Positions 1 to 64,000 of a stretch of DNA of 64,000 nt are shown here, one piece after another. The DNA comes from Flavobacterium anhuiense (GTDB lineage: Bacteria > Bacteroidota > Bacteroidia > Flavobacteriales > Flavobacteriaceae): assembly GCF_004151235.1 (NCBI RefSeq), contig NZ_JUIV01000001.1, positions 124,001 through 188,000 of the forward strand, given 5' to 3'. Position 1 is the first letter of the stretch. Each line of letters starts with the position of its first letter. The translations under genes and the position numbers were made by a program. Under the pieces are notes generated by a model, which was not told the origin of the DNA, searched no databases, and saw only the letters and a program-made list of their open reading frames with translations.

Positions 1-1993
1 AATTGCTGTTGAAGAAACGCGTTTGGGAATTCCGCTGATTATAGGTTTTGACGTAATACATGGCTATAAAACGTTAAGCCCAATTCCGTTAGCAGAAGCT
101 GCGAGTTGGGATTTGGAAGCGATTAAGAAATCGGCGGCTATTGCGGCTGATGAAGCTTCGGCATCTGGAATTAACTGGACTTTTGGTCCTAATGTTGACG
201 TAGCAAATGATGCCCGTTGGGGACGTGTGATGGAAGGTGCGGGAGAGGATCCGTATTTAGGAAGTAAAGTAGGTTATGCACGTGTGAAGGGTTTTCAAGG
301 AGAAACTGTTGCAGATTTGGCGAAAGTAAATACGATTGCGGCTTGTGCAAAACACTTTGCGGCGTATGGCTATGTTGAAGCTGGATTGGAATATAATATT
401 GTAGATATCAGTAATTCTAAATTGTATAATTCGGTTTTGCCTCCTTTTGAAGCAACGGTTCAGGCTGGAGTTCGCACGTTTATGAATTCGTTTAATACTT
501 TGAATGGTGTTCCTGCAACTGGAAATGCCTTTTTGCAGAGAGATATTTTAAAAGGAAAATGGAAGTTTGACGGATTTGTGATTTCTGATTATGCTTCGAT
601 TCGTGAAATGATTGCGCACGGTTATGCAAAAGACGAAGCGGATGCAACGGCAAAAGCGGTAATTGCAGGTTCAGATATGGATATGGAATCGTATTTATAT
701 GTGGCAAAATTGGTTGATTTGGTAAAATCTGGAAAAGTGAAAGAATCTTTGGTTGATGATGCTGTTCGCCGAATTCTTCGTGTGAAATTTGAATTGGGAT
801 TATTTGATGATCCGTACAAATATTGTGATGAAAAACGTGAGAAGGAAGTGGTTGGAAGTAAAGCGAATAATGACGGCGTTTTGGATATGGCGAAGAAATC
901 TATTGTTTTATTAAAAAATGAAAAGAATTTGCTTCCGCTAAAGAAATCAGGACAAAAAATTGCTTTGATTGGCGCTTTGGCAAACGATAAAAATAGTCCG
1001 TTGGGAAGCTGGAGAATTGCAGCTTCTGATGATACTGCGGTTTCTGTTTTAGAAGGAATGCAGCAATATAAAGACAATCAGTTGACTTTTGAAAAAGGTG
1101 TTGATTTATTAAAACAAAAAGCTACTTTCTTAACGGAAACAGTTTTCAACACAACAGATAAAAGCGGATTTGAAGCGGCGAAAAAAGCAGCAAAAAATGC
1201 CGATGTTGTCGTAATGGTTTTAGGTGAATATGGTTTCCAAAGCGGCGAGGGAAGAAGTAGAACTGATTTGAACTTGCCAGGTTTACAGCAGGAATTGTTA
1301 GAAGAAATCTACAAAGTAAATCCAAATGTAGTTTTGGTTTTAAATAACGGACGTCCGTTAAGTATTCCTTGGGCTGCTGAAAATGTTCCGGCAATTGTAG
1401 AAGCTTGGCATTTAGGTACTCAAGCAGGAAATGCGGTTGCACAGGTTTTATACGGAGATTACAATCCGAGTGGGAAACTGCCGATGTCGTTTCCAAGAAA
1501 TGTAGGTCAGGTGCCAATTTATTACAACAAATACAGTACAGGAAGACCAATTGACAGTGATAAAAATGTTTTCTGGTCGCATTATATGGATGTAGAAAAA
1601 ACGCCTCAGTTTCCGTTTGGTTTTGGTTTAAGCTACACTACTTTCGATTATAAAAACTTGAAATTGAATAAAACCTCTTTTGCTAAGGGCGAAAAAGTTC
1701 AGGTTAGCGTTGAGGTTACAAACTCAGGAAATTATGACGGAAAAGAAGTAGTTCAGTTATACATTCATGATGAGTACGCGAGTATCGTTCGCCCAATTAA
1801 AGAATTGAAAGGTTTTGAATTGGTGAATCTGAAAAAAGGTGAAACTAAAACGATAAACTTTACTTTAACGGATAAAGAACTTGGGTTTTATGATAATGAA
1901 GGAAATTATTTAGTAGAACCTGGAACTTTTAAAATCATGGTTGGAGGAAGCTCTGATAAAGGTTTGCAGAGTGGTTTTGAAATTAAAGACTAA
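1..1993 (+). CDS. bglX: GH3 beta-glucosidase (BglX-like), 5' end missing
   Basis: Hydrolyses terminal beta-glucosidic bonds of oligosaccharides, probably in the periplasm. The reading frame is open from base 2 and begins inside the protein at IAVEETRLGIPL, so the signal peptide and roughly the first 100 residues lie left of the window. The segment DVIHGYKT is typical of BglX. The GH3 N-terminal domain carries the nucleophile Asp in FVISDY (codon 587-589). The C-terminal domain carries a candidate acid/base Glu in SGEGRSR (codon 1247-1249). A fibronectin III-like domain follows and ends the protein (about codons 1640-1990). It may belong to a glycan locus extending left of the window, or supply glucose release to the mannan locus on its right. 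Family certain; exact substrate not. Confidence 0.93.
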   Translation, partial: IAVEETRLGIPLIIGFDVIHGYKTLSPIPLAEAASWDLEAIKKSAAIAADEASASGINWTFGPNVDVANDARWGRVMEGAGEDPYLGSKVGYARVKGFQGETVADLAKVNTIAACAKHFAAYGYVEAGLEYNIVDISNSKLYNSVLPPFEATVQAGVRTFMNSFNTLNGVPATGNAFLQRDILKGKWKFDGFVISDYASIREMIAHGYAKDEADATAKAVIAGSDMDMESYLYVAKLVDLVKSGKVKESLVDDAVRRILRVKFELGLFDDPYKYCDEKREKEVVGSKANNDGVLDMAKKSIVLLKNEKNLLPLKKSGQKIALIGALANDKNSPLGSWRIAASDDTAVSVLEGMQQYKDNQLTFEKGVDLLKQKATFLTETVFNTTDKSGFEAAKKAAKNADVVVMVLGEYGFQSGEGRSRTDLNLPGLQQELLEEIYKVNPNVVLVLNNGRPLSIPWAAENVPAIVEAWHLGTQAGNAVAQVLYGDYNPSGKLPMSFPRNVGQVPIYYNKYSTGRPIDSDKNVFWSHYMDVEKTPQFPFGFGLSYTTFDYKNLKLNKTSFAKGEKVQVSVEVTNSGNYDGKEVVQLYIHDEYASIVRPIKELKGFELVNLKKGETKTINFTLTDKELGFYDNEGNYLVEPGTFKIMVGGSSDKGLQSGFEIKD

Positions 1994-2070
1994 AAGGTTT
2001 TTTGCCACGAAGGCGCTAAGACACTAAGTTTTTTTAATCTCGCAAAGGCGCAGAGTCGCAAAGTTTTTTT

Positions 2071-2195
2071 TAATAGCCCCTAGCTTTAGCTAGGGGAACA
2101 AGATTTAAATAAGAAAGGGCTTTAGCCAAACCTACAAAGTTTGGCTAAAGCCTTTTGATTGTGTTTATGTTTTCATCCAGCTAAAGCTGGACGCA
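2071..2195. repeat. Mosaic intergenic repeat, copy 1
   Basis: Contains three short hairpins in a row: cccctagctttagctagggg, an arm pair built on gggctttagccaaac / gtttggctaaagcc, and ccagctaaagctgg. A near-identical copy follows at 2300-2428 with a few substitutions and small length changes. All three hairpins share the 'agctaaagct/ggctttagcc' word, so the unit looks built from one small palindromic motif. Confidence 0.85.
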
Positions 2196-2250
2196 ATTCA
2201 TGTTCTGATAAAGTTTTGCAAAATGGTTTTGGGACAGAGGTTCAAAGTTT

Positions 2251-2294
2251 TTAAGTAAACCCGACAGGTTTTAAAACCTGTCGGGTTTACTTAA
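2251..2294. repeat. 44-bp perfect palindrome
   Basis: Every base of the left 22 pairs with the right 22; there is no loop. The central core acaggttttaaaacctgt recurs inside the shorter palindrome at 4267-4290. It lies between the two mosaic repeats. Possible roles are bidirectional transcription stop or a member of a mobile palindromic repeat family; the sequence alone does not decide. Confidence 0.9.
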
Positions 2295-2299
2295 TTTTT

Positions 2300-2428
2300 T
2301 TTAATAGCCCCTAGCTTTAGCTAGGGGAATAAGATTTGAATAAGAAAAGGGCTTTAGCCAAACCTGCAAAGTTTGGCTAAAGCCCTTTTGATTTTGTTTA
2401 TGTTTACATCCAGCTAAAGCTGGACGCT
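2300..2428. repeat. Mosaic intergenic repeat, copy 2
   Basis: Second copy of the unit at 2071-2195, same order of three hairpins and same flanking words (aatagccc at the left, tccagctaaagctggacgc at the right). Differences are scattered single bases, so the copies are not fresh duplicates. Confidence 0.85.
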
Positions 2429-2488
2429 ATTAATTTGTCATGTTACTCAAGTATTTATATGTCAGTATTTTATTATAGAAAAAGTGTT

Positions 2489-2515
2489 TTGGTTTATGCT
2501 TTTGTTTTATCTTTG
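2489..2515 (+). promoter_or_regulatory. Candidate Bacteroidota promoter for the HdeD-like gene
   Basis: A TATCTTTG -7 element (2508-2515) has an upstream TTG (2489-2491) 16 bases away, slightly short of the usual spacing. The implied leader is about 78 bases before the ATG at 2600. Confidence 0.45.
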
Positions 2516-2599
2516 ATAGACAGCCAATTAAATATTTTTTTAATGGTAACAAGGTAAGCTGAAAACTTTATAGAGTAGGCAAGATTTTAAAATAGTATT

Positions 2600-3166
2600 A
2601 TGGAACATTCTTTATTTAAAAAAGTGAAAGCAGCAATTGATTATTGGTACATTCCGTTATTAGTGGGAATACTTTTTGTAATCATTGGATTTTGGTCTTT
2701 TGCCACACCTGTAAAAGCATATTTAACATTGGCATTTTTATTTAGTGTTTCGTTTTTGGTTAGCGGAATTTTTGAAATTATTTTTGCGCTTTCAAATAGA
2801 AAAAAAATAGACAATTGGGGCTGGACACTGGTATCAGGAATTATAGGTTTAGGTGTTGGAATAGTATTAATTGCTAATCCGTTAGTTTCAGTAACACTTT
2901 TGCCGCTTTATGTCGGATTGGCTATTTTGTTTCGTTCTGTAATGGCTATTTTTATGGCTTTTAATTTAAAAAGCTATTCTGTTCCAGATTGGAAAAATCT
3001 TTTAGCATTAGGGATTTTGGGACTATTGTTCTCATTTTTATTATTATGGAACCCTGTTTTTGCAGGACTTTCAATAGTATATTGGACAGCTTTTGCTTTC
3101 ATCGCAAGCGGGATTTTTTATATTTATTTTTCTTTTAAACTGAAAAAACTGCACGATTTAGTTTAA
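2600..3166 (+). CDS. HdeD/DUF308 family membrane protein
   Basis: A 188-residue inner-membrane protein with about six hydrophobic segments (near residues 17-36, 39-60, 70-92, 95-117, 127-147 and 152-175). The layout, with short loops and a basic C-terminus, matches the DUF308/HdeD family, whose E. coli member is linked to acid stress; the function of flavobacterial members is not established. It has its own promoter candidate at 2489-2515 and is closed by a strong hairpin at 3188-3251, so it is probably a single-gene transcript. Confidence 0.75.
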   Translation: MEHSLFKKVKAAIDYWYIPLLVGILFVIIGFWSFATPVKAYLTLAFLFSVSFLVSGIFEIIFALSNRKKIDNWGWTLVSGIIGLGVGIVLIANPLVSVTLLPLYVGLAILFRSVMAIFMAFNLKSYSVPDWKNLLALGILGLLFSFLLLWNPVFAGLSIVYWTAFAFIASGIFYIYFSFKLKKLHDLV

Positions 3167-3187
3167 AAAAGGATAAGATTTAATTTT

Positions 3188-3258
3188 CTCCCGCAGATTT
3201 AGCAGATCAGGTGGATTTTTTAATCTCCTAAATCCGCTAAATCTGCGGGAGTTTTTTT
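3188..3258 (+). terminator. Long hairpin followed by T-run
   Basis: Arms 3188-3205 and 3234-3251 pair at 17 of 18 positions and are followed by eight T. The arm words (cccgcagatttagcag) look like a dispersed intergenic repeat co-opted as terminator for the HdeD-like gene. Confidence 0.75.
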
Positions 3259-3300
3259 TATCTTTAAATCTATTAAAACTCCAACTTTTAAATTAAAACA

Positions 3301-4257
3301 ATGAAATATAATAGATGTGGAAAAAGCGGTTTATTATTGCCTGAGATTTCTTTAGGTTTATGGCATAATTTCGGATCGGTTGATAATTTTGAAAATGCCG
3401 AAAGTATTGCTATTGAGGCTTTTGATAAAGGAATTACACACTTCGATTTGGCGAATAATTACGGTCCTGTTCCAGGTTCTGCTGAAGAGAATTTCGGAAA
3501 AATATTATGGCATAATTTTCAAGGAAATTTGCGTGATGAAATCGTGATTTCTACAAAAGCGGGTTACACCATGTGGAAAGGGCCTTATGGCGACTGGGGT
3601 TCGAGAAAGTATTTGCTTTCAAGTTTAGACCAAAGTTTGAAACGAATGAGTATTGATTATGTTGATATTTTTTACTCACATCGTCCAGATCCTGAAACGC
3701 CAATTGAAGAAACGATGATGGCTTTAGACCACGCAGTTAGAAGCGGAAAAGCGTTGTATGTTGGAATCAGCAATTATTCTGCGGAACAAACAAGAGTTGC
3801 GGTTGATGTTTTAAAACAATTGGGAACGCCTTGTTTGATTCACCAAGCAAAATATTCCATGTTGGAACGCTGGGTAGAAAATGGTTTATTGGATGTTTTA
3901 GAAGAAAAAGGAGTAGGGTGTATCGCTTTTTCGCCTTTAGCACAAGGACTTTTAACAGACAAATATTTAAAGGGAATTCCAGAAAATTCAAGAGCGCATA
4001 ATCCAAACGGGCATTTGAGAGAAGATGAGGTAACTGAGGAAAGAATTCAGAAATTAATTCAGTTGAACGAAATTGCTCAGAGCAGAAATCAGTCTTTGGC
4101 GCAAATGGCTTTGGCTTGGTTGCAAAAAGATAAACGAATTACATCAGTTTTAATTGGTGCTAGTTCTGTAAAACAATTGTGTAATAATATTGATTGTTTG
4201 CAGAATACTGAATTTTCGCAGGATGAGTTGAATGCGATTGAGAAAATTTTAGCGTAA
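3301..4257 (+). CDS. yghZ: Aldo/keto reductase, YghZ-like (L-glyceraldehyde-3-P reductase type)
   Basis: A 318-residue cytoplasmic NADPH-dependent reductase with a TIM-barrel fold. The expected catalytic tetrad is visible: Asp49 and Tyr54 in THFDLANNYG, Lys86 in STKAGY, His127 in YSHRPD. Long stretches (SLGLWHNFG, SRKYLL, SGKALYVGIS, GVGCIAF, TSVLIGAS) agree with E. coli YghZ, which reduces L-glyceraldehyde 3-phosphate and detoxifies methylglyoxal. The C-terminus stops earlier than the E. coli protein's. It stands alone between a terminator and a palindrome, converging on the GH5 mannanase gene. Confidence 0.9.
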   Translation: MKYNRCGKSGLLLPEISLGLWHNFGSVDNFENAESIAIEAFDKGITHFDLANNYGPVPGSAEENFGKILWHNFQGNLRDEIVISTKAGYTMWKGPYGDWGSRKYLLSSLDQSLKRMSIDYVDIFYSHRPDPETPIEETMMALDHAVRSGKALYVGISNYSAEQTRVAVDVLKQLGTPCLIHQAKYSMLERWVENGLLDVLEEKGVGCIAFSPLAQGLLTDKYLKGIPENSRAHNPNGHLREDEVTEERIQKLIQLNEIAQSRNQSLAQMALAWLQKDKRITSVLIGASSVKQLCNNIDCLQNTEFSQDELNAIEKILA

Positions 4258-4266
4258 TAGTCAAAC

Positions 4267-4290
4267 CTAACAGGTTTTAAAACCTGTTAG
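4267..4290. terminator. Perfect 24-bp palindrome between convergent genes
   Basis: Central core acaggttttaaaacctgt is shared with the 44-bp palindrome at 2251-2294. Its position between the ends of the aldo/keto reductase (+) and the GH5 gene (-) suggests a bidirectional stop, but it lacks a clear T-run on either side. Confidence 0.5.
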
Positions 4291-4308
4291 ATTGCCCTAA
4301 ATCATCAT

Positions 4309-5595
4309 TTATTTTTTTAACTTCAAATTATAATCTTTTACAATTTCTAATGTTGATTTATCTCCATTAAAAACAGAATTTAAACCTTGAGGTTCTTGTG
4401 GCGGATCTGTGGTGAAAGGTTCTCCGGGATTCCATTTTCCATCTGGATGAATTGCTTTTCCTTCGCCGCCGTAACCCCAGAAATTGGCAGCTCTTAACGG
4501 ACCGTTATTTTTAACGCTTTCGGCAACTCTTTCAAAAATATAACTGTAAAACTTATTTCTGTAAACAGAAGGAGCTCCAGCATTCAGATTTTCATTTTCT
4601 CTCGGAAGACCAAATTCTTCAATAATTATTGGACGGTTTAAATTGTTGGCTACTTTGATGTGATCGTCAATATATTTTCCAGCGTTTTCAATGGTTTTCG
4701 GAAATGTCGCTTCGGCATTATCAGCTTTAAACCAGTTCCAGTTTTTAGGCCAAATGTGCATGGTCAAATAATCAATATTCGGGTTTTGATGCGTTCTTTC
4801 GAAGATTTCCATGCTGTCGTTCGAGCTGTTTTTCCCTTCAGAACCTGTAGAAACCAAATGGTTTTTGTCTAAACTATCAATCAAATCCACAATATTATTG
4901 AGCCATTTCGTGAATTTCGCTTCATTTTCTACCGTAAAAAGTCTAGGTTCGTTTCCAACTTGCCAAGACATAATCGTGTTATCTTCGTTGTATTTCTTTT
5001 TAGAATACGCATTTGTTCTTCCAATAATAAACTTTACATGATTGTTTAAAGCTTCGATACAAGGTTCGCAGCTATGAAATTGTTCCGTATAAGACATAAA
5101 CTGTGGCCAAGTATTCGGTGGAATATTCGGAACCGGAACTGGACCTTTGCCATTCCATTCTAAATATTGCGACATACCGCCAGACCATTCCCAGTTATTG
5201 GTCAAATATAAAACGGCATACATATTTCGTTTGCTCATTTCGCTAATCAGAAAATCCAAGCCGTCCAATAAATCTTCGTCGTATTTTCCTTGTTCGTATT
5301 GCAAGGCAGGACGAACTGTAAAATCGTATTTTCCGCCGTCAGCTCCAACTAAAACGCGCAAATTATCAATTCCGTTTTTTTTCATTAAATCCAGTTCACG
5401 CAAAAGCCTTTTGCGATCGCCAATTTTCTTCGAAGCGAGCATGCTTCCATACCAATAATTGGTTCCAATGTAAGCGTAAGGTTTGTCGCCTTTGTAAAAT
5501 TCATTTCCTTTTACCGTAATTTTTTCCTGCGCCTGACAAACTATCGTAGAGAAAATCAAGGCTAAGGAAAGTGTTTTTAAAAATCTGTTTTTCAT
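4309..5595 (-). CDS. GH5 endo-beta-1,4-mannanase (subfamily 7 type), exported
   Basis: Cuts internal beta-1,4-mannosyl bonds of mannans. The 428-residue protein starts with a signal peptide (about residues 1-22, cleavage after QAQ) and has no lipobox, so it is periplasmic or secreted. YIGTNYWYG at residues 42-50 is typical of GH5_7 mannanases. The acid/base is Glu216 in WQVGNEPR and the nucleophile Glu327 in IIIEEFG. It is the last gene of a five-gene minus-strand run with epimerase, GH130 phosphorylase, symporter and GH26 mannanase, and is separated from the epimerase gene by 132 bases holding a hairpin repeat that could lower its expression. Confidence 0.9.
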   Translation of the reverse strand: MKNRFLKTLSLALIFSTIVCQAQEKITVKGNEFYKGDKPYAYIGTNYWYGSMLASKKIGDRKRLLRELDLMKKNGIDNLRVLVGADGGKYDFTVRPALQYEQGKYDEDLLDGLDFLISEMSKRNMYAVLYLTNNWEWSGGMSQYLEWNGKGPVPVPNIPPNTWPQFMSYTEQFHSCEPCIEALNNHVKFIIGRTNAYSKKKYNEDNTIMSWQVGNEPRLFTVENEAKFTKWLNNIVDLIDSLDKNHLVSTGSEGKNSSNDSMEIFERTHQNPNIDYLTMHIWPKNWNWFKADNAEATFPKTIENAGKYIDDHIKVANNLNRPIIIEEFGLPRENENLNAGAPSVYRNKFYSYIFERVAESVKNNGPLRAANFWGYGGEGKAIHPDGKWNPGEPFTTDPPQEPQGLNSVFNGDKSTLEIVKDYNLKLKK

Positions 5596-5609
5596 AATTT
5601 ATATTTTAA

Positions 5610-5697
5610 GGAGCTAATCCCGCTATCCGCTCTATCTTTTATGGTGAACCCCACCATAAAAGGATGCCGCTTCTATCGGGGCTAGGGCTATACGTTT
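5610..5697. repeat. Hairpin-bearing intergenic repeat inside the mannan operon
   Basis: Outer words gctaatcccgctatcc and atcggggctagggct flank an inner perfect stem cttttatggtg / caccataaaag (5636-5646 and 5652-5662). I recall this 'gctaatcccgctatccg ... cggggctagggc' form as widespread in Flavobacterium intergenic DNA. It sits between the GH5 and epimerase genes. Confidence 0.65.
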
Positions 5698-5727
5698 TGT
5701 AAGACGTTTTGATTTTTATCTTAAACC

Positions 5728-6918
5728 TTAATTCTCAATTCGATGAATAAGCTCCAGACAAGCGCGACTATTATGATAAGGACATTTCCAGAATCCAGCT
5801 TTATCTTTTTTCATTGTGTAATAATCGTCATAAACGCCCCAAAACCATTCTCCGTTTTTGTGGTCGATCATGTGTTTTTTTATGAATTTCCAGTTTTTGT
5901 AAACGATATCCAGATATTCTTCTTTTCCAGTTAATTGATAAGCGTTGTAAAAACCAATTAAGGCTTCGGCTTGTGGCCACCAATGTTTTTCGGCTATAAG
6001 CTCATCTTTTTCTGGATCAAATTCGTACCATAAACCACCATCTGAATCTAAACCTTCTTTGGTTACTTCGGCAATCTTAATAGCATGTTTTTTATAGTTG
6101 GCAATCAAAGTTTTATTTCCTGAAATTTCGGCGCATTGCTGTAAAAGCCAAGCGGCTTCAATATCATGTCCGTATGAAATGACATCTGGTTTTTCTTTCC
6201 AATTCTCATCAAAAAACAAACGTAAATGACCTGTTTTAGTATTGATAAAATACTTTTCGATGGTTTCTAGTAATTCGATTATAGTAGCAAGCAGTTTTTC
6301 ATCTTTCCAAACCTTGTATAAATTCGCATAAGCCTCAATAATATGAAGATGCGTATTCATAGTTTTCTTTTCGTTGGCATCTTTTGCGCTCAAACGCAAA
6401 TCTTCAATGGGTTGCCAATCTCTTGTGAAAGCTTCAAAATAACCTTTGTTTATAGGATCGTAACTATTTTCCTCAATTTTTAGATATAGTTTCTTAGCAA
6501 TTTCTAAAGCTCTTTCTTCATTTGAAATCGAATAATATTCAGATAAGCCATAAATCGCAAAAGCTAAAGCATAAATCTGGTTTTTGGTGTCTTTTGGAGT
6601 TTTATCCTCATTTATACTCCAAAAAAGACCTCCAAATTCGGTGTCATAAAAATAAGCCGCAAGAAACTCAAATGCTCTTTCTGCCAGTTTTTTGTGGTTT
6701 TCGTTATTTGTGGTTTTGTAACTGGCAGAAAACGTCCAAAGAATTCGGGCATTTAAAACCGAACCTTTTTCTGCATTGGCAATGAGTTGATCGTTAAAAT
6801 CAATTTGCCCAACAAAACCGCCGTTTTTCTCATCTACAGTTCGTTTTGACCAATAGTTGAGAATGGAATCTAGTTCTGCTGTTAGTTCAGATTTAAAAAG
6901 CTTAAGTTGTAATGACAC
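5728..6918 (-). CDS. Cellobiose/mannobiose 2-epimerase (AGE superfamily)
   Basis: Interconverts the reducing-end glucose and mannose of beta-1,4-disaccharides; in mannan loci it turns Man-Man into Man-Glc. The protein is 396 residues with no signal peptide, so cytoplasmic. Histidines expected at the (alpha/alpha)6-barrel active site are present: NTHLH (190, 192), SYGHDIE (251), HWWPQ (312) and YHNSRA (382). It starts with GTG at 6918; no ATG lies close by. Only six bases separate it from the GH130 gene upstream, the same pairing as in the mannan operon described in Bacteroides fragilis, which makes this reading much more likely than N-acetylglucosamine 2-epimerase. Confidence 0.9.
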   Translation of the reverse strand: MSLQLKLFKSELTAELDSILNYWSKRTVDEKNGGFVGQIDFNDQLIANAEKGSVLNARILWTFSASYKTTNNENHKKLAERAFEFLAAYFYDTEFGGLFWSINEDKTPKDTKNQIYALAFAIYGLSEYYSISNEERALEIAKKLYLKIEENSYDPINKGYFEAFTRDWQPIEDLRLSAKDANEKKTMNTHLHIIEAYANLYKVWKDEKLLATIIELLETIEKYFINTKTGHLRLFFDENWKEKPDVISYGHDIEAAWLLQQCAEISGNKTLIANYKKHAIKIAEVTKEGLDSDGGLWYEFDPEKDELIAEKHWWPQAEALIGFYNAYQLTGKEEYLDIVYKNWKFIKKHMIDHKNGEWFWGVYDDYYTMKKDKAGFWKCPYHNSRACLELIHRIEN

Positions 6919-6924
6919 GATATT

Positions 6925-8115
6925 TTAGATTGCGTTATTTTTCTCAATTTGATTAATGATGGTCTGTACAGAACCCGAAGAAATAAAAGTGTCTGCAGGA
7001 GTATTGATTACGTAATCGATTAATTTGTCTACTGTTGAAACGGCTACGTGCATTCTGGTGTCCGAAGAAGCGTAATAAACGTAAACAGTTCCATCTTCAT
7101 CTTCGATCCATCCGTTAGAAAATAAAACATTTGAAACGTCACCAACTCTTTCAATTCCTTCCGGCCCCATAAAATGTCCAGCTGGAACGTGTGTTACTTT
7201 CGAAATATCATTCAAATCAGTCATAAACATATATAAAGTATAACGTAACCCAGCAGCAGTGTTTCGAACTCCGTGCGCTAAGTGCAGCCATCCTTTTGAA
7301 GTTTTAATTGGAGCTGGCCCTAAACCATTTTTCAATTCGTAAATTGTGTGATATTGTTTTCCGAAAATGATTTTCTCGTCTTTAACTACTGGATTTGTCA
7401 TGTCTTCAACATACCCTAAACCGATTCCGCCTCCAGAACCAACATCAATAAAACCATCTTGCGGACGCGTGTATAAAGCATATTTTCCGTTTACAAATTC
7501 TGGATGCAAAACTACATTTCGCTGTTGTCCTGTATTCGAAATTAAATCAGGAAGCCTTTCCCAGTTTACTAAATCTTTAGAACGCACAATTCCCGCATTG
7601 GCAACGGCAGAACTCGTATCTCCTTTTGGAGCTTTTGGATCTTTTCTTTCGGTACAGAAAATTCCATAAACATAGCCGTCTTCGTGATTAATCAGACGCA
7701 TGTCGTAGACATTTGTATCAGGTTCTTCTGTTTGCGGAATTACGCAAGGTTTGTCCCAAAATTTGAAATTATCAATTCCGTTTGGACTTTCAGCAATAGC
7801 AAAAAACGATTTTCTATCAATTCCTTCTACACGAACAGCCAAAAGATATTTTCCATTCCATTTCATTGCGCCAGCGTTAAAAGCGGCATTTATACCAATT
7901 CTTTCCTGCAAAAAAGGATTTGTTTTTTCGTTAAAATCAAAACGCCAGTTTAACGGAATATGCGCTGCAGTAACCACTGGATTTTTATAACGTTCGTAGA
8001 TACCATTTCCAACCGTTTCTTGAGGTTCGTTTTTAAGTTGAAGCAGTATTTTATGTTCGTTTTCTAATGCCAATTTTCTTTTTTGAAAATCGACTGAAGA
8101 TGTTATTGTTGTCAT
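6925..8115 (-). CDS. 4-O-beta-D-mannosyl-D-glucose phosphorylase (GH130)
   Basis: Phosphorolyses Man-beta-1,4-Glc to alpha-mannose 1-phosphate and glucose in the cytoplasm. The 396-residue protein has the GH130 five-bladed propeller signatures, including NVYDMR with the catalytic Asp138, the phosphate-site segment QQRNVVLHPEF, RPQDGF, and HGVR...GLRYTLYM. Blocks such as VLFSNGW and YYASSDTRMHVA match the GH130_1 group containing the B. fragilis enzyme. There is no signal peptide. It lies between the epimerase that supplies its substrate and the symporter that imports it. Subfamily 1 is favoured over mannooligosaccharide phosphorylases (GH130_2) from these blocks and the context. Confidence 0.92.
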   Translation of the reverse strand: MTTITSSVDFQKRKLALENEHKILLQLKNEPQETVGNGIYERYKNPVVTAAHIPLNWRFDFNEKTNPFLQERIGINAAFNAGAMKWNGKYLLAVRVEGIDRKSFFAIAESPNGIDNFKFWDKPCVIPQTEEPDTNVYDMRLINHEDGYVYGIFCTERKDPKAPKGDTSSAVANAGIVRSKDLVNWERLPDLISNTGQQRNVVLHPEFVNGKYALYTRPQDGFIDVGSGGGIGLGYVEDMTNPVVKDEKIIFGKQYHTIYELKNGLGPAPIKTSKGWLHLAHGVRNTAAGLRYTLYMFMTDLNDISKVTHVPAGHFMGPEGIERVGDVSNVLFSNGWIEDEDGTVYVYYASSDTRMHVAVSTVDKLIDYVINTPADTFISSGSVQTIINQIEKNNAI

Positions 8116-8142
8116 ATAAATTAATTTCTTGGTCTTTGTTTT

Positions 8143-9534
8143 TTAATGATTTTGATCTCTTTTTTCGTTTAGATCCTGTTCTATAATCTGTAATTTTTCT
8201 TCTGATAAAGGGTAAAATGCTATAAAAGCTACTGAGATTGCGGCCGCAATTGCTGGCAGTATGCTTAACATTAATTGAATTCCGTTTTGAGCTGTTGCAG
8301 TTTGTTCAACATTAGCTTGGAAACCAAAATAGCCTAAAAGCCATCCTGCTCCAGCGCCGCCAATAGTCCAGCCAAATTTTTGTGACATTGAAGAAGCTGA
8401 AAACACCAATCCTGTTGCTCTTCGTCCTTGTTTCCATTCTGAATAATCGGCGCTGTCAGCGTACATTGACCAGATTAATGGGAAAATACATCCCGCACAA
8501 ATACTGATTAAAACTTGAAAGCTCATGATTAAGAAAACATCTTCTTTTCCGAATAAATAGAAAATTAGGCTTAAGATTGCCGCCAAAGCCATTGCGCCAA
8601 AAAAGGTTTTCTTTTTACCAATTTTATTTGCAATTGGCGTAGCGATGATAACCCCGATGATGTTTGCTGCTTGTCCTAAAACCAAATAGATTGACGTTGG
8701 AGTCATGTGAAAATCGGTTCCGAAAAGCGAAAAATCAAAATTTACAGAACTGCTTACGTAATATTTAAAATAATAAACTGCAGCTCCGTCACGTATAGAA
8801 TTGAAAACTAAAGCTCCAATTCCAGCTCCAAGCAGAATCCACCACGGTTTATTTTTCCAAAGATCTTTTAAGTCTTCTTTTAAATTATTTTGTTCGTCTG
8901 CAATAGGTTTGATTCTCTCTTTTGTGAATGCAAAACAAGCCCAGAAGAAGATAGTTGTAATGAATCCGAAAACAGCGATTGTTGCCAGCCAGCCCGATTT
9001 AGAATTTAGATTTCCGCCAAAATAATTTACTAAAGGTTCAATCAACCAAAGTGCTAAAAGACTTCCGCCAAAGGCAAAAACCATTCGATAAGACGAAAGT
9101 GTGTTTCTTTCTTTTCGATCAGATGACATTACACCCAAAAGGGAAGCATAAGGAACATTGATTAAAGAATAAATCATCATCATTAGGGAATACGTCACAT
9201 AAGCGTAGATAATTTTTCCTTTTTCGTCAAAATCAGGTGTGTAGAAAGTTAAAACTCCAATAACGGCAAAAGGTATGGCAACCCAAAGGAGATAAGGTCT
9301 AAATTTTCCCCATTTGCTTTTGGTTCTGTCGGCTAGAATTCCAACAATCGGATCAAAACAGGAATCCCAAATTCGGGTAATTAAAAACATGGTTCCAACT
9401 ACAGCTGGTGCCAATCCGAAAACGTCGGTATAGAAAAACAGTAAATACATGCTGAAAATTTTCCAGAACATAGATGAAGCAGCATCTCCAAGACCGTAAC
9501 CGATTTTTTCTTTTAAACTAATTTTGTCGTGCAT
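8143..9534 (-). CDS. GPH-family (MelB-like) glycoside:cation symporter
   Basis: A 463-residue inner-membrane carrier with about 12 hydrophobic helices. The N-terminal segment with FDPIVGILADRTKSKWGKFR is the family signature between helices 2 and 3; Asp residues here bind the cation in MelB. By position it imports mannobiose or other short beta-mannosides for the epimerase and phosphorylase encoded 27 bases downstream. The equivalent B. fragilis operon also has a transporter between mannanase and phosphorylase genes. Cation and exact sugar cannot be read from sequence. Confidence 0.88.
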   Translation of the reverse strand: MHDKISLKEKIGYGLGDAASSMFWKIFSMYLLFFYTDVFGLAPAVVGTMFLITRIWDSCFDPIVGILADRTKSKWGKFRPYLLWVAIPFAVIGVLTFYTPDFDEKGKIIYAYVTYSLMMMIYSLINVPYASLLGVMSSDRKERNTLSSYRMVFAFGGSLLALWLIEPLVNYFGGNLNSKSGWLATIAVFGFITTIFFWACFAFTKERIKPIADEQNNLKEDLKDLWKNKPWWILLGAGIGALVFNSIRDGAAVYYFKYYVSSSVNFDFSLFGTDFHMTPTSIYLVLGQAANIIGVIIATPIANKIGKKKTFFGAMALAAILSLIFYLFGKEDVFLIMSFQVLISICAGCIFPLIWSMYADSADYSEWKQGRRATGLVFSASSMSQKFGWTIGGAGAGWLLGYFGFQANVEQTATAQNGIQLMLSILPAIAAAISVAFIAFYPLSEEKLQIIEQDLNEKRDQNH

Positions 9535-9572
9535 TAGGTTTTTTTTAAAGGTTGTAATTTATTTTGGGACAG

Positions 9573-10709
9573 TTATTTTAATTTTTTTGGAATGTCTTTT
9601 TCAAAGATAGTTTGATCGAGGTTATAAAAATCGACAAAATCTTTTTCGCTTACTTGTCCAGTAAATGGAGCATAATAATGCATTTTTTGTTCTTTTTCCT
9701 GCCATCCGTGATTTCTCCATAATAAGACGTAAGAAATTTTATAATCTCCAATGGCTTTTAATAAAGTTCCTGTCCACCATTTTGGATCTGGAATCGCTTC
9801 GTAACCTGCTTCAGCCAATGCCATTGGTTTCTGCTTTTTTATGCTAATTTCATTCAATATTTTAAACTGATTTTGAACTTCACTTATAAATTTTTCACCA
9901 TTCGGATCATTATTATTTTGATAAGTATCAAAACTCAAAATATCGGCATAATTATCTCCAGGATAATTGGCTAAGAAATCGGCTTCATTGCCAAAACTTC
10001 CTGTATTGTATACATATATAAGATTGTGTACACCTTTTTTCTGAAGATAGTCAAAAGTAAATTTCCAAGCAGTTTTAAATTCTTCTGGAGTGCAATTGCC
10101 TTTTCCCCACCAAAACCATCCGCCTGTCAATTCATGAAAAGGTCTGAAAAGAATCGGAATGTTTTTTCCGTTTTTATCTTTTAAAGACAAAAAGAAAACA
10201 GCAGCTTTATCTAACCAAGAAGTAAATTTTTTATGATTTTCTGCGCCTGGCAAAATCGTTTTTAAAGAATTAGGAACGTTATTCCAAGCGTCTTTTCCGG
10301 TTGCAGGATTGTCAAAATGCCAGCTTATGGTTGAAATTCCGCCTCTTGCATTTGCCTCTATAATATATTGTTTCATTTTAGCAAAAGGAACGCCGTCTAT
10401 ATTATTGGGTTTATCATTTTCTAAACCTGCGATATCCCAACCGTAAACTGCTGGATAATCGCCAACGACATCTTTTACATCGCTTCGTCCGTCTTCATAT
10501 TTCCATTTTACGCCATAAGCCAAATCATCTTGATGACCAAATAGAAAACCTTTTTGCGATAATGTATTTAGATTTTTGTAAAGCGTTTTGGTTTCTGAAG
10601 TAGCTTTTTTATCTGAAAGTGATAAAATTGTATTACTAGTTTGTTTCTGAGATTGGCACGAAGTACCTATTAATAGACTCGCTATAATGATGATAAAATG
10701 GTTTTTCAT
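9573..10709 (-). CDS. GH26 endo-beta-1,4-mannanase, lipoprotein
   Basis: First gene of the minus arm of the mannan locus. A signal peptide ends in a lipobox (LLIGTSC, Cys18), so the 378-residue enzyme is membrane-anchored, probably in the outer membrane. GH26 landmarks are FGHQDD (58-62), ISWHFDNP, the acid/base Glu193 in LFRPFHE followed by GGWFWWG, and the nucleophile Glu300 in MALAEAG. The WHFDNP and GGWFWWG aromatic positions form the mannose subsites in characterised members. It would shorten mannan chains for the symporter; with the exported GH5 enzyme the locus has two mannanase families acting on one polymer. Confidence 0.92.
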   Translation of the reverse strand: MKNHFIIIIASLLIGTSCQSQKQTSNTILSLSDKKATSETKTLYKNLNTLSQKGFLFGHQDDLAYGVKWKYEDGRSDVKDVVGDYPAVYGWDIAGLENDKPNNIDGVPFAKMKQYIIEANARGGISTISWHFDNPATGKDAWNNVPNSLKTILPGAENHKKFTSWLDKAAVFFLSLKDKNGKNIPILFRPFHELTGGWFWWGKGNCTPEEFKTAWKFTFDYLQKKGVHNLIYVYNTGSFGNEADFLANYPGDNYADILSFDTYQNNNDPNGEKFISEVQNQFKILNEISIKKQKPMALAEAGYEAIPDPKWWTGTLLKAIGDYKISYVLLWRNHGWQEKEQKMHYYAPFTGQVSEKDFVDFYNLDQTIFEKDIPKKLK

Positions 10710-11015
10710 TGTCTGGTTATTGATAGTTAATGGCGCTAAATACTAAAGTAACAATGATTTACGGTTTTGAAGCCTGTTGTATGTATTGTTCGGAAATTCT
10801 TTAGTGATTTACCTCTAAAATTATTAAAACTATAAAAAGTTATTTAATAAAAAATGATTAATGTTTATTATTAAACCTCTTTTTAAAGAAATGATAATTT
10901 ATTTTTCAAAGATAATTGGATGAATATCGTGTAATTAATATTATTTTATCAATTATATATCATATTATTGCAGTCGAAATTTAGAACAATACTTTCCTGA
11001 AAAATACTTTTTAAT
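10710..11015. promoter_or_regulatory. Divergent control region of the mannan locus
   Basis: AT-rich 306 bases between the GH26 start (minus) and the AraC regulator start (plus). On the minus strand a TATCTTTG -7 element is present (10907-10914 read in reverse) but without a well-placed -33 TTG. I could not identify a clear operator for the AraC protein by eye. No open frame worth reporting. Confidence 0.5.
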
Positions 11016-11894
11016 ATGAGTAATACGAAAAATTTTTATAGAGAAATTGCTCCGCTTGCGGCAAGTGACAGCTTTTTGGTCTTTGATCGAGTAAAGGACA
11101 ATTTTGATTTTCCGGTTCATTATCATCCTGAATTTGAAATTAATTTTATTCTAAACGGAAAAGGAGTAAAGCGAGTTGTAGGAGATAATATCGAAGAGAT
11201 TGATAATGTCGAATTGGTTTTGATTGGTCCGAATTTGTATCATGGATGGGAGTTGAATAAATGCGCAAATAAAAAAATACATGAAATAACGATACAGTTT
11301 CATAATGATTTGTTTCACGAATCTTTGCTTGCAAGACGTATTATGAATCCGATTCGGGATATGTTTAATCGATCTATACATGGAATTTTGTTTTCAAAAA
11401 AAACCGCCGAAGAATTGACTCCTAGGCTTGTGAGGCTTTCTAAATTGGATGGTATGGATTATTTTTTGGAGATTACTTCTTTATTGTATGATTTGGCTAA
11501 TTCTAGAAATCAGCGTTTGCTTTCTACATATACAGTAGACTATGACACGTTTGATGATTATGATAAAATGAAGTTGGTTTATGAATATGTGCAGAAGCAT
11601 TTTGCTGAGAAAATTACTTTAGAAGATGCGGCAAATGTGGCAAGTATGTCTATTATTTCTTTCAATCGATTTATTAAAAAACGTACCGGAAAAACTTTTG
11701 TCAATTATATAAATGACATTCGTATTGGTTATGCGGCGCGTTGGCTCGTAGAAAAAGATATGAGTGTTTCTGAAGTTGCTTTTAAATCAGGCTTTAATAA
11801 TATTGCTAACTTCAATCGCAGTTTTAAAGCAACAAAAAACTGTACGCCAAGTCAGTATCGTGAAGAATTTTCTGGATTGAAGCGTATTTTGTAG
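11016..11894 (+). CDS. AraC-family transcriptional regulator of the mannan locus
   Basis: A 292-residue cytoplasmic regulator. The N-terminal third looks like a cupin sugar-sensing domain (FPVHYHPEFEINFIL, residues about 28-42). The C-terminal 100 residues are the two helix-turn-helix AraC DNA-binding domain, with LEDAANVASMS and the family signature SVSEVAFKSGFNNIANFNRSFK followed by PSQYR. Placed between the two arms of the locus and transcribed toward susC, it is the obvious local controller; the usual hybrid two-component system or ECF sigma/anti-sigma pair of many polysaccharide loci is absent. Its inducer is inferred, perhaps mannobiose or Man-Glc. Confidence 0.88.
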   Translation: MSNTKNFYREIAPLAASDSFLVFDRVKDNFDFPVHYHPEFEINFILNGKGVKRVVGDNIEEIDNVELVLIGPNLYHGWELNKCANKKIHEITIQFHNDLFHESLLARRIMNPIRDMFNRSIHGILFSKKTAEELTPRLVRLSKLDGMDYFLEITSLLYDLANSRNQRLLSTYTVDYDTFDDYDKMKLVYEYVQKHFAEKITLEDAANVASMSIISFNRFIKKRTGKTFVNYINDIRIGYAARWLVEKDMSVSEVAFKSGFNNIANFNRSFKATKNCTPSQYREEFSGLKRIL

Positions 11895-12208
11895 TGATAC
11901 TTTTTTATCACAAATAAATATTATTTTTAACGAAAACGTTTGATTTTTGAAATTTCATTGGTTTTTATTCATTGTTTGGGTTCTTTTAGAGCAGTGATAT
12001 TGCGAATAATTTAAAATTTATATGGTTTTATTTTTATATGTGTTTTTTTAGTCGTGTATAGTAAAAATATTATCATTAAATGATATAATATTATTGATTT
12101 GATAATTCTCCCTGTTATAGATTTGTTAAATAATTTCAAAGTAAAAATTACCCTGGCATTTACTTTTGGATTTATGCAATAAACAAATTTAACTAACCAA
12201 ACATTATT
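11895..12208. other. AT-rich leader region before susC
   Basis: No gene seen. Contains the promoter candidate at 12094-12125 and a leader of about 75 bases. The stretch 12060-12105 is almost pure A/T and could hold regulator sites. Confidence 0.6.
12094..12125 (+). promoter_or_regulatory. Candidate Bacteroidota promoter for the susC operon
   Basis: TAGATTTG (12118-12125) fits the TAnnTTTG -7 element. TTG at 12094-12096 gives a spacing of 21 bases, inside the accepted range; a second TTTG at 12098-12101 gives 16. The susC ATG is at 12209. Confidence 0.5.
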
Positions 12209-15200
12209 ATGAAAAAACTAATGACTAGCTTCATTCATTGGATGGCTGACCACAGAGCCGTTCCTTTGATATTATTTTTGTTACTGACCAGTAATTTTAT
12301 TACAGCTCAGGTAAAGGTTTCTGGGACAGTATCTGATGAGAAGGGACTGTCTATTCCGGGAGCAAACATTTCGGTTGTAGGCTCAAAAATAGCGGTTTCT
12401 ACAGATTTCGACGGTAAATATTCTATCGATGTTCCACCAAATTCCACTCTTGTATTTTCTTTTATAGGTTTCACGACGCAGAAGGTTGCCATAGATGGTA
12501 AGACAAAGATTAATGTTATTTTGAAATCAAATGCAGAAGATTTAAAGGACGTAGTTGTAATTGGTTATGGTACACAGAAGCGTAAAGATGTGAATAGTGC
12601 CATTTCTAGTATTGCTTCAAAAGATATTGAAAATCTTAAAGTAGCATCTTTTGATCAAATGATGCAAGGTAAGGCGGCAGGGGTAGTCGTAAACAGTAAC
12701 TCAGGTGAGCCTGGAAGTAACGTTTCTGTTAGAATCCGTGGAGTTTCTTCTTTGACTGGCACAAACGAACCTTTGTATGTAATCGATGGTGTGCCGATTT
12801 CTGGAGACGCAAGAAACTCGTCTACTTCAGGAAGAAACGCAGCGGGAGATTCAAACTTTTCCAATGCGGGAAATATTACTTTAAGCCCTTTAGCATTGAT
12901 TAACCCGAATGATATTGAGTCTATCGATATTTTGAAAGATGCTTCTGCAACGGCAATTTATGGTTCTAGAGGAGCAAATGGTGTTGTTATTGTTACAACA
13001 AAATCTGGTAGAAAAGGAACAGGAAAATTAACTTTCGAAAATTCATATTCAATAAGTAATCTGCCTAAGAAATTGCATTCTATGAATTTACAGCAATATG
13101 CAATTCATCAAAATGCTTTGGCAGATGTTTACGATCCTACGGCAAAACGTCCTGAGTTTGCGCATCCAGAAGTTTTAGGAGCTGGTACAGACTGGCAAGA
13201 TGCCATTTATGAAACAGGTTTTATGTCTTCTAATCAGCTGTCTTTTTCTGGAGGTAAAGAAGGAATTAGCTATTATATCTCTGGAGGAGTTTTAAATCAA
13301 GAAGGTATTGTAATCGAATCTGGATTTAAAAGGTACAATATTAGATCTAACATTGATTCTAGGGTAAATAAATTTATCAAAGTTGGAGTAAATATTAGCG
13401 GTGCAGTTACAGATGAAAAACTAACATTAAATGGGCAATTTAATGGTGTTGTAGCTACTTCTTTATTGGCAACTCCAGATGTTGCCGTAAGAGAATTATC
13501 TGGTGCTTTTGCCGGACCTCCAACAGGCGGACAGACCTCTTTCGTAAATCCTGTCGCTACATCTTTGTTGGGGTCAAATACATTAGTTAGAAAAAACTAT
13601 GCAGGAAATTTTTATACTCAAGTTGATATTTTAAAAGGTTTAGAATATCGTTTTGAAGCAGGGGGATATATCTATGATAATTTAGGACAACGTTTTGATC
13701 CGATGTATTCTTTGGGGAATGCAGTAAAAAGCTATGCCAATTTATATTACAATCCGTCAAGCGGAAATTCTTGGAACTTAAAAAACATGCTTACTTATAG
13801 AAATGTAATTGGCAAACATAATTTTACTGTTTTAGCTGTTCAGGAGTCAAACAGATCACACTGGGAGGGATATTCTATTACAGGATATGGCTATAAAGAT
13901 AATAACGACAAATCGCTTGCAGCATCAGATTTATCTAAAGCTGTTACAAGCGGTGTTTATTCTGGAACACAAACTCTAGCTTCTTATTTAGGAAGGGTAG
14001 TTTATGATTATAACGATCGTTATGGCTTAACTGCTTCTGTAAGAACAGATGGTTCTTCTAAATTTTTCGTGGGAAACAAATGGGGAACTTTTGCTTCTGT
14101 AAGCGGTTCTTGGAAGCTTTCTAATGAGAAATTTATGGAAGGCACTAAAAAGTATATTGATGGTATTAAGATTAGAGCAGGTTGGGGGCAAACGGGTAAC
14201 AATCAGATTGGAAACAATTTGTACGATTCTAACTTACATATTGTAAATAGTACAATGGGAACTTCTTATCTTCCTTCAAATACGCCAAATAAAGATTTGA
14301 AATGGGAAACACAAGATCAGACTAACATTGGTTTGGACTTTACGCTGTTTAAATCTAAATTGAGCACTTCGATAGATGTTTATAAAAAAGTATCTAAAAA
14401 CTTCTTGTATCAAGTGCCGCTTCCAAATTTCCTTTCAGGAGGAGGAGACTATGAAGGAGGTGTGAATCCGCCATACTTTAATTTGGGAAGTATGCAAAAT
14501 AAAGGTATTGAGATTACTTTAGCATATGATCAAAAATTTACAGATAACTTTTCGTGGAATGTGAGCGGAAACTTCACTAAATATGTAAATGAGGTAACCA
14601 ATATGGCTGGTTTAAATATTGTAAAAACAATGAATACTCTTGCTTACAATACGGTTACGGTTTCTAGAACGCAAGAAGGTCTTCCGATTGGTTCATTTAT
14701 CGGTTATGAAGCTTTGGGGATTTATCGAACAGATGACGATTTAACAAAATACGGTCATGTAGATGGAGCAGGAAATAGAGTGGTTTTAAAAGATGGAACA
14801 AACTCTTTACAACCGGCATTTCAAAAAGGAGATGTTATTTATAAAGATCAAAACAATGATGGTGTTATTGATTTGAAAGACTTAGTGCCAATTGGAAATC
14901 CAAATCCAAAATTTACCTATGGCTTAACCAACAACTTCAAATACAAAAATGTTGATTTGTCTATTTTTCTTCAAGGGACAGCAGGAAATAAGGTAATGAA
15001 CTTAACTCGTTTATCTGGAACAATGAACAGTTATATGGGGACAAATTATTTAACAGAAGCGGCAGATTTTTATTCGGCTTCAAATATAGATGCTTCCCTG
15101 CCGAGACCTTCAACATATGATAACATTAATAATGCTATTTCAACTCGTAATATTGAAAATGGATCTTATTTAAGGATTCAAAATGTAACTCTAGGATATT

Positions 15201-15406
15201 CGCTTCCATCGGATATTATCTCTAAGTTAAGTCTTTCAAGATTGAGAATTTATGCTTCTGGACAAAACCTGTATACGTTTACTAAATACAAAGGATACGA
15301 TCCTGAAGTAGGTAATTTTAACCAAGATGCATTGCTTTCAGGGGTAGATAACGGACGTTATCCGGTACCAAGACAAATTACTTTTGGTTTTAATGTTGAA
15401 TTTTAA
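12209..15406 (+). CDS. SusC-like TonB-dependent outer-membrane transporter
   Basis: Imports oligosaccharides through the outer membrane with its SusD partner. The 1065-residue protein has a long signal region (about residues 1-34), a carboxypeptidase-regulatory-like N-terminal extension (VSGTVSDEKGLSIPGANISV), the SusC signature VVVIGYGTQKR (TonB-box region, about residues 113-123), a plug domain with PLYVIDGVPI and SIDILKDASATAIYGSRGANGV, and a C-terminal barrel ending in a Phe (GFNVEF). The susD gene follows after 11 bases. From neighbours the ligand is expected to be galactomannan or glucomannan fragments. Confidence 0.95.
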   Translation: MKKLMTSFIHWMADHRAVPLILFLLLTSNFITAQVKVSGTVSDEKGLSIPGANISVVGSKIAVSTDFDGKYSIDVPPNSTLVFSFIGFTTQKVAIDGKTKINVILKSNAEDLKDVVVIGYGTQKRKDVNSAISSIASKDIENLKVASFDQMMQGKAAGVVVNSNSGEPGSNVSVRIRGVSSLTGTNEPLYVIDGVPISGDARNSSTSGRNAAGDSNFSNAGNITLSPLALINPNDIESIDILKDASATAIYGSRGANGVVIVTTKSGRKGTGKLTFENSYSISNLPKKLHSMNLQQYAIHQNALADVYDPTAKRPEFAHPEVLGAGTDWQDAIYETGFMSSNQLSFSGGKEGISYYISGGVLNQEGIVIESGFKRYNIRSNIDSRVNKFIKVGVNISGAVTDEKLTLNGQFNGVVATSLLATPDVAVRELSGAFAGPPTGGQTSFVNPVATSLLGSNTLVRKNYAGNFYTQVDILKGLEYRFEAGGYIYDNLGQRFDPMYSLGNAVKSYANLYYNPSSGNSWNLKNMLTYRNVIGKHNFTVLAVQESNRSHWEGYSITGYGYKDNNDKSLAASDLSKAVTSGVYSGTQTLASYLGRVVYDYNDRYGLTASVRTDGSSKFFVGNKWGTFASVSGSWKLSNEKFMEGTKKYIDGIKIRAGWGQTGNNQIGNNLYDSNLHIVNSTMGTSYLPSNTPNKDLKWETQDQTNIGLDFTLFKSKLSTSIDVYKKVSKNFLYQVPLPNFLSGGGDYEGGVNPPYFNLGSMQNKGIEITLAYDQKFTDNFSWNVSGNFTKYVNEVTNMAGLNIVKTMNTLAYNTVTVSRTQEGLPIGSFIGYEALGIYRTDDDLTKYGHVDGAGNRVVLKDGTNSLQPAFQKGDVIYKDQNNDGVIDLKDLVPIGNPNPKFTYGLTNNFKYKNVDLSIFLQGTAGNKVMNLTRLSGTMNSYMGTNYLTEAADFYSASNIDASLPRPSTYDNINNAISTRNIENGSYLRIQNVTLGYSLPSDIISKLSLSRLRIYASGQNLYTFTKYKGYDPEVGNFNQDALLSGVDNGRYPVPRQITFGFNVEF

Positions 15407-15417
15407 TACGAATTAAT

Positions 15418-17016
15418 ATGAAAAATATAATACAGAGAAGCAGTGCAGTTTTAATAACATTTTTAGTGTTGATGTCTTCCTCTTGTTCACAAGACTTTCT
15501 TGATGTTCCAGCTGAGGGAGCGCCAACAATGGGAAATTACTATGATTCTGATGCTAAATTGGACAATGCTGCCAATGGATTGTACGGTATAGTTTGGTTT
15601 AATATGAATAAATCGGCTTTTTATGGGATTACCGATGTTATTTCGGGAAATATGTATGCAGGCCCATATAACGATTTTGGAAAATTTACCGATTTGAGTT
15701 TTACAAATTCTCAGGCTTTTATTTCTGATGCTTGGAGATCGTGTTTTGGAGCTATTGCAAATTCTAACGCATACATTAGCAATCTGCCTCAGAGCGTTGG
15801 GCCTAATGTAAGTAAAGAAGCTTTGAATAATGCTTTGGGAGAAGCGCATTTTATTAGAGCGTTTTCATATTTCTTTTTAGTAAGATTATGGGGAAATGTG
15901 CCTATTATAGAAAACAATGCAGATTATTCTAAAAACTTCGTGATTCCAAGTAATCCGGTTGAAGATGTTTATAAGTTTATCGAAAATGACTTAAAGTTTG
16001 CCATAGCAAATTTAAGACAAAAAAATAGAGGATCAGATTATGCTGCTAATGCGCACGTGTCAAGCGGATCGGCAAAAGCATTTTTAGCAAAAGTGTATTT
16101 ATATCAAAAAAAATACGATTTGGCAAAACAGATGGCTCAAGAAGTAATCAATAGCGGTGAGTTTAAACTGCTTGGAGGAGAACAGCTTCCAACCAAATCT
16201 TTTGCCGATTTATGGCTTCAAAAAAACAATAATAACGAGGAGTCTATATTTTCTTGGCAATGGACAGGCGCAGGAACTTATTTTGAAGGAAACTTTTCTA
16301 ACACTTTGTTTGCCCCAGAAAACAGATTAGTAGAAACAACCTATTCAGGCCAGATCGCTCCTTCGCAAGATTTGATTCATAATGTTTTTGAAAATGGAGA
16401 TAAAAGAAGAATTGAAACATTTATGCTTCCAGGCGATTATTATCCAAATTTAACTTACGCGCAAACACTTGCTGTAGATTCTCCTAAATTATTAGGATAT
16501 ACTTTTGAAATCGAAAATGAAGCACAAAATTCTGGAGCGGGATTGAAAAAATATGTTATCGGAAAAGAAAATCTTCCTATTACAGGTCCCTTTAATGCAC
16601 CATTTAATGGAGAAAGCAGCATGAATAGCTATATGATGCGTTATGCAGAATTGCTGCTAATACATGCCGAAGCAATTTTAGGTTCTCAATCAGGAAGTAC
16701 TACAGATGCAAATGCTTTGAAGTCGTTCAACGCAGTACGCAAAAGAGCTGGTTTGTCTGAGAAAACATCAATTTCTTTTAATGATATTTTTAAAGAAAGA
16801 CGTGCAGAATTGGCTTGTGAAGGGGATTATTATTTTGATTTAGGACGTCTTCCTTTCGCGCAAGCAAAAGCAATTTTAGAAGCGCAGAATAGAGGAGATA
16901 AAGAAAATGAAAAACACATCACAATATCAGCAACTAATCTTCTGTTGCCTTATCCAGCTGATGATTTAATTAAAAATCCAAAATTAACAGAAGTAGCGCC
17001 GTATACTTTTAAATAA
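15418..17016 (+). CDS. SusD-like starch-binding-type lipoprotein
   Basis: Surface lipoprotein that closes over the SusC barrel and captures glycan. The 532 residues begin with a lipoprotein signal (VLMSSSC, Cys23), followed by SQDFLDVPAEGAP, a common SusD N-terminus. ALGEAHFIRAFSYFFLVRLWGNVPII is the typical TPR-region signature, and the C-terminal part has MMRYAELLLIHAEA, FNAVRKRAGL and FKERRAELACEGDYYFDLGR. Tight spacing to susC and to the next lipoprotein gene (17 bases) marks one transcript. Confidence 0.95.
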   Translation: MKNIIQRSSAVLITFLVLMSSSCSQDFLDVPAEGAPTMGNYYDSDAKLDNAANGLYGIVWFNMNKSAFYGITDVISGNMYAGPYNDFGKFTDLSFTNSQAFISDAWRSCFGAIANSNAYISNLPQSVGPNVSKEALNNALGEAHFIRAFSYFFLVRLWGNVPIIENNADYSKNFVIPSNPVEDVYKFIENDLKFAIANLRQKNRGSDYAANAHVSSGSAKAFLAKVYLYQKKYDLAKQMAQEVINSGEFKLLGGEQLPTKSFADLWLQKNNNNEESIFSWQWTGAGTYFEGNFSNTLFAPENRLVETTYSGQIAPSQDLIHNVFENGDKRRIETFMLPGDYYPNLTYAQTLAVDSPKLLGYTFEIENEAQNSGAGLKKYVIGKENLPITGPFNAPFNGESSMNSYMMRYAELLLIHAEAILGSQSGSTTDANALKSFNAVRKRAGLSEKTSISFNDIFKERRAELACEGDYYFDLGRLPFAQAKAILEAQNRGDKENEKHITISATNLLLPYPADDLIKNPKLTEVAPYTFK

Positions 17017-17033
17017 TTTTTAAAAATATAAAT

Positions 17034-18089
17034 ATGAAAAATATAAAAATTGTTTCGTTAGCAGCGTGCATGGCATTGATGTTATCTTTAATGTTTTTTA
17101 CTTCATGCTCCAATGATGATAATGCAAGTGCTTATGCAGGTGCTCCCGTTATAGAAAGTGTAATTCGTTCAGGTTATGATGAAAACGGAAATATTTTTCC
17201 TTCAACGCCAGTAACAATTGGCGATCCCAAAAACTATTATATCATTCATGGTAAAGGTTTTTTAACTACACAGAAAATTTACTTTAATGATTACGATACG
17301 TATTTCAGACCCACTTTTGTAACGGATACCGATATTGTCGTTTTAATTGATGAAAATACGCCTTATGCAAACGCATCAAATGAGCTGAAGGTGGTAACTA
17401 AATATGGTACAGTTGTAATGCCTTTTACGGTGGCACCTCCCGTTCCAACTTTTTCAGGATTTAATTTTATCAATTGCGCAGAAGGAGATGAAGTAATTAT
17501 TAAAGGTAAATATTTCTTAGATCCAGTTGTAACACTGGCAAAAACAGCGACAGAGCCAGAAGTTCCTGTTACGATTGTTTCTTCTACTTTAGAACAAATT
17601 GTAATAAAAATTCCGGCCAATGCCAATTACAGACATCTTGCAGTAACAAATATTTCAGGAACTGCCATTTCAAAAGAGGCAATTGGTACGGCTTTATATG
17701 ATGATAAATTATATGGAGCACAATGGGGCGGGCCTTGGGCTGGTAAAGGAGTTAATTTTGATTTTGACGGAGATTCTTATCAAGGAGAAAAATCTTGGCA
17801 GTGGACTTTCGGTGCTTGGGACGGCGGAAACTGGGGCTTTGATATAGATATGTCTCGTTACAAAGCGTTTAGAATAGCAGTTAAAGGATCTAAAAATGGC
17901 CAAGTCAACTTCAGTTTAAACGGAGGAGCAAACTATGTAATCCCTGTAACAACAACTTGGGTTTATATGGAGATTCCCCTAGATAAATTAGGAAGTCCTA
18001 CCAACGTTTGGATGATAACCTTTCAAGAATCAAATAATGATGGAGGAAATGTTGTCTTATTTGATGATTTAGGATTTGTATTAAAATAG
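17034..18089 (+). CDS. Surface glycan-binding lipoprotein (IPT/TIG repeats plus C-terminal glycan-binding domain)
   Basis: Occupies the SusE/SGBP-B position after susD. A lipobox is seen at Cys25 (LMFFTSC). Two IPT/TIG-type Ig domains follow: one around residues 38-132 (GAPVIESVIRSGYDENG, YYIIHGKGF) and one around 135-215 (PTFSGFNFINCAEGDEVIIKGKYF). The C-terminal domain (about 225-351) is rich in aromatic residues (GAQWGGPWAGKG, WQWTFGAWDGGNWGFDIDM), consistent with a beta-sandwich that binds a polysaccharide chain, as in xyloglucan-binding SGBP-B proteins. It has no enzyme motifs. A terminator-like hairpin follows the gene. Confidence 0.82.
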   Translation: MKNIKIVSLAACMALMLSLMFFTSCSNDDNASAYAGAPVIESVIRSGYDENGNIFPSTPVTIGDPKNYYIIHGKGFLTTQKIYFNDYDTYFRPTFVTDTDIVVLIDENTPYANASNELKVVTKYGTVVMPFTVAPPVPTFSGFNFINCAEGDEVIIKGKYFLDPVVTLAKTATEPEVPVTIVSSTLEQIVIKIPANANYRHLAVTNISGTAISKEAIGTALYDDKLYGAQWGGPWAGKGVNFDFDGDSYQGEKSWQWTFGAWDGGNWGFDIDMSRYKAFRIAVKGSKNGQVNFSLNGGANYVIPVTTTWVYMEIPLDKLGSPTNVWMITFQESNNDGGNVVLFDDLGFVLK

Positions 18090-18111
18090 GATTCGGTTTG
18101 AGTTAGTTTGT

Positions 18112-18148
18112 GATGTTCTCTAGTTGAAAAATTAGAGAACATCTTTTT
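18112..18148 (+). terminator. Intra-operon hairpin with T-run
   Basis: Perfect 11-bp arms gatgttctcta (18112-18122) and tagagaacatc (18133-18143) are followed by TTTTT. It lies in the 80-base gap between the glycan-binding protein and GH27 genes, so it may lower enzyme relative to SusCD expression rather than end the operon. Confidence 0.65.
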
Positions 18149-18169
18149 ATAATGAATTAAGTTTGTAAA

Positions 18170-19402
18170 ATGAAAAAAATCGCTTTAATGATTGCTTTAA
18201 GTATTTCGAGTCTTGCTTTCAGCCAAGGAAATACCCATAAACAACAAGGAGGAAAATTTGAAGGATTGGCAATGACGCCTCCAATGGGCTGGAATTCGTG
18301 GAATACTTTTGCAACCAATATTGATGAAAAATTAGTAAAAGAAACTGCTGATATTATGGTTTCTTCGGGGTTAGCTGCTGCTGGATATAATTATATTGTA
18401 TTAGATGATGGTTGGATGACGCACGAGCGTGATGCAAATGGCGATTTGGTTCCCGATCCAGAAAAATTTCCAAGCGGAATGAAAGCGCTTATCGATTATG
18501 TGCATAGTAAAGGTTTAAAATTTGGATTGTATAATTGTGCAGGAACCAAAACCTGTGCAGGTTATCCAGGGACAAGAGGATATGAATATCAAGATGCAAG
18601 ATTTTATGCAAAACTTGGAATCGATTTTTTAAAATATGATTGGTGCAATACTGAAGGAATTACAGCAAAGGAAGCTTACACTACAATGAGCAATGCATTA
18701 AAAACAGCTGGAAGACCAATTGTTTTTAGCCTTTGCGAATGGGGAGACAATCGGCCGTGGGAATGGGGGAAACCGGTTGGGAATCTGTGGAGAATATCAG
18801 GAGATATTTATCCGTGTTTTGATTGCGAATTCAAACATCCAGAAAATTGGTCTTCTTGGGGATTTATGAAAATTGCCGATATGAGAAAAGATATTCGTAG
18901 ATATTCTGGTCCAGATCATTGGAATGATTTTGATATGATGGAAGTTGGAAACGAAATGAATGATACCGAAGATAAAACGCATTTTGCCATGTGGTGTATG
19001 CTTTCGTCGCCTTTATTTACAGGTAACGATTATAGAAAAATGTCAAAAGAGACTTTGGCAATTTTGACGAATAAAGAACTTCTTGCTGTAAATCAGGATA
19101 AACTTGGAATACAAGGATTTAAATATGTTATTTTAGATGGAGTAGAAGTATGGGTAAAACCTCTTTCTGATGGAGCTTGGGCAGTGAGTTTTGTAAATAG
19201 AACAGAAACATCAAAAAAACTTAATTTCGATTGGAAGAAAAATGTCATCAAAGATGCTGATTTTGGTTATGAAGCTGATTTTAGCAAAACAATTTTCAAA
19301 ATAAAAGATCTTTGGAAAAACAAAGAAATCGGAAATACAAAGAAAGTTTTTGTTGCAGAAATAGTTCCGCATGATGTTATTACCTTAAAACTAATCCCTT
19401 AA
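18170..19402 (+). CDS. GH27 alpha-galactosidase, exported
   Basis: Removes alpha-1,6-galactose side chains from galactomannan or its fragments. The 410-residue protein has a signal peptide (about 1-19, ending AFS-Q). GH27 blocks are TPPMGWNSWN (36-45), YIVLDDGWM, the nucleophile Asp157 in FLKYDWCN, the acid/base Asp212 in WRISGDI, and GPDHWNDFDMM. A C-terminal beta domain follows from about residue 310. It probably acts in the periplasm on imported oligosaccharides. The GH5 gene follows 11 bases later. Confidence 0.93.
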   Translation: MKKIALMIALSISSLAFSQGNTHKQQGGKFEGLAMTPPMGWNSWNTFATNIDEKLVKETADIMVSSGLAAAGYNYIVLDDGWMTHERDANGDLVPDPEKFPSGMKALIDYVHSKGLKFGLYNCAGTKTCAGYPGTRGYEYQDARFYAKLGIDFLKYDWCNTEGITAKEAYTTMSNALKTAGRPIVFSLCEWGDNRPWEWGKPVGNLWRISGDIYPCFDCEFKHPENWSSWGFMKIADMRKDIRRYSGPDHWNDFDMMEVGNEMNDTEDKTHFAMWCMLSSPLFTGNDYRKMSKETLAILTNKELLAVNQDKLGIQGFKYVILDGVEVWVKPLSDGAWAVSFVNRTETSKKLNFDWKKNVIKDADFGYEADFSKTIFKIKDLWKNKEIGNTKKVFVAEIVPHDVITLKLIP

Positions 19403-19413
19403 ATCAATACATT

Positions 19414-20379
19414 ATGAAATCAAAGTTTTGGTGTGCCGCCTTTTTGCTTTTGCTGTTTGTAAATATTTCAAAGGCACAATTTGTAAAAAAGCATGGACAG
19501 TTAAGTGTTCTTGGAACTCAGCTTGTAGATAAAGATAATAATCCAATTGTGCTCCGCGGATTAAGTTTTGGGTGGCATAGCATGTGGCCAAGGTTTTATA
19601 ACGAGAAAGCAGTAAGCTGGTTGAAAAAGGATTTTAATTGTAATGTTGTTCGTGCCGCAATGGGAATCGAACTTGGAGATTACTCCTATATAAAGGAACC
19701 GCAATTTTCCAAAGAGAAAATAGAAGCGGTTATAAATGGCGCTATAAAATCTGATATCTATGTAATTGTAGATTGGCATAGCCATAATATAAATCTGAAA
19801 GAAGCCAAGCAGTTTTTTGCAGAGATATCAAAAAAGTATGCCAAGTATCCTAATATTATATATGAAGTATTTAATGAGCCAGATTATGAAACTTGGTGGG
19901 AAGTGAAAAATTATGCGGAAGAAGTAATTCAAGTAATTCGTGAAAACGATCCTAATAATATTATTCTAGTTGGCTGTCCGCATTGGGATCAAGATATTGA
20001 TCTTCCGGCTGAAGATCCGATAAGAGGTTATGCCAACATAATGTATACTATGCATTTTTATGCTGCAACACATGGCAAAGAATTGAGAGATAGAACAGAT
20101 TTGGCGATTAAGAGAGGTTTGCCGGTTTTTATTTCTGAATCTGCTGGGATGGAAGCTTCTGGCGATGGACCTCTCAATTATAAAGCTTGGCAGGAATACA
20201 TGGATTGGATGGAGTCTAAAAAACTAAGTTGGATTACTTGGTCAGTATCAGATAAAGATGAAACTTGTTCTATTTTAAAAAAATCTGCTAAATCAGATGG
20301 AAAATGGAAAGATGACGATTTAAAAGAATCAGGAATTAAAGTGCGTGAATATTTAAGAAAATATAATAAAGAAGAATAA
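19414..20379 (+). CDS. GH5 endo-beta-1,4-glucanase-like enzyme (subfamily 2 type), exported
   Basis: The 321-residue protein has a signal peptide (about 1-21, SKAQ) and a single TIM-barrel catalytic domain. The start HGQLSVLGTQLVD, LRGLSFGWH, YVIVDWHSHN, YEVFNEP (acid/base Glu155), MYTMHFYAATHG and VFISESAG (nucleophile Glu242) are the pattern of bacterial GH5_2 cellulases. In a mannan locus it most likely cuts the beta-1,4 backbone of glucomannan next to glucose units, so the target polymer may be galactoglucomannan, not pure galactomannan. Last gene of the plus arm; a strong terminator follows. Confidence 0.88.
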   Translation: MKSKFWCAAFLLLLFVNISKAQFVKKHGQLSVLGTQLVDKDNNPIVLRGLSFGWHSMWPRFYNEKAVSWLKKDFNCNVVRAAMGIELGDYSYIKEPQFSKEKIEAVINGAIKSDIYVIVDWHSHNINLKEAKQFFAEISKKYAKYPNIIYEVFNEPDYETWWEVKNYAEEVIQVIRENDPNNIILVGCPHWDQDIDLPAEDPIRGYANIMYTMHFYAATHGKELRDRTDLAIKRGLPVFISESAGMEASGDGPLNYKAWQEYMDWMESKKLSWITWSVSDKDETCSILKKSAKSDGKWKDDDLKESGIKVREYLRKYNKEE

Positions 20380-20983
20380 ATTATTTCAAGTCATTTATAT
20401 AAAAGTCAGTTCGTTTAAATGAACTGACTTTTTTTGTTTTGTTGATTTTTCTATATGATAAAATCACTCCCTAATCTTATATAAAGAAGTGTTTTGTAAG
20501 GGTTGTATTTGTAGGAATTTATTCTTCGTGAAAATAGCCTCTATTTTAATGTTTTTATTATTCTTGTTTTTGTTTGGTTTTTTAAATTTTTAATATAACC
20601 CCATATTTTTACGGGGTGTTTTGTTTTTTAAATTGTTTTACAGGTGTTTTTTGTCTAATTTTTGTAGTAATTTTTACTTTAACCTATGTAAAAATGGTAA
20701 AATTTGATTGAAATGCGTTATTGAATTTTCAAAAACAATTATCTATAAATGTCAAATCACGATTATTGGCGAATTAATTTTTGTAATCCATAATTCTTCG
20801 TCTAAAACATCAAAAAAGCACTTTTGAATTATTCTACTCATACAAAAGTTAATAAATTCGCTAATGAAAATGATGATGATTTGAAGGCGCATGAAAGGTT
20901 TTAGAAATGACTTATACTATTAAATAGATATATAAAAGATTAACTAACCAGAATCAATTAATAACTAAAAACCAATTTAAAAC
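20380..20983. other. Long non-coding region before the porin gene
   Basis: Holds the terminator of the mannan locus at its left end (20401-20437) and otherwise no convincing gene, tRNA or repeat. Two TAATTTTTG words (20656-20664 and 20776-20784) resemble -7 elements with one extra base. The length upstream of the porin start leaves room for a long leader or small RNA. Confidence 0.55.
20401..20437 (+). terminator. Terminator of the mannan-locus plus arm
   Basis: Perfect 12-bp arms aaaagtcagttc (20401-20412) and gaactgactttt (20421-20432), an 8-base loop, then a T-run. Confidence 0.9.
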
Positions 20984-22072
20984 ATGAAAAAAGCATTTCA
21001 CATTTTAGCCGCGATGTTAACAAGTTCTTTTGCCTTTGCCCAAGAAGATGAAACAGCCACTCCGGCAACCACATGGGGAGGTTCTGCAGATGCGTACTAT
21101 AAATATGATTTTTCAAAACAGATGAATGGATTGACGAGCTTTACCAACTCACAGAATTCATTCGAATTAGGAATGGCATCTATCGAAGCAGGTCATACTT
21201 TTGGAAAAGCTTCAGTTTTTGTAGACTTAGGTTTCGGAAAAAGAGCAGCAGAATTTTCATATAATGAAACACCAGACAAAGATGCAAGTGCAAAATTTTT
21301 AATTAAACAATTATATTTTACATATAATTTGACCGATGAATTTAAAGTAGTAGCGGGTAGTTTCGGAACCCATATCGGCTATGAAGTATTAGATGCGGTA
21401 GATAATAAAAACTACAGTATGTCTTATGCGTTTTCTTATGGACCGTTTTTTAATACAGGGGTAAAAGCACAATATACTTCTGGCAAATTTACAGCCATGT
21501 TAGGATTAACCAACCCGACAGACTTTAAATCGGCTATGGATGCGGGCTCTTATCAAAAAACGTTCATTGGACAAGTAGGATATATAGGTGATACAGGAAG
21601 CGCTTATTTGAATTTTACAACAGGAAGTACTAACCCAATACCAGGAAGTACGATTCCAGTTTCTGACGAAAATAAAACGCAATTTGATTTAACAGCTTCT
21701 AAAGCAATTTCAGATAGTTTTTCACTTGGATTAAATGCAACTTATGCTAAAACTAAAAATGATTTTGACAGTAATTTAGACGGAGATTGGTTTTCTTTGG
21801 TAGGATATGCTACTTATTCTTTCAATCCAGCATTGCTTTTAGCTTACAGAATGGAATATTTTGATGCTAAAGATGCAGCTCCAAGTTTAGGAACTTTGGC
21901 GGGATCAAATGTATTTGCTAACACTGTTTCTTTAAATTACAAAGTTGGAAAACTAACTATAATTCCTGAGCTAAGATACGATGCGGCATCTGAAGATATA
22001 TTTTTAGATAAAGATGCATTGCCAACAGGCGGTAGCTTCTTTGCCTTAATTGCAACAACATACTCTTTCTAG
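20984..22072 (+). CDS. Outer-membrane porin (OmpL-like beta-barrel porin-2 family)
   Basis: A 362-residue outer-membrane protein with a signal peptide (SSFAFAQ, about 1-19) and a final aromatic residue (TYSF), as expected for a barrel. WGGSADAYYKYDF, FVDLGFGKRA, FGTHIGYEVLDAVDN and NYSMSYAFSYGPFFNTGVK resemble the porin-2 family found in Bacteroidota. Such porins are often next to ammonium-transporter and PII genes, but none are here. It is preceded by 604 non-coding bases and closed by a hairpin at 22106-22145. Substrate unknown. Confidence 0.8.
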   Translation: MKKAFHILAAMLTSSFAFAQEDETATPATTWGGSADAYYKYDFSKQMNGLTSFTNSQNSFELGMASIEAGHTFGKASVFVDLGFGKRAAEFSYNETPDKDASAKFLIKQLYFTYNLTDEFKVVAGSFGTHIGYEVLDAVDNKNYSMSYAFSYGPFFNTGVKAQYTSGKFTAMLGLTNPTDFKSAMDAGSYQKTFIGQVGYIGDTGSAYLNFTTGSTNPIPGSTIPVSDENKTQFDLTASKAISDSFSLGLNATYAKTKNDFDSNLDGDWFSLVGYATYSFNPALLLAYRMEYFDAKDAAPSLGTLAGSNVFANTVSLNYKVGKLTIIPELRYDAASEDIFLDKDALPTGGSFFALIATTYSF

Positions 22073-22105
22073 AGATAAAGATTGATATTTTTTTTTTTTT
22101 TTTGG

Positions 22106-22145
22106 AGCTGTCGAAACATATTTATGTTTTGGCAGCTTTTTTATT
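22106..22145 (+). terminator. Terminator after the porin gene
   Basis: Arms 22106-22120 and 22123-22137 pair with two G-T wobbles and are followed by T-rich sequence. A 16-base T homopolymer (22088-22103) lies just before the hairpin. Confidence 0.75.
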
Positions 22146-22184
22146 TGTTTCAAGTTTGAAGTTTGATGTTGAATAGTTGATAAT

Positions 22185-22264
22185 CATTCCGTAGGAATGT
22201 TTTGTCGGTAGAAATTGAATTGATGGTCAGGAGGTTACGCGTTCCGTAGGAACGTTTGATTGGT
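22185..22264. repeat. Two tandem 'ttccgtaggaa' hairpins
   Basis: cattccgtaggaatg (22185-22199) and cgttccgtaggaacg (22240-22254) are small palindromes differing by compensating changes on both arms, each followed by a similar word (gtcggtag / gattggtag). The compensation argues that the stem itself is conserved. Confidence 0.7.
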
Positions 22265-22296
22265 AGTCGAAAACAATAAATCTTCCATAATAAACA

Positions 22297-22337
22297 AAAA
22301 AAAGCGTTTCTGTATTTTTTACAGAAACGCTTTTTTT
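22297..22337. terminator. Bidirectional terminator
   Basis: Perfect 18-bp arms with A-run on one side and T-run on the other, 5-base loop (arms 22297-22314 and 22320-22337). Serves the amidase gene on the minus strand, ending 20 bases away, and backs up the porin terminator. Confidence 0.92.
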
Positions 22338-22356
22338 ATTATTAACTGTTGAGCTT

Positions 22357-23262
22357 TTATTGAACCTGTTTTTTATAAATCGAATAAATCGTATCAATTG
22401 TTTTTCTATCTAAAACCGAAGTTGCATCAGTTTGAATGTAATGCAGTTTAAATGCCTGAATCGCTGCGGTTAAGTTTTTGGTGTTATAACCGATAATTCT
22501 CAATGCAGGTTCAATTTTAAAATCAAAAGGAGCTGGTTCTAAAACTTCGTCTGGCCAGATTCCGAATCCTTTTTCTGCTAAGGTTTTCCAAGGAAATAAA
22601 GCACTTGGATCTTGTTTCCTTCCAGGAGCAATATCTGCGTGACCTAAAAAGTTTTGTGTCGGAATATTGTAATCCTTTTTCAATTTGGTCAACAAAGCCA
22701 CTAAACTGCTGATTTGAGCTTCCGTAAAAGGCTTGAATCCATTGTTGTCTAATTCAATACCAATAGAACAAGAGTTTAAATCGGTTGTTTTTCCCCAAGT
22801 AGAATTTCCGGCATGCCATGCTCTTAAATAATCATTGAGCATTTGCACTACTTTTCCGTTTTCAGAAATAATATAATGTGCACTTACTTGAGTTTTTGTT
22901 TTTGTAAAAGTATTAATCGTTTGCTGAAGCGAATCTTGAGCAGTATGATGAATAATAACAAAACTTGGCTTTCTTAGATTGAAGTTTACTGTACCAATCC
23001 ATTCAGTGTTAATGCCGTTCTGTAAATAAGTTGAATTTGTCTTTGATAAAGTATCTTTTATAATTCTCAGCTGCTGTGCATACGAAGTATCAATAACAAC
23101 AGGTGAAACTGCTGGAATTGGTTTGGCTTCTTTGCTTGTAATCTGGTTTTCTAAATTTTTTAGCTGCTGATCATAAGCTTTTTCAGTATTCTTGTACGGA
23201 TTTGTAGAACAAGCACTGACAATAACAGCTAGAATCAGATAACAAAAATGTTTTTTTGTCAT
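22357..23262 (-). CDS. N-acetylmuramoyl-L-alanine amidase (Amidase_2), lipoprotein
   Basis: Cleaves the lactoyl-peptide amide bond of peptidoglycan in the periplasm. The 301-residue protein has a lipobox (LAVIVSAC, Cys18), a linker with coiled-coil character to about residue 80, then the zinc amidase domain. Ligands expected from AmpD-type enzymes are His105 in VIIHHTA, His208 in FLGHADI and Asp218 in GRKQDP; the substrate-side motifs SAHYIISENG and RAWHAGNSTW are present. A C-terminal tail of about 70 residues follows. Likely in peptidoglycan turnover. It shares a direction with the small exported protein and rimO upstream. Confidence 0.9.
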   Translation of the reverse strand: MTKKHFCYLILAVIVSACSTNPYKNTEKAYDQQLKNLENQITSKEAKPIPAVSPVVIDTSYAQQLRIIKDTLSKTNSTYLQNGINTEWIGTVNFNLRKPSFVIIHHTAQDSLQQTINTFTKTKTQVSAHYIISENGKVVQMLNDYLRAWHAGNSTWGKTTDLNSCSIGIELDNNGFKPFTEAQISSLVALLTKLKKDYNIPTQNFLGHADIAPGRKQDPSALFPWKTLAEKGFGIWPDEVLEPAPFDFKIEPALRIIGYNTKNLTAAIQAFKLHYIQTDATSVLDRKTIDTIYSIYKKQVQ

Positions 23263-23290
23263 AATTCGTTGTTTTATAGGTTAATAACGA

Positions 23291-23866
23291 TTATTCTGAT
23301 ATTTTCGTATCTGGAGTGTCTTTTACTTCTTTTGCTTCTTTTGAAGCTTCTCTAGAATCTTTATCTTTTTTCTTTTTAGATTTAGTCTTTTTCACTTCTT
23401 TTAAAGTATCCATAAAAGTTTTGTACTTTTCAATTTGGTCTGGATTTAAAAAGGCCGTAATTTTTTTATCGGTACTTTCTCGTAAAGCTTTTATCTGCTC
23501 AATTTTTTGATCTTGGTTGCTACTTTCATTTTTTAATAAAATGCCTTGCTCTCGTATACTCTCTGCCAAAACATTAGTAATAGCAATTGCTTGTAATTCA
23601 TCTAGATTTACTTGCGGTTTCATTTGTTCTACAATCATTCCTGCAGTTTCTTCAGGCGGAGTTTCTTTAGGTTTGCTTTGGGAACCCTGCTGTTGTCCAG
23701 CCATCATACTTCTATCCATACCCATTCCGCCACCTCTTCCATAGCCATTGCCGTAACCACCATATCCACCACCATATCCATTATTGTATCCGCTGCCATA
23801 TTGGGCAGAAACAGTAAAACTGAATAAGCTAAAAACTAAAATAAATAAAGTTTGAAAAGGTTTCAT
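23291..23866 (-). CDS. Exported Gly/Tyr-rich protein with a Lys-rich tail, unknown function
   Basis: I start it at the ATG at 23866 (MKPFQTLFIL...), which opens a clean signal peptide ending VSAQ; an upstream in-frame start would add nine residues before it. The mature protein of about 170 residues has a Gly/Tyr/Asn repeat region (YNNGYGGGYGGYGNGYG), a Met/Gln patch, a helical region (VNLDELQAIAITNVLAESIREQ, KIEQIKALRESTDKKI, FLNPDQIEKYKTFM) and a charged tail of Lys/Asp/Glu runs. The helical part resembles LTXXQ/Spy-type periplasmic proteins in composition, but I cannot assign a family. Confidence 0.7.
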   Translation of the reverse strand: MKPFQTLFILVFSLFSFTVSAQYGSGYNNGYGGGYGGYGNGYGRGGGMGMDRSMMAGQQQGSQSKPKETPPEETAGMIVEQMKPQVNLDELQAIAITNVLAESIREQGILLKNESSNQDQKIEQIKALRESTDKKITAFLNPDQIEKYKTFMDTLKEVKKTKSKKKKDKDSREASKEAKEVKDTPDTKISE

Positions 23867-23908
23867 AAAAGTATTTTTATCTGTGATTAACAATTGTTCA
23901 GTGTAAAT

Positions 23909-25222
23909 TTAAGCAGGTTCTCCGTATAAATCAAATTCTGTTGCTTCAATTATCTTGATATTAACAAATTCGCCAGTTTTTACGTAATGCTTAGAAGCAT
24001 CAATAAGAACTTCATTGTCAACATCTGGGCTGTCAAATTCTGTACGTCCAACAAAATGAGCACCTTCTTTTCTGTCAATGATACATCTAAATACTTTGCC
24101 TACTTTCTCCTGATTCAAATCCCAAGAAATTTGAGATTGAAGTTCCATAATTTCGTTTGCTCTAGCTTGTTTTACATCGTCTGGAACATCATCTTCTAAT
24201 AAATACGCATGAGTATTTTCCTCATGAGAATAAGCAAAACATCCCATTCTGTCAAATTTCATTTCTTGAACAAAATCTTTCAAAATTTCAAAATCTTCTT
24301 GAGTTTCACCAGGATAACCAACAATAAGAGTAGTTCTAATTGCCATTCCAGGAACTGCAGTGCGGAAATCTTTTAGCAACTGAGTTGTTTTAGCCTGAGT
24401 TGTACCACGACGCATTGATTTCAAAATAGAATCTGAGATGTGCTGTAGCGGAATATCAATATAGTTGCAAATTTTAGGTTCGCGTTTCATTACTTCCAAA
24501 ACATCCATAGGGAAACCCGTAGGGAAGGCGTAGTGCAAACGAATCCATTCAATTCCTTCCACTTTTACCAAAGCTTCAAGTAATTCAGCAAGATTTCTTT
24601 TTTTATAAAGATCAAGACCGTAATACGTTAAGTCTTGAGCAATTAAGATTAATTCTTTAACCCCGTTTTTAGCTAAACCTTCTGCTTCTTTAACCAATTT
24701 CTCTATTGGCTGAGAAACGTGAGAACCTCTCATTAACGGAATCGCACAAAAACTGCAAGGTCTGTCGCATCCTTCTGCAATTTTCAAATAAGCATAATTT
24801 TTTGGAGTTGTAGTCAAACGCTCTCCAAGCAATTCGTGTTTATAGTCGGCTCCTAGAGCTTTTAATAGCTGAGGTAATTCTGTTGTTCCAAAATATTGGT
24901 CAACGTTCGGAATTTCTTTTTCTAAATCTGGTCTGTAACGTTCAGACAAACATCCTGTTACAAAAACTTTGTCAACAAGTCCTTTATCTTTTTTGTCTGC
25001 ATATTCCAAAATCATATTTACCGATTCTGCTTTTGCATTATCAATAAATCCGCAAGTATTAATTACAATAATGTTTCCTTCTTTTTCTGCAGGAGCTTCA
25101 TGTTCAACCTCTTTTCCATTTGCGCGAAGCTGTCCCATTAGGACTTCACTATCATATACATTTTTTGAACACCCAAGAGTGATTACGTTAATTTTGTTCT
25201 TTTTTAAAGACTTGGTTCTCAT
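23909..25222 (-). CDS. rimO: Ribosomal protein uS12 methylthiotransferase RimO
   Basis: Adds a methylthio group to the conserved Asp of ribosomal protein S12. The 437 residues have the UPF0004 domain with three cluster cysteines (Cys18 in LGCSKN, Cys57 in NTCGFI, Cys91 in TGCLSER), the radical SAM motif GCDRPCSFC (Cys152, 156, 159), and a C-terminal TRAM domain. The SKNVYDSE segment favours RimO over the tRNA enzyme MiaB. A TAATTTTG -7 element lies 20 bases upstream of the start. Confidence 0.95.
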   Translation of the reverse strand: MRTKSLKKNKINVITLGCSKNVYDSEVLMGQLRANGKEVEHEAPAEKEGNIIVINTCGFIDNAKAESVNMILEYADKKDKGLVDKVFVTGCLSERYRPDLEKEIPNVDQYFGTTELPQLLKALGADYKHELLGERLTTTPKNYAYLKIAEGCDRPCSFCAIPLMRGSHVSQPIEKLVKEAEGLAKNGVKELILIAQDLTYYGLDLYKKRNLAELLEALVKVEGIEWIRLHYAFPTGFPMDVLEVMKREPKICNYIDIPLQHISDSILKSMRRGTTQAKTTQLLKDFRTAVPGMAIRTTLIVGYPGETQEDFEILKDFVQEMKFDRMGCFAYSHEENTHAYLLEDDVPDDVKQARANEIMELQSQISWDLNQEKVGKVFRCIIDRKEGAHFVGRTEFDSPDVDNEVLIDASKHYVKTGEFVNIKIIEATEFDLYGEPA

Positions 25223-25241
25223 ACTTTTATAAATTGGAGTG

Positions 25242-25249
25242 CAAAATTA
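25242..25249 (-). promoter_or_regulatory. Candidate -7 element for rimO
   Basis: TAATTTTG read on the minus strand, 19 bases before the ATG. The same octamer precedes the minus-strand genes starting at 28052, 48656 and 54648. A well-spaced -33 TTG is not obvious. Confidence 0.4.
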
Positions 25250-25370
25250 CACTTTTTTTATTCAAACCACACTAGTTTGCAGTTTGTTTTAGCTGTTTTT
25301 TATGAAGATGACTGGTTTGGTTGTTCGTGTTTTTTGAGTTGAATTTGAAATAAAGGTTTTTATTGAATGA

Positions 25371-25405
25371 TAAAAAAAATCCGCCAAGTAAAACCTGACG
25401 GAAAT
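25371..25405 (-). terminator. Terminator after the OmpP1-like gene
   Basis: On the minus strand the stem tccgtca...tggcgga (25380-25402, one G-T pair) is followed by eight T (25372-25379 as A on plus). Confidence 0.75.
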
Positions 25406-25430
25406 TTCAATCATCTATTTTGATTTTTAA

Positions 25431-27008
25431 TTACAATTCAAATAATAAAGTCATGGTGACATTGTTTAATTTCGAAGTGATGTTGGCTCCGTTTGTAAAA
25501 CCTGGTGATGCTAAAAAAGCTTCTTTGGATTTTCTTTCTAAGTAAGAATAAGCTAAATCCAACTTAGTAGATCCGAAATTATATCCCAAACCAGCAGAAT
25601 AGCTATTTAAATCTCCAACTGTGATTCCGTTTTTGTACGGACTTCCTTCATAACGGTATCCGCCTCGTAAACTTAGTTGTTTGATTTTGTATTCTCCACC
25701 AATACGAAGTTCGCCTGTGCTGGTAAGAGTATTGTCTATTTGGTTATTAATACCACCAAAGCCAGCGTTAGCAGGTTTGAATTTAGCGTTTCCGTAGTTT
25801 CTTATGCCGTAGTCAATACTTAGTAAACCAGATTTGCCAAATATGTATGCGGCGCTAAAAGTCCATTTATCAGGTGTTTGTAACGTGTAAGGTTCGTAGA
25901 TATTTACAACGTCAGGGCTTACATTTGCATTTAAAATTGGTCCTCCTGCTGCTTGTCTTGTAGTATATACACTTTGTGTAAGTTCATCGTATAGTTCGTA
26001 CCAAGTGTTAGATTCATATGCTACACCAAGTCTAAAATTATCAGTTACTTTTCCTATTGCTCCAAGTTGAAAAGAGAATCCGTTTCCGTAAGTATATAAG
26101 TCATTGTTAAAGCTTATGCTTGATATTGTTGCGTTAGATTGAAGTGGACTGTTATTGTATTCATAGAAATTTGTTGATCTTCTATAGTCTGTAATGTGAA
26201 GGTTTAAATTGGCTCCTAAGTATAATCGGTCTTTATACGATGTTGCGATATTAAAGCTTACTTTGCTATTGTAGCCTCTTGTGTATATATCATTTGTTTG
26301 GTAGTACCTGCCGTTTTTTGGAACATTTGTATAATAGGTGCTATTTGGATTGTTTGCTTCGTCAATTGCTATAATGCTTCCAAGATTACCTAATAGTGCT
26401 TGTTGTGCAGAAAAGCCGCTTAGGTTTGGGTATTGGCCGTTTGGGAAATTGGATCCTAAATATTGGTATAAATCAGATGCTGTTTCGTTTGGTTGTAAAG
26501 TAACAAATTCCTGTGGGACTGGAGCACCTCCATTGCTGTAGTTTGCATAATCTAGAAAATATCCATCTACAGAATTAGTTCCAGTTCCCGAAGAGAAAAT
26601 TTCGTTATTAAAATTATTAGTGTTTTCGTATGTTGCGCCAATAGAGATTTTGTTCCATTTCACATTCGGATTATGGTTTTTAAATACAAAAACACCGCCT
26701 GCTTGGTTTAAGATAAAAGAGTTTTCTTTATCTGTGGTTTGAGGACCGAAATAGCTGGATTTGTTCTTGATGTTCTGATTGCTGAAGGAAAAACCAACTT
26801 GATTGCTGTTGAAAATTGCTGATCCAGCAGGGTTAACGCTTAAGGACGAAATGTCTCCCCCAACCGCTCCAAAAGCACCGCTCATCGCTCTATAACGTGC
26901 AGTTCCTGTAAGGTTTTCTTGGGAAAAACGCAAAGCATCTGAAACATCTTGAGAATATGACGCGCTGACAGTTAGTCCTGTTATAAATAGGAAAAGTATT
27001 TTTTTCAT
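25431..27008 (-). CDS. OmpP1/FadL/TodX-like outer-membrane transport protein
   Basis: A 525-residue barrel protein with a signal peptide (about 1-19, ASYSQ). The mature N-terminus DALRFSQENLTGTARYRAMSGAFGAVGGDISSLSVNPAG is typical of the family, whose FadL member carries long-chain fatty acids and whose flavobacterial members are often listed as hemin receptors without direct proof. The chain ends in FEL, an aromatic-containing barrel terminus. It follows the Gly-rich lipoprotein gene by 39 bases, so the two are probably co-transcribed. Confidence 0.85.
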   Translation of the reverse strand: MKKILFLFITGLTVSASYSQDVSDALRFSQENLTGTARYRAMSGAFGAVGGDISSLSVNPAGSAIFNSNQVGFSFSNQNIKNKSSYFGPQTTDKENSFILNQAGGVFVFKNHNPNVKWNKISIGATYENTNNFNNEIFSSGTGTNSVDGYFLDYANYSNGGAPVPQEFVTLQPNETASDLYQYLGSNFPNGQYPNLSGFSAQQALLGNLGSIIAIDEANNPNSTYYTNVPKNGRYYQTNDIYTRGYNSKVSFNIATSYKDRLYLGANLNLHITDYRRSTNFYEYNNSPLQSNATISSISFNNDLYTYGNGFSFQLGAIGKVTDNFRLGVAYESNTWYELYDELTQSVYTTRQAAGGPILNANVSPDVVNIYEPYTLQTPDKWTFSAAYIFGKSGLLSIDYGIRNYGNAKFKPANAGFGGINNQIDNTLTSTGELRIGGEYKIKQLSLRGGYRYEGSPYKNGITVGDLNSYSAGLGYNFGSTKLDLAYSYLERKSKEAFLASPGFTNGANITSKLNNVTMTLLFEL

Positions 27009-27047
27009 TTTGATTAGTTTTAGTTCGAATTTAAGTGTGCTGAGGGA

Positions 27048-28052
27048 TTATCGTCTTCCTCCGCCACCGCCGCCAGATCTCATTCCGCCACCGCCGCCAC
27101 CGCCGCTGTATGATCTAGAACCGCCTCCGCCTCCCATGCTAGGAGAGTAGCTTCTTGATGAGCCACTATTACTTGGAGTGTAGCTTCTAGAAGAGCCGCT
27201 GTTGTAGTTAGGGGTGTAACTTCTGTTTGTTGTAGTGTTTCCGCTATTGTTATAAGATCTTCTGTTACTATAGTTGTAATTAGAACCGTTGTTGTAATTT
27301 CCTCTATTTGTAAATGTAGGACTAGCAGTGCCTCTGTTTAAAGTAGAAGTTCTTCTAAAGTCAGTATAGCTGTTAGATCTATTTGTAGTGTAGTTTCTGT
27401 TTGTTGTGTAATCTCCTCTATTAGTAGTATATCCTCTATTAGTGGTGTAGTTTCTATTGGTTGTGTAACCTCTATTGGTGCTATAATTTCTGTTGTAGGC
27501 ATAGTTTCTGTCTCCGTAATAAGCTGCAGAACCTCTTCTTCCATAATTGTAAGAGTAATTGTAGCCGTATCCATAATATGGATATCCCCATCCAGGATAA
27601 CCCCAGCCCGGGTAGCCCCATCCTGGATATCCCCATCCGTAATAAGGGTAACCCCATCCGTAATAGCCGTAGCCATAATAAGGATAACCCCATCCAAATC
27701 CAAATGACCATGTTGGGGTAGTGTAGAAGTTTACAGAAACGTCAGAACTGCTGCTTCCCCATGCAGGATAAGCTACAGATGCAGTTTGAGTACTGTCAGA
27801 ATAATTAGTATAATTGTCAACGTCAGTGAATATTTCAGTTGGTTGATTGTCGTCTTGCAATGATCTGAAATATTCCTTGTATTGGTTGTTTGTTCCATTT
27901 GTTACATATTTAACAGATGAACCACCATAAACTCCATCGTTATCATAATAAGAGGAATTTTGGTAAGAACCACATGATGCTAGCAGTAAACTCAGTAATC
28001 CAATTAAGTAAAAATGATTAGAGTTTTGGTGGAGTGAAAGGTAAGTTTTCAT
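27048..28052 (-). CDS. Low-complexity Gly/Tyr/Asn-rich lipoprotein
   Basis: Not a family I can name. The signal peptide ends in a lipobox (LLLASC, Cys27). After a short globular part (about 28-110) come three low-complexity blocks: GWGYP/GYGY repeats (117-168), TTNR-type tandem repeats of six or seven residues (about 186-225), and a Ser/Asn/Arg/Gly region ending in poly-Gly with GGGGGGRR at the C-terminus (about 295-334). The DNA repeats closely with the protein repeats, so copy number may vary between strains. A surface or cell-envelope structural role is possible. Linked to the OmpP1-like gene downstream. Confidence 0.75.
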   Translation of the reverse strand: MKTYLSLHQNSNHFYLIGLLSLLLASCGSYQNSSYYDNDGVYGGSSVKYVTNGTNNQYKEYFRSLQDDNQPTEIFTDVDNYTNYSDSTQTASVAYPAWGSSSSDVSVNFYTTPTWSFGFGWGYPYYGYGYYGWGYPYYGWGYPGWGYPGWGYPGWGYPYYGYGYNYSYNYGRRGSAAYYGDRNYAYNRNYSTNRGYTTNRNYTTNRGYTTNRGDYTTNRNYTTNRSNSYTDFRRTSTLNRGTASPTFTNRGNYNNGSNYNYSNRRSYNNSGNTTTNRSYTPNYNSGSSRSYTPSNSGSSRSYSPSMGGGGGSRSYSGGGGGGGMRSGGGGGGRR

Positions 28053-28082
28053 ATCTGTGGTGTTTTTTATTGTTGCACATTA

Positions 28083-28090
28083 CAAAATTA
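28083..28090 (-). promoter_or_regulatory. Candidate -7 element for the Gly/Tyr-rich lipoprotein gene
   Basis: TAATTTTG on the minus strand, 30 bases upstream of the ATG at 28052. Confidence 0.4.
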
Positions 28091-28154
28091 GTTAGTTTTG
28101 TCAAACTATTTAGTTAAAATTGTTTAAAACAAAATTTGTGCCAAAAAATATAAT

Positions 28155-29633
28155 ATGAGTAAGAACCTTACTACAAGATCAGAAGATTATTCGAAATGGT
28201 ATAACGAACTGGTTGTAAAGGCAGATCTAGCTGAAAATTCAGGAGTTAGAGGATGTATGGTAATAAAACCATACGGATATGCTATTTGGGAAAAAATGCA
28301 AGCTGAGTTAGATCGTATGTTCAAAGAAACTGGACATCAAAATGCGTATTTTCCTTTGTTTGTACCGAAAAGCATGTTTGAGGCGGAGGAGAAAAATGCG
28401 GAGGGATTTGCAAAAGAATGTGCTGTTGTAACGCACTATAGATTAAAAAATGACGAGGAAAGACCAGGTAAATTAATGGTTGATCCGAATGCAAGATTAG
28501 AGGAAGAGCTTATCGTTCGTCCAACAAGTGAAGCTATTATTTGGTCTACATATAAAGGATGGGTGCAGTCTTATAGAGATTTACCTTTGTTAATTAATCA
28601 ATGGGCTAATGTGGTTCGATGGGAAATGCGTACGCGTTTGTTCTTAAGAACTGCTGAGTTTTTATGGCAAGAAGGACATACAGCTCACGCTACAAAAGCA
28701 GAAGCTATTGAGGAGTCTGAAAAGATGATGAATGTTTATGCTGATTTTGCTGAGAACTTTATGGCAATTCCGGTTGTGAAAGGTTTTAAAACCGAAACAG
28801 AGCGTTTTGCTGGAGCAGATGAAACATATTGTATCGAAGCGTTGATGCAAGATGGAAAAGCATTGCAAGCTGGTACATCTCACTTCTTAGGGCAAAACTT
28901 TGCAAAAGCTTTTGATGTTAAATTTGCTAATGCTGAAGGGAAACAAGAACACGTTTGGGGAACTTCTTGGGGAGTATCTACTCGTTTGATGGGAGCACTT
29001 ATCATGACGCATTCTGATGATCAGGGATTGGTATTGCCTCCAAATTTGGCTCCAATTCAAGTGGTTATTGTACCTATATATAAGACAGATGAACAGTTGG
29101 CTCAAATTACAGAAGCAGTTAAAGATTTGACGGCTAAATTGAGAAAATTGAAAATCACGGTTAAATTTGATGACAGAACAACTCAAAAACCAGGATTTAA
29201 ATTTGCAGAGTGGGAATTGAAAGGAGTTCCTGTTCGAATTGCGGTTGGTCCAAAAGATTTAGAAAACGGAACTTTTGAAGTGGCAAGACGTGATAATTTG
29301 ACAAAAGAGGTTGTTGCTAGCGAAAAAATCGTTGAACATGTTAATGATCTTCTAGAACAGATTCAAACGGACTTATTTACTAAAGCATTGGATTATCGTA
29401 ATACTCATATTACGGAAGTAAATAATTTTGAGGAATTTAAAGAAGTTTTAGAAGGAAAAGGAGGCTTTTTATCTGCTCATTGGGATGGAACTGCTGAGAC
29501 AGAAGAGAAGATAAAAGAATTGACAAAAGCGACAATTCGATGCATTCCTTTGGACGCTGTTGAAGAGGCGGGAACCTGCGTGTTTACTGGGAAACCATCC
29601 TCTAAAAGAGTGCTTTTTGCTAAGGCATATTAA
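28155..29633 (+). CDS. proS: Prolyl-tRNA synthetase, archaeal/eukaryotic-type (short form)
   Basis: Charges tRNA-Pro. At 492 residues it lacks the editing insertion of the long bacterial form. Class II landmarks are present: [17 protein letters not shown] near the start, the motif 2 region [22 protein letters not shown] (about 156-177), and motif 3 within [28 protein letters not shown]. The anticodon-binding domain and the C-terminal zinc-type domain of this class (ending VLFAKAY) follow. Two tRNA-Glu genes follow immediately, from a separate promoter. Confidence 0.96.
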
Positions 29634-29661
29634 AAAAAGATATATTTTTTTGCATTAGGTG

Positions 29662-29691
29662 TTGCGCAAATAAAAAATAGATGTATCTTTG
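29662..29691 (+). promoter_or_regulatory. Promoter of the tRNA-Glu pair
   Basis: TTG (29662-29664), 19 bases, then TATCTTTG (29684-29691): the cleanest match in the window to the Bacteroidota consensus. The first tRNA starts at 29712, about 14 bases after the expected start of transcription. Confidence 0.8.
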
Positions 29692-29711
29692 CATCCGCAA
29701 TACAGAAGCAC

Positions 29712-29783
29712 GGTCCGTTCGTCTATCGGTTAGGACGCCAGGTTTTCATCCTGGTAAGGGGGGTTCGATTCCCCCACGGACTA
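29712..29783 (+). tRNA. tRNA-Glu (anticodon TTC)
   Basis: A 72-base cloverleaf: acceptor ggtccgt / acggact with discriminator A, D-arm, anticodon stem ccagg / cctgg with loop ttttcat (anticodon TTC), T-arm ggggg / ccccc with loop ttcgatt. CCA is not encoded. Confidence 0.97.
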
Positions 29784-29828
29784 CAAGTTATAATATATAT
29801 TGAAAAGTTTCCAACTTAGGAGAATTGA

Positions 29829-29900
29829 GGTCCGTTCGTCTAGGGGTTAGGACGCCAGGTTTTCATCCTGGTAACAGGGGTTCGATTCCCCTACGGACTA
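29829..29900 (+). tRNA. tRNA-Glu (anticodon TTC), second copy
   Basis: Same length and same acceptor and anticodon arms as the first copy. Differences are confined to the D-loop (tagggg against tatcgg) and the variable/T-stem (acagggg / cccct), where paired positions stay paired. It follows the first by 45 bases and is likely in the same transcript. Confidence 0.97.
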
Positions 29901-30054
29901 CAAAATTAGTTGTAAATAAGTTTTGTAAAACAAAAATTGGTGTCTCGGTTTTTGTTTTATTAGTTAAAACCAAAGTGATTGTTTTACAGTTGTGGGAGGT
30001 TTTTCTTTTTTAACTAGTATTTATAATAATTATTACATCTAAAATTAAAAGAAA

Positions 30055-30306
30055 ATGGCAAATCATAAGTCAGCATTAAAAAGAATCAGAAGTAACGAAA
30101 AGAAAAGAGTTCTTAACAGATATCAACATAAAACTACTCGTAATGCTATCAAAGCATTAAGATTAGCTACTGATAAATCTGATGCTGCTGCTAAATTATC
30201 TACTGTAATCTCTATGATTGATAAATTAGCTAAAAAGAACATCATTCATGATAATAAAGCTTCTAACTTGAAGTCTAAATTAACAAAACACGTTGCTAAA
30301 TTGTAA
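30055..30306 (+). CDS. rpsT: 30S ribosomal protein bS20
   Basis: An 83-residue, very basic, helical protein that binds 16S rRNA. The start MANHKSALKRIRSNEKKR and the later MIDKLAKKNIIHDNKASNLKSKL region are typical of bS20, and the length is normal. It is preceded by the tRNA-Glu pair and closed 24 bases after its stop by a strong terminator. Confidence 0.97.
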   Translation: MANHKSALKRIRSNEKKRVLNRYQHKTTRNAIKALRLATDKSDAAAKLSTVISMIDKLAKKNIIHDNKASNLKSKLTKHVAKL

Positions 30307-30330
30307 TTAAAACAATTTACTAAAAATACA

Positions 30331-30357
30331 AAAGTCCTCCAAAAGAGGACTTTTTTT
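30331..30357 (+). terminator. Terminator of rpsT
   Basis: Perfect 9-bp arms aaagtcctc / gaggacttt (30331-30339, 30345-30353) followed by a T-run. Confidence 0.92.
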
Positions 30358-30366
30358 GTTTTAATT

Positions 30367-30528
30367 CAGTAAATTCCAATAAAAAATAAATTCCAAATCC
30401 CAATTTTTATAAATAGTTGGAATTTGGAATTTTTTTTATTTAAGAGACTCAATATTTTAAGCCTATTTTATGTATTTAGATTTTTTGGAATTTGGAATTT
30501 TTGAATTTAAAACATTGGAATTTAAATT
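30367..30528. repeat. Cluster of 'ggaatttggaatttt' words
   Basis: The words aattccaaat and ggaatttggaattttt occur on both strands several times between rpsT and the receiver gene, and again at 34640-34730 after typA. They can pair with one another to form AT-rich stems. Probably a dispersed intergenic repeat. Confidence 0.55.
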
Positions 30529-30936
30529 TTATAAATCAATTTTCTTTTTAAGATATTCCAACATTGGCTGGGTAATAGGTTTAGAAAGAAAATCTATTAT
30601 AATAGGATATTTTTTTGCTTTGGCTAGATCTTCTGGGTCAATTGTAGAAGATAATACGATTACAGGAACCATATTGAATTCTCTATAATCAGGAGAAGTA
30701 AAATGATCTAAGAATTCCCATCCACCCATAATTGGCATGTTTAAATCTAAAAAAATTAATTCAGGCCTTTTCCTTGCTTTGTCGTTTGTGTATTTTAAGA
30801 CATTGAAATGATGAAGGGCTTCTTCGCCGTTTTGAGCTGTAACAACTTCATGTGAAAATGAAGATTTTGAAACGACTTTTTTGCATAACATTAATGTGAT
30901 AGGGTCATCATCAATGCATAAAATCTGCTCAAGCAT
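30529..30936 (-). CDS. Single-domain response regulator (CheY-like)
   Basis: A 135-residue receiver domain without an output domain. The acidic pocket is Asp10/Asp11 (CIDDDP), the phospho-acceptor is Asp64 (IFLDLNMP), the switch Ser is in VIVLSSTID and the conserved Lys is in FLSKPIT. It follows the PAS histidine kinase gene by five bases, so the kinase is its probable donor. With no DNA-binding or enzyme domain it may act by protein contact or relay phosphate onward. The C-terminal KKKIDL end of the coding region lies among the ggaattt repeats. Confidence 0.9.
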   Translation of the reverse strand: MLEQILCIDDDPITLMLCKKVVSKSSFSHEVVTAQNGEEALHHFNVLKYTNDKARKRPELIFLDLNMPIMGGWEFLDHFTSPDYREFNMVPVIVLSSTIDPEDLAKAKKYPIIIDFLSKPITQPMLEYLKKKIDL

Positions 30937-30941
30937 AATAA

Positions 30942-32651
30942 TTAATTTTTAAATGTTATCGTAAATGTTGTTCCTTTGTTGACTTCGCTGTCGATAGAGA
31001 TTGTTCCTCCCATTGTTTCTACCTGCGATTTTACAAGATATAATCCTAAACCTTTGCTGTCAGGATAATTATGAAATCTTTGATAAAGTCCAAATACTTT
31101 GTCGCGATTTCTTTCAAGGTCAATTCCGATTCCGTTATCTTTGAAAGTTAAGATTGTTCTTTGTTCTATCTGTTCTGCTATAATAGATATTTTTAGTTTT
31201 CTGTTTTCCGATTTGTACTTTATAGAATTGGTTAGAAGATTCAATAAAATGCTTTCAATGTAAGCTTTGTTTGTAATAAGTTCAGGAACTTTATCAAATT
31301 TAAGCTTAATTATTGGTTTGTGTAATTCAATTTGAAACGAAAGTTGACTGAAAACATTTTCGAAAACTTCTTTTAAAGACACTTCTTCTTTTTGCATCGA
31401 AGGATTATCTTTAATAATAATAACTTTTACTAAATCATTGATGGTTTCATTTAGCAAATGTGTTGATTTTGTGAAGCCGGCTAATATTTCTTCAAGCTCT
31501 TCGTTTTCTATTGGGATATCTTCTATTAGATTTAAAAGTCCGATTAAATTAGAAAGCGGCGCTCTAAGATTGTGTGATGTAATGTAGGAGAATTGTTTTA
31601 AATCCTTATTGTTTTGAGTTAATTCTCGAATTAGATGTTCTTTTTCGGTTTCGAGCTTTTTCTCATCAGTTATGTCTCTTTGTATTGAGATCCAATGCGA
31701 AATCACTCCTTCGTTATTAAAAATAGGAATCATAGAAAAGCGTACCCAATATTCTTCTTTACTCTTGGTGTAAGTAATGGTTTCAATTAGGCATTCTTCT
31801 TCATTTTTTATCGCTTTTAGGAGTTTTTTTAATTCATCCGAATCAGATTTTGGGCCTTTAAAAATGTTTGGCGATTTTCCAATAATTTCGTTCGATTGAT
31901 AACCCGACATTTGAGAAAATGCTGGATTCACGTAAACTATTTTTGGTATTTTTCTTTCAGAAGAATTGGCCTCCGTAATTAAAATAGAATCTTTGGATTG
32001 TGTAATTACAGTTTCTAAAAGCTTTAATCGTTGCTCTTCTTCTTTTTGCTTTGTAATGTCCTGAATAGCCCCAATCATTCTGATAGCTCTTCCATTTTCG
32101 TCTTTCAACAAAAAACCTCGATCCAAAACATATTTATATGACCCGTCTGCACATCTAAAACGATATTGATCCTGCCACTTCTCCGTTTTTTGTTCTATAA
32201 AAGAATATAGTTTTATTGACATACGGATACTGTCTTCTGGGTGAATTTTGTCAAACCACCATTTAGAAGTTTTGCCTACTTCCGCTGGATCGTAACCAAA
32301 AACACCTTCAATTCCTTTATTCCAATTAATACTGTCCTCTTGAATTTTCCAATCCCAGATTGTATCGCTCGTCGCTTTTGCTACAATGTCATATTTCTCA
32401 TTCGATTCTTTTATTTCTTCGTTGGTTTGGTTTAGTTTTTCAAAGATGGTTATGTTTCTTTTTTTGTTTTTTGAAAGTATAAACCTGAAAACCAGTGCTG
32501 TAATTAGAATAAATATAAAGTCTTTTACTAAAGAGAGATATAGATATTCTGAAGAAGAAAAGTAGGTTGTGAGTAATTTATGACATAAAAGAGCCATAAT
32601 TATCGAGATGATGGTATAAATAAGAGTAATTTGGAGAGTTTTACTTTTCAT
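30942..32651 (-). CDS. Membrane-bound PAS-domain sensor histidine kinase
   Basis: I take the ATG at 32651; a GTG one codon upstream would add one residue. Residues about 8-28 and 40-60 are two membrane helices with a short loop, leaving the sensor part in the cytoplasm. Two PAS domains with PAC motifs follow (about 85-205, with GSYKYVLDRG and MIGAIQDIT; about 212-335, with EYWVRFSMIP and SIQRDIT). HisKA has the acceptor in SYITSHNLRAPLSNL (His360), then HATPase_c with DNGIGI and GLGLYLVKSQ. It is co-transcribed with the receiver protein. Signal unknown. Confidence 0.9.
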   Translation of the reverse strand: MKSKTLQITLIYTIISIIMALLCHKLLTTYFSSSEYLYLSLVKDFIFILITALVFRFILSKNKKRNITIFEKLNQTNEEIKESNEKYDIVAKATSDTIWDWKIQEDSINWNKGIEGVFGYDPAEVGKTSKWWFDKIHPEDSIRMSIKLYSFIEQKTEKWQDQYRFRCADGSYKYVLDRGFLLKDENGRAIRMIGAIQDITKQKEEEQRLKLLETVITQSKDSILITEANSSERKIPKIVYVNPAFSQMSGYQSNEIIGKSPNIFKGPKSDSDELKKLLKAIKNEEECLIETITYTKSKEEYWVRFSMIPIFNNEGVISHWISIQRDITDEKKLETEKEHLIRELTQNNKDLKQFSYITSHNLRAPLSNLIGLLNLIEDIPIENEELEEILAGFTKSTHLLNETINDLVKVIIIKDNPSMQKEEVSLKEVFENVFSQLSFQIELHKPIIKLKFDKVPELITNKAYIESILLNLLTNSIKYKSENRKLKISIIAEQIEQRTILTFKDNGIGIDLERNRDKVFGLYQRFHNYPDSKGLGLYLVKSQVETMGGTISIDSEVNKGTTFTITFKN

Positions 32652-32792
32652 CACCTCAAATATAGTTAATTTAACTATAACAGAACGTATCTGAATGTCA
32701 TTTTGAAAACGATATTTTTATGATTTATATTAACTAATTGATTGTATATACGCAAACTATGACAGAAACATTTTTTTTTAAAAAATAAAGTG

Positions 32793-32800
32793 TACCTTTG
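32793..32800 (+). promoter_or_regulatory. -7 promoter element of typA
   Basis: TACCTTTG, 19 bases before the ATG at 32820. The -33 position holds a T-run, not a clear TTG. Confidence 0.55.
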
Positions 32801-32819
32801 CGCCCATTAAAAATCACAG

Positions 32820-34616
32820 ATGGAATCTATTAGAAACATTGCAATTATTGCCCACGTCGATCACGGTAAAACAACTTTGGTTGATAAAATTATGTATCAC
32901 TGTCAGTTATTTCGTGAAAACGAAAACACAGGTGATTTAATCTTAGATAATAACGATTTAGAGCGTGAGAGAGGTATTACAATTACTTCTAAGAACGTAT
33001 CGGTTCAATATAAAGGAACAAAAATCAATATTATTGACACTCCTGGCCACGCGGATTTTGGAGGTGAAGTAGAACGTGTATTGAACATGGCCGATGGTGT
33101 ATGTTTGCTAGTTGATGCTTTTGAAGGGCCAATGCCTCAAACTCGTTTCGTTTTGCAAAAAGCGATCGATTTAGGATTGAAACCTTGCGTAGTTATCAAT
33201 AAAGTAGATAAAGAAAACTGTACTCCTGAAGAAGTTCATGAGAAAGTTTTTGACCTAATGTTCGAATTAGGAGCTACTGAAGAGCAGTTAGATTTCCCAG
33301 CTGTTTATGGTTCTGCAAAAAACAACTGGATGTCTGATGATTGGAAAGTTCAAACGCAAAACATTGAGCCATTATTAGACATGGTTATTGCTAATGTTCC
33401 AGCTCCTAAAGTTTCTGAAGGAACTCCACAAATGTTGATCACATCTTTAGATTTCTCTTCATTTACAGGCCGTATCGCTATCGGACGTCTTGAAAGAGGT
33501 ACTTTGAAAGAAGGAATGCCAATCTCTTTGGTAAAAAGAGATGGTAAAATCATCAAATCTAGAATTAAAGAATTGCACACTTTTGAAGGTTTAGGCCGTA
33601 GAAAAGTGGAAGAAGTTGTTGCTGGAGATATTTGTGCTGTTGTAGGTGTTGAAGGTTTTGAAATTGGTGATACTATCGCTGATTTTGAAAATCCAGAAGC
33701 TTTACAAACTATCGCTATCGACGAGCCAACAATGAGTATGTTATTTACAATTAACGATTCTCCTTTCTTTGGTAAAGAAGGTAAATTTGTTACTTCTAGA
33801 CATATCCGTGAGAGATTAACAAAAGAGCTTGAGAAAAACTTAGCGATGAAAGTTGGAGAAACTGATTCTGCTGATAAATTCATGGTTTTTGGTCGTGGTG
33901 TACTTCACTTATCTGTTCTTATCGAAACAATGAGAAGAGAAGGATACGAGCTTCAAATTGGTCAGCCACAAGTTATCATCAAAGAAATTGATGGTGTTAA
34001 ATGTGAACCAATTGAAGAATTAACAATTGACTTGCCAGAAAACCTTTCAGGTAGAGCGGTTGAATTCGTAACTATCCGTAAAGGAGAAATGCTTTCTATG
34101 GAAGGTAAAGGTGAGCGTATGATCATTAAATTCAACATTCCTTCCCGTGGAATTATCGGTTTAAGAAACCAATTGCTTACAGCTACTGCTGGTGAGGCTA
34201 TTATGGCACACCGTTTCATTGGATACGAACCATACAAAGGAGAAATTCCTGGACGTAACAACGGTTCATTAATCTCTATGGAAAACGGAAAAGCAATTCC
34301 TTACTCTATCGATAAATTACAAGATCGTGGTAAATTCTTCGTTGATCCAAACGAGGATATCTATGAAGGTCAGGTAATTGGAGAAAATACTCGTAGCGAT
34401 GATATGACTGTTAACGTTACTAAAACGAAAAAACTTTCTAACGTACGTTCTTCTGGAGCTGATGATAAAGCTAGAATTATTCCAGCTATCAAATTCTCTT
34501 TAGAAGAAGCTTTAGAGTATATTCAAAAAGATGAGTATGTTGAAGTTACTCCAAAATCTTTACGTTTAAGAAAGATTTATTTAAGTGAAACGGATAGAAA
34601 AAGATACAAAATCTAA
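32820..34616 (+). CDS. typA: Ribosome-associated GTPase TypA/BipA
   Basis: Translation-factor GTPase with a role in ribosome assembly and stress growth. The 598 residues carry G1 [10 protein letters not shown] (10-19), the switch region ERERGITI, G3 [12 protein letters not shown]4 NKVDKEN, then the EF-G-like domains II, III and V and the TypA-specific C-terminal domain ([27 protein letters not shown]). Length and order are normal for TypA. Single-gene transcript with its own promoter and a terminator at 34641-34679. Confidence 0.97.
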
Positions 34617-34640
34617 TTCGATTTAAATTTCAATATAAAA

Positions 34641-34679
34641 AATCCCAAATTCCAATTCAGGAGTTTGGGATTCTTTTTT
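34641..34679. terminator. Terminator between typA and the type IX-secreted protein gene
   Basis: Perfect 9-bp arms aatcccaaa (34641-34649) and tttgggatt (34664-34672) followed by a T-run on the plus strand; an A-run to the left could serve the minus strand. Confidence 0.8.
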
Positions 34680-34735
34680 TATGTATTAACAATCTTATTG
34701 GAATTTGAAATTTCAGAATTTGGAATTTTAAAAAT

Positions 34736-37090
34736 TTATCTTTTCAAACTAAAATGTCCTTTCACATTTTTTCCATTAACAAAAAGAAGCGTAAACCAAT
34801 AATCATCAGAAGGCATTTCTCTTCCATTAAAAATTCCGTTCCAGCCTGAGCCGTTTTGATTCATTTGTTTTAATAATTTTCCGTAGCGGTCAAAAATGGA
34901 GATTGTATAGTCTGGCATTTGGTCAATGTTTTTAATTGTCCATAAATCATTGTAACCATCTCCATTTGGAGTAAAGAAACGAGGATAATCCAAAACATAT
35001 ATTTGAAATACATTAGACGGGCCACAACCATTTTTGTCCCTGGCAATTGCATTGTAGATTCCTGGACTTATTTGTGTAAAAGTAGGATCGTCTTGAAAAG
35101 TGTTTCCGTCAAGAGAAAACTCATAATTTCCAACTCCAGTATACAGAATTTTTACAGAATTATCTATTCCAGAAAAATCTTTTACATCTGCTCCTGTAAT
35201 TGTAGCTGGTTCAGATAAAATTACTTTGAAGGTTTTGTTTTTTTTGCATCCGTTTACATCTGTTACTGTTACAGAATAGTCTCCTGCGCTATTAACGATA
35301 ATTGAATTTGTTGTGCCTAAGTTATTGGACCAAGTATAACTGCTAAAGCCAGTGGCAACGGATAATGTTATCTCATCTCCTTTGCAAAGATATTGCGTTA
35401 CATTTTCAAAATTAGGCGGGTCAAAAGTATGTACAATCAATTCGATAGGAGTTATGTCATAACAGTTTGAGCCATTAGCAGCACGAGCGTAGATAGTTTG
35501 GCTATTTGGCGTAGTATTTTTAAAAATATTGGGTAGCTGATTAGTCTCTGTAACTGCATCTGAAGCTGTCAAAAAATAATTGACTATCAATCCAGAGGGC
35601 AGACCCGTTAAAACTTGAGGAGTTACTTCTGTCGCTAAATCAAATTGATATAAACCGTCTTGCGTTTCATCTTCATCACACTTGGCAATTGGAGCCTGAT
35701 TTGGAATTACAGCGCTTGAAACATTTAATGTAATTTGAGCTATTGCACTGCAACTAAAAGTATTTTCAATCCTAGCAAAAACAATTTGATTCGGAGCTTT
35801 GTTGGTGTAACGCTGCGAATTTGAAATTGGATTTGTTTTTGCCTGTGCATCGGCCAAAGTTTCGTAATATCCTTGATTGGTGATCTGCGGATTATTGTTT
35901 TTTACAATATTAGCAACTTTGGTTAAATCAAAAATGGTGAAACCGTCTGCATCGTCATCACATTGCAATAAAGAAGTATTGGTTGATTGAATTTGAGGCG
36001 TAAACTCAATTGTAATTTCTCCGGTAGAAATACAAGCTGTACCAGTCAAATTCGCTTCTACTTTATATGTTCCTGTTGTTTGTACAGCATAAGATGAAGA
36101 AGTTGCTCCAGTAATCTCAACATAATTGTTGGAAGCATCTTTTTTGAACCATTTAAAAGTGTAAGCTGTTGAGCTTATATTGGTGTCTAAAACGTAATTT
36201 TCGCCAAAACATATCGGATTGTTATTTGCTACAGTTCTATCTTCACCAAAATTTATTTTCGTTACAAAACTGCCTGCCTCAATAAAAACTGCCGAATTAT
36301 ACTGTCTTGTAGCATCATCGGCAACAACCAATTTTAAATGGTATTTTTTATTTGGAATGACATCTGTATAAGCATTCATAACTACAGTTTGACCTGCATA
36401 ATTAATAGGGCTAGAAGCTGTATTGTATCCATTAAAGTAGTTTTCATTAACAGCAGCGCACCCAATAAGTGGTTCTCCACCCGCGCCATTCATGTTGTCA
36501 ATTTTTGGATGGACTGTTGTTGCTGAAACTGGTGTCGTAGTATTGGGTAAAACAGCAAGGTTTTTATAGTTTTCACTGCTTCCAGCTTCTTTAATCAAAA
36601 AGGCAAATCCGTCTGAATATATACAAGGGAAATTAAGTTGATATTCATTCGAAGCAAAAATATAATTAAAGCTGATAGAGTTGGTCAATGCTATAAAATC
36701 AAATTCCAAAACTGTCGCTTGCGTACTATTGTTAATGCCCAAAGCCTGATTAAGATCTGCATCGCCATTCCATCCGGGAACTTCTACTCCCTTTGATTCT
36801 TGTTGCTTATACGGACCTTCTGCTTTTTTGCTTGGGGAAGTGCTTAAAACGATTCCACTAGAAAATGGAAAATTTGCACCTCCCGAAAAAGAACCATAAC
36901 TCTGCTGGTTTGGTGTTGGATTTCCTGATGCATTTGCACTCTCAGTATCAATACAAGAACTATTTATTAAAACATTCTGAATTAAATCGACTGGTGTCAC
37001 AGTAGAATTTACAGTAATGCCCTGCGCGTTGATTTTGTTATAAAAACAGCACAAAACGAAAATTAGGAATAAAATTCTTGAAGGACTCAT
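34736..37090 (-). CDS. Choice-of-anchor L domain protein with type IX secretion (type B) C-terminal domain
   Basis: A 784-residue surface or secreted protein. A signal peptide (about 1-22, NKINAQG) precedes a choice-of-anchor L domain (about 25-275, with FDFIALTNSISFNYIFASNEY and FAFLIKEAGS). The middle has repeated Ig-like segments with 'Q/K-CDDDADGFTIFDLT' and 'KCDEDETQDGLYQFDL' acidic turns typical of gliding-associated proteins. The C-terminal 80-90 residues (RFFTPNGDGYNDLWTI, ISIFDRYGKLL, GWNGIFNG, DDYWF) are the CHU_C/type B sorting domain recognised by the type IX system. Likely an adhesin. The ABC permease gene lies 13 bases upstream but may be separate. Confidence 0.9.
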   Translation of the reverse strand: MSPSRILFLIFVLCCFYNKINAQGITVNSTVTPVDLIQNVLINSSCIDTESANASGNPTPNQQSYGSFSGGANFPFSSGIVLSTSPSKKAEGPYKQQESKGVEVPGWNGDADLNQALGINNSTQATVLEFDFIALTNSISFNYIFASNEYQLNFPCIYSDGFAFLIKEAGSSENYKNLAVLPNTTTPVSATTVHPKIDNMNGAGGEPLIGCAAVNENYFNGYNTASSPINYAGQTVVMNAYTDVIPNKKYHLKLVVADDATRQYNSAVFIEAGSFVTKINFGEDRTVANNNPICFGENYVLDTNISSTAYTFKWFKKDASNNYVEITGATSSSYAVQTTGTYKVEANLTGTACISTGEITIEFTPQIQSTNTSLLQCDDDADGFTIFDLTKVANIVKNNNPQITNQGYYETLADAQAKTNPISNSQRYTNKAPNQIVFARIENTFSCSAIAQITLNVSSAVIPNQAPIAKCDEDETQDGLYQFDLATEVTPQVLTGLPSGLIVNYFLTASDAVTETNQLPNIFKNTTPNSQTIYARAANGSNCYDITPIELIVHTFDPPNFENVTQYLCKGDEITLSVATGFSSYTWSNNLGTTNSIIVNSAGDYSVTVTDVNGCKKNKTFKVILSEPATITGADVKDFSGIDNSVKILYTGVGNYEFSLDGNTFQDDPTFTQISPGIYNAIARDKNGCGPSNVFQIYVLDYPRFFTPNGDGYNDLWTIKNIDQMPDYTISIFDRYGKLLKQMNQNGSGWNGIFNGREMPSDDYWFTLLFVNGKNVKGHFSLKR

Positions 37091-37103
37091 AGTAACAAAT
37101 ATA

Positions 37104-37940
37104 CTACAAATCTCTATTTTTTAATAATTTGTAAGAAAAATATATAAATAGAAAAGTCCAAATTAAAACGATAAAAACAGCAAAATAATCTACGCTAAAA
37201 TCAGCATCGGTTTCAATTCCCATTTGTGTTCCAATATTTTTAACTACAGATAATCTTGGGCTCGGATTGACAATTAAATTTGACATTGATTCTAATGGAA
37301 AAAACTGCATGATTTTCTGATTAGTGTTACTGTCAGGAAAAACCTTAAATGCCAAAATACCTTTAATAATGCCTTCAAGAATATACCAAACTAAAAGAAA
37401 ACCTAAAGCAAAAGCTGAACGTTTTACTAATATTCCTAAAAATAAGCAGAACGAAAAGAAACCTGTCAATTTTACAAAAAAGGCCAGAAGATAATCTAAA
37501 TCGCTAAAGATAATGCCGAATTCTGTATAAGAAGAAAAGCATAGCCCTAAAATTAAACTCATTGCAAAAACAAAAACAGTAGATGCAAAAGCAAATAAAA
37601 CTACAGTTAAGAATTTAGATAGAATAAATTCTTTTTTACTAAGACCATCAATTAAGTTTTGTTTTAAAGTCCCGTAACTATATTCATTGGCCATCATCGA
37701 AACAATAACAATAGCTAAAAAGAATTTCATCCAAGCGGCAACATAAGTGTTAAAATGCCAGATAAAAGGAAAATTAAAAATCCCCATTTCTGCCAAATGA
37801 AATTTGAAAGGTCCTATGTCAAATTTTATAGCTGCAATTAAGGCTATAAAAGAAAGTAAGATAAAATAAGTTAGAGTCAATATTTTACTAGCTTTATTCA
37901 TCCAGATTTTTTGTAATTCTATAGAAAGAAGTCTTTTCAT
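37104..37940 (-). CDS. ABC-2 type transporter permease
   Basis: A 278-residue inner-membrane protein with about six hydrophobic helices (near 18-38, 62-82, 108-132, 145-170, 180-200 and 250-272). The pattern, including ANEYSYGTLKQNLIDGLSKKEF after the second helix, is that of ABC-2 permeases of the bacitracin/gliding GldF-like type. It pairs with the ATPase encoded three bases upstream. Substrate unknown; no efflux or lantibiotic genes are adjacent. Confidence 0.88.
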   Translation of the reverse strand: MKRLLSIELQKIWMNKASKILTLTYFILLSFIALIAAIKFDIGPFKFHLAEMGIFNFPFIWHFNTYVAAWMKFFLAIVIVSMMANEYSYGTLKQNLIDGLSKKEFILSKFLTVVLFAFASTVFVFAMSLILGLCFSSYTEFGIIFSDLDYLLAFFVKLTGFFSFCLFLGILVKRSAFALGFLLVWYILEGIIKGILAFKVFPDSNTNQKIMQFFPLESMSNLIVNPSPRLSVVKNIGTQMGIETDADFSVDYFAVFIVLIWTFLFIYFSYKLLKNRDL

Positions 37941-37943
37941 GGT

Positions 37944-38855
37944 TTAGTTTTTTTGAGCAATGGCGTTTTTGGTTAATTCTAAAAATTGAGCTTCTAGACT
38001 GTTTTTGCGTTTTACTAAATGGCTTAAAACAATGCTTTTAGAAAATAAAAACTGATTTAATTCAGAAGCTGATAAATCAGATTTTAAGTAAACCAGAACT
38101 TTTCCATCTTCTTCAGAAATTCTATCTACAGCAGGATGTTCAAGTAAAGCTGTTTTTAAAACTGAATTGTCATTTGACTGCAATTCGAAGAAACCTTCGT
38201 TTGAAGACATTCCGTCAACAGAACCAGAATATAAAACCTCTCCTTTTCTTAAAACAATTACCTGCGAGCAGACTTTTTCTACTTCATCCAATAAATGAGA
38301 AGCAAGTAAAATAGTAGTTCCTTGCGAAGCAATTTTTTTAATGATATCTCGAATCTGATGAATTCCTTGCGGATCTAATCCGTTGGTTGGTTCATCTAGA
38401 ATTAAAATTTCAGGATCATTTAAAAGTGCCGATGCAATAGCCAGACGCTGTTTCATTCCTAATGAAAAAGTACTGAATTTGCTGTCTTTTCTTTCGCTTA
38501 AACCAACTAATTCCAATTTTTCATTGACTTTAGAATAGTTGATGTTTTTAATTTTGCAAACCAATTTTAAGTTTTGCTCGGCCGTCATGTACGGATAGAA
38601 ATTGGGTCTTTCTATAATGGCGCCAACTTTTTTTAAGGCATCGTGAGTTTCAACATTGCCATCAAACCAGCGATAACTGCCAGACGATTTATTAACAACA
38701 TTTAATACAATTCCTAATGTAGTCGATTTTCCGCTGCCGTTTGGCCCTAGAATGCCATAAACACGACCTTTTTGTATTTGAAAAGATACATTTTTCAAAG
38801 CCTGGATTCGGCCGTATCTTTTGCTTAAATTCTCAATGGTTAATATGGTTTCCAA
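37944..38855 (-). CDS. ABC transporter ATP-binding protein
   Basis: A 303-residue ATPase with Walker A GPNGSGKST (37-45), the Q-loop region, signature SLGMKQRLAIA (about 130-140), Walker B ILILDEPTNGLDP and the switch His in LLASHLLDEVEKV. A C-terminal extension of about 90 residues is common in ABC-2 exporters. The start appears to be TTG at 38855, giving METILTIENLSKRYG; no ATG fits better. It forms a two-gene exporter with the permease. Confidence 0.92.
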   Translation of the reverse strand: METILTIENLSKRYGRIQALKNVSFQIQKGRVYGILGPNGSGKSTTLGIVLNVVNKSSGSYRWFDGNVETHDALKKVGAIIERPNFYPYMTAEQNLKLVCKIKNINYSKVNEKLELVGLSERKDSKFSTFSLGMKQRLAIASALLNDPEILILDEPTNGLDPQGIHQIRDIIKKIASQGTTILLASHLLDEVEKVCSQVIVLRKGEVLYSGSVDGMSSNEGFFELQSNDNSVLKTALLEHPAVDRISEEDGKVLVYLKSDLSASELNQFLFSKSIVLSHLVKRKNSLEAQFLELTKNAIAQKN

Positions 38856-38961
38856 ATTTTTCTGGTTTTAGTTTTTAGTATGACGAGTCAATTTGATTTT
38901 TGTTACTTTAAATTCTTACTTTAAATCGTATTGACGTAAATTTGTAATAAAGATATTCAAA

Positions 38962-40014
38962 ATGAGCGAGCCTTTAATGGTTTTAAAAAAACCGTCTTTT
39001 CCTTTAACACAACCACTTTTAAGTTATTTAGAGAGATATGAGCGTATTTCTAAAGTTTCTGTGTTTTATGATGACTTGCTGCGTTTTTCGGGTTCGATAA
39101 ATGTTTATGATAAAAATGATACTGACACACTTTGGATTCGGGTATATTACGGCGAATTTGAACGTAATGAAATTGATTTAAACCTGAAGAAAATATATTC
39201 GCTTTTGCATTCTGATGGAAATAACGAAATTATTCAATACCTGAATGTCGATGCAATTGATTATTGTACTTTCGGAAATTCGAAACCTTTTAGAATTAAA
39301 GTTCGAAATATTCTCAACGATAATTATGTCCATTTTTACATCAAAAAAGCAGACGCTTCTCGTATTTACGGACTGGAGTTGGAAGATATTCTTTCACCAG
39401 ATAAAATCAACTTTTTGGTTTATAAAGACACTTTGATCGAAGAACATATTATCGGAATTCCTGGTGATGTTTTTATGGATACTTTGCTTGATAAATGTAG
39501 TGAAATGGAAAAAGCACAGATTGCCAAAGAGTTTGTCAAGTTTAATGAACGCTGTATGATTCGGCTTTTGGGTGACATGCGCGCGTACAATTATGTAATT
39601 GTCCCGATTCACGATTTTGATCAAGTAGTCTATAAAATCCGTCCGATTGATTTTGACCAGCAATGTTACGAAGGGAATTTTAAAGTGTATCGTCCGCAAT
39701 TTTTCAAAGAAAATTTTCCGATGATTCAATTGATTAAAGAGAAACTGGAAGAGCGTTCAATCATTCAATATAAAGATGAAGAAAGAGCGATTTTGGCAAA
39801 ACGTATTCATTCAGCCGAAACGAGAATCAAAAAATTGCTGAATATTATGTGTCACGATACCATCTCAACACAGGAACATTTACTGCAATTAAAAATGGAA
39901 TTATACCGTTACACGAACGATATGAAATTTAAAAATGCAAAATCAATGGGGCACATCATGCACGCCGCATTTGAATTTATTACCCGTAATTTTAAAAACA
40001 CTAACTTAGTTTAA
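38962..40014 (+). CDS. Conserved protein with protein-kinase-like motifs, unknown function
   Basis: I do not recognise a named family. The 350-residue soluble protein has motifs in the order of a protein-kinase-like fold: a beta-strand Lys (VHFYIKKAD, Lys128/129), a following Glu (YGLELED), a hinge-like LIEEHIIGIPGD, a catalytic-loop-like LLGDMRAYNYVI (Asp205, Asn210) and a metal-site-like RPIDFDQQ (Asp230). This resembles the HipA, phosphoinositide-kinase and aminoglycoside-phosphotransferase arrangement. A helical C-terminus (about 255-345) follows. It is divergent from the ABC genes and 90 bases before the beta-propeller lipoprotein gene. The kinase reading is inference only. Confidence 0.6.
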   Translation: MSEPLMVLKKPSFPLTQPLLSYLERYERISKVSVFYDDLLRFSGSINVYDKNDTDTLWIRVYYGEFERNEIDLNLKKIYSLLHSDGNNEIIQYLNVDAIDYCTFGNSKPFRIKVRNILNDNYVHFYIKKADASRIYGLELEDILSPDKINFLVYKDTLIEEHIIGIPGDVFMDTLLDKCSEMEKAQIAKEFVKFNERCMIRLLGDMRAYNYVIVPIHDFDQVVYKIRPIDFDQQCYEGNFKVYRPQFFKENFPMIQLIKEKLEERSIIQYKDEERAILAKRIHSAETRIKKLLNIMCHDTISTQEHLLQLKMELYRYTNDMKFKNAKSMGHIMHAAFEFITRNFKNTNLV

Positions 40015-40023
40015 ATCATTTTC

Positions 40024-40087
40024 CCATATAAGTTATATAAGTTCATTTCAGCCAATCTTTTTAAATTAACTGATATAACTTATATGG
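40024..40087. repeat. Inverted repeat built on 'ccatataagttatat'
   Basis: Perfect 15-bp arms (40024-40038 and 40073-40087) with a 34-base loop, in the gap between the kinase-like gene and the lipoprotein gene. No T-run follows, so termination is uncertain. Confidence 0.75.
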
Positions 40088-40104
40088 TTTAAAAAAATAG
40101 TTTT

Positions 40105-40962
40105 ATGAAAAAATCATTTTTAGTAGCCGTTTCTATTGTTTTACTAGCTTGTCAGAAACAATCTGGTTCTGATTTGAAAGAACTTTATTCGCTTCCGAAA
40201 AAATTAAAAGAAGTCTCTGGAATAACTTATTTTCCTGAAATCAAAACCCTTTATACGTTAGAAGACAGCGGAAATAAAAATGCGATTTATGCAATCGATC
40301 ATAATGGGAAATTAGCTAAAACAATCACGATTTCAAATGCCACAAATGTAGATTGGGAAGACATTACGAAAGACAAATCGGGAAATATCTACATTGGGGA
40401 TTTTGGAAATAATGATAACGAAAGGAGAGATTTGTGCATTTATAAAGTGGCAAAAAATGAATTGAATAATGATTTAGCTAAAGCTGAATATAAAATTTCA
40501 TTTTCGTATCCTGAACAAAAGGAATTTCCTCCAAAGAAAAAAGAAATGTTCTACGATGTTGAAGGTTTTTTTGAGCAAGGCGGCTATTTCTATCTTTTTA
40601 CCAAAAACAGAAGTAAAGGTTTTGATGGCACTGCTTTTATCTACAAAATCAAAAATGCTGCAGGAACTCAGAAAGCAGTAAAAATTGGAGAATTTAAAAC
40701 TTGCAGCAATTACAATCACTGTGTACTAACAAGCGCAACGATAAGTCCAGACGGAAAAAAAGTAGCTTTATTAAGTCATGATAAAGTGCTTTTGTTTAAA
40801 AACTTTAAAGGAGATTTATTTCATAAAGGAACTCAAACAGAATTAAATTTAAATCACTTTTCGCAAAAAGAAGCAATTGTTTTTAAAGACAACAACACTT
40901 TACTTATAGCAGACGAAAAAACAAACAAAATAGGTGGAAAGCTCTATGAATTTAGAATCTAA
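40105..40962 (+). CDS. Predicted beta-propeller lipoprotein (YjiK/SdiA-regulated-like)
   Basis: A 285-residue lipoprotein: lipobox SIVLLAC with Cys16. Repeated blade-like segments such as LKEVSGITYFPEIKTLYTLEDSGN, TNVDWEDITKDKSGNIYIGDFGNN and YDVEGFFEQGGYFYLFTKNRS suggest a beta-propeller, and the 'EVSGI...LYTLEDSGN' opening resembles the SdiA-regulated/YjiK group. The acidic EDITKD and GDFGNND turns could bind calcium. Function unknown. It ends beside a 21-bp inverted repeat shared with the convergent metallophosphoesterase gene. Confidence 0.68.
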   Translation: MKKSFLVAVSIVLLACQKQSGSDLKELYSLPKKLKEVSGITYFPEIKTLYTLEDSGNKNAIYAIDHNGKLAKTITISNATNVDWEDITKDKSGNIYIGDFGNNDNERRDLCIYKVAKNELNNDLAKAEYKISFSYPEQKEFPPKKKEMFYDVEGFFEQGGYFYLFTKNRSKGFDGTAFIYKIKNAAGTQKAVKIGEFKTCSNYNHCVLTSATISPDGKKVALLSHDKVLLFKNFKGDLFHKGTQTELNLNHFSQKEAIVFKDNNTLLIADEKTNKIGGKLYEFRI

Positions 40963-41004
40963 GATTCTAAGATTCTAAGCTACTAAGTTTTAAAGCAAAA
41001 AAAG

Positions 41005-41081
41005 TTAGCCACGAATTACACTAATCTCCACGAATTATATTTAAATAAAAATTAGTGTAAATTAGTGTAATTCGTGGCTAA
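41005..41081. terminator. Perfect 21-bp inverted repeat between convergent genes
   Basis: Arms 41005-41025 and 41061-41081 pair without mismatch; the right arm's last ten bases also occur once more just before it (attagtgtaa twice in tandem). A-run and T-rich flanks suit a two-way terminator. The word gccacgaattacac looks like a dispersed repeat. Confidence 0.7.
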
Positions 41082-41123
41082 AAAACTTTGTTACTTTGAG
41101 TCTTTGCAACTTTGAACCTACAG

Positions 41124-44100
41124 CTAGAAGCTGTAAGCTGCTCCAAAAATCAATCTTCCAATTTCATCAGGAGATTTAAAATATGAGATTCTTGCGGTAA
41201 TGACATTTATCGCATTCAACCAAAGTCCGCCGCCGTAATCTTGGTGCCATTTTTTAGAATTTTCGCCATCAAGCCAAACTCTTCCGTAGTCGAAACCACC
41301 TAAAATTCCGTAAGTAAAAGGAACAATCGTTTTGCGGATTTTTCCAATGCTTAAACGCAAATCAGAACTTTGAGAGAAGTACGAACTTCCTAAGAAACGT
41401 TCGTTTCTAAAACCGCGTAAATCAGTATCGCCTCCTAGAGAAGCACCTTGATAAAATTCGTAATTATTATTGAAAATCGCTTTTCCTTTTACGTAAGTTG
41501 CTAATATCAATTTTCCGTTGTGATCAATTTTATGCGTAAAACCTAAAATACTTTCAAGTGTTGGAAAATTCTTTTTTGTCTCGTCAAGATTTGTTGTCCA
41601 AGTTCCTGCAACCATAAAATACATTCCTAGTGTAGGTTTTGCAGCAAAATCTGAATTTTTAAAGACATACTTAACTTTTAAGCTTCCGAAATTCTGGCTG
41701 TCAAATACCTCTGGATTTACAATTCCAGGAATATTGATATATCTGTTTTCAGTATCTTCAACCGTCATTCTTTGGAAAATGGGTTGAATGCTAAATTCGC
41801 TTCCGTATCTTCCAACGTGACGAATAGCGCCCGAAGCATTAAATTTTCTAATGCGAACACGATTGTAATCCATTCCTAAATCGTCATCGTATTGGGATTC
41901 ATTTCCGTAACCAAAATAGTTCATGGCAAAATTTGGAGTTGTATACAATGATTCGACATCAATAACCCATTTCCCTAATAAACCAGGGAAATGTGCTGCA
42001 TAATTAAATTCTAAACCGCCTGTGGCAAAATAGTAGAAAGCATTAAAAATATGTCTTTGCGTGTACGGATTTTGTTTAAAATTATTAACGGTATAATTTA
42101 CGTTGACTCCAACTTTTACACCATCATCCGGATTATAGCCAATGTTTGGAAGACCAGAAACTACATTGTATTTTGGTCTTTCATAATTGTATGCATTAAC
42201 TTCATAATCGTCTGTAAGTTGTGTTTGTGTTTTAGAATCAAGATTGTATGTGTTTTCTTTTGATTTAAAATCATAAACAATAACCTTTCTTCCGTTTTCA
42301 ATGTTATAAGTGTCGTTGTTCTGACCTCCAATCAAACGAATTTTAATGTTAGATTTTTCGTTTCCTTTTACTTCAAAAACATCATTATCATCTAATCCGT
42401 AAATCCAAAGATTTTTGGTCTTAGCATCAGTTACGTTTTTGGTGTAAAGCAATTCATCTCCGTCTTTTTTAATTCTGAAAACCTGAATTTCAATACCTTT
42501 CTTTACATTATGATTTAAAACAAACTTGTCTTTTTTGTCTGTTCCCGCAATCATAACGGTTCTATCTAACACTTCAGAATACTCGCGAGCATATTTCTGA
42601 AGATCTTTTTTTCTGCTTTTTAGTTTTGCTTTGATTTCATCAACCGTTTCGTCTTGAACTTCTTTTGGCATGTTTTTGAAAGCCAAATCAATATCTGCAT
42701 CAGTTAAGTTCTCCTGAATATATTTGGCCTGTTCAACCCATTCTTTTTCTCCGGCAGTTTTTAGAAATGCCAAATCCATTGGGTAAGGTTCTCTTCCAAG
42801 CCATTTCACGTTGATTCTGTCTCCTTTGAAAGTTCGCATATGACGAAGCGGAGGCATATTCATTATAAGTGAAAGCAAAGCGCCATCATATTTTACAAAA
42901 GCCTGATCACGGTCACGCGGAATAGGTCTGTAAATTACTTTTCCATCTTCTTTATATTCAGCCCAGCGCCATTGATCGCTGTGACGATCCCAATCTCCCA
43001 AAAGAATATCAAACAAACGCGCTTTGATATATTCTTTTTCATCAACAGTATATTTTTCATCTTTATGAAGATTCAGCATCATATCATCAGTCCCGATGAT
43101 GTTACTTGGTTTGCCAAAATTTTTGCCATCAAGATGATTATCAGCAGGTCTTTCTTCAACCATGTATAATTGGTCACCAAAACTCGCATTAAATTCGCCT
43201 AAACCATTTTGTTTCGGAATATAATATAAAATAGGATTTGTATGTCTTAGTCCAATCTGATCAGACATGCTGCCGATTGCAAAAGACGAATAAGGGTGAG
43301 AAGTCGTATAAAAATCAAACAAGAAATCTTCTGCGTATGTCTTTTCAAATTCATTCACCACATATTGATCTTTAAAAGCTACCGACTGTAAAAATGTCGT
43401 TGCACTTTTCTTCATAGCACGCATAACATATTCGCGGCCTTGAGGATCAGACATTCTCAAAGAAATAGATTGATGTCCTCCGCCTTCACGAATTGGTTTT
43501 AAGCCTCCTTTTAAAGTGTCAACCGTAGCAGTTGTCGCTTCAATTGGCATACTATAATATTTTCTATAATGCTGACCGAATAAAAATCTATGAAACGCAC
43601 TTTTTTGAGTCATTTTGGGAGAATAAATAGAAGTGGTCACGGTTGAAGGAAACTTATTGGGAATATCTGAAGCCCAGTTAATTTCTTTTGCTTTTATAAT
43701 TTCGCGTTCAAAAAGCAGTTTTTCTTTGCCGTTTTCATTTCCATAAAAAGAAACTTTTGCATCTCCGCTTTTAAACATAGTTAGTGTAGCATAGCCATTT
43801 CCTCCATACGAAAAATCATAAGGGTTGATCGCTCGTGCAGCCTCAGATTTTGAACCTGCACCACTGATAATCTGTTGGATATTTTCTTTGCTGATGTATT
43901 GCAGATTATGATCGTGACCAGAAACTACAATGACATTTTTTTGCTTTTGCAAAAGCGTTTTAATTCTTTTAGTATAAATCGTATATTGTTTGTTCTGAAT
44001 ATCTTGCGGATTTACACCAGAAGTTTTTCGTAATAAATTGATAAACGAACCAATTATCGGAAGCGGAATTTTTTGCTCTAAAGGAAATAATTGTTTTTCT

Positions 44101-44855
44101 AATGAAAATTGTCCGCCATGTGTTCCGTTGCTTAGTAAGGGATGATGGATAGCAAGGACAACTGTTTTCTCTTGATTTTTGTTTAAAAGACCTTCAAGCT
44201 CTTCAAAAAAAGCTTCTCTGGTTTTAATTTCGCAATTGTCATTTATCGTAGGATGGTCGTTCCAATCTTCAAGAAACCATTCACTATCAACAGCTATCAA
44301 AGTAGTTGTGCTGTCAATTTTTACGTTTTCAATCGGACAGGATTTTCTTGGAAGAAAACCTTTTTTATCATTTAAATATTTCGTTACAAAATCAGCCTGA
44401 CGCTCTAGGCCTTTGATGCCGCTGTACCAATCATGATTTCCTGGAATTACGACTGTTTTTCCTTTAAAACCTTCAGTTAATTTTAATTGATTGGTTAATT
44501 TGGTTTCTGCTAAAGCCTTGTCTTCTGGATGCTTATCGCTCGGAAAACCCTTCGGATAGATGTTGTCTCCTAAGAAAAGAAGCGTCGATTTTTTACTTGC
44601 TTTTTTTAGTTTTTGGTGCAAAAGTTCCAGCGTTTGTTGTGCTTGTTCTTCGTCTGCATTTCCAGCATCACCAACCAGAAAAAAAGTATGTGCAATTTTT
44701 ATGGTATCTGTCGCGTTTTCTGTTTCGTTGGCACTTACATTTTTTCCGTATTGCGGTTTTCGCGTTGCGCAGGCGTAGACAATGAATAGGGCAATAATTG
44801 CCAAAGAATAGTTTTTAATCTTAGCAATAAAATGATTATCCAAAAACAATTTCAT
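41124..44855 (-). CDS. Metallophosphoesterase / kinase-like / outer-membrane barrel fusion protein
   Basis: A 1243-residue envelope protein with a lipobox-like signal (FIVYAC, Cys29). Residues about 55-390 are a calcineurin-type phosphoesterase: FLVGDAGNAD, LFLGDNIYP, VIPGNHDWY, AIHHPLLSNG, VSGHDHN. Residues about 455-655 look kinase-like: a Gly-rich REGGGHQSISL, EYVMRAMKK with a possible ATP Lys, FDILLGDWDRHSDQWRW (620-629) and IPRDRDQAF (645-653), the last two resembling the catalytic and metal-binding motifs of HipA- and lipid-kinase-like folds. From about 890 to the end is a barrel with DTDLRGFRNERFLG and a final AAYSF, like Omp85/surface-antigen proteins. The head-to-head neighbour is the HD-PycTM gene. 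Phosphoesterase and barrel calls are firm; the kinase-like call is inference. Confidence 0.8.
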   Translation of the reverse strand: MKLFLDNHFIAKIKNYSLAIIALFIVYACATRKPQYGKNVSANETENATDTIKIAHTFFLVGDAGNADEEQAQQTLELLHQKLKKASKKSTLLFLGDNIYPKGFPSDKHPEDKALAETKLTNQLKLTEGFKGKTVVIPGNHDWYSGIKGLERQADFVTKYLNDKKGFLPRKSCPIENVKIDSTTTLIAVDSEWFLEDWNDHPTINDNCEIKTREAFFEELEGLLNKNQEKTVVLAIHHPLLSNGTHGGQFSLEKQLFPLEQKIPLPIIGSFINLLRKTSGVNPQDIQNKQYTIYTKRIKTLLQKQKNVIVVSGHDHNLQYISKENIQQIISGAGSKSEAARAINPYDFSYGGNGYATLTMFKSGDAKVSFYGNENGKEKLLFEREIIKAKEINWASDIPNKFPSTVTTSIYSPKMTQKSAFHRFLFGQHYRKYYSMPIEATTATVDTLKGGLKPIREGGGHQSISLRMSDPQGREYVMRAMKKSATTFLQSVAFKDQYVVNEFEKTYAEDFLFDFYTTSHPYSSFAIGSMSDQIGLRHTNPILYYIPKQNGLGEFNASFGDQLYMVEERPADNHLDGKNFGKPSNIIGTDDMMLNLHKDEKYTVDEKEYIKARLFDILLGDWDRHSDQWRWAEYKEDGKVIYRPIPRDRDQAFVKYDGALLSLIMNMPPLRHMRTFKGDRINVKWLGREPYPMDLAFLKTAGEKEWVEQAKYIQENLTDADIDLAFKNMPKEVQDETVDEIKAKLKSRKKDLQKYAREYSEVLDRTVMIAGTDKKDKFVLNHNVKKGIEIQVFRIKKDGDELLYTKNVTDAKTKNLWIYGLDDNDVFEVKGNEKSNIKIRLIGGQNNDTYNIENGRKVIVYDFKSKENTYNLDSKTQTQLTDDYEVNAYNYERPKYNVVSGLPNIGYNPDDGVKVGVNVNYTVNNFKQNPYTQRHIFNAFYYFATGGLEFNYAAHFPGLLGKWVIDVESLYTTPNFAMNYFGYGNESQYDDDLGMDYNRVRIRKFNASGAIRHVGRYGSEFSIQPIFQRMTVEDTENRYINIPGIVNPEVFDSQNFGSLKVKYVFKNSDFAAKPTLGMYFMVAGTWTTNLDETKKNFPTLESILGFTHKIDHNGKLILATYVKGKAIFNNNYEFYQGASLGGDTDLRGFRNERFLGSSYFSQSSDLRLSIGKIRKTIVPFTYGILGGFDYGRVWLDGENSKKWHQDYGGGLWLNAINVITARISYFKSPDEIGRLIFGAAYSF

Positions 44856-44881
44856 AATTTAGTGGTATAAAAATATTCTTT

Positions 44882-46069
44882 ATGAATCTAATAGAACAAT
44901 CCGAAGATTTCGTGAGTAATTTACTCAAAGATAAACTTTCTAATTTATATTCTTACCATAATTTTAATCATACTTTTACAGTTGTTACTGCAGTTAGGGA
45001 ACTTTGCAAAAAAGAAGATGTAAGCGGTGAGGATAAGGAAGCACTTTTGGTTGCTGCATGGTTTCATGATACGGGATATATTGAAGGGTATGAAAATCAT
45101 GAAAAAACAAGTACAAAAATTGCTACTGAGTTTTTACGAGAAAAAGGAAAATCGGAAGAATTTATCGCGCTTGTTTCGAGTTTGATTCTAGCTACTGTAA
45201 AAGAATATGAGCCTAGAACGCACTTAGAAAAGATTATTCGTGATGCAGATTATGCTCATTTAATGGGAGCTGAATATGCGACAACTTGCGAATTATTGCG
45301 TTTGGAATTAAAAAATGCAGGAATTGTGAGTTTTTCTAATGAAGAATGGACTAGAGAAAACCTGAATTTTTTATTGAATAAACACAGATTCTACACAGAT
45401 TATGCCTTGAGAAAATGGCAGCCTCTGAAAGAAAAAAATCTTTTGTTGATTCAGAAAAAAATCAATAAACAGGAATTGAAAGCTGCCGCAGCACTCGAAG
45501 AAGAAAATAAGAAGAGAGAGAAAGCTGAAAAAGCTGAAAAACCAGATCGCGGAATTGATACTTTATTTCGTGTCACACTTGGGAATCATACGCGTTTAAG
45601 TGGTATTGCAGATAGCAAAGCTAATATTTTACTGTCTGTAAATGCCATTATTATTTCGATAGCTTTATCATCTATTATTCCAAAACTAGATAGTCCGAAA
45701 AATGCGCATTTGGTCGTGCCAACCTTTATAATGCTGATGTCAAGTGTAATCACGATTATTTTTGCGATTCTGTCTACGCGCCCAAAAGTAACATCGGGAT
45801 TTTTTACGCGAGATGATGTAGAAGCTAAAAAAGTGAATTTGATGTTTTTTGGAAATTTCTACAAAATGCCTCTCGAAGATTATGATTGGGCAATGAATGA
45901 AATGATGAAAGATCGTGATTATCTGTATTCAACCATGATCAAAGATTTATATTATTTGGGATTGGTTTTACAGCGAAAATATAATTTACTTCGAATTGCC
46001 TACAATTTTTTCATGTTTGGAATTATCATAACGGTAATTGCATTTGTGATTGCTTTTAAGTCCATTTAA
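44882..46069 (+). CDS. HD-domain protein fused to a Pycsar-effector-type membrane domain (PycTM/DUF5706)
   Basis: A 395-residue protein. The N-terminal HD domain (about 15-180) has metal-site residues His30 (NFNHT), His62-Asp63 (WFHDTGY) and Asp121 (IRDADYAHL), as in HD phosphohydrolases acting on nucleotides. A Lys/Glu-rich helix (about 182-222) leads to a C-terminal domain (about 225-395) with DTLFRVTLGNHTRLSGIADSKAN and three membrane helices (near 248-268, 276-298 and 372-393), the pattern of the PycTM effector domain of cyclic-pyrimidine anti-phage systems. No pyrimidine cyclase gene lies nearby. It starts 26 bases from the divergent metallophosphoesterase fusion. It could be an orphan defence effector or a housekeeping nucleotide hydrolase. 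Confidence 0.85.
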   Translation: MNLIEQSEDFVSNLLKDKLSNLYSYHNFNHTFTVVTAVRELCKKEDVSGEDKEALLVAAWFHDTGYIEGYENHEKTSTKIATEFLREKGKSEEFIALVSSLILATVKEYEPRTHLEKIIRDADYAHLMGAEYATTCELLRLELKNAGIVSFSNEEWTRENLNFLLNKHRFYTDYALRKWQPLKEKNLLLIQKKINKQELKAAAALEEENKKREKAEKAEKPDRGIDTLFRVTLGNHTRLSGIADSKANILLSVNAIIISIALSSIIPKLDSPKNAHLVVPTFIMLMSSVITIIFAILSTRPKVTSGFFTRDDVEAKKVNLMFFGNFYKMPLEDYDWAMNEMMKDRDYLYSTMIKDLYYLGLVLQRKYNLLRIAYNFFMFGIIITVIAFVIAFKSI

Positions 46070-46086
46070 ATTAAAATTTTAAACAC

Positions 46087-46258
46087 CATAGAAACATAGA
46101 TCTTTTTGTGTAAAAAAGAATAGAGAAAGAAGCTAATTTCTCACACATAGCGCAAATACTGAAAACTTTGTCAAAGTTTTTTTCATATTAGGTGCGACTA
46201 TGTTTTTTCAAAAAAAATGAAATGCCTTTTATCGGTTTTCAAAATCTATGTTTCTATG
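46087..46258. repeat. Wide inverted repeat 'catagaaacatagat'
   Basis: Perfect 15-bp arms at 46087-46101 and 46244-46258, 142 bases apart, in the space between convergent genes. The enclosed stretch holds no gene. Confidence 0.65.
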
Positions 46259-46267
46259 TGCTTAAAA

Positions 46268-46296
46268 ACAAAAAAAGCTCAACTATTTAGTTGAGC
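46268..46296 (-). terminator. Terminator overlapping the GAF gene stop codon
   Basis: The 8-bp stem gctcaact / agttgagc (46277-46296) includes the stop codon (46287-46289); on the minus strand it is followed by a T-run. Confidence 0.8.
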
Positions 46297-48656
46297 TCAT
46301 CTAGTAAATCCTGATAGGTTATTTTCTTAATTCCTGGGTTTGAACTATTGTTGATTACTTTCACACGAATCGCTCTCAAACCAGAAACTCCTTGAAGATC
46401 TTCAACTTCAAATTGTTCAATAGAAGGTTCCAAAATTTTCTTGTGCTGCAGGTATTTAATGTATTTTAAATATTCTGCTTCTTCACTATTTTGAGAATAA
46501 ACAATTGTAATTTTCTCTTTTTCAGTAATTCTTTCGTTTGTTCCTTTAATATGCGATTTGTCAATTCGTTTTTTAACAACTTCATATCTCGCATTATAAG
46601 TTCCGTCAACATCAAAACGTTTTTCATCCATTCTGAAACGGATAGAAAGCGCAGAACTGAAAACCAGAATTAGCGAAGTAACATCCAATTCGTATGGCAG
46701 AGATTCTTTAAGCTCATGGTGTTCCAATTCCATTTCGCATAAAGTCTGCAATTGCCACAAACGAAGATTATGCAGATACATAATATCGAATGGTTTTGTT
46801 GGAGAAATCGAAGCTCCAATATATAAATTATGTTCAACACCATCTGTCTTAAAACGTTCGTAATAATGCGGATAAATCTGTTGAGCTTCAACTTGCTTTC
46901 TGTCTAAAACCGTTGCAAGTCGTTTATTGATAATTGACATAGCATTGTCAAACTTCTTTCTTTCCTGATAAAACATTCCTGTTTTTTCATCTAGATTTCC
47001 AAAGTATAATTCTATCAGCTTTTCGCTTTTCGCATTACCTTGAGTATTTTTCAAGATTGGATGAATTTCTTCTTCAATATAACGCTGTACATGCTGTTCT
47101 GTATCTGCTTTTAGAGGAAAATCTAGTTCACTTCTAAGCGATTCCAATTCAAATTTTCTTTGCTCCAAAAGAACAAGATTTGAGTTTGGTTTCTGATTGT
47201 CGAAAATTTCTAAAAGCGCAGTCAACTGGCTTTTTAAATCAATTTTTACCGTTTCATTTCGATGTTCAGACGAACCTTTTATATCTATTTGACCATATAA
47301 CGGATATACATTCTTAAAAACAATTTCTTTAAAAATATAATCTTTTGTATGATTCATATTCTGAAAGTAGTTTTGCGATTCTCTCTTAAACTTCCAGTAT
47401 ACGCTCGGGTGAATCGTAGTATATTCACGCTGAATAATAGCCTCAATCTGATGCTGCATGTCTGTATTGTAACGATCAATCGTATCAGTTAAATATGGCA
47501 GAACCAAATCGAGTTTTGTAGCATTTACACTGTTCAGATCTCTTGCATTTTCTGAAACCAGTTCCACAACGCCCAATAAATGTCCGCTTTTAATTACCGG
47601 AGCAAAAATACAGCTCTGAATATTTTGCGATAGTAAATGTTCGCCTAGTCTCTTATTTGTAGATTCCTCAGTAAATTTGCTGACATTCGAAATAACAAAA
47701 GGTTCTCTATTGTCCAGTAAATTTTCGAAAGAACATCCAAAAAAAGCATTTTTGCAATCCACTTCCTGATCATCAGAAAGTAGAAAGCTTTTCATATGAT
47801 TTTCGTACTTCGCAGGTCTGATAAATTTTTCTTCCTCAGAATTATATATAATAAATCCGACTTTTAAGTTTGGAAGATTAAAAATCGACTGAAAAATATT
47901 TGAAACTTCTTGGTCTGTTGTAACTGTTTTTGGGCCAGGTTTCAGCAAATTGCTTTTTAGAATAGAAATAGCGCTTTCTGTGGTCGCATCAAACAAAGAA
48001 ACGATTCCAAAACCTCTTAAAATCCAGCTTTCTTTCGGGAATTTAGATTTCCATAAATTAATATCATTATAATTATCAATTAATTGATCGATATCTTCCT
48101 GAGTTAAATGTACTGCATTTTCAGTAGGAATAATTTCCATGAAATCGGCATTGTACAATATGCGATAATGTTTTTCAATACCATTTTCGTCTGGAATATC
48201 ATAGAAAAAAGGCTGATTAAAATCGATATGCTGCTTATAATAACTGCTCAAAATTAAACAGCAGTTATTGATATAGAATTGATGGTCGCTAAAGTCACGA
48301 ATTTCCATATAAAATTCGTCTCCCGCATTTTTTAAGATTTTCTTGAAACGCTCTGTATAATTAAAGGAGATATTTTGAAATGGAATTGTTACCGCTTTTA
48401 TTTCGTTATGTGTCAATGCAGTTGGAAATAAATCGGCTAAAATATTTTTGATTAAAGCTTCGTTGTTTTTGATAACTGAATAATCCTGGATTCCAGTCCT
48501 AAGTTCCGGAATTAATTCAATTTGTTCTAAAATCGCTTTGGCATAGTTTGATCTGTAATCAACATCTGATTGAGCAATTTCTTCAAAAGATTCAATTAGC
48601 TTATGAAATGAAATTATTGTGGTAAAAGGACTTTCTTTAAAAAATTGAATATCCAT
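46287..48656 (-). CDS. GAF-domain protein, unknown function
   Basis: A 789-residue soluble protein. A GAF domain sits at about 245-395 (IFNLPNLKVGFIIYNSEEEKFI, REPFVISNVSK, SCIFAPVIKSGHLLGVVELVSEN). The N-terminal 240 residues contain a region reading as a sensor or binding domain (FNYTERFKKILKNAGDEFYMEIRD). The C-terminal half is mainly helical, with KFELESLRSELDFPLK and KFDNAMSIINKRLATVLDRKQ. No kinase, cyclase or DNA-binding motif was seen. Similar long GAF proteins occur singly in flavobacteria. A TAATTTTG element lies 18 bases before the start. Role not known. Confidence 0.75.
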   Translation of the reverse strand: MDIQFFKESPFTTIISFHKLIESFEEIAQSDVDYRSNYAKAILEQIELIPELRTGIQDYSVIKNNEALIKNILADLFPTALTHNEIKAVTIPFQNISFNYTERFKKILKNAGDEFYMEIRDFSDHQFYINNCCLILSSYYKQHIDFNQPFFYDIPDENGIEKHYRILYNADFMEIIPTENAVHLTQEDIDQLIDNYNDINLWKSKFPKESWILRGFGIVSLFDATTESAISILKSNLLKPGPKTVTTDQEVSNIFQSIFNLPNLKVGFIIYNSEEEKFIRPAKYENHMKSFLLSDDQEVDCKNAFFGCSFENLLDNREPFVISNVSKFTEESTNKRLGEHLLSQNIQSCIFAPVIKSGHLLGVVELVSENARDLNSVNATKLDLVLPYLTDTIDRYNTDMQHQIEAIIQREYTTIHPSVYWKFKRESQNYFQNMNHTKDYIFKEIVFKNVYPLYGQIDIKGSSEHRNETVKIDLKSQLTALLEIFDNQKPNSNLVLLEQRKFELESLRSELDFPLKADTEQHVQRYIEEEIHPILKNTQGNAKSEKLIELYFGNLDEKTGMFYQERKKFDNAMSIINKRLATVLDRKQVEAQQIYPHYYERFKTDGVEHNLYIGASISPTKPFDIMYLHNLRLWQLQTLCEMELEHHELKESLPYELDVTSLILVFSSALSIRFRMDEKRFDVDGTYNARYEVVKKRIDKSHIKGTNERITEKEKITIVYSQNSEEAEYLKYIKYLQHKKILEPSIEQFEVEDLQGVSGLRAIRVKVINNSSNPGIKKITYQDLLDELN

Positions 48657-48674
48657 CTGAGTTATTTTTTAATG

Positions 48675-48682
48675 CAAAATTA
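48675..48682 (-). promoter_or_regulatory. Candidate -7 element of the GAF gene
   Basis: TAATTTTG on the minus strand, 18 bases from the ATG at 48656; same octamer as before rimO. Confidence 0.4.
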
Positions 48683-48810
48683 AGCATAAATTAAGAATAC
48701 TCGACATTTTTCAATTTCTTTCCTCTATAGTTAAATAGTTGTTTCCCTTGTAATTAAAGGTTTTTGGGAAGAGCTTTTCTTTTTTAACTAAAAATTAACA
48801 TTAACAATAA

Positions 48811-48826
48811 TGGAACGATCGTTCCA
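48811..48826. promoter_or_regulatory. TetR operator, SDR promoter
   Basis: Perfect 16-bp palindrome TGGAACGATCGTTCCA, ending six bases before the -7 element at 48833. A near-copy precedes the tetR gene at 49654-49669. Confidence 0.8.
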
Positions 48827-48832
48827 TTATTG

Positions 48833-48840
48833 TATCTTTG
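48833..48840 (+). promoter_or_regulatory. -7 promoter element of the SDR gene
   Basis: TATCTTTG, 44 bases before the ATG at 48885. The operator palindrome fills the -33/spacer region, so a bound repressor would block polymerase. Confidence 0.65.
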
Positions 48841-48884
48841 TACCATAATAATTGAATAATCAATAACTTAAAAAACAAATAACA

Positions 48885-49637
48885 ATGAAAAATTTAGAAA
48901 ACAAAGTTGCAATAGTAACAGGCGGTAACAGTGGAATCGGGTATGCGGCAGCAGCTGATTTAGCAGCAAAAGGTGCAAAAGTAATTATAACAGGAAGAAA
49001 CAAAGAAGCTTTGGCAAAAGCCGAAACAGAATTAAACGTTACTGGAATTGTGGCTGATCAATCGGATTTAAAATCAATCGACAATTTAGTTGAAGAAGTA
49101 AAAACAAAATTCGGAAAAGTTGATATTTTATTTTTAAATGCGGGAATTGCAGCTTTTGCGCCAGTAGATTCAGCTTCAGAAGATCATTATGACAGTATTA
49201 TGAATGTGAATGTGAAAGGAGTTTATTTTACAGTTCAAAAAGTGCTTCCAATTTTGAATGACGGTGGCTCAATTATCTTTAATACATCTGTAAATGCTCA
49301 TGTCGGAATGCCAAATTCTAGCGTTTATGCAGCGAGTAAAGCAGCAGTATTATCCTTAAATAAAGTTTTTGCTGTAGAATTGGCTTCAAGAAAAATTAGA
49401 GTAAATGCAGTTTCTCCTGGTCCAATTGAAACACCATTGTATGGAAAAGTTGGTTTAGAAAAAGAAGAAGTAGAAGGTTTAGGATCTGCTTTAGGAGAAA
49501 AGATCTTATTGAAACGTTTTGGGCAATCAGCGGAAGTTGCAAAAACAGTTAGTTTCTTAGCTTCAGATGATGCTTCATTTATTACTGGTTCAGAAATTGT
49601 CGTTGACGGCGGACTTATCGTAAACACTGTTCTATAA
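48885..49637 (+). CDS. Short-chain dehydrogenase/reductase
   Basis: A 250-residue NAD(P)-dependent oxidoreductase with a Rossmann fold: TGGNSGIG (12-19), NAG (85-87), catalytic Ser135, Tyr148 and Lys152 (SVYAASKAA), and PGPIETPL. The GR at 37-38 (ITGRNKE) after the second beta-strand fits NADPH preference. It is controlled by the palindrome at 48811-48826 and is followed 70 bases later by a TetR gene with the same operator, so it is the probable target of that regulator. Substrate unknown; such pairs often respond to quinones or aldehydes. Confidence 0.92.
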   Translation: MKNLENKVAIVTGGNSGIGYAAAADLAAKGAKVIITGRNKEALAKAETELNVTGIVADQSDLKSIDNLVEEVKTKFGKVDILFLNAGIAAFAPVDSASEDHYDSIMNVNVKGVYFTVQKVLPILNDGGSIIFNTSVNAHVGMPNSSVYAASKAAVLSLNKVFAVELASRKIRVNAVSPGPIETPLYGKVGLEKEEVEGLGSALGEKILLKRFGQSAEVAKTVSFLASDDASFITGSEIVVDGGLIVNTVL

Positions 49638-49653
49638 TTTTTTTGACTAATTC

Positions 49654-49669
49654 GGGAACGATTGTTCCG
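49654..49669. promoter_or_regulatory. TetR operator, tetR promoter
   Basis: Core GGAACGATTGTTCC (49655-49668) matches the SDR operator core at all but one central base. It ends eight bases before the -7 element at 49678, implying autorepression. Confidence 0.75.
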
Positions 49670-49677
49670 TATTTTCG

Positions 49678-49685
49678 TATCTTTG
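49678..49685 (+). promoter_or_regulatory. -7 promoter element of the tetR gene
   Basis: TATCTTTG. Transcription would start near 49692, which supports the ATG at 49708 and not the TTG at 49699 as start codon. Confidence 0.65.
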
Positions 49686-49707
49686 TGAAGAATTTAATTT
49701 GAATGTC

Positions 49708-50289
49708 ATGGCTAGAACGAAGGAATTTAATGAAGATCAGGCTTTAGATAAAGCAATCGAGATTTTTTGGCACAAAGGTTACAACGGAACTTCTGCGCAA
49801 GATTTGGTAAATCATTTAGGATTAAGCCGCTCTAGTTTGTATGATACTTTTGGAGATAAGCAAAAACTATTTGTAAAGTCATTAAAACGATATCAAAAGC
49901 AAAATCTAGACAGTCTTACTGAGCTTTTTGAAAATGCTGAAAACATTAAAACTGCATTGACCGAAATATTCAAGCAAGCGGTTATAGAAAGCCTTCAAGA
50001 TCGAATTACAAAAGGCTGTTTTATGGTAAACTCTGCTGTAGAATTGGCAATGCATGATCCTGAAATTGCAAAAATAGTTCACGATAACCAGAAAGTAGTG
50101 GAAGACATTTTCTGCAATGCTGTAAAAAAAGGGCAGGAGTCAGGTCAGATTTCAGATAGACAAGACGCAAGATCACTTGCAAGATTCATCTTTAATAATT
50201 ATTCTGGAATTAGAGTTTTGGCTCGCGCAGGAGAAAAAGACAAACAAGTTTACGATGATATTTTAAAAGCAATATTTTCTTTGTTTTAG
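49708..50289 (+). CDS. TetR/AcrR-family repressor
   Basis: A 193-residue repressor starting MARTKEFNEDQALDKA. The N-terminal DNA-binding helix-turn-helix is seen in GYNGTSAQDLVNHLGLSRSSLYDTFGDK (about 27-54). The C-terminal ligand domain resembles the TetR_C group with FMVNSAVELA. Start chosen from the promoter position; an upstream TTG would leave almost no leader. Matching operators before this gene and the SDR gene indicate a self-regulated two-gene response. Inducer unknown. Confidence 0.92.
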   Translation: MARTKEFNEDQALDKAIEIFWHKGYNGTSAQDLVNHLGLSRSSLYDTFGDKQKLFVKSLKRYQKQNLDSLTELFENAENIKTALTEIFKQAVIESLQDRITKGCFMVNSAVELAMHDPEIAKIVHDNQKVVEDIFCNAVKKGQESGQISDRQDARSLARFIFNNYSGIRVLARAGEKDKQVYDDILKAIFSLF

Positions 50290-50310
50290 AATATAAAATC
50301 TATCAAATAA

Positions 50311-50345
50311 AAAACGGCGGTTACATTTGTAATCGCCGTTTTTTG
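50311..50345. terminator. Bidirectional terminator
   Basis: Arms 50311-50325 and 50329-50343 pair with one G-T wobble; A-run left, T-run right. Lies between tetR (+) and the nucleoid-associated protein gene (-). Confidence 0.88.
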
Positions 50346-50380
50346 TATTAAATAAGTAAGTAATAGAAAATGAAAACTTC

Positions 50381-51439
50381 TTAGCTTTTTTCTTCTTTGT
50401 TGAAGTAAACTAAGTAGTAATACATTTGTTTTTCTTCATCCCAGCCTTTTTCAACAAATTTTTCTGCACTTTCAGGATTGATAAAATCCATTTTAATCTG
50501 AATGTGAGTATCTAAATTAATAACGTTTTTAATCGATTTTCTAGCGTCAGAAACTGCTGCGTTGGCAATAGGGAATGAGGTAACATCTTCGATGCTGTAT
50601 TTTTCTCCTTTATCAACTTTATAGTTTTTAAATTCAGGAATCAAATCAGGATTGTCTAGTACTTCATTCAAGAAATTCTGCTCTTCAAACTGATCATTTT
50701 TAGCGAAATAATTCACAGATCGGTTCATAAACATTACTTCCTCTTTCTTGTCTTCTGCTGGCAAAACAACGTCTTTTGCGAAGTTTTGACAGAATTTTAA
50801 ATATTTTTTAGTGATGAAATTTTCATCTTCAAAAGCATCAACAGATAAAAAGTGCTCTAACCAGTAACGCGCGTCATAACGGTTGCTATCTACTGTCAGA
50901 ATTTTGTATCCTTCTTCTTTTTTGTAGTTAAAAATCAAACATCCTTTATCTAATTTACTCAAGTTGATTCCTTGTTGTAAAATCATTTCTAGGTTGCTTC
51001 CTTTTTCTTCAAACTGCAAAAAGTCGGCTTGTAATTCGCTTTTAAAAATTCCGATTGCATCAACAACATTATTATCAATGCTTAAGTTGGTCAAATAAGT
51101 CACATAAACCTCTCCGTTTTTAATGTGCGGGTGATTTGACTGCTCAAATAAATGTTTTGTGATGTTTTTAGAAACTTCATGAACATTTGACGGATTGGCA
51201 AAAATCTCAGTTGCATATTTAAACATATCGTTGTAGTCCAAGTCCACTTCGTGTGCAAACTGATAGTAGTTTTCTTCTTTTTCTCTAAAAGGCTTAAAAA
51301 AGAATTCTTTTATCAAAGGAACAATCTCGTCATTAAGATTAAAAGGCTGTTCCGATAAAAAAATAGCTTCGTTACGGCTTTTGTTTCCTACGCGGTGTAT
51401 GGAAAGCGTTTCGATGTGGGTGTTGAATAAGTTGATCAT
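50381..51439 (-). CDS. Nucleoid-associated protein (NdpA/YejK family)
   Basis: A 352-residue soluble protein. The start LFNTHIETLSIHRVGNKSRNE, the HLFEQSNHPHIKNGEVYVTYL block, the DAIGIFKSE segment and GCLIFNYKKEEGYKILTVDSNRYDARYWLEHFL are the features of the NdpA (37-kDa nucleoid-associated) family. The biochemical role in Bacteroidota is not defined. Probably a single-gene unit; its upstream region holds aagattctaag-type repeats. Confidence 0.88.
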   Translation of the reverse strand: MINLFNTHIETLSIHRVGNKSRNEAIFLSEQPFNLNDEIVPLIKEFFFKPFREKEENYYQFAHEVDLDYNDMFKYATEIFANPSNVHEVSKNITKHLFEQSNHPHIKNGEVYVTYLTNLSIDNNVVDAIGIFKSELQADFLQFEEKGSNLEMILQQGINLSKLDKGCLIFNYKKEEGYKILTVDSNRYDARYWLEHFLSVDAFEDENFITKKYLKFCQNFAKDVVLPAEDKKEEVMFMNRSVNYFAKNDQFEEQNFLNEVLDNPDLIPEFKNYKVDKGEKYSIEDVTSFPIANAAVSDARKSIKNVINLDTHIQIKMDFINPESAEKFVEKGWDEEKQMYYYLVYFNKEEKS

Positions 51440-51448
51440 TTTTTTGAG

Positions 51449-51484
51449 TTGCTGAGATTCTAAGTTTCTAAGATACTAAGTTTT
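51449..51484. repeat. 'ctaagtttctaagatactaag' repeat
   Basis: Near-tandem words of the form (t)ctaag at 8-9-base spacing, directly after the four-helix-bundle gene. Complementary words (gaatcttagagtctcagcatcttag) occur at 51904-51930 on its other side, and related ones at 40967-40988 and 59577-59605. Confidence 0.65.
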
Positions 51485-51844
51485 TTAGATAGTGTCCTTT
51501 ATTTTTTTAATTAACGACGCTAACATTCTCTCGATCTCTCGACTATCCTCATATAAAAGGTTAAATTCTTCTTCGCTTATGTAAATTATATTTTTTGCAA
51601 TTTCAAGTTGGGTCTGCATTTCAAATAAAGAGCCTAGAGAAATATATAAAAATCGTAAAAAATCTTTATTACTTTCTCTTCCAGATCCTTCTGCAATGTT
51701 ACTTGGAATTGATATTGAACTTCGACGTATTTGTGAAGTTAATCCAAAAGTCTCTTCTTTTGGGAAAGTTCTCGTTGCTTTATAAACTTTTGTAACTAAG
51801 GAAATTGATTTCTGCCAGACCAAGATCTTTCTAAAATGACTCAT
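51485..51844 (-). CDS. Four-helix-bundle protein (23S rRNA IVS-type family)
   Basis: A 119-residue protein with the family features: LVWQKSISLVTKVYKATRTFP, FGLTSQIRRSSISIPSNIAEG, a G-S-G-R turn, and LRFLYISLGSLFEMQTQLEIA. Relatives are encoded in intervening sequences of some 23S rRNA genes, but this copy is free-standing on the chromosome. Function unknown. It is bracketed by inverted 'ctaag/cttag' repeats, which suggests that gene and repeats may move as a unit. Confidence 0.9.
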   Translation of the reverse strand: MSHFRKILVWQKSISLVTKVYKATRTFPKEETFGLTSQIRRSSISIPSNIAEGSGRESNKDFLRFLYISLGSLFEMQTQLEIAKNIIYISEEEFNLLYEDSREIERMLASLIKKIKDTI

Positions 51845-51903
51845 TAACTTATCTTTTAAATTAAATGTAAAAATAAGAAAAAACTGTCAAAATTTAAAAA
51901 CTC

Positions 51904-51930
51904 AGAATCTTAGAGTCTCAGCATCTTAGC
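51904..51930. repeat. 'aatcttagagtctcagcatcttag' repeat
   Basis: Inverted counterpart of the repeat at 51449-51484, on the other side of the four-helix-bundle gene. Confidence 0.6.
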
Positions 51931-51938
51931 AACTTACG

Positions 51939-52481
51939 TTAGTTCCAATTCTCCTCAAATCCATAATCTTCGAAGCTGTCATCGCCTTCGAACATGTCAA
52001 GATCGTCTTCGTCTAGATCGTCTTCAAATTCTCCGTAGATATCGTCGTGCATGTCATCAGCTTCAAAGTTTTTTTCGTGAGCTTCGTCTGGCATTTCACC
52101 GTGAGAAAATAAAGTTTCTGGGTAAGTAACTCCAACTTGTTCATCTTCGATAGCAGCCAATTCAACTAAGAAAGTCCACATGCTGATGAAATCATAAACG
52201 TAGATAATCTTTGTATTTTCTTTGTCTAAAATACTAGATAACGGATAATCGTTCATGGTTCTCATTTCGCCAGGAACATCTCCTGTATCAAAAAGCGGAA
52301 TTTCATCTTCTTGATTCCATGTATCATCACAAGTATAAAATGAAGCCACTTCTGATCCGTCAAAGCCAAAAGCATTGAAGATTGCATTGTGTAAATCCTC
52401 AAGTGTATCTTCCTCAAGAATTGCAATGTCTCTAAAAATATCTTCTTCGGCGTCTAGAATAACTCTAAATTTATAAACCAT
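51939..52481 (-). CDS. Plasmid pRiA4b ORF-3-like protein
   Basis: A 180-residue acidic protein. The opening YKFRVILDAEEDIFRDIAILEEDTLEDLHNAIFNAFGFD, the SFYTCDDTW segment and YVYDFISMWTFLVEL match the pRiA4b ORF-3/IS1096 passenger family. Its last 45 residues are an extremely acidic tail (EFEDDLDEDDLDMFEGDDS). The family name comes from a plasmid but most members are chromosomal; nothing here indicates a transposon. Function unknown. Confidence 0.85.
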   Translation of the reverse strand: MVYKFRVILDAEEDIFRDIAILEEDTLEDLHNAIFNAFGFDGSEVASFYTCDDTWNQEDEIPLFDTGDVPGEMRTMNDYPLSSILDKENTKIIYVYDFISMWTFLVELAAIEDEQVGVTYPETLFSHGEMPDEAHEKNFEADDMHDDIYGEFEDDLDEDDLDMFEGDDSFEDYGFEENWN

Positions 52482-52595
52482 AATCTTTGTTTTTATTGAG
52501 AGGTCAAAGGTAAAATATAAAAAACGAAATTCGAATCACGAATTGCGATTTGTTGAAAAGATTTTAAAAAATTGATTTTCAATTAGTTTGTCTGG

Positions 52596-52648
52596 CTGAG
52601 CGGAGTCGAAGCCTTTTTCCAATAGGAGTGGCCTTTGACTCCGCTCAG
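52596..52648. repeat. Imperfect inverted repeat 'ctgagcggagtcgaag'
   Basis: Left arm 52596-52613 and right arm 52630-52648 (ctttgactccgctcag) pair with one mismatch and one bulge. Lies between the genes ending at 52674 and starting at 52481 on the same strand, a likely terminator or dispersed repeat. Confidence 0.65.
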
Positions 52649-52673
52649 GGTGACAAAGGAGACTCGAAAACTT

Positions 52674-53273
52674 CTACTTTCTCGCCAGTCTTTTTCTAAT
52701 TTTATGATAATGTTTATGATAAGTACTATGACTTGGATAACTTCTGCTTGAAGTAATATTATTAAAAATCAAAGCGATTACAAATAAAATTAAAACACCA
52801 ACAAGAACAGGAGAAATCACATACATATAGCCTAAACCTTTTATTTGTGCTGAACCTGTAACTGCGATTAGCGCTGTCGCACCTCCTGGCGGATGTAATG
52901 TTTTTGTAATCTGCATAAAAATAATGGAAAGAGAAACAGCGAGCGGAGCAGAAATCCAGACAATGTCAGGTACAAGTTTATTTACCGTAACGCCTATAAA
53001 AGCTGAAATAAGATGTCCGCCAATTAAATTTCGCGGCTGCGAAAACGGACTTTGTATAATTCCATATATCAAAACACTCGACGCACCAAAAGAACCAATT
53101 AAAAAGAGTACATCACTTCCTGCAAATTGTGAAGCGTCGAGATAAGAAAGAATCCCAATTCCGACAAAAGAACCTAAAAAAGACCAAAAATGTTCTTTAT
53201 AGTCAATTAAAGTTTCCTTGTAAAGAATGTAACGTGTTTTGCGATAGCTTCTTTTTATTTTTTCTGTTGGCAT
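52674..53273 (-). CDS. HPP-family integral membrane protein
   Basis: A 199-residue protein with five hydrophobic segments between about residues 30 and 180. TLHPPGGATALIAV is the HPP motif that names the family. Cyanobacterial relatives transport nitrite into chloroplasts or cells, but the bacterial members are mostly uncharacterised. N- and C-termini are basic. The ClC channel gene lies 97 bases upstream in the same direction. Confidence 0.88.
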   Translation of the reverse strand: MPTEKIKRSYRKTRYILYKETLIDYKEHFWSFLGSFVGIGILSYLDASQFAGSDVLFLIGSFGASSVLIYGIIQSPFSQPRNLIGGHLISAFIGVTVNKLVPDIVWISAPLAVSLSIIFMQITKTLHPPGGATALIAVTGSAQIKGLGYMYVISPVLVGVLILFVIALIFNNITSSRSYPSHSTYHKHYHKIRKRLARK

Positions 53274-53370
53274 TATTGTGGTATTATATTTTGCTCGTTA
53301 TGTTTTTAAATATACTTTGCTGTATATTAGTTTTTATTGCTTTGTAAATCTATAGATTACTAGTTTGAGA

Positions 53371-54648
53371 TTATTTAATTAAGCTTGGAGAATAACTATA
53401 AACGGTATACGGATAAATTGTTTTTGCAGTATATTTTGAAATCAAGCATACGACAAGAATTGGGAAAAACAAAGTATAATCATTTGTTAGACCGCAAACT
53501 AAGAAAATTGCTGTGAAAGGTGCATGAATACTGGCACTTAAAACTGCAGCCATTCCGATAACCATAAAATTAACCGGAATTACATTTACATGGAAAAAGC
53601 TATTCAAGACAGAAGCTACTAATAATCCTAAAAAAGCACCGATAAATAAACTAGGTGCAAAAACACCACCATCGCCACCGGAAGCGAGCGTAATTGAAGT
53701 AACAATTGGTTTTAAAATCAATATAGCTATAAAAGTTAAAGCCAAAGTCATTGTCATGATTTGGTTTGGAGCAATAAAGCTTGTTTTAATAGCGTGATAA
53801 CCTTCGCCATATAATTGCGGAAAAAAGAATAGCGAAATACTTAATACTGCAGAACCAATTATGATTTTGTAATAATGTTTGTTGATTTTTCCGAATTGTG
53901 ATTTAATGAATAAAACACATTTAGTTAAATAAACCGAATTCATCCCTGCCAAAATTCCTAAAAGGATGAAATACGGAATCGCTTTTAAATGCCATGTTGT
54001 AATTGAAACCGCAAATAATGGTTCTTCTTTTAAAATCGTCAGCAAACCAAAAGCAATAGAAACGGCAATTAAATTTGAAATCACAAATGCTCGCGTTACT
54101 TTTCTGGAAATTACTTCGAAGGCAAATAAAACTCCCGCAATCGGACTGCTGAAAAGTGCTGTAACGCCCGCCGCAACACCCGCACAGATTAATTCGGTTT
54201 TGTATTGACGGAAAACATTTTCTTTTTCGTGAGCAACAGAACCAATAGTTGCCGTTGCTACAACAGTCGAAACTTCGATTCCTGTTGAACCTCCAAAAAT
54301 AACCGTCAATAATCCGTTGATAAAGTGCGAGGGAATTTTATAGGAAGGAAGGTTTTTAGATTTTGATGCTGTACTTTCAAAAACTTCTTTAATCCCTTTG
54401 TTTTCTTTTTTCTTAAAAAGATATTGCCTTAAAAAATAAATTACTGATAAACCAAAAACGGGAAATACGAGGTAAAATATGGGATGAACAGATACTTCGT
54501 GAAAGAAGATTTCTTCGTAATATTCGGTTATTTTTTTGAGTGAAATTCCGAGAAAGGCAGAAAGAAAGCCAATTAAAATAGAAACAATAACTAATTTTCG
54601 AAATTTAATGAATTGATGATTTTTTTTGATTTGCGCCGTTTTGTTCAT
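53371..54648 (-). CDS. ClC-family chloride channel/antiporter
   Basis: A 425-residue inner-membrane protein with about ten membrane helices. The selectivity segments are GGSTGIEVST (119-128), a variant of GSxGxEGP in which the gating Glu is kept (Glu125), and SGGDGGVFAPSLFIGAFLG, the GxFxP motif region. No CBS domains follow. The GIEVS form is seen in a subgroup of bacterial ClC proteins. Whether it is a channel or an H+/Cl- antiporter cannot be told. A TAATTTTG element lies upstream at 54688-54695. Confidence 0.92.
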   Translation of the reverse strand: MNKTAQIKKNHQFIKFRKLVIVSILIGFLSAFLGISLKKITEYYEEIFFHEVSVHPIFYLVFPVFGLSVIYFLRQYLFKKKENKGIKEVFESTASKSKNLPSYKIPSHFINGLLTVIFGGSTGIEVSTVVATATIGSVAHEKENVFRQYKTELICAGVAAGVTALFSSPIAGVLFAFEVISRKVTRAFVISNLIAVSIAFGLLTILKEEPLFAVSITTWHLKAIPYFILLGILAGMNSVYLTKCVLFIKSQFGKINKHYYKIIIGSAVLSISLFFFPQLYGEGYHAIKTSFIAPNQIMTMTLALTFIAILILKPIVTSITLASGGDGGVFAPSLFIGAFLGLLVASVLNSFFHVNVIPVNFMVIGMAAVLSASIHAPFTAIFLVCGLTNDYTLFFPILVVCLISKYTAKTIYPYTVYSYSPSLIK

Positions 54649-54687
54649 CAGAAGTGAATTTGAAATCGCATTTTTTTCTGCGGATTA

Positions 54688-54695
54688 CAAAATTA
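54688..54695 (-). promoter_or_regulatory. Candidate -7 element of the ClC gene
   Basis: TAATTTTG on the minus strand, 39 bases from the ATG. Confidence 0.4.
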
Positions 54696-54840
54696 AGCAT
54701 CAAATTCGGTTTTTTATAGGAAATCTTTAATTTAGTGTGTTAAAATGGGTATTAGTAAGAAAAGCTTTCGTGTTAAGGTTTTGCCACAAAGGCGCTAGGG
54801 CACAAAGTTTTTTACTTAAGACAACGACTAAACAGGCAGT

Positions 54841-54942
54841 TTGTCATTTCGACGAAGGAGAAATCTACAAGTAACTCCACAATCAAAATCGCCAATCTTT
54901 GTAGAGCTTCTCGCGGAGATTTCTCCTTCGTCGAAATGACAA
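54841..54942. repeat. Perfect 26-bp inverted repeat
   Basis: Arms 54841-54866 and 54917-54942 pair without mismatch around a 50-base loop. The arm word gtcatttcgacgaaggagaa is, from memory, common between genes of flavobacteria. Confidence 0.9.
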
Positions 54943-54990
54943 AAAATGAGAGAAAACTTTGTATCTTAATGCCTTTGCGGAAAAAAAAGC

Positions 54991-55380
54991 CTATCGCTCA
55001 TAAAACTCAATAGGTAATAAATCAGGATCTGCAATAAAAGTGAAACGCTTTTCGGTTGTTTCGTCAATTCTTATCGGTTCTGATTCTATATTTTTTGAAG
55101 TTAAAAAAGCAATTGTTTCTTCTAGATTAATTACTTCAAAAGCCAAATGGCGCAAACCAACCGCTTCTGGTCTTGAAGGTCTTTGCGGCGGATTTGGAAA
55201 TGAAAATAATTCGACAACATAAGTGCCATTCAAAGCCAAATCTAATTTATAAGATTGGCGTTCTTCACGATAGATCTCTCTAATAATAGTCAGACCTAAA
55301 ATCTGGGTATAGAAATATTTCGATTTTTCGTAATCGGAACATAAAATGGCAATATGGTGAACTTTATTAAGGGTAAGCAT
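54991..55380 (-). CDS. VOC-family metalloprotein (YaeR/GloA2-like)
   Basis: A 129-residue glyoxalase-fold protein close to E. coli YaeR, whose reaction is not known. Expected metal ligands are His9 (KVHHIA), Glu57 (YVVELFSF), His78 (GLRHLAFEV) and Glu125 (LPIEFYE). LDLALNGTYVVELFSFPNPP is nearly the same in YaeR. Its ATG overlaps the acetyltransferase stop codon by one base (TAATG), indicating coupled translation; last gene of a four-gene operon. Confidence 0.9.
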   Translation of the reverse strand: MLTLNKVHHIAILCSDYEKSKYFYTQILGLTIIREIYREERQSYKLDLALNGTYVVELFSFPNPPQRPSRPEAVGLRHLAFEVINLEETIAFLTSKNIESEPIRIDETTEKRFTFIADPDLLPIEFYER

Positions 55381-55955
55381 TATTTTTTGGATTCAGGTTC
55401 TTGATTTAATTTTCGAATAACTTTTGCTGGATTTCCAACAGCAAGCGAATTGTCTGGAATATCTTTTGTAACAACAGATCCAGCGCCAATCACACAGCCT
55501 TTTCCGATTGTTACGCCTGGGCAGATAACAGAGTTTCCGCCAATCCAGCAATCGTCTCCAATGGTTACTGGATATGCATTTTCTAATGTTTTTCTCAATT
55601 CAGCGTCAAGCGGATGAGAAGCGGTGTAAATTTGAACATTTGGTGCAATAAATACATTTGACCCGATTGTTACAGGCGCGCAGTCCAAAACCACACAATT
55701 CACATTAAAATAAACATTTTCACCAGCAAAAATATTGTAACCATAATCACAGTGAAAAGGAGGTTCAATATAAAAACCAGCTCCAGCGTTTGGAATTAAT
55801 TCCTTTAAAATTTCTTTTGCTTTTTTGGTAACTCGGTATTCTTTTACATTTAAGCTGTGCAAAAGGTTTTTTGCTGTGCGACGGCCTTTTACCAATTCTG
55901 GATCAAAGGCGTTATAGTATTCGCCAGAGATCATTTTTTCTTTTTCGGTTTTCAT
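55380..55955 (-). CDS. Sugar O-acetyltransferase (maltose/galactoside acetyltransferase type)
   Basis: A 191-residue cytoplasmic enzyme transferring acetyl from acetyl-CoA to a sugar. The N-terminal Mac domain (MISGEYYNAFDPELVKGRRTAKNLLHSLN) is followed by left-handed beta-helix hexapeptide repeats, with NVYFNVNCVVLDCAPVTIG, the catalytic His in YTASHPLDAELR and CWIGGNSVICPGVTIGKGCVIGAGSVVTKDIP. Typical length for Maa/LacA. The sugar acceptor is not known. It follows the YciI-like gene by three bases. Confidence 0.93.
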   Translation of the reverse strand: MKTEKEKMISGEYYNAFDPELVKGRRTAKNLLHSLNVKEYRVTKKAKEILKELIPNAGAGFYIEPPFHCDYGYNIFAGENVYFNVNCVVLDCAPVTIGSNVFIAPNVQIYTASHPLDAELRKTLENAYPVTIGDDCWIGGNSVICPGVTIGKGCVIGAGSVVTKDIPDNSLAVGNPAKVIRKLNQEPESKK

Positions 55956-55958
55956 ATT

Positions 55959-56417
55959 TTACATTTTCGTCTTGGCAATTTTTTCATGCATTTTCGGAAT
56001 TTCCTGCAAAGATGCTGTACAATACCAAGGCGTTAATTCGGCTTCGAGTAAATTGGCTTTTATTGCCGGATCGGTGGCAACAAGCGCTTTGGCTTCATCA
56101 ATCGTTTCGACATTAAAGATGTAAATGCCACGATAATTTCTATCATTTTTCATGAAAGGCCCAGCAACAACCAGTTTTCCTTCTTTGGCCAATTTGCCAA
56201 TATTTTCCATGTGACCTGCGAAAAGCTTTTTGGTTTCTTCTTTAGAAGCTGTGGTATTACTCCCAGATTTTAAAAGGCAAAAAACATATTTTTTCATTCC
56301 ATATTCGTCGGCATGAAGCGATTTGGCTAAGGCTTCATCGTATTTGGTTTCAGTTTCCTGAGAAAAAGCAATTGTAGTGAAGAATAAAGAAGCTATAAAC
56401 AAAACAGCATTTTTCAT
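55959..56417 (-). CDS. Exported YciI-like protein
   Basis: A 152-residue protein with a signal peptide (about 1-19, TIAFSQ). The mature part carries a YciI-type ferredoxin-like fold: KKYVFCLLKSGSN, FAGHMENIGKLAKEGKLVVAGPF (with the conserved His) and GIYIFNVETIDEAKALVATDPAIKANLLEAELTPW. Most YciI proteins are cytoplasmic, so the export signal is unusual. Function unknown. Five bases separate it from the DinB gene. Confidence 0.85.
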   Translation of the reverse strand: MKNAVLFIASLFFTTIAFSQETETKYDEALAKSLHADEYGMKKYVFCLLKSGSNTTASKEETKKLFAGHMENIGKLAKEGKLVVAGPFMKNDRNYRGIYIFNVETIDEAKALVATDPAIKANLLEAELTPWYCTASLQEIPKMHEKIAKTKM

Positions 56418-56421
56418 AATA

Positions 56422-56886
56422 TTATGTGTTTAATAACTTTTTTAAAATAACAATCTGTCCTAAATGATATACATCATGCTGAATAATTCCGTGAATGTGT
56501 TCGTAGTAAGTATGACCATTATTCACATAAATTTTTGCTAAATCTTCGTCATCAAAATCTTCAAAGAAAGCATTCCATGAATCTTGAGATTTTGCTAAAG
56601 TTTGAAGCGATTGTTCCCAAGCAGCTTCAGAAGGATCTATTACAGGAACAAAATAATTATGGTCTGGAGTTATGATTGTTTCTCCTTGCATGCGTTGTAA
56701 AATATTTCTTCTCCATTGAATCAAATGATTTACAATTTCCCAAATTGTATTAAGGTTTGGGTTTACTTTTTTATATGCCTGTTCAGCAGTTACATTTTTT
56801 AATGTATTGTCTAAATTGACTTCAAGCCAAGGATTTCCGTTATAAATAGACTGATATAGATTCGAAATTCGTTTACTTTCTGACAT
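56422..56886 (-). CDS. DinB-family metal-binding protein
   Basis: A 154-residue four-helix bundle. The three metal ligands expected for DinB are His54 (IVNHLIQWRR), His137 and His141 (QHDVYHLGQI). The family includes thiol transferases and damage-induced proteins; no substrate is suggested by the sequence. First gene of the operon of DinB, YciI, acetyltransferase and VOC genes. Confidence 0.9.
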   Translation of the reverse strand: MSESKRISNLYQSIYNGNPWLEVNLDNTLKNVTAEQAYKKVNPNLNTIWEIVNHLIQWRRNILQRMQGETIITPDHNYFVPVIDPSEAAWEQSLQTLAKSQDSWNAFFEDFDDEDLAKIYVNNGHTYYEHIHGIIQHDVYHLGQIVILKKLLNT

Positions 56887-56996
56887 AAAATAATGATTTT
56901 GGTTTTCCTAGCTAAGATACAAATTAGTATTTTACAACTCATCCTCGAAAATCTACAATTGGGTTATTATATATTTTTTAACATGAATTGTTAAAA

Positions 56997-57004
56997 TACA
57001 TTTG
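56997..57004 (+). promoter_or_regulatory. -7 promoter element of the TonB receptor gene
   Basis: TACATTTG, 23 bases before the ATG at 57028. The -33 position holds a T-run instead of TTG. Confidence 0.5.
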
Positions 57005-57027
57005 CTTCATCAAAAACCAAAGATGAC

Positions 57028-59193
57028 ATGAAAACCAGATTATTTTTTACAGTTAGTTTTTTATTTTTTACAGCTTTAATTTTTGCTCAAAATACTATTT
57101 CGGGAAAAGTAGTAGACCAAAAAGGAAAACCAGTTGCAGGTGCAAATATTTATATTGACGGAACTTACGATGGAGCAACAAGTTCTGAAACTGGAGATTT
57201 TTCTTTTGAAACTACAGAAACAGGAAACAAGTTTCTAGTGGTTAGTTTTTTACTTTTTGAAACTTACAAGCAAGAAATTGATGTTGCCAATTATAAAGAT
57301 CAAACGGTAAAATTAAGAGAAAATGTTAATGCTCTAGATGCTGTTGTCATTACAGCGGGAACTTTAGAATCTGGGGATAAGGCGAGAGTTTCAGTTTTAA
57401 AACCTTTAGATATTGTTACCACAGCAGGTTCTGCCGGAAATATTGTGGCGGCATTGCAGACTTTGCCAGGAACGCAGACGGTTGGAGAAGACGGACGTTT
57501 GTTTGTGCGTGGAGGTGAGGCGAGCGAAACTCAAACTTTTGTGGACGGAATTCGTGTTGCACAACCTTATGGGGCAACTACAAATAACTTGCCTACAAGA
57601 AGCCGTTTTTCTCCTTTTTTGTTTAGCGGAATCGCATTTTCTACTGGAGGATATTCTGCAGAATATGGCGAAGCTTTATCAAGTGTTTTACTTCTAAATA
57701 CACAAGATGAAGAAGATCACGAAAAAACAGATATCGGGTTAATGACAGTTGGTTTGAGTTTAGGAAATACTCAGAAATTCAAAAAAAGTTCGTTGAGTGT
57801 AAATATGATGTACGTGAATTTAGCACCTTATCAAGCGGTTATTCCTCAAAATGTAGATTGGAACAATCCGTATCAGTCACTTGGGGGAGAGACAGTTTAC
57901 AGATACAATTTTACAAACGGAATATTTAAACTGTACGCTTCATTTGATTCTGAAAAATTTGATTTGAATCAGAAAAACGTCAATTTCGAGAATCCGATTC
58001 GAACTGACATGAACAACAATAACTTCTATTTGAATTCATCTTACAAAGGAAGTTTTGGAACAGGATGGCAGATTACTTCTGGAGTTAGTTACGGTTACAG
58101 CAAAAACAAACTGAAATACGATATTACAGGAATTGACAGTCAGGAAAATGCAGCACAACTGAAATTGAAGTTCAGTAAGAAATTTTCAAACTATTTTAAG
58201 TTGTCTTTCGGATCTGATTATTTCATTACAAAATACGATGAAAACCTAGCTGACAATATCGCTCTTGATGTTACAAATGGTTACGATTCTAACATTTTTG
58301 CAGCTTACACTGAAGGCGATATTATGTTTTCTAAAAAATTAGCTTTGAAAGTCGGTTTAAGATATTCAAACAACAGTCTTTTAAACGAAAATAATATTGC
58401 GCCAAGAGCTTCATTAGGATACAAAGCCTCAAAAAGCAGCCAGTTCTCTTTTGCTTACGGAGATTATTCTCAAACGCCAGTTGTAGATTATATTAAATTT
58501 TCTAAATACCATCAGTTTGAAAGCGAGAAAGCGAGACATTATATTTTAAATTATACGTTTACAAGACCAGGACAAACATTGAGAGCAGAAGCTTACTACA
58601 AAGATTACAGCAATTTGGTGCAGTACGATACGAGAGATATTCAGTACAACTCGGTTTTCAATAATAACGGATCGGGTTATGCAAAAGGATTGGATTTATT
58701 TTGGAGAGACAGCAATTTGTATAAAAACTTAGAATATTGGATTTCATATTCTTATATCGATTCAGAGAGACAGTATAAAAACTTTCCAAACATGGCAACT
58801 CCAAGTTTTATTGCCAACCATAATTTATCTGTAGTTGCAAAATATTTTATTACAGACTGGAAATCTCAGGCGAGTTTAACAAACAGTTTCAGCTCAGGAC
58901 GTCCATACAATGATCCGAACCAGACGCAATTTATGAACGGAAAAACAAAATCATACAATAGTTTAAGTTTTAGCTGGGCGTATTTATTAACGACGCAAAA
59001 AATCCTTTATTTCTCAGTTTCGAATGTTTTAGGAACTCAAAATATTTTCGGATACGATTACGCCAAAACGCCAGACGCAAGCGGAGTGTATCAAAGACAA
59101 GCTGTAGTGCCAACAGCAGATAGATTCTTCTTCGTAGGTTTCTTCTGGACGATCAGCCAGAATAAGAATGAGAATCAGTTGAAAAACTTGTAG
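57028..59193 (+). CDS. TonB-dependent outer-membrane receptor (non-SusC)
   Basis: A 721-residue receptor with a signal peptide (about 1-20), a carboxypeptidase-regulatory-like domain (NTISGKVVDQKGKPVAGANIYI), a plug domain with IVAALQTLPGTQTVGEDGRLFVRGGEASETQTFVDGI, and a barrel ending near FFVGFFWTISQN, followed by a short non-aromatic tail. No susD partner follows, so a siderophore, peptide or metal ligand is more likely than glycan. The next gene is 429 bases away across repeats, so it is probably a single transcript. Confidence 0.92.
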   Translation: MKTRLFFTVSFLFFTALIFAQNTISGKVVDQKGKPVAGANIYIDGTYDGATSSETGDFSFETTETGNKFLVVSFLLFETYKQEIDVANYKDQTVKLRENVNALDAVVITAGTLESGDKARVSVLKPLDIVTTAGSAGNIVAALQTLPGTQTVGEDGRLFVRGGEASETQTFVDGIRVAQPYGATTNNLPTRSRFSPFLFSGIAFSTGGYSAEYGEALSSVLLLNTQDEEDHEKTDIGLMTVGLSLGNTQKFKKSSLSVNMMYVNLAPYQAVIPQNVDWNNPYQSLGGETVYRYNFTNGIFKLYASFDSEKFDLNQKNVNFENPIRTDMNNNNFYLNSSYKGSFGTGWQITSGVSYGYSKNKLKYDITGIDSQENAAQLKLKFSKKFSNYFKLSFGSDYFITKYDENLADNIALDVTNGYDSNIFAAYTEGDIMFSKKLALKVGLRYSNNSLLNENNIAPRASLGYKASKSSQFSFAYGDYSQTPVVDYIKFSKYHQFESEKARHYILNYTFTRPGQTLRAEAYYKDYSNLVQYDTRDIQYNSVFNNNGSGYAKGLDLFWRDSNLYKNLEYWISYSYIDSERQYKNFPNMATPSFIANHNLSVVAKYFITDWKSQASLTNSFSSGRPYNDPNQTQFMNGKTKSYNSLSFSWAYLLTTQKILYFSVSNVLGTQNIFGYDYAKTPDASGVYQRQAVVPTADRFFFVGFFWTISQNKNENQLKNL

Positions 59194-59622
59194 TTTTTTA
59201 GGTGCAGAGGTTCAAAGGGACAGAGGTTCAGAGATTTTCGTTGAATGGAAAAAAAATAATATAAATAAACCGGCCTCTTTCAGCCTTTTTTTCTCTCAAT
59301 CTCAAGAAAACCTTTGTCCCTTTGTAACTCTGAACCTTTGAACCTCAGGAAAAAAACAATTCAGTAACCAAAATCAACAACTCAGCAGCAATTAATTTTA
59401 AAAGAGTGAAAACCGATATACTTTTGAAGTATAAATTAAACGAAACAAAGAAACAAAGTGACAAAGGTTCGAAGTTTTTAAAACATTATTAGTAAGGAAA
59501 TAAAACCTTTGTCCCTTTGCAACTCTGAACCTTTGAACCTAAAAAAAAGAGTTTTAATCATCAATAAAAAAAACTTAGAATCTCAGAATCTTAGAACCTT
59601 AGTAACTTAAAAAAAAGAAATC
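59194..59622. repeat. Repeat-filled spacer: 'cctttgtccctttg...ctctgaacctttgaacct' family
   Basis: A left word aggttcaaagggacagaggttcag (59209-59232) is complementary to right words cctttgtccctttgtaactctgaacctttgaacct at about 59310-59345 and again at about 59507-59540. A further reverse word lies near 59450-59475. A cttag-type repeat (59577-59605) precedes the DUF2141 gene. No gene seen. Confidence 0.75.
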
Positions 59623-60030
59623 ATGACCAAAATTATTACAATAACGATCTTATTTATCTGCAGCTTAATGTCTGCTCAAAATGTAAAATTAACTGTTGCC
59701 GTTTCAGGTTTAAAAAATGATACAGGTGTTGTTAAAGTAGGATTATACAATTCAGACGGAACTTTTCTTAAAACAACTTACAAAAGTTTGGCTTCCGAAA
59801 TTAAAGACAATAAAGCGGTTGTAACTTTTGATAACCTTCCTGCGGGAGAATATGCAATTTCAACGTATCACGATGAAAACAGCAACGGAAAGCTTGACAG
59901 AAATTCAATGGGAATGCCAATGGAAGAATACGCGGCTTCAAACAATGCAAAAGGATTTATGGGACCTCCATTGTATAGTGATGCTAAATTTAATGTCAGT
60001 AAAGATTCAAAAGTTGAAATTGCATTCTAA
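59623..60030 (+). CDS. Exported DUF2141 protein
   Basis: A 135-residue secreted or periplasmic protein with a signal peptide (about 1-18, SLMSAQN). The rest is a beta-sandwich-like DUF2141 domain, with VKVGLYNSDGTFLK, FDNLPAGEYAISTYHDENSNGKLD and GMPMEEYAASNNAKGFMGPP. The DENSNGKLD turn resembles a metal-binding loop. Function unknown. It leads an operon with the TPR-like protein, the 2TM kinase and the 2TM array. Confidence 0.88.
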   Translation: MTKIITITILFICSLMSAQNVKLTVAVSGLKNDTGVVKVGLYNSDGTFLKTTYKSLASEIKDNKAVVTFDNLPAGEYAISTYHDENSNGKLDRNSMGMPMEEYAASNNAKGFMGPPLYSDAKFNVSKDSKVEIAF

Positions 60031-60078
60031 TAATCAAATAACTAATCTATATAAACAAACCATTAAATAACTTGTAAA

Positions 60079-60699
60079 ATGAAAAAAATCATCACTTTAG
60101 TCGCACTATTTGTAGTAGTAATAGGTTCAGCTCAAACACAATTTGAACAAGGAATGAATAAAGCTTTCGGACTTTGGAAAGAAGGAAAAAATGCCGAAGC
60201 TTCTGCATTATTTGAAAGAATTGCTGCGGCTGAAAAAAACAGTTACTTGCCAAATTATTATGTAGCTTTAATCAATGCAACAGCTGTTTTTACTGAAAAA
60301 GATAAAACAAAAATCGACTTGCTATTGACAAAAGCACAAGATGCCTTAGATATTGAATTGATAAAAGACCAAGCCAATTCAGAATTGTATGTAATGCAAG
60401 CTTTAATTTATACCGGTTATGTTGTGGCCGACCCAATGACAAACGGAATGAAATATTCTAGTAAAGTGATGGAAGCTTACGCTAAGGCTAAAGCATTAGA
60501 TCCAAATAACCCAAGAGCAGTTTTTGGAGAAGCAGATTATCAATTAGGAGGAGCAAAATGGACAGGAGTTGACACTAAACCTTTGTGCGCACAAGTTGAT
60601 AAATCTATTGAACTTTTTAATACTTTTAAACCAGCAACGCCTTACGCTCCTAAATGGGGATTGGATAGAGCTTTAGAAATTCAGAAAACTTGTAAATAA
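60079..60699 (+). CDS. Exported helical (TPR-like) protein, unknown function
   Basis: A 206-residue protein with a signal peptide (about 1-18, VIGSAQ). The mature part reads as paired helices (LWKEGKNAEASALFERIAAAEKN, NYYVALINATAVF, KVMEAYAKAKALDPNNPRAVFGEADYQLGG) in the style of tetratricopeptide repeats. No named family recognised. It is 48 bases after the DUF2141 gene and 17 before the kinase, so co-expressed with both. Confidence 0.75.
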   Translation: MKKIITLVALFVVVIGSAQTQFEQGMNKAFGLWKEGKNAEASALFERIAAAEKNSYLPNYYVALINATAVFTEKDKTKIDLLLTKAQDALDIELIKDQANSELYVMQALIYTGYVVADPMTNGMKYSSKVMEAYAKAKALDPNNPRAVFGEADYQLGGAKWTGVDTKPLCAQVDKSIELFNTFKPATPYAPKWGLDRALEIQKTCK

Positions 60700-60716
60700 T
60701 CAGTAGTTTATAAAAT

Positions 60717-62057
60717 ATGATGATATTAAAACCTAATTTGTTAAAAGCATGCTTAGTTGGAGGAATAGTATTTTTGTTCTCTTTTCTAATTCGGTTTGCT
60801 TCTTTAGGAACAGCAGTCTTTAACAAGAATCTTTACATTTATTTCTTGTACTGCATGCTTTACAGTGTGGTTTTGTATATCGTAAACGTCGTTCTTTTTG
60901 ATTTTTTAGATAGGGTTTTCAGAGAAAATCCATATTCGGTAAAGAGAATTTTAATTGGTTTTGCAAGTTCTTTTTTAGTCTCAATGATCGTAATTGGAGT
61001 ATTGCGTTTGTTTACAAGTGTAATAATTGAGAATAAGACTATTATCGGTTTTCTTGCCAATGAAAGGGCAGAAAATTATATAGAATCTGCAGTAATGACT
61101 TTTATTGTGCTTTTGTTTTTTCATGGACTTAATTTTTACAAACTCTATCAGGAAAACAAAGTAACACAGCAAAAGATTATTGCTGGAACAGCAAATGCGA
61201 AATTTGAAAGCTTAAAAAACCAGATCGATCCGCATTTTCTTTTTAACAGCTTAAATGTTCTTAGTTCTTTAATAGAAGAAAATCCAGATAATGCGCAGCG
61301 TTTTACTACTTCATTATCTAAAATTTACAGATATGTTTTAGAACAGAAAGACAAAGAATTGGTTTCGGTTGAAGATGAATTGTCATTTGCCAAAACCTAC
61401 ATGAATCTGCTGAAAATGCGTTTCGAGAATAGTTTGTTTTACGAATTGCCAACAGAAAACATCAATCCAGAAGCCAAAGTGGTGCCACTTTCTTTACAGC
61501 TTTTATTGGAGAATACCGTAAAGCATAATGTGGTAAGTGAGCAAAAACCGCTTCATATTAGAATTTTTATTGATAAAGATTATCTGGCTATTCAGAATGA
61601 TCTTCAGAAAAAAGAAGTCTTGCAGGATAGACAAGGTGTAGGACTGCAGAATATTGTAAACAGATACGGAATTATAACAGATAGAAAAGTGAAGATTGAG
61701 GAAGATGGAAAGAATTTCACCGTTAGAATTCCAATTTTAACCAAACAAATTGCCGTTATGGAAATGAGTGCAGAATATACAGATGAAGCAAAAGCTTATT
61801 ATAGAGCCAAAAAACGAGTAGAAGAACTAAAAGGATTTTACGGAAATATAATTTCATATTGTTGTGTAATTCCGTTTTTGATCTTTATTAATTTAAAATT
61901 TTCGCCAGGATTTCAATGGTTTTGGTTTTCGGCTCTAGGCTGGGGGTTTGGAGTTGCCATGCATGCTTTTAAAGTTTTTGGATACAGCTCTGATTGGGAA
62001 GAAAGAAAAATTCGTGAAATTTTAGAAAAAGATAACAACCAAAAAACGTGGAAATAA
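60717..62057 (+). CDS. LytS-type sensor histidine kinase with C-terminal 2TM domain
   Basis: A 446-residue inner-membrane kinase. Four N-terminal helices lie at about 10-30, 38-62, 78-100 and 122-142. The His_kinase domain has the acceptor His173 in QIDPHFLFNSLN and the ATP part with LLLENTVKHN and GVGLQNIVNRYG. From about residue 352 a 2TM domain is appended: RAKKRVEELKGFYGNIISYCCVIPFLIF, FGVAMHAFKVFGYSSDWEERKIREILEKD, ending TWK. That tail is the same module as the four small genes that follow, the first of which overlaps its stop codon. Confidence 0.92.
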   Translation: MMILKPNLLKACLVGGIVFLFSFLIRFASLGTAVFNKNLYIYFLYCMLYSVVLYIVNVVLFDFLDRVFRENPYSVKRILIGFASSFLVSMIVIGVLRLFTSVIIENKTIIGFLANERAENYIESAVMTFIVLLFFHGLNFYKLYQENKVTQQKIIAGTANAKFESLKNQIDPHFLFNSLNVLSSLIEENPDNAQRFTTSLSKIYRYVLEQKDKELVSVEDELSFAKTYMNLLKMRFENSLFYELPTENINPEAKVVPLSLQLLLENTVKHNVVSEQKPLHIRIFIDKDYLAIQNDLQKKEVLQDRQGVGLQNIVNRYGIITDRKVKIEEDGKNFTVRIPILTKQIAVMEMSAEYTDEAKAYYRAKKRVEELKGFYGNIISYCCVIPFLIFINLKFSPGFQWFWFSALGWGFGVAMHAFKVFGYSSDWEERKIREILEKDNNQKTWK

Positions 62058-62380
62058 TGGGAAAAGATTTCACAGAAGCAAATCGTTATTATGATGCTCA
62101 GAAAAAAGTAAAAGAAATAAGAGGATTTTACGAACATTTGACTGTTTATGTTTTGTGTAATGTAATTGCGATTGTGGTTAACTTAATAACTTGTCCAGAA
62201 TATTTATGGTTTATATGGTCTGTAATGGGTTGGAGTGTTGCCATTATTTTACATGGATTGAAAGTTTTTAGTCTGCCGCCTTTCTTCAATAAGAAATGGG
62301 AAGAGAAAAAAATTAGAGAAATTCTAGAAAAAGAAAACCAGCAACGTTTAGAAAATAATCATGGAAACAAATTTGAATAA
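62057..62380 (+). CDS. 2TM-domain membrane protein (array copy 1)
   Basis: A 107-residue protein starting MGKDFTEANRYYDAQKK at the ATG overlapping the kinase stop by one base (TAATG). The module consists of a charged helix ending KEIRGFYEHL, two membrane helices with a short loop, then WEEKKIREILEKENQQ. It is very like the C-terminal 95 residues of the kinase. A GTG nine bases upstream is less likely as start. Function unknown; could modulate or partner the kinase. Confidence 0.9.
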   Translation: MGKDFTEANRYYDAQKKVKEIRGFYEHLTVYVLCNVIAIVVNLITCPEYLWFIWSVMGWSVAIILHGLKVFSLPPFFNKKWEEKKIREILEKENQQRLENNHGNKFE

Positions 62381-62690
62381 TGATCAGGAACAAGTAATGC
62401 TGGAAGAATTAGCCAGTAAAAAAGTAATTCAGCTGAAATCTTTTTACAAGCATTTGTTCTTTTACACTATTGCATTGATAGTTTTTCTTTTAAAAGAATA
62501 CACGAATTTGCCATTGCAATTTTTTCCAATTAAATATATCAATTGGGTGATTGTAATTATTTGGACAGCTGTAATTGTAGGTTCTGCAATAGATTTGTTT
62601 GCTTCTTATAAAATTTTTGGACAAGAATGGGAAGAACGAAAACTAAGAAGCATTTTAGAAAAAAAATATAAAAAACAAAAATGGGAATAG
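62361..62690 (+). CDS. 2TM-domain membrane protein (array copy 2)
   Basis: A 109-residue protein starting METNLNNDQEQ; it overlaps copy 1 by 20 bases. KKVIQLKSFYKHLFFY leads into two helices, with EYTNLPLQFFPIKYIN between, then FGQEWEERKLRSILEKKYKKQKWE. The loop is longer and the charged start shorter than in copy 1, so it is the more divergent copy. Confidence 0.9.
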   Translation: METNLNNDQEQVMLEELASKKVIQLKSFYKHLFFYTIALIVFLLKEYTNLPLQFFPIKYINWVIVIIWTAVIVGSAIDLFASYKIFGQEWEERKLRSILEKKYKKQKWE

Positions 62691-62692
62691 TT

Positions 62693-62998
62693 ATGGAAAG
62701 GAATTTAAGCGACGAAGAAAAATATATCCAAGCCAAAAAAAAGGTTGAAAACATTAAAGGATTTTACGGAAATCTTATATCATACATTTTAGTAAATGCC
62801 ATTTTAATCTTTATCAATTTATATACATCGCCTCAATATTTATGGTTTTTCTGGCCATTGTTATGGTGGGGAGTAGGAGTCGTTTTTCACGGATTAAAAG
62901 TCTTTGAGGTTTTTCCAGGAATGGGTAAGGAATGGGAAGAAAGAAAAATCAAAGAGTTTATGGAGAAGGAAAAACAAAATAAAAACAAGTGGAAATAA
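62693..62998 (+). CDS. 2TM-domain membrane protein (array copy 3)
   Basis: I start it at the ATG at 62693 (MERNLSDEEKYIQAKKK), two bases after the stop of copy 2; an in-frame ATG four codons earlier would overlap that gene. 101 residues: KVENIKGFYGNLISY, two helices, KEWEERKIKEFMEKEKQNKNKWK. Closest to the kinase tail. Confidence 0.88.
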   Translation: MERNLSDEEKYIQAKKKVENIKGFYGNLISYILVNAILIFINLYTSPQYLWFFWPLLWWGVGVVFHGLKVFEVFPGMGKEWEERKIKEFMEKEKQNKNKWK

Positions 62999-63011
62999 TT
63001 AAAATATAGCT

Positions 63012-63398
63012 ATGGGACGTTTTAGAAGAGAAATGTACGAAGATTACGCAAGACACCATTTTGGAGAGTATACAGACGATCCAAATTACAATGCAGCTTA
63101 TAGAAGAGTAAAAAGGCTTAAAAGATTTTACTCGCATTTGAAGATTTTCATTATTGTAAATATTATCATCATTGTATCAAGTTTGACTCGAGATAAATCT
63201 GCAGGTCTACTAGTAATGGATTTAAGCGGTTTAACAAAATGGCATACGTATTCTACTGCGTTTTTTTGGGGAATCGGTCTATTAGCGCACGCATTATCTG
63301 TTTTTGGTGCTGATTGGATTTTTGGTTCAGATTGGGAGAAAAGAAAAATCCAAAAATACATGGAAAGAGATGCCGCAAATAAAAATAAATGGGAGTAA
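63012..63398 (+). CDS. 2TM-domain membrane protein (array copy 4)
   Basis: A 128-residue protein with an extra basic/acidic N-terminus (MGRFRREMYEDYARHHFGEYTDDPNYN) before RVKRLKRFYSHLKIFI, two helices, and GSDWEKRKIQKYMERDAANKNKWE. It precedes the LytTR regulator gene by 40 bases. Confidence 0.9.
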   Translation: MGRFRREMYEDYARHHFGEYTDDPNYNAAYRRVKRLKRFYSHLKIFIIVNIIIIVSSLTRDKSAGLLVMDLSGLTKWHTYSTAFFWGIGLLAHALSVFGADWIFGSDWEKRKIQKYMERDAANKNKWE

Positions 63399-63438
63399 CT
63401 TTGAATTTATAATTTTTTCAAATTTCACATTATAGTAA

Positions 63439-64000
63439 ATGATCACATTAATTATAGAAGACGAAAAACCAGCAGCAAGACTGTTGCAGAGAAAACTTGA
63501 AAAGCTAGATGTAACTGTAGAAACCATGCTTCATTCTGTTGAAGAATCGGTTCATTGGTTTGAAAATAATCCGCATCCCGATTTGATTTTTCTGGATATC
63601 CAATTGTCAGATGGTTTATCGTTTGAAATCTTTGAAAAAATAGACATTAAAAGCGCTATCATTTTTACAACGGCATATGATGAATATGCTTTAAAAGCGT
63701 TCAAATTAAACAGTATCGATTATCTTCTAAAACCAATTGACGAAGATGATTTGGAAACTGCGGTTTCAAAATTCAAATCGCGTCTTCCTAAAGCTGCTAC
63801 TGAATCTTCAAATCTTCAGCTTGATTTTGAGCAGATTCGACAAATGTTATCCAATCCTTTTGAGAAAACGTATAAAAAAAGATTTACAGTTAAAATAGGA
63901 CAGCATTTAAAGGTAATTACAACTGAGGAAATTGAATGTTTCTTTAGTGAAAACAAAGGAACTTACATTCATACCTACGATAATCGTGATTATTTGATCG
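63439..64000 (+). CDS. LytTR-family response regulator, 3' end missing
   Basis: Starts at the ATG at 63439 (MITLIIEDEKPAARLL) and runs open to the window edge, 187 codons seen of an expected 240 or so. The receiver domain has the acidic pair in IIEDE, phospho-acceptor Asp53 in LIFLDIQLSDG and the Lys in YLLKPID. A linker leads to the LytTR DNA-binding domain, of which KRFTVKIGQHLKVITTEEIECFFSENKGTYIHT is visible. It is the natural partner of the LytS-type kinase at 60717, with the four 2TM genes lying between them. Confidence 0.93.
   Translation, partial: MITLIIEDEKPAARLLQRKLEKLDVTVETMLHSVEESVHWFENNPHPDLIFLDIQLSDGLSFEIFEKIDIKSAIIFTTAYDEYALKAFKLNSIDYLLKPIDEDDLETAVSKFKSRLPKAATESSNLQLDFEQIRQMLSNPFEKTYKKRFTVKIGQHLKVITTEEIECFFSENKGTYIHTYDNRDYLI

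Follow-up and report, generated by a model that had tools for sequence, protein, structure and literature searches.

A predicted atypical kinase-like domain between a phosphoesterase and an Omp85-type barrel in a Flavobacterium lipoprotein

A single gene in the window (the 64,000-nucleotide stretch of the Flavobacterium anhuiense genome analysed here) encodes a protein in which a lipoprotein signal is followed, in order, by a phosphoesterase, a kinase-like region (residues about 420-790), an all-beta linker and an Omp85 barrel (Table 1). Calculation gave the order of these parts, the predicted class of the kinase-like fold, the conservation of active-site residues in both enzymes, and an Omp85 barrel that lacks POTRA. 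The reading favoured here, with a probability of about 0.5, is that the protein is a lipoprotein-barrel of the outer membrane whose two enzyme domains, a phosphatase of TRAP-like type and a kinase of the atypical CotH/PI4K-II kind, face the periplasm, and that it would act as a phosphotransferase on a component of the cell envelope.

An identical architecture was found in 121 sequences, the window's copy among them, drawn from the best 80 of 584 relatives and from 41 rows of a sample of the phylum. The only Pfam results on the window protein were PF00149 and a sub-cut-off match to DUF5982 (residues 899-931), while NCBIfam returned the Omp85 barrel below cut-off and weak phosphoesterase matches; residues 420-790 of this protein carried no label from either collection. 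A domain search of the protein's own genome found this one copy only.

Table 1. Features of the lipoprotein-barrel gene, in positions of the window
Feature	Position	Strand	Basis
Whole gene, 1243 aa	41124..44855	minus	one intact ORF
Lipoprotein signal peptide, residues 1-28, and lipobox Cys29 (..FIVYAC/ATRKPQ)	44769..44855	minus	sequence
Calcineurin-like phosphoesterase, residues 58-316	43908..44684	minus	PF00149, E 6.6e-12
Kinase-like (PKL-fold) domain, residues 420-800 as modelled	42456..43598	minus	AlphaFold2 model and structural matches
Glycine-rich loop, G458-G460	43476..43484	minus	conserved 81-85% in 75 rows
R479 and K483, candidate nucleotide-phosphate ligand	43407..43421	minus	87% and 91% conserved; beta-strand predicted at 475-480
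E567, acidic residue close to where a predicted strand ends (hinge side)	43155..43157	minus	89% conserved; putative role
D621-W-D623-R-H625, catalytic-loop motif	42981..42995	minus	aligned with CotH and HipA catalytic loops
D648-R-D650, metal-site motif	42906..42914	minus	aligned with CotH PxDxD
All-beta linker, residues 776-880, ten predicted strands	42216..42530	minus	model of residues 770-1243
16-strand Omp85-type barrel, residues 898-1241, LRGF motif	41133..42164	minus	model and structural matches

Predicted fold and putative active site of the kinase-like domain

The first-pass annotation of this DNA had placed a kinase-like domain between the phosphoesterase and the barrel, and had named structure prediction with a fold search as the check. 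The AlphaFold2 model of residues 420-800, built with 66 sequences (pLDDT 84.0, pTM 0.84), and its structural matches bore this out: the domain is predicted to have the two-lobe kinase-like fold of the PKL superfamily in an atypical form, with CotH, PI4K-II, CtkA, PI3K/VPS34 and HipA among its likenesses. In a Foldseek search of the PDB, E values of 0.001 or better were reached by CtkA (1.9e-4), Rio2 (6.1e-4) and a bacterial kinase complex (8.5e-4), and these were followed by HipT and HipA. The CtkA match had a probability of 1.00, a TM score of 0.43 by query length and an rmsd of 8.2; i.e., the global agreement was moderate. A second look with VIA-align placed B. cereus CotH first (Z 15.1, 249 residues, 3.9 Å, 14% identity), followed by PI4K-II alpha (Z 14.4, 269-273 residues, 9-12% identity), CtkA (13.6) and HipA (11.3), with PI3K gamma and VPS34 at about 11 to 12 and the Golgi casein kinase at 10.6; the tool's note gives a Z of 7 to 8 as typical of models without a clear match. 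CotH was absent from the Foldseek matches listed, though first in VIA-align, and it was treated as tied with PI4K-II because their Z scores differ by less than 1.

With CotH and PI4K-II alpha ranked so closely, the type of substrate is not readable from the structural ranks. The tie gives some weight to a narrower version of the favoured reading, in which the enzyme would be a lipid or glycan kinase on a leaflet of the outer membrane (acting on lipid A, a phospholipid or a lipid-linked glycan) and not a protein kinase. The scores of PI3K and VPS34 point the same way, as do the membrane anchors at both ends of the chain, which fit a membrane substrate, but CotH, a protein kinase, headed the VIA-align list and gave the better of the two profile matches (CotH and HipA); this narrower version is possible, though on the unlikely side.

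In the profile comparisons, the domain matched CotH with an E of 1.5e-4 and a probability of 51%, with GDWDRH falling on the catalytic loop and PRDRD on PYDYD, the PxDxD site, and matched HipA with an E of 0.013 and a probability of 3.4%, the GDWDRH loop again being aligned. The comparison profiles were built from Bacteroidota matches of PF08757 (CotH) and PF07804 (HipA_C), neither of which matched the window protein or anything elsewhere in its genome. These alignments, modest in score, agree with the earlier assignment of the catalytic loop and the metal site and, together with the conservation of the residues, they point to the catalytic-loop Asp and metal-site Asp of the PKL superfamily. 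The list of sequence-profile matches in the PDB was topped by CtkA at a non-significant E of 0.083, with the D621-D623-H625 motif aligned. When single relatives were compared with Pfam, CotH was matched by 2 of 47 with a best E of 0.013, which is at noise level, as the unrelated EnY2 appeared in the same list at 0.015; HipA_C was likewise matched by 2 of 47 (best E 0.18), and NCBIfam gave only odd matches to relatives, such as GlgX at E 0.0019. The domain shares with the CotH family its fold and the order of its motifs, and falls short of the curated Pfam score.

It is very improbable that the motifs are coincidental and the fold unrelated to kinases. In favour of such a view, neither Pfam nor NCBIfam matched the window protein to a kinase and the matches of its relatives were weak, but the model is confident, kinases head both structural lists and the motifs are conserved. 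Chance resemblance to kinases was rejected on the predicted fold and this conservation. The kinase fold is a predicted one, and such a fold does not by itself establish that the domain acts as a kinase.

All four motifs named by the first-pass annotation lie where it had put them in the single intact ORF: GGGHQSISL begins at G458, EYVMRAMKK contains R479 and K483, LGDWDRHSDQW contains D621 and D623, and IPRDRDQAF contains D648 and D650. The residues singled out here, E567 among them, also proved to be conserved, and all rank within the top 48 of 372 domain columns in an alignment of 75 rows, where identity to the window's residue had a median of 0.36. In these rows the identity was 0.84, 0.85 and 0.81 at G458, G459 and G460, 0.87 at R479, 0.91 at K483, 0.89 at E567, 0.95 at D621, 0.85 at D623, 0.81 at H625, 0.89 at D648 and 0.87 at D650. 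The rows comprised 74 relatives picked from the phylum-sample search matches and the window's own copy; they came from 70 loci, 30 of them best-scoring and 40 being regions hand-chosen for variety, and some may share a species with rows of the best-80 set. Further alignments combined the window sequence with 46 of these domain rows (A1), with 65 of 80 loci (A3) and with 62 of 79 complete ones (A4). The part of the ATP lysine could be taken by R479, inside the predicted strand, or by K483, just after it, both of which are candidates in the model.

Conservation was nearly complete among the 121 phosphatase-fused sequences (the best 80 of 584 and the 41 phylum-sample rows). D623 was kept in 120 of these and D648 and D650 together in all 121, and the four residues K483, D623, D648 and D650 were intact in 119 (79 of the best 80 and 40 of the 41); the exceptions were L136, in which K483 is replaced, and L074, in which D623 is replaced. 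The best 80 of the 584 relatives were retrieved with the motifs DWDRHxDQ and P[IV]PRDRD, and their intact sites are therefore partly a product of the search.

Phosphoesterase, barrel and probable cellular location

The first-pass annotation had remarked on the combination of a phosphatase-like and a kinase-like domain on one chain with a barrel, and both partners were recovered, as a PF00149 phosphoesterase and an Omp85 barrel. Against a TRAP chain, the phosphoesterase gave a whole-sequence E of 3.3e-6, made up of two pieces each weak alone. Residues D63, D97, Y100, N140, H237, H314 and H316, which we take to be metal ligands after the purple-acid-phosphatase (TRAP) pattern, are each at least 97% conserved in the 121 sequences (best 80 of 584 plus 41). 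From the TRAP alignment and this conservation, all seven metal-ligand residues of the purple acid phosphatase/TRAP type appear to be present, including the Tyr of GDNxY. The ligand pattern fits a TRAP-like enzyme with a putative di-metal centre and putative phosphatase activity.

The model of residues 770-1243 (pLDDT 85.4, pTM 0.75) contains ten short strands, one helix and 16 long strands. As the linker is all-beta and the sole helix is four residues long (884-887) and stands just ahead of the barrel, there is no POTRA domain. The barrel has the 16 strands of the Omp85 superfamily; it matched Sam50, TamA and BamA with Z scores of 22.7-25.2 among the matches listed, BamA in Foldseek with an E of 1.8e-11, and NF047779 with an E of 2e-16, scoring 60.5 bits where the cut-off is 200. 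According to the available excerpts of an Omp85 survey, POTRA domains are also absent from the Metallo and noNterm subfamilies (PMC4104836).

A lipobox was called, by a simple rule of our own applied to the sequence, in 78 of the best 80 of 584 relatives and in 33 of 41 phosphatase-fused frames of the phylum sample. In excerpts of the literature on Bacteroidota, surface lipoproteins have acidic residues beside the Cys (for F. johnsoniae, of SDDFE-like form; PMC5080379), and a surface-export (LES) rule asks for a pair of acidic residues near the lipobox Cys (PMC5080379, PMC12578637). The window protein has ATRKPQ after Cys29, with no acidic residue at +2 to +7 and hence not the two of the LES rule, and 69 of the 78 relatives with a lipobox likewise have none in the six residues after the Cys. 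In PlpD, another fusion of an enzyme to an Omp85 barrel, the enzyme domain was found in the periplasm, as excerpted from PMC11116518. Because the lipobox lacks a surface-export motif and the PlpD enzyme is periplasmic, the enzyme domains more probably lie on the periplasmic side of the outer membrane, by sequence and by analogy.

An alternative, judged unlikely, is that the barrel or the lipoprotein export route delivers the enzyme part to the cell surface, where it would scavenge phosphate or act on external substrates. Type Vd secretion was the route initially proposed for patatin-Omp85 proteins (excerpt of PMC11116518) and many Bacteroidota lipoproteins are surface exposed (excerpts of PMC12578637 and PMC5080379), but both the residues after the lipobox Cys and the place of the PlpD enzyme speak against it.

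Relatives, lost active sites and gene neighbourhood

Counting the protein's own genome in both, the domain has relatives in 112 of the 296 genomes sampled from the phylum and, within the genus, in 109 of 199; the latter count rules out a universal core gene of the genus. The best 80 of 584 relatives were mostly from Flavobacterium, Chryseobacterium and other Flavobacteriia, with domain identities of 49-88%, and the phosphatase-fused form was found across several families. Four architectures were seen: phosphatase-kinase-linker-barrel, kinase-linker-barrel, kinase-linker of lipoprotein length, and a short form with an N-terminal membrane anchor. The N-termini (up to 14 per class) have signal-like or membrane-anchor segments, judged from the residues themselves. 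The short form, with an intact site, occurs in four genomes of the window's family (L041, L042, L046 and L073) and is probably an inner-membrane form. One genome has three lipoprotein-length kinase-like genes side by side (L040:3626-8651), and another locus, L039, has two divergent copies of the kinase-like gene.

In two genomes, L043 and L044, separate genes for the kinase-linker, the phosphatase and the barrel stand side by side on the same strand, with gaps of 13 and 17 bases in L043 and of 6 and 14 in L044. This arrangement suggests a functional link between the phosphatase and the kinase-like domain; as both genomes come from one genus, it counts as one event.

The four-residue site was intact in 6 of 8 phosphatase-less forms of lipoprotein length, in all four short membrane-anchored forms, and in 11 of 22 proteins that join the kinase-like domain to a barrel without a phosphatase. 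The other eleven of these 22 (L050, L057, L058:3452-6112, L059-L064, L066 and L067) have active-site losses and are likely pseudokinases; in some of the degenerate ones the N-terminal part of the domain was unmatched too. These losses imply that the domain can serve without catalysis. In a tree of 65 rows, 20 of 22 phosphatase-less barrel forms fell outside the group holding all phosphatase-fused rows, the two inside being L056 and L050, of which L050 is of unsure place because it is degenerate and on a long branch. The tree omitted 10 near-identical rows, and several degenerate rows sit on long branches where placement is unsure.

The raw difference between 119 of 121 and 11 of 22 was considered as a sign of mutual dependence between the phosphatase and an intact kinase site, and this was rejected, as it was not significant once relatedness was counted. 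The relatedness-aware test had 5 independent pairs (median p 1), or 3 among barrel-bearing rows (median p 0.5), and such numbers of pairs are too few for significance in any case.

A kinase fold may also serve other chemistry or binding only, such as AMP transfer, glutamylation or, as a nucleotide or metabolite sensor, control of the phosphatase. Precedents for other chemistry on PKL folds exist in SelO and SidJ. The periplasm, moreover, is taken to be without ATP, so that a periplasmic kinase would need another donor or a brief supply. The eleven barrel relatives with lost sites would suit such a role, as would R479, which in the model occupies the strand position where Lys is usual. Retention of the catalytic Asp residues in 120 or 121 of the 121 phosphatase-fused sequences argues against it, and for the window protein it is regarded as doubtful.

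The surroundings of the gene were compared over flanks of about 5 kb, some loci being incomplete at their ends. The divergent neighbour (44882-46069, plus strand) encodes an HD domain with a Pycsar-effector-type membrane domain (PF18967, E 1.3e-36) and has a homologue in 66 of the best 80 of 584 loci. Homologues of a GAF protein occur in 60 of the same 80, and those of the convergent neighbour, an SdiA-regulated/phytase-like lipoprotein (40105-40962, plus strand), in 65. Because these neighbours recur across the best 80 of 584 loci, the place of the gene appears to be old and fairly stable. Beyond the convergent neighbour lies a 350-residue protein with no Pfam match (38962-40014, plus strand), which 20 of the best 80 of 584 loci share at 79-97% identity. 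Its LLGD..PIDFDQQ looks kinase-like, and it was considered as a second such kinase and set aside, the profile comparison being unsupportive (E 0.16 against the kinase-like domain, 0.33 against HipA and 0.21 against CotH).

Proposed function and comparison with known systems

In the favoured reading, the TRAP-like phosphatase and the kinase-like domain would sit together at the outer membrane, facing the periplasm. The kinase-like domain would phosphorylate some part of the cell envelope, be it protein, lipid or glycan, its phosphatase partner may remove the same mark or clear a by-product, and the Omp85 barrel would keep both enzyme domains at the membrane. A bolder version is that the chain is a write-and-erase device, present in much of Bacteroidota, that adds and removes phosphate on an outer-membrane component with the barrel as anchor or substrate gate. 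Its donor would not be cytoplasmic ATP, and might be a lipid diphosphate or a nucleotide from outside. This version is tentative and, as a whole, rather unlikely.

Bacterial phosphorylation beyond the cytoplasm has been little studied because ATP is not expected there. The present domain, of predicted kinase fold, is conserved and apparently exported, has relatives in more than one third of the sampled phylum genomes, and often comes with a phosphatase and a barrel. Whether the outer membrane is reversibly marked with phosphate, and from which donor, can thus be addressed through a specific gene.

Among known kinases, CotH (PF08757) likewise works outside the cytoplasm, and it is the top VIA-align match with an aligned catalytic loop and PxDxD site. 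The window's domain differs in being fused to a phosphatase and a barrel, in belonging to a Gram-negative envelope and in lacking a Pfam match. In B. subtilis CotH, a protein outside the alignments used here, the D228Q and D251A forms are inactive (excerpt of PMC7821199). PI4K-II alpha, tied with CotH, and the PI3K-type enzymes were compared by structure alone and, unlike the window protein, are cytosolic eukaryotic lipid kinases of low identity. CtkA tops the Foldseek list and, non-significantly, the PDB profile list, and HipA and HipT are also structural matches; unlike the window protein, these are cytoplasmic or delivered proteins.

A pair that resembles the window protein in its working only is found in animals, in which Fam20C, a secreted kinase of CotH-related fold, and the phosphatase TRAP both act on osteopontin. 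These are two separate proteins, and common descent of the pair is not implied. On the kinase side, the Golgi casein kinase also appeared as a structural match (Z 10.6). Excerpts describe the action of TRAP on osteopontin (PMC5486932) and the relation of CotH to Fam20C (PMC7821199).

No report of a kinase-like domain in a protein of this kind was found in the open-licence literature, which leaves most subscription papers outside. Part of that literature was a kinome survey (PMC9758233, in excerpt); in the available text of two papers on the Bacteroidota outer membrane (PMC12578637, PMC12045153), the words kinase, phosphatase and phosphoesterase are absent. PlpD, the type Vd patatin-Omp85 protein, is similar in that an enzyme stands ahead of an Omp85 barrel and is periplasmic (excerpt of PMC11116518), and differs in that the enzyme is a patatin lipase, in having POTRA and in having neither kinase nor phosphatase.

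The nearest description is that of the Omp85 'Metallo' subfamily, for which Heinz and Lithgow (2014) reported PF00149 and left the function open, according to the excerpts of PMC4104836. It too joins PF00149 to a POTRA-less Omp85 barrel. There, the PF00149 domain, a calcineurin-like phosphoesterase in Pfam, is termed a metalloprotease, no kinase-like domain is described and the word kinase is absent from the available text of the paper (PMC4104836). From the two descriptions, 'Metallo' is probably the window protein's own family; the identity is likely and not proven, because the range given in the excerpts, with conservation only at the level of the genus (PMC4104836), is narrower than that found here, where the fused form spans several families. 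The present analysis may supply a class of function for a subfamily to which the 2014 survey gave a metalloprotease label. What is known is the Omp85 subfamily that contains this family; what is new is a kinase-fold family that has no Pfam or NCBIfam name.
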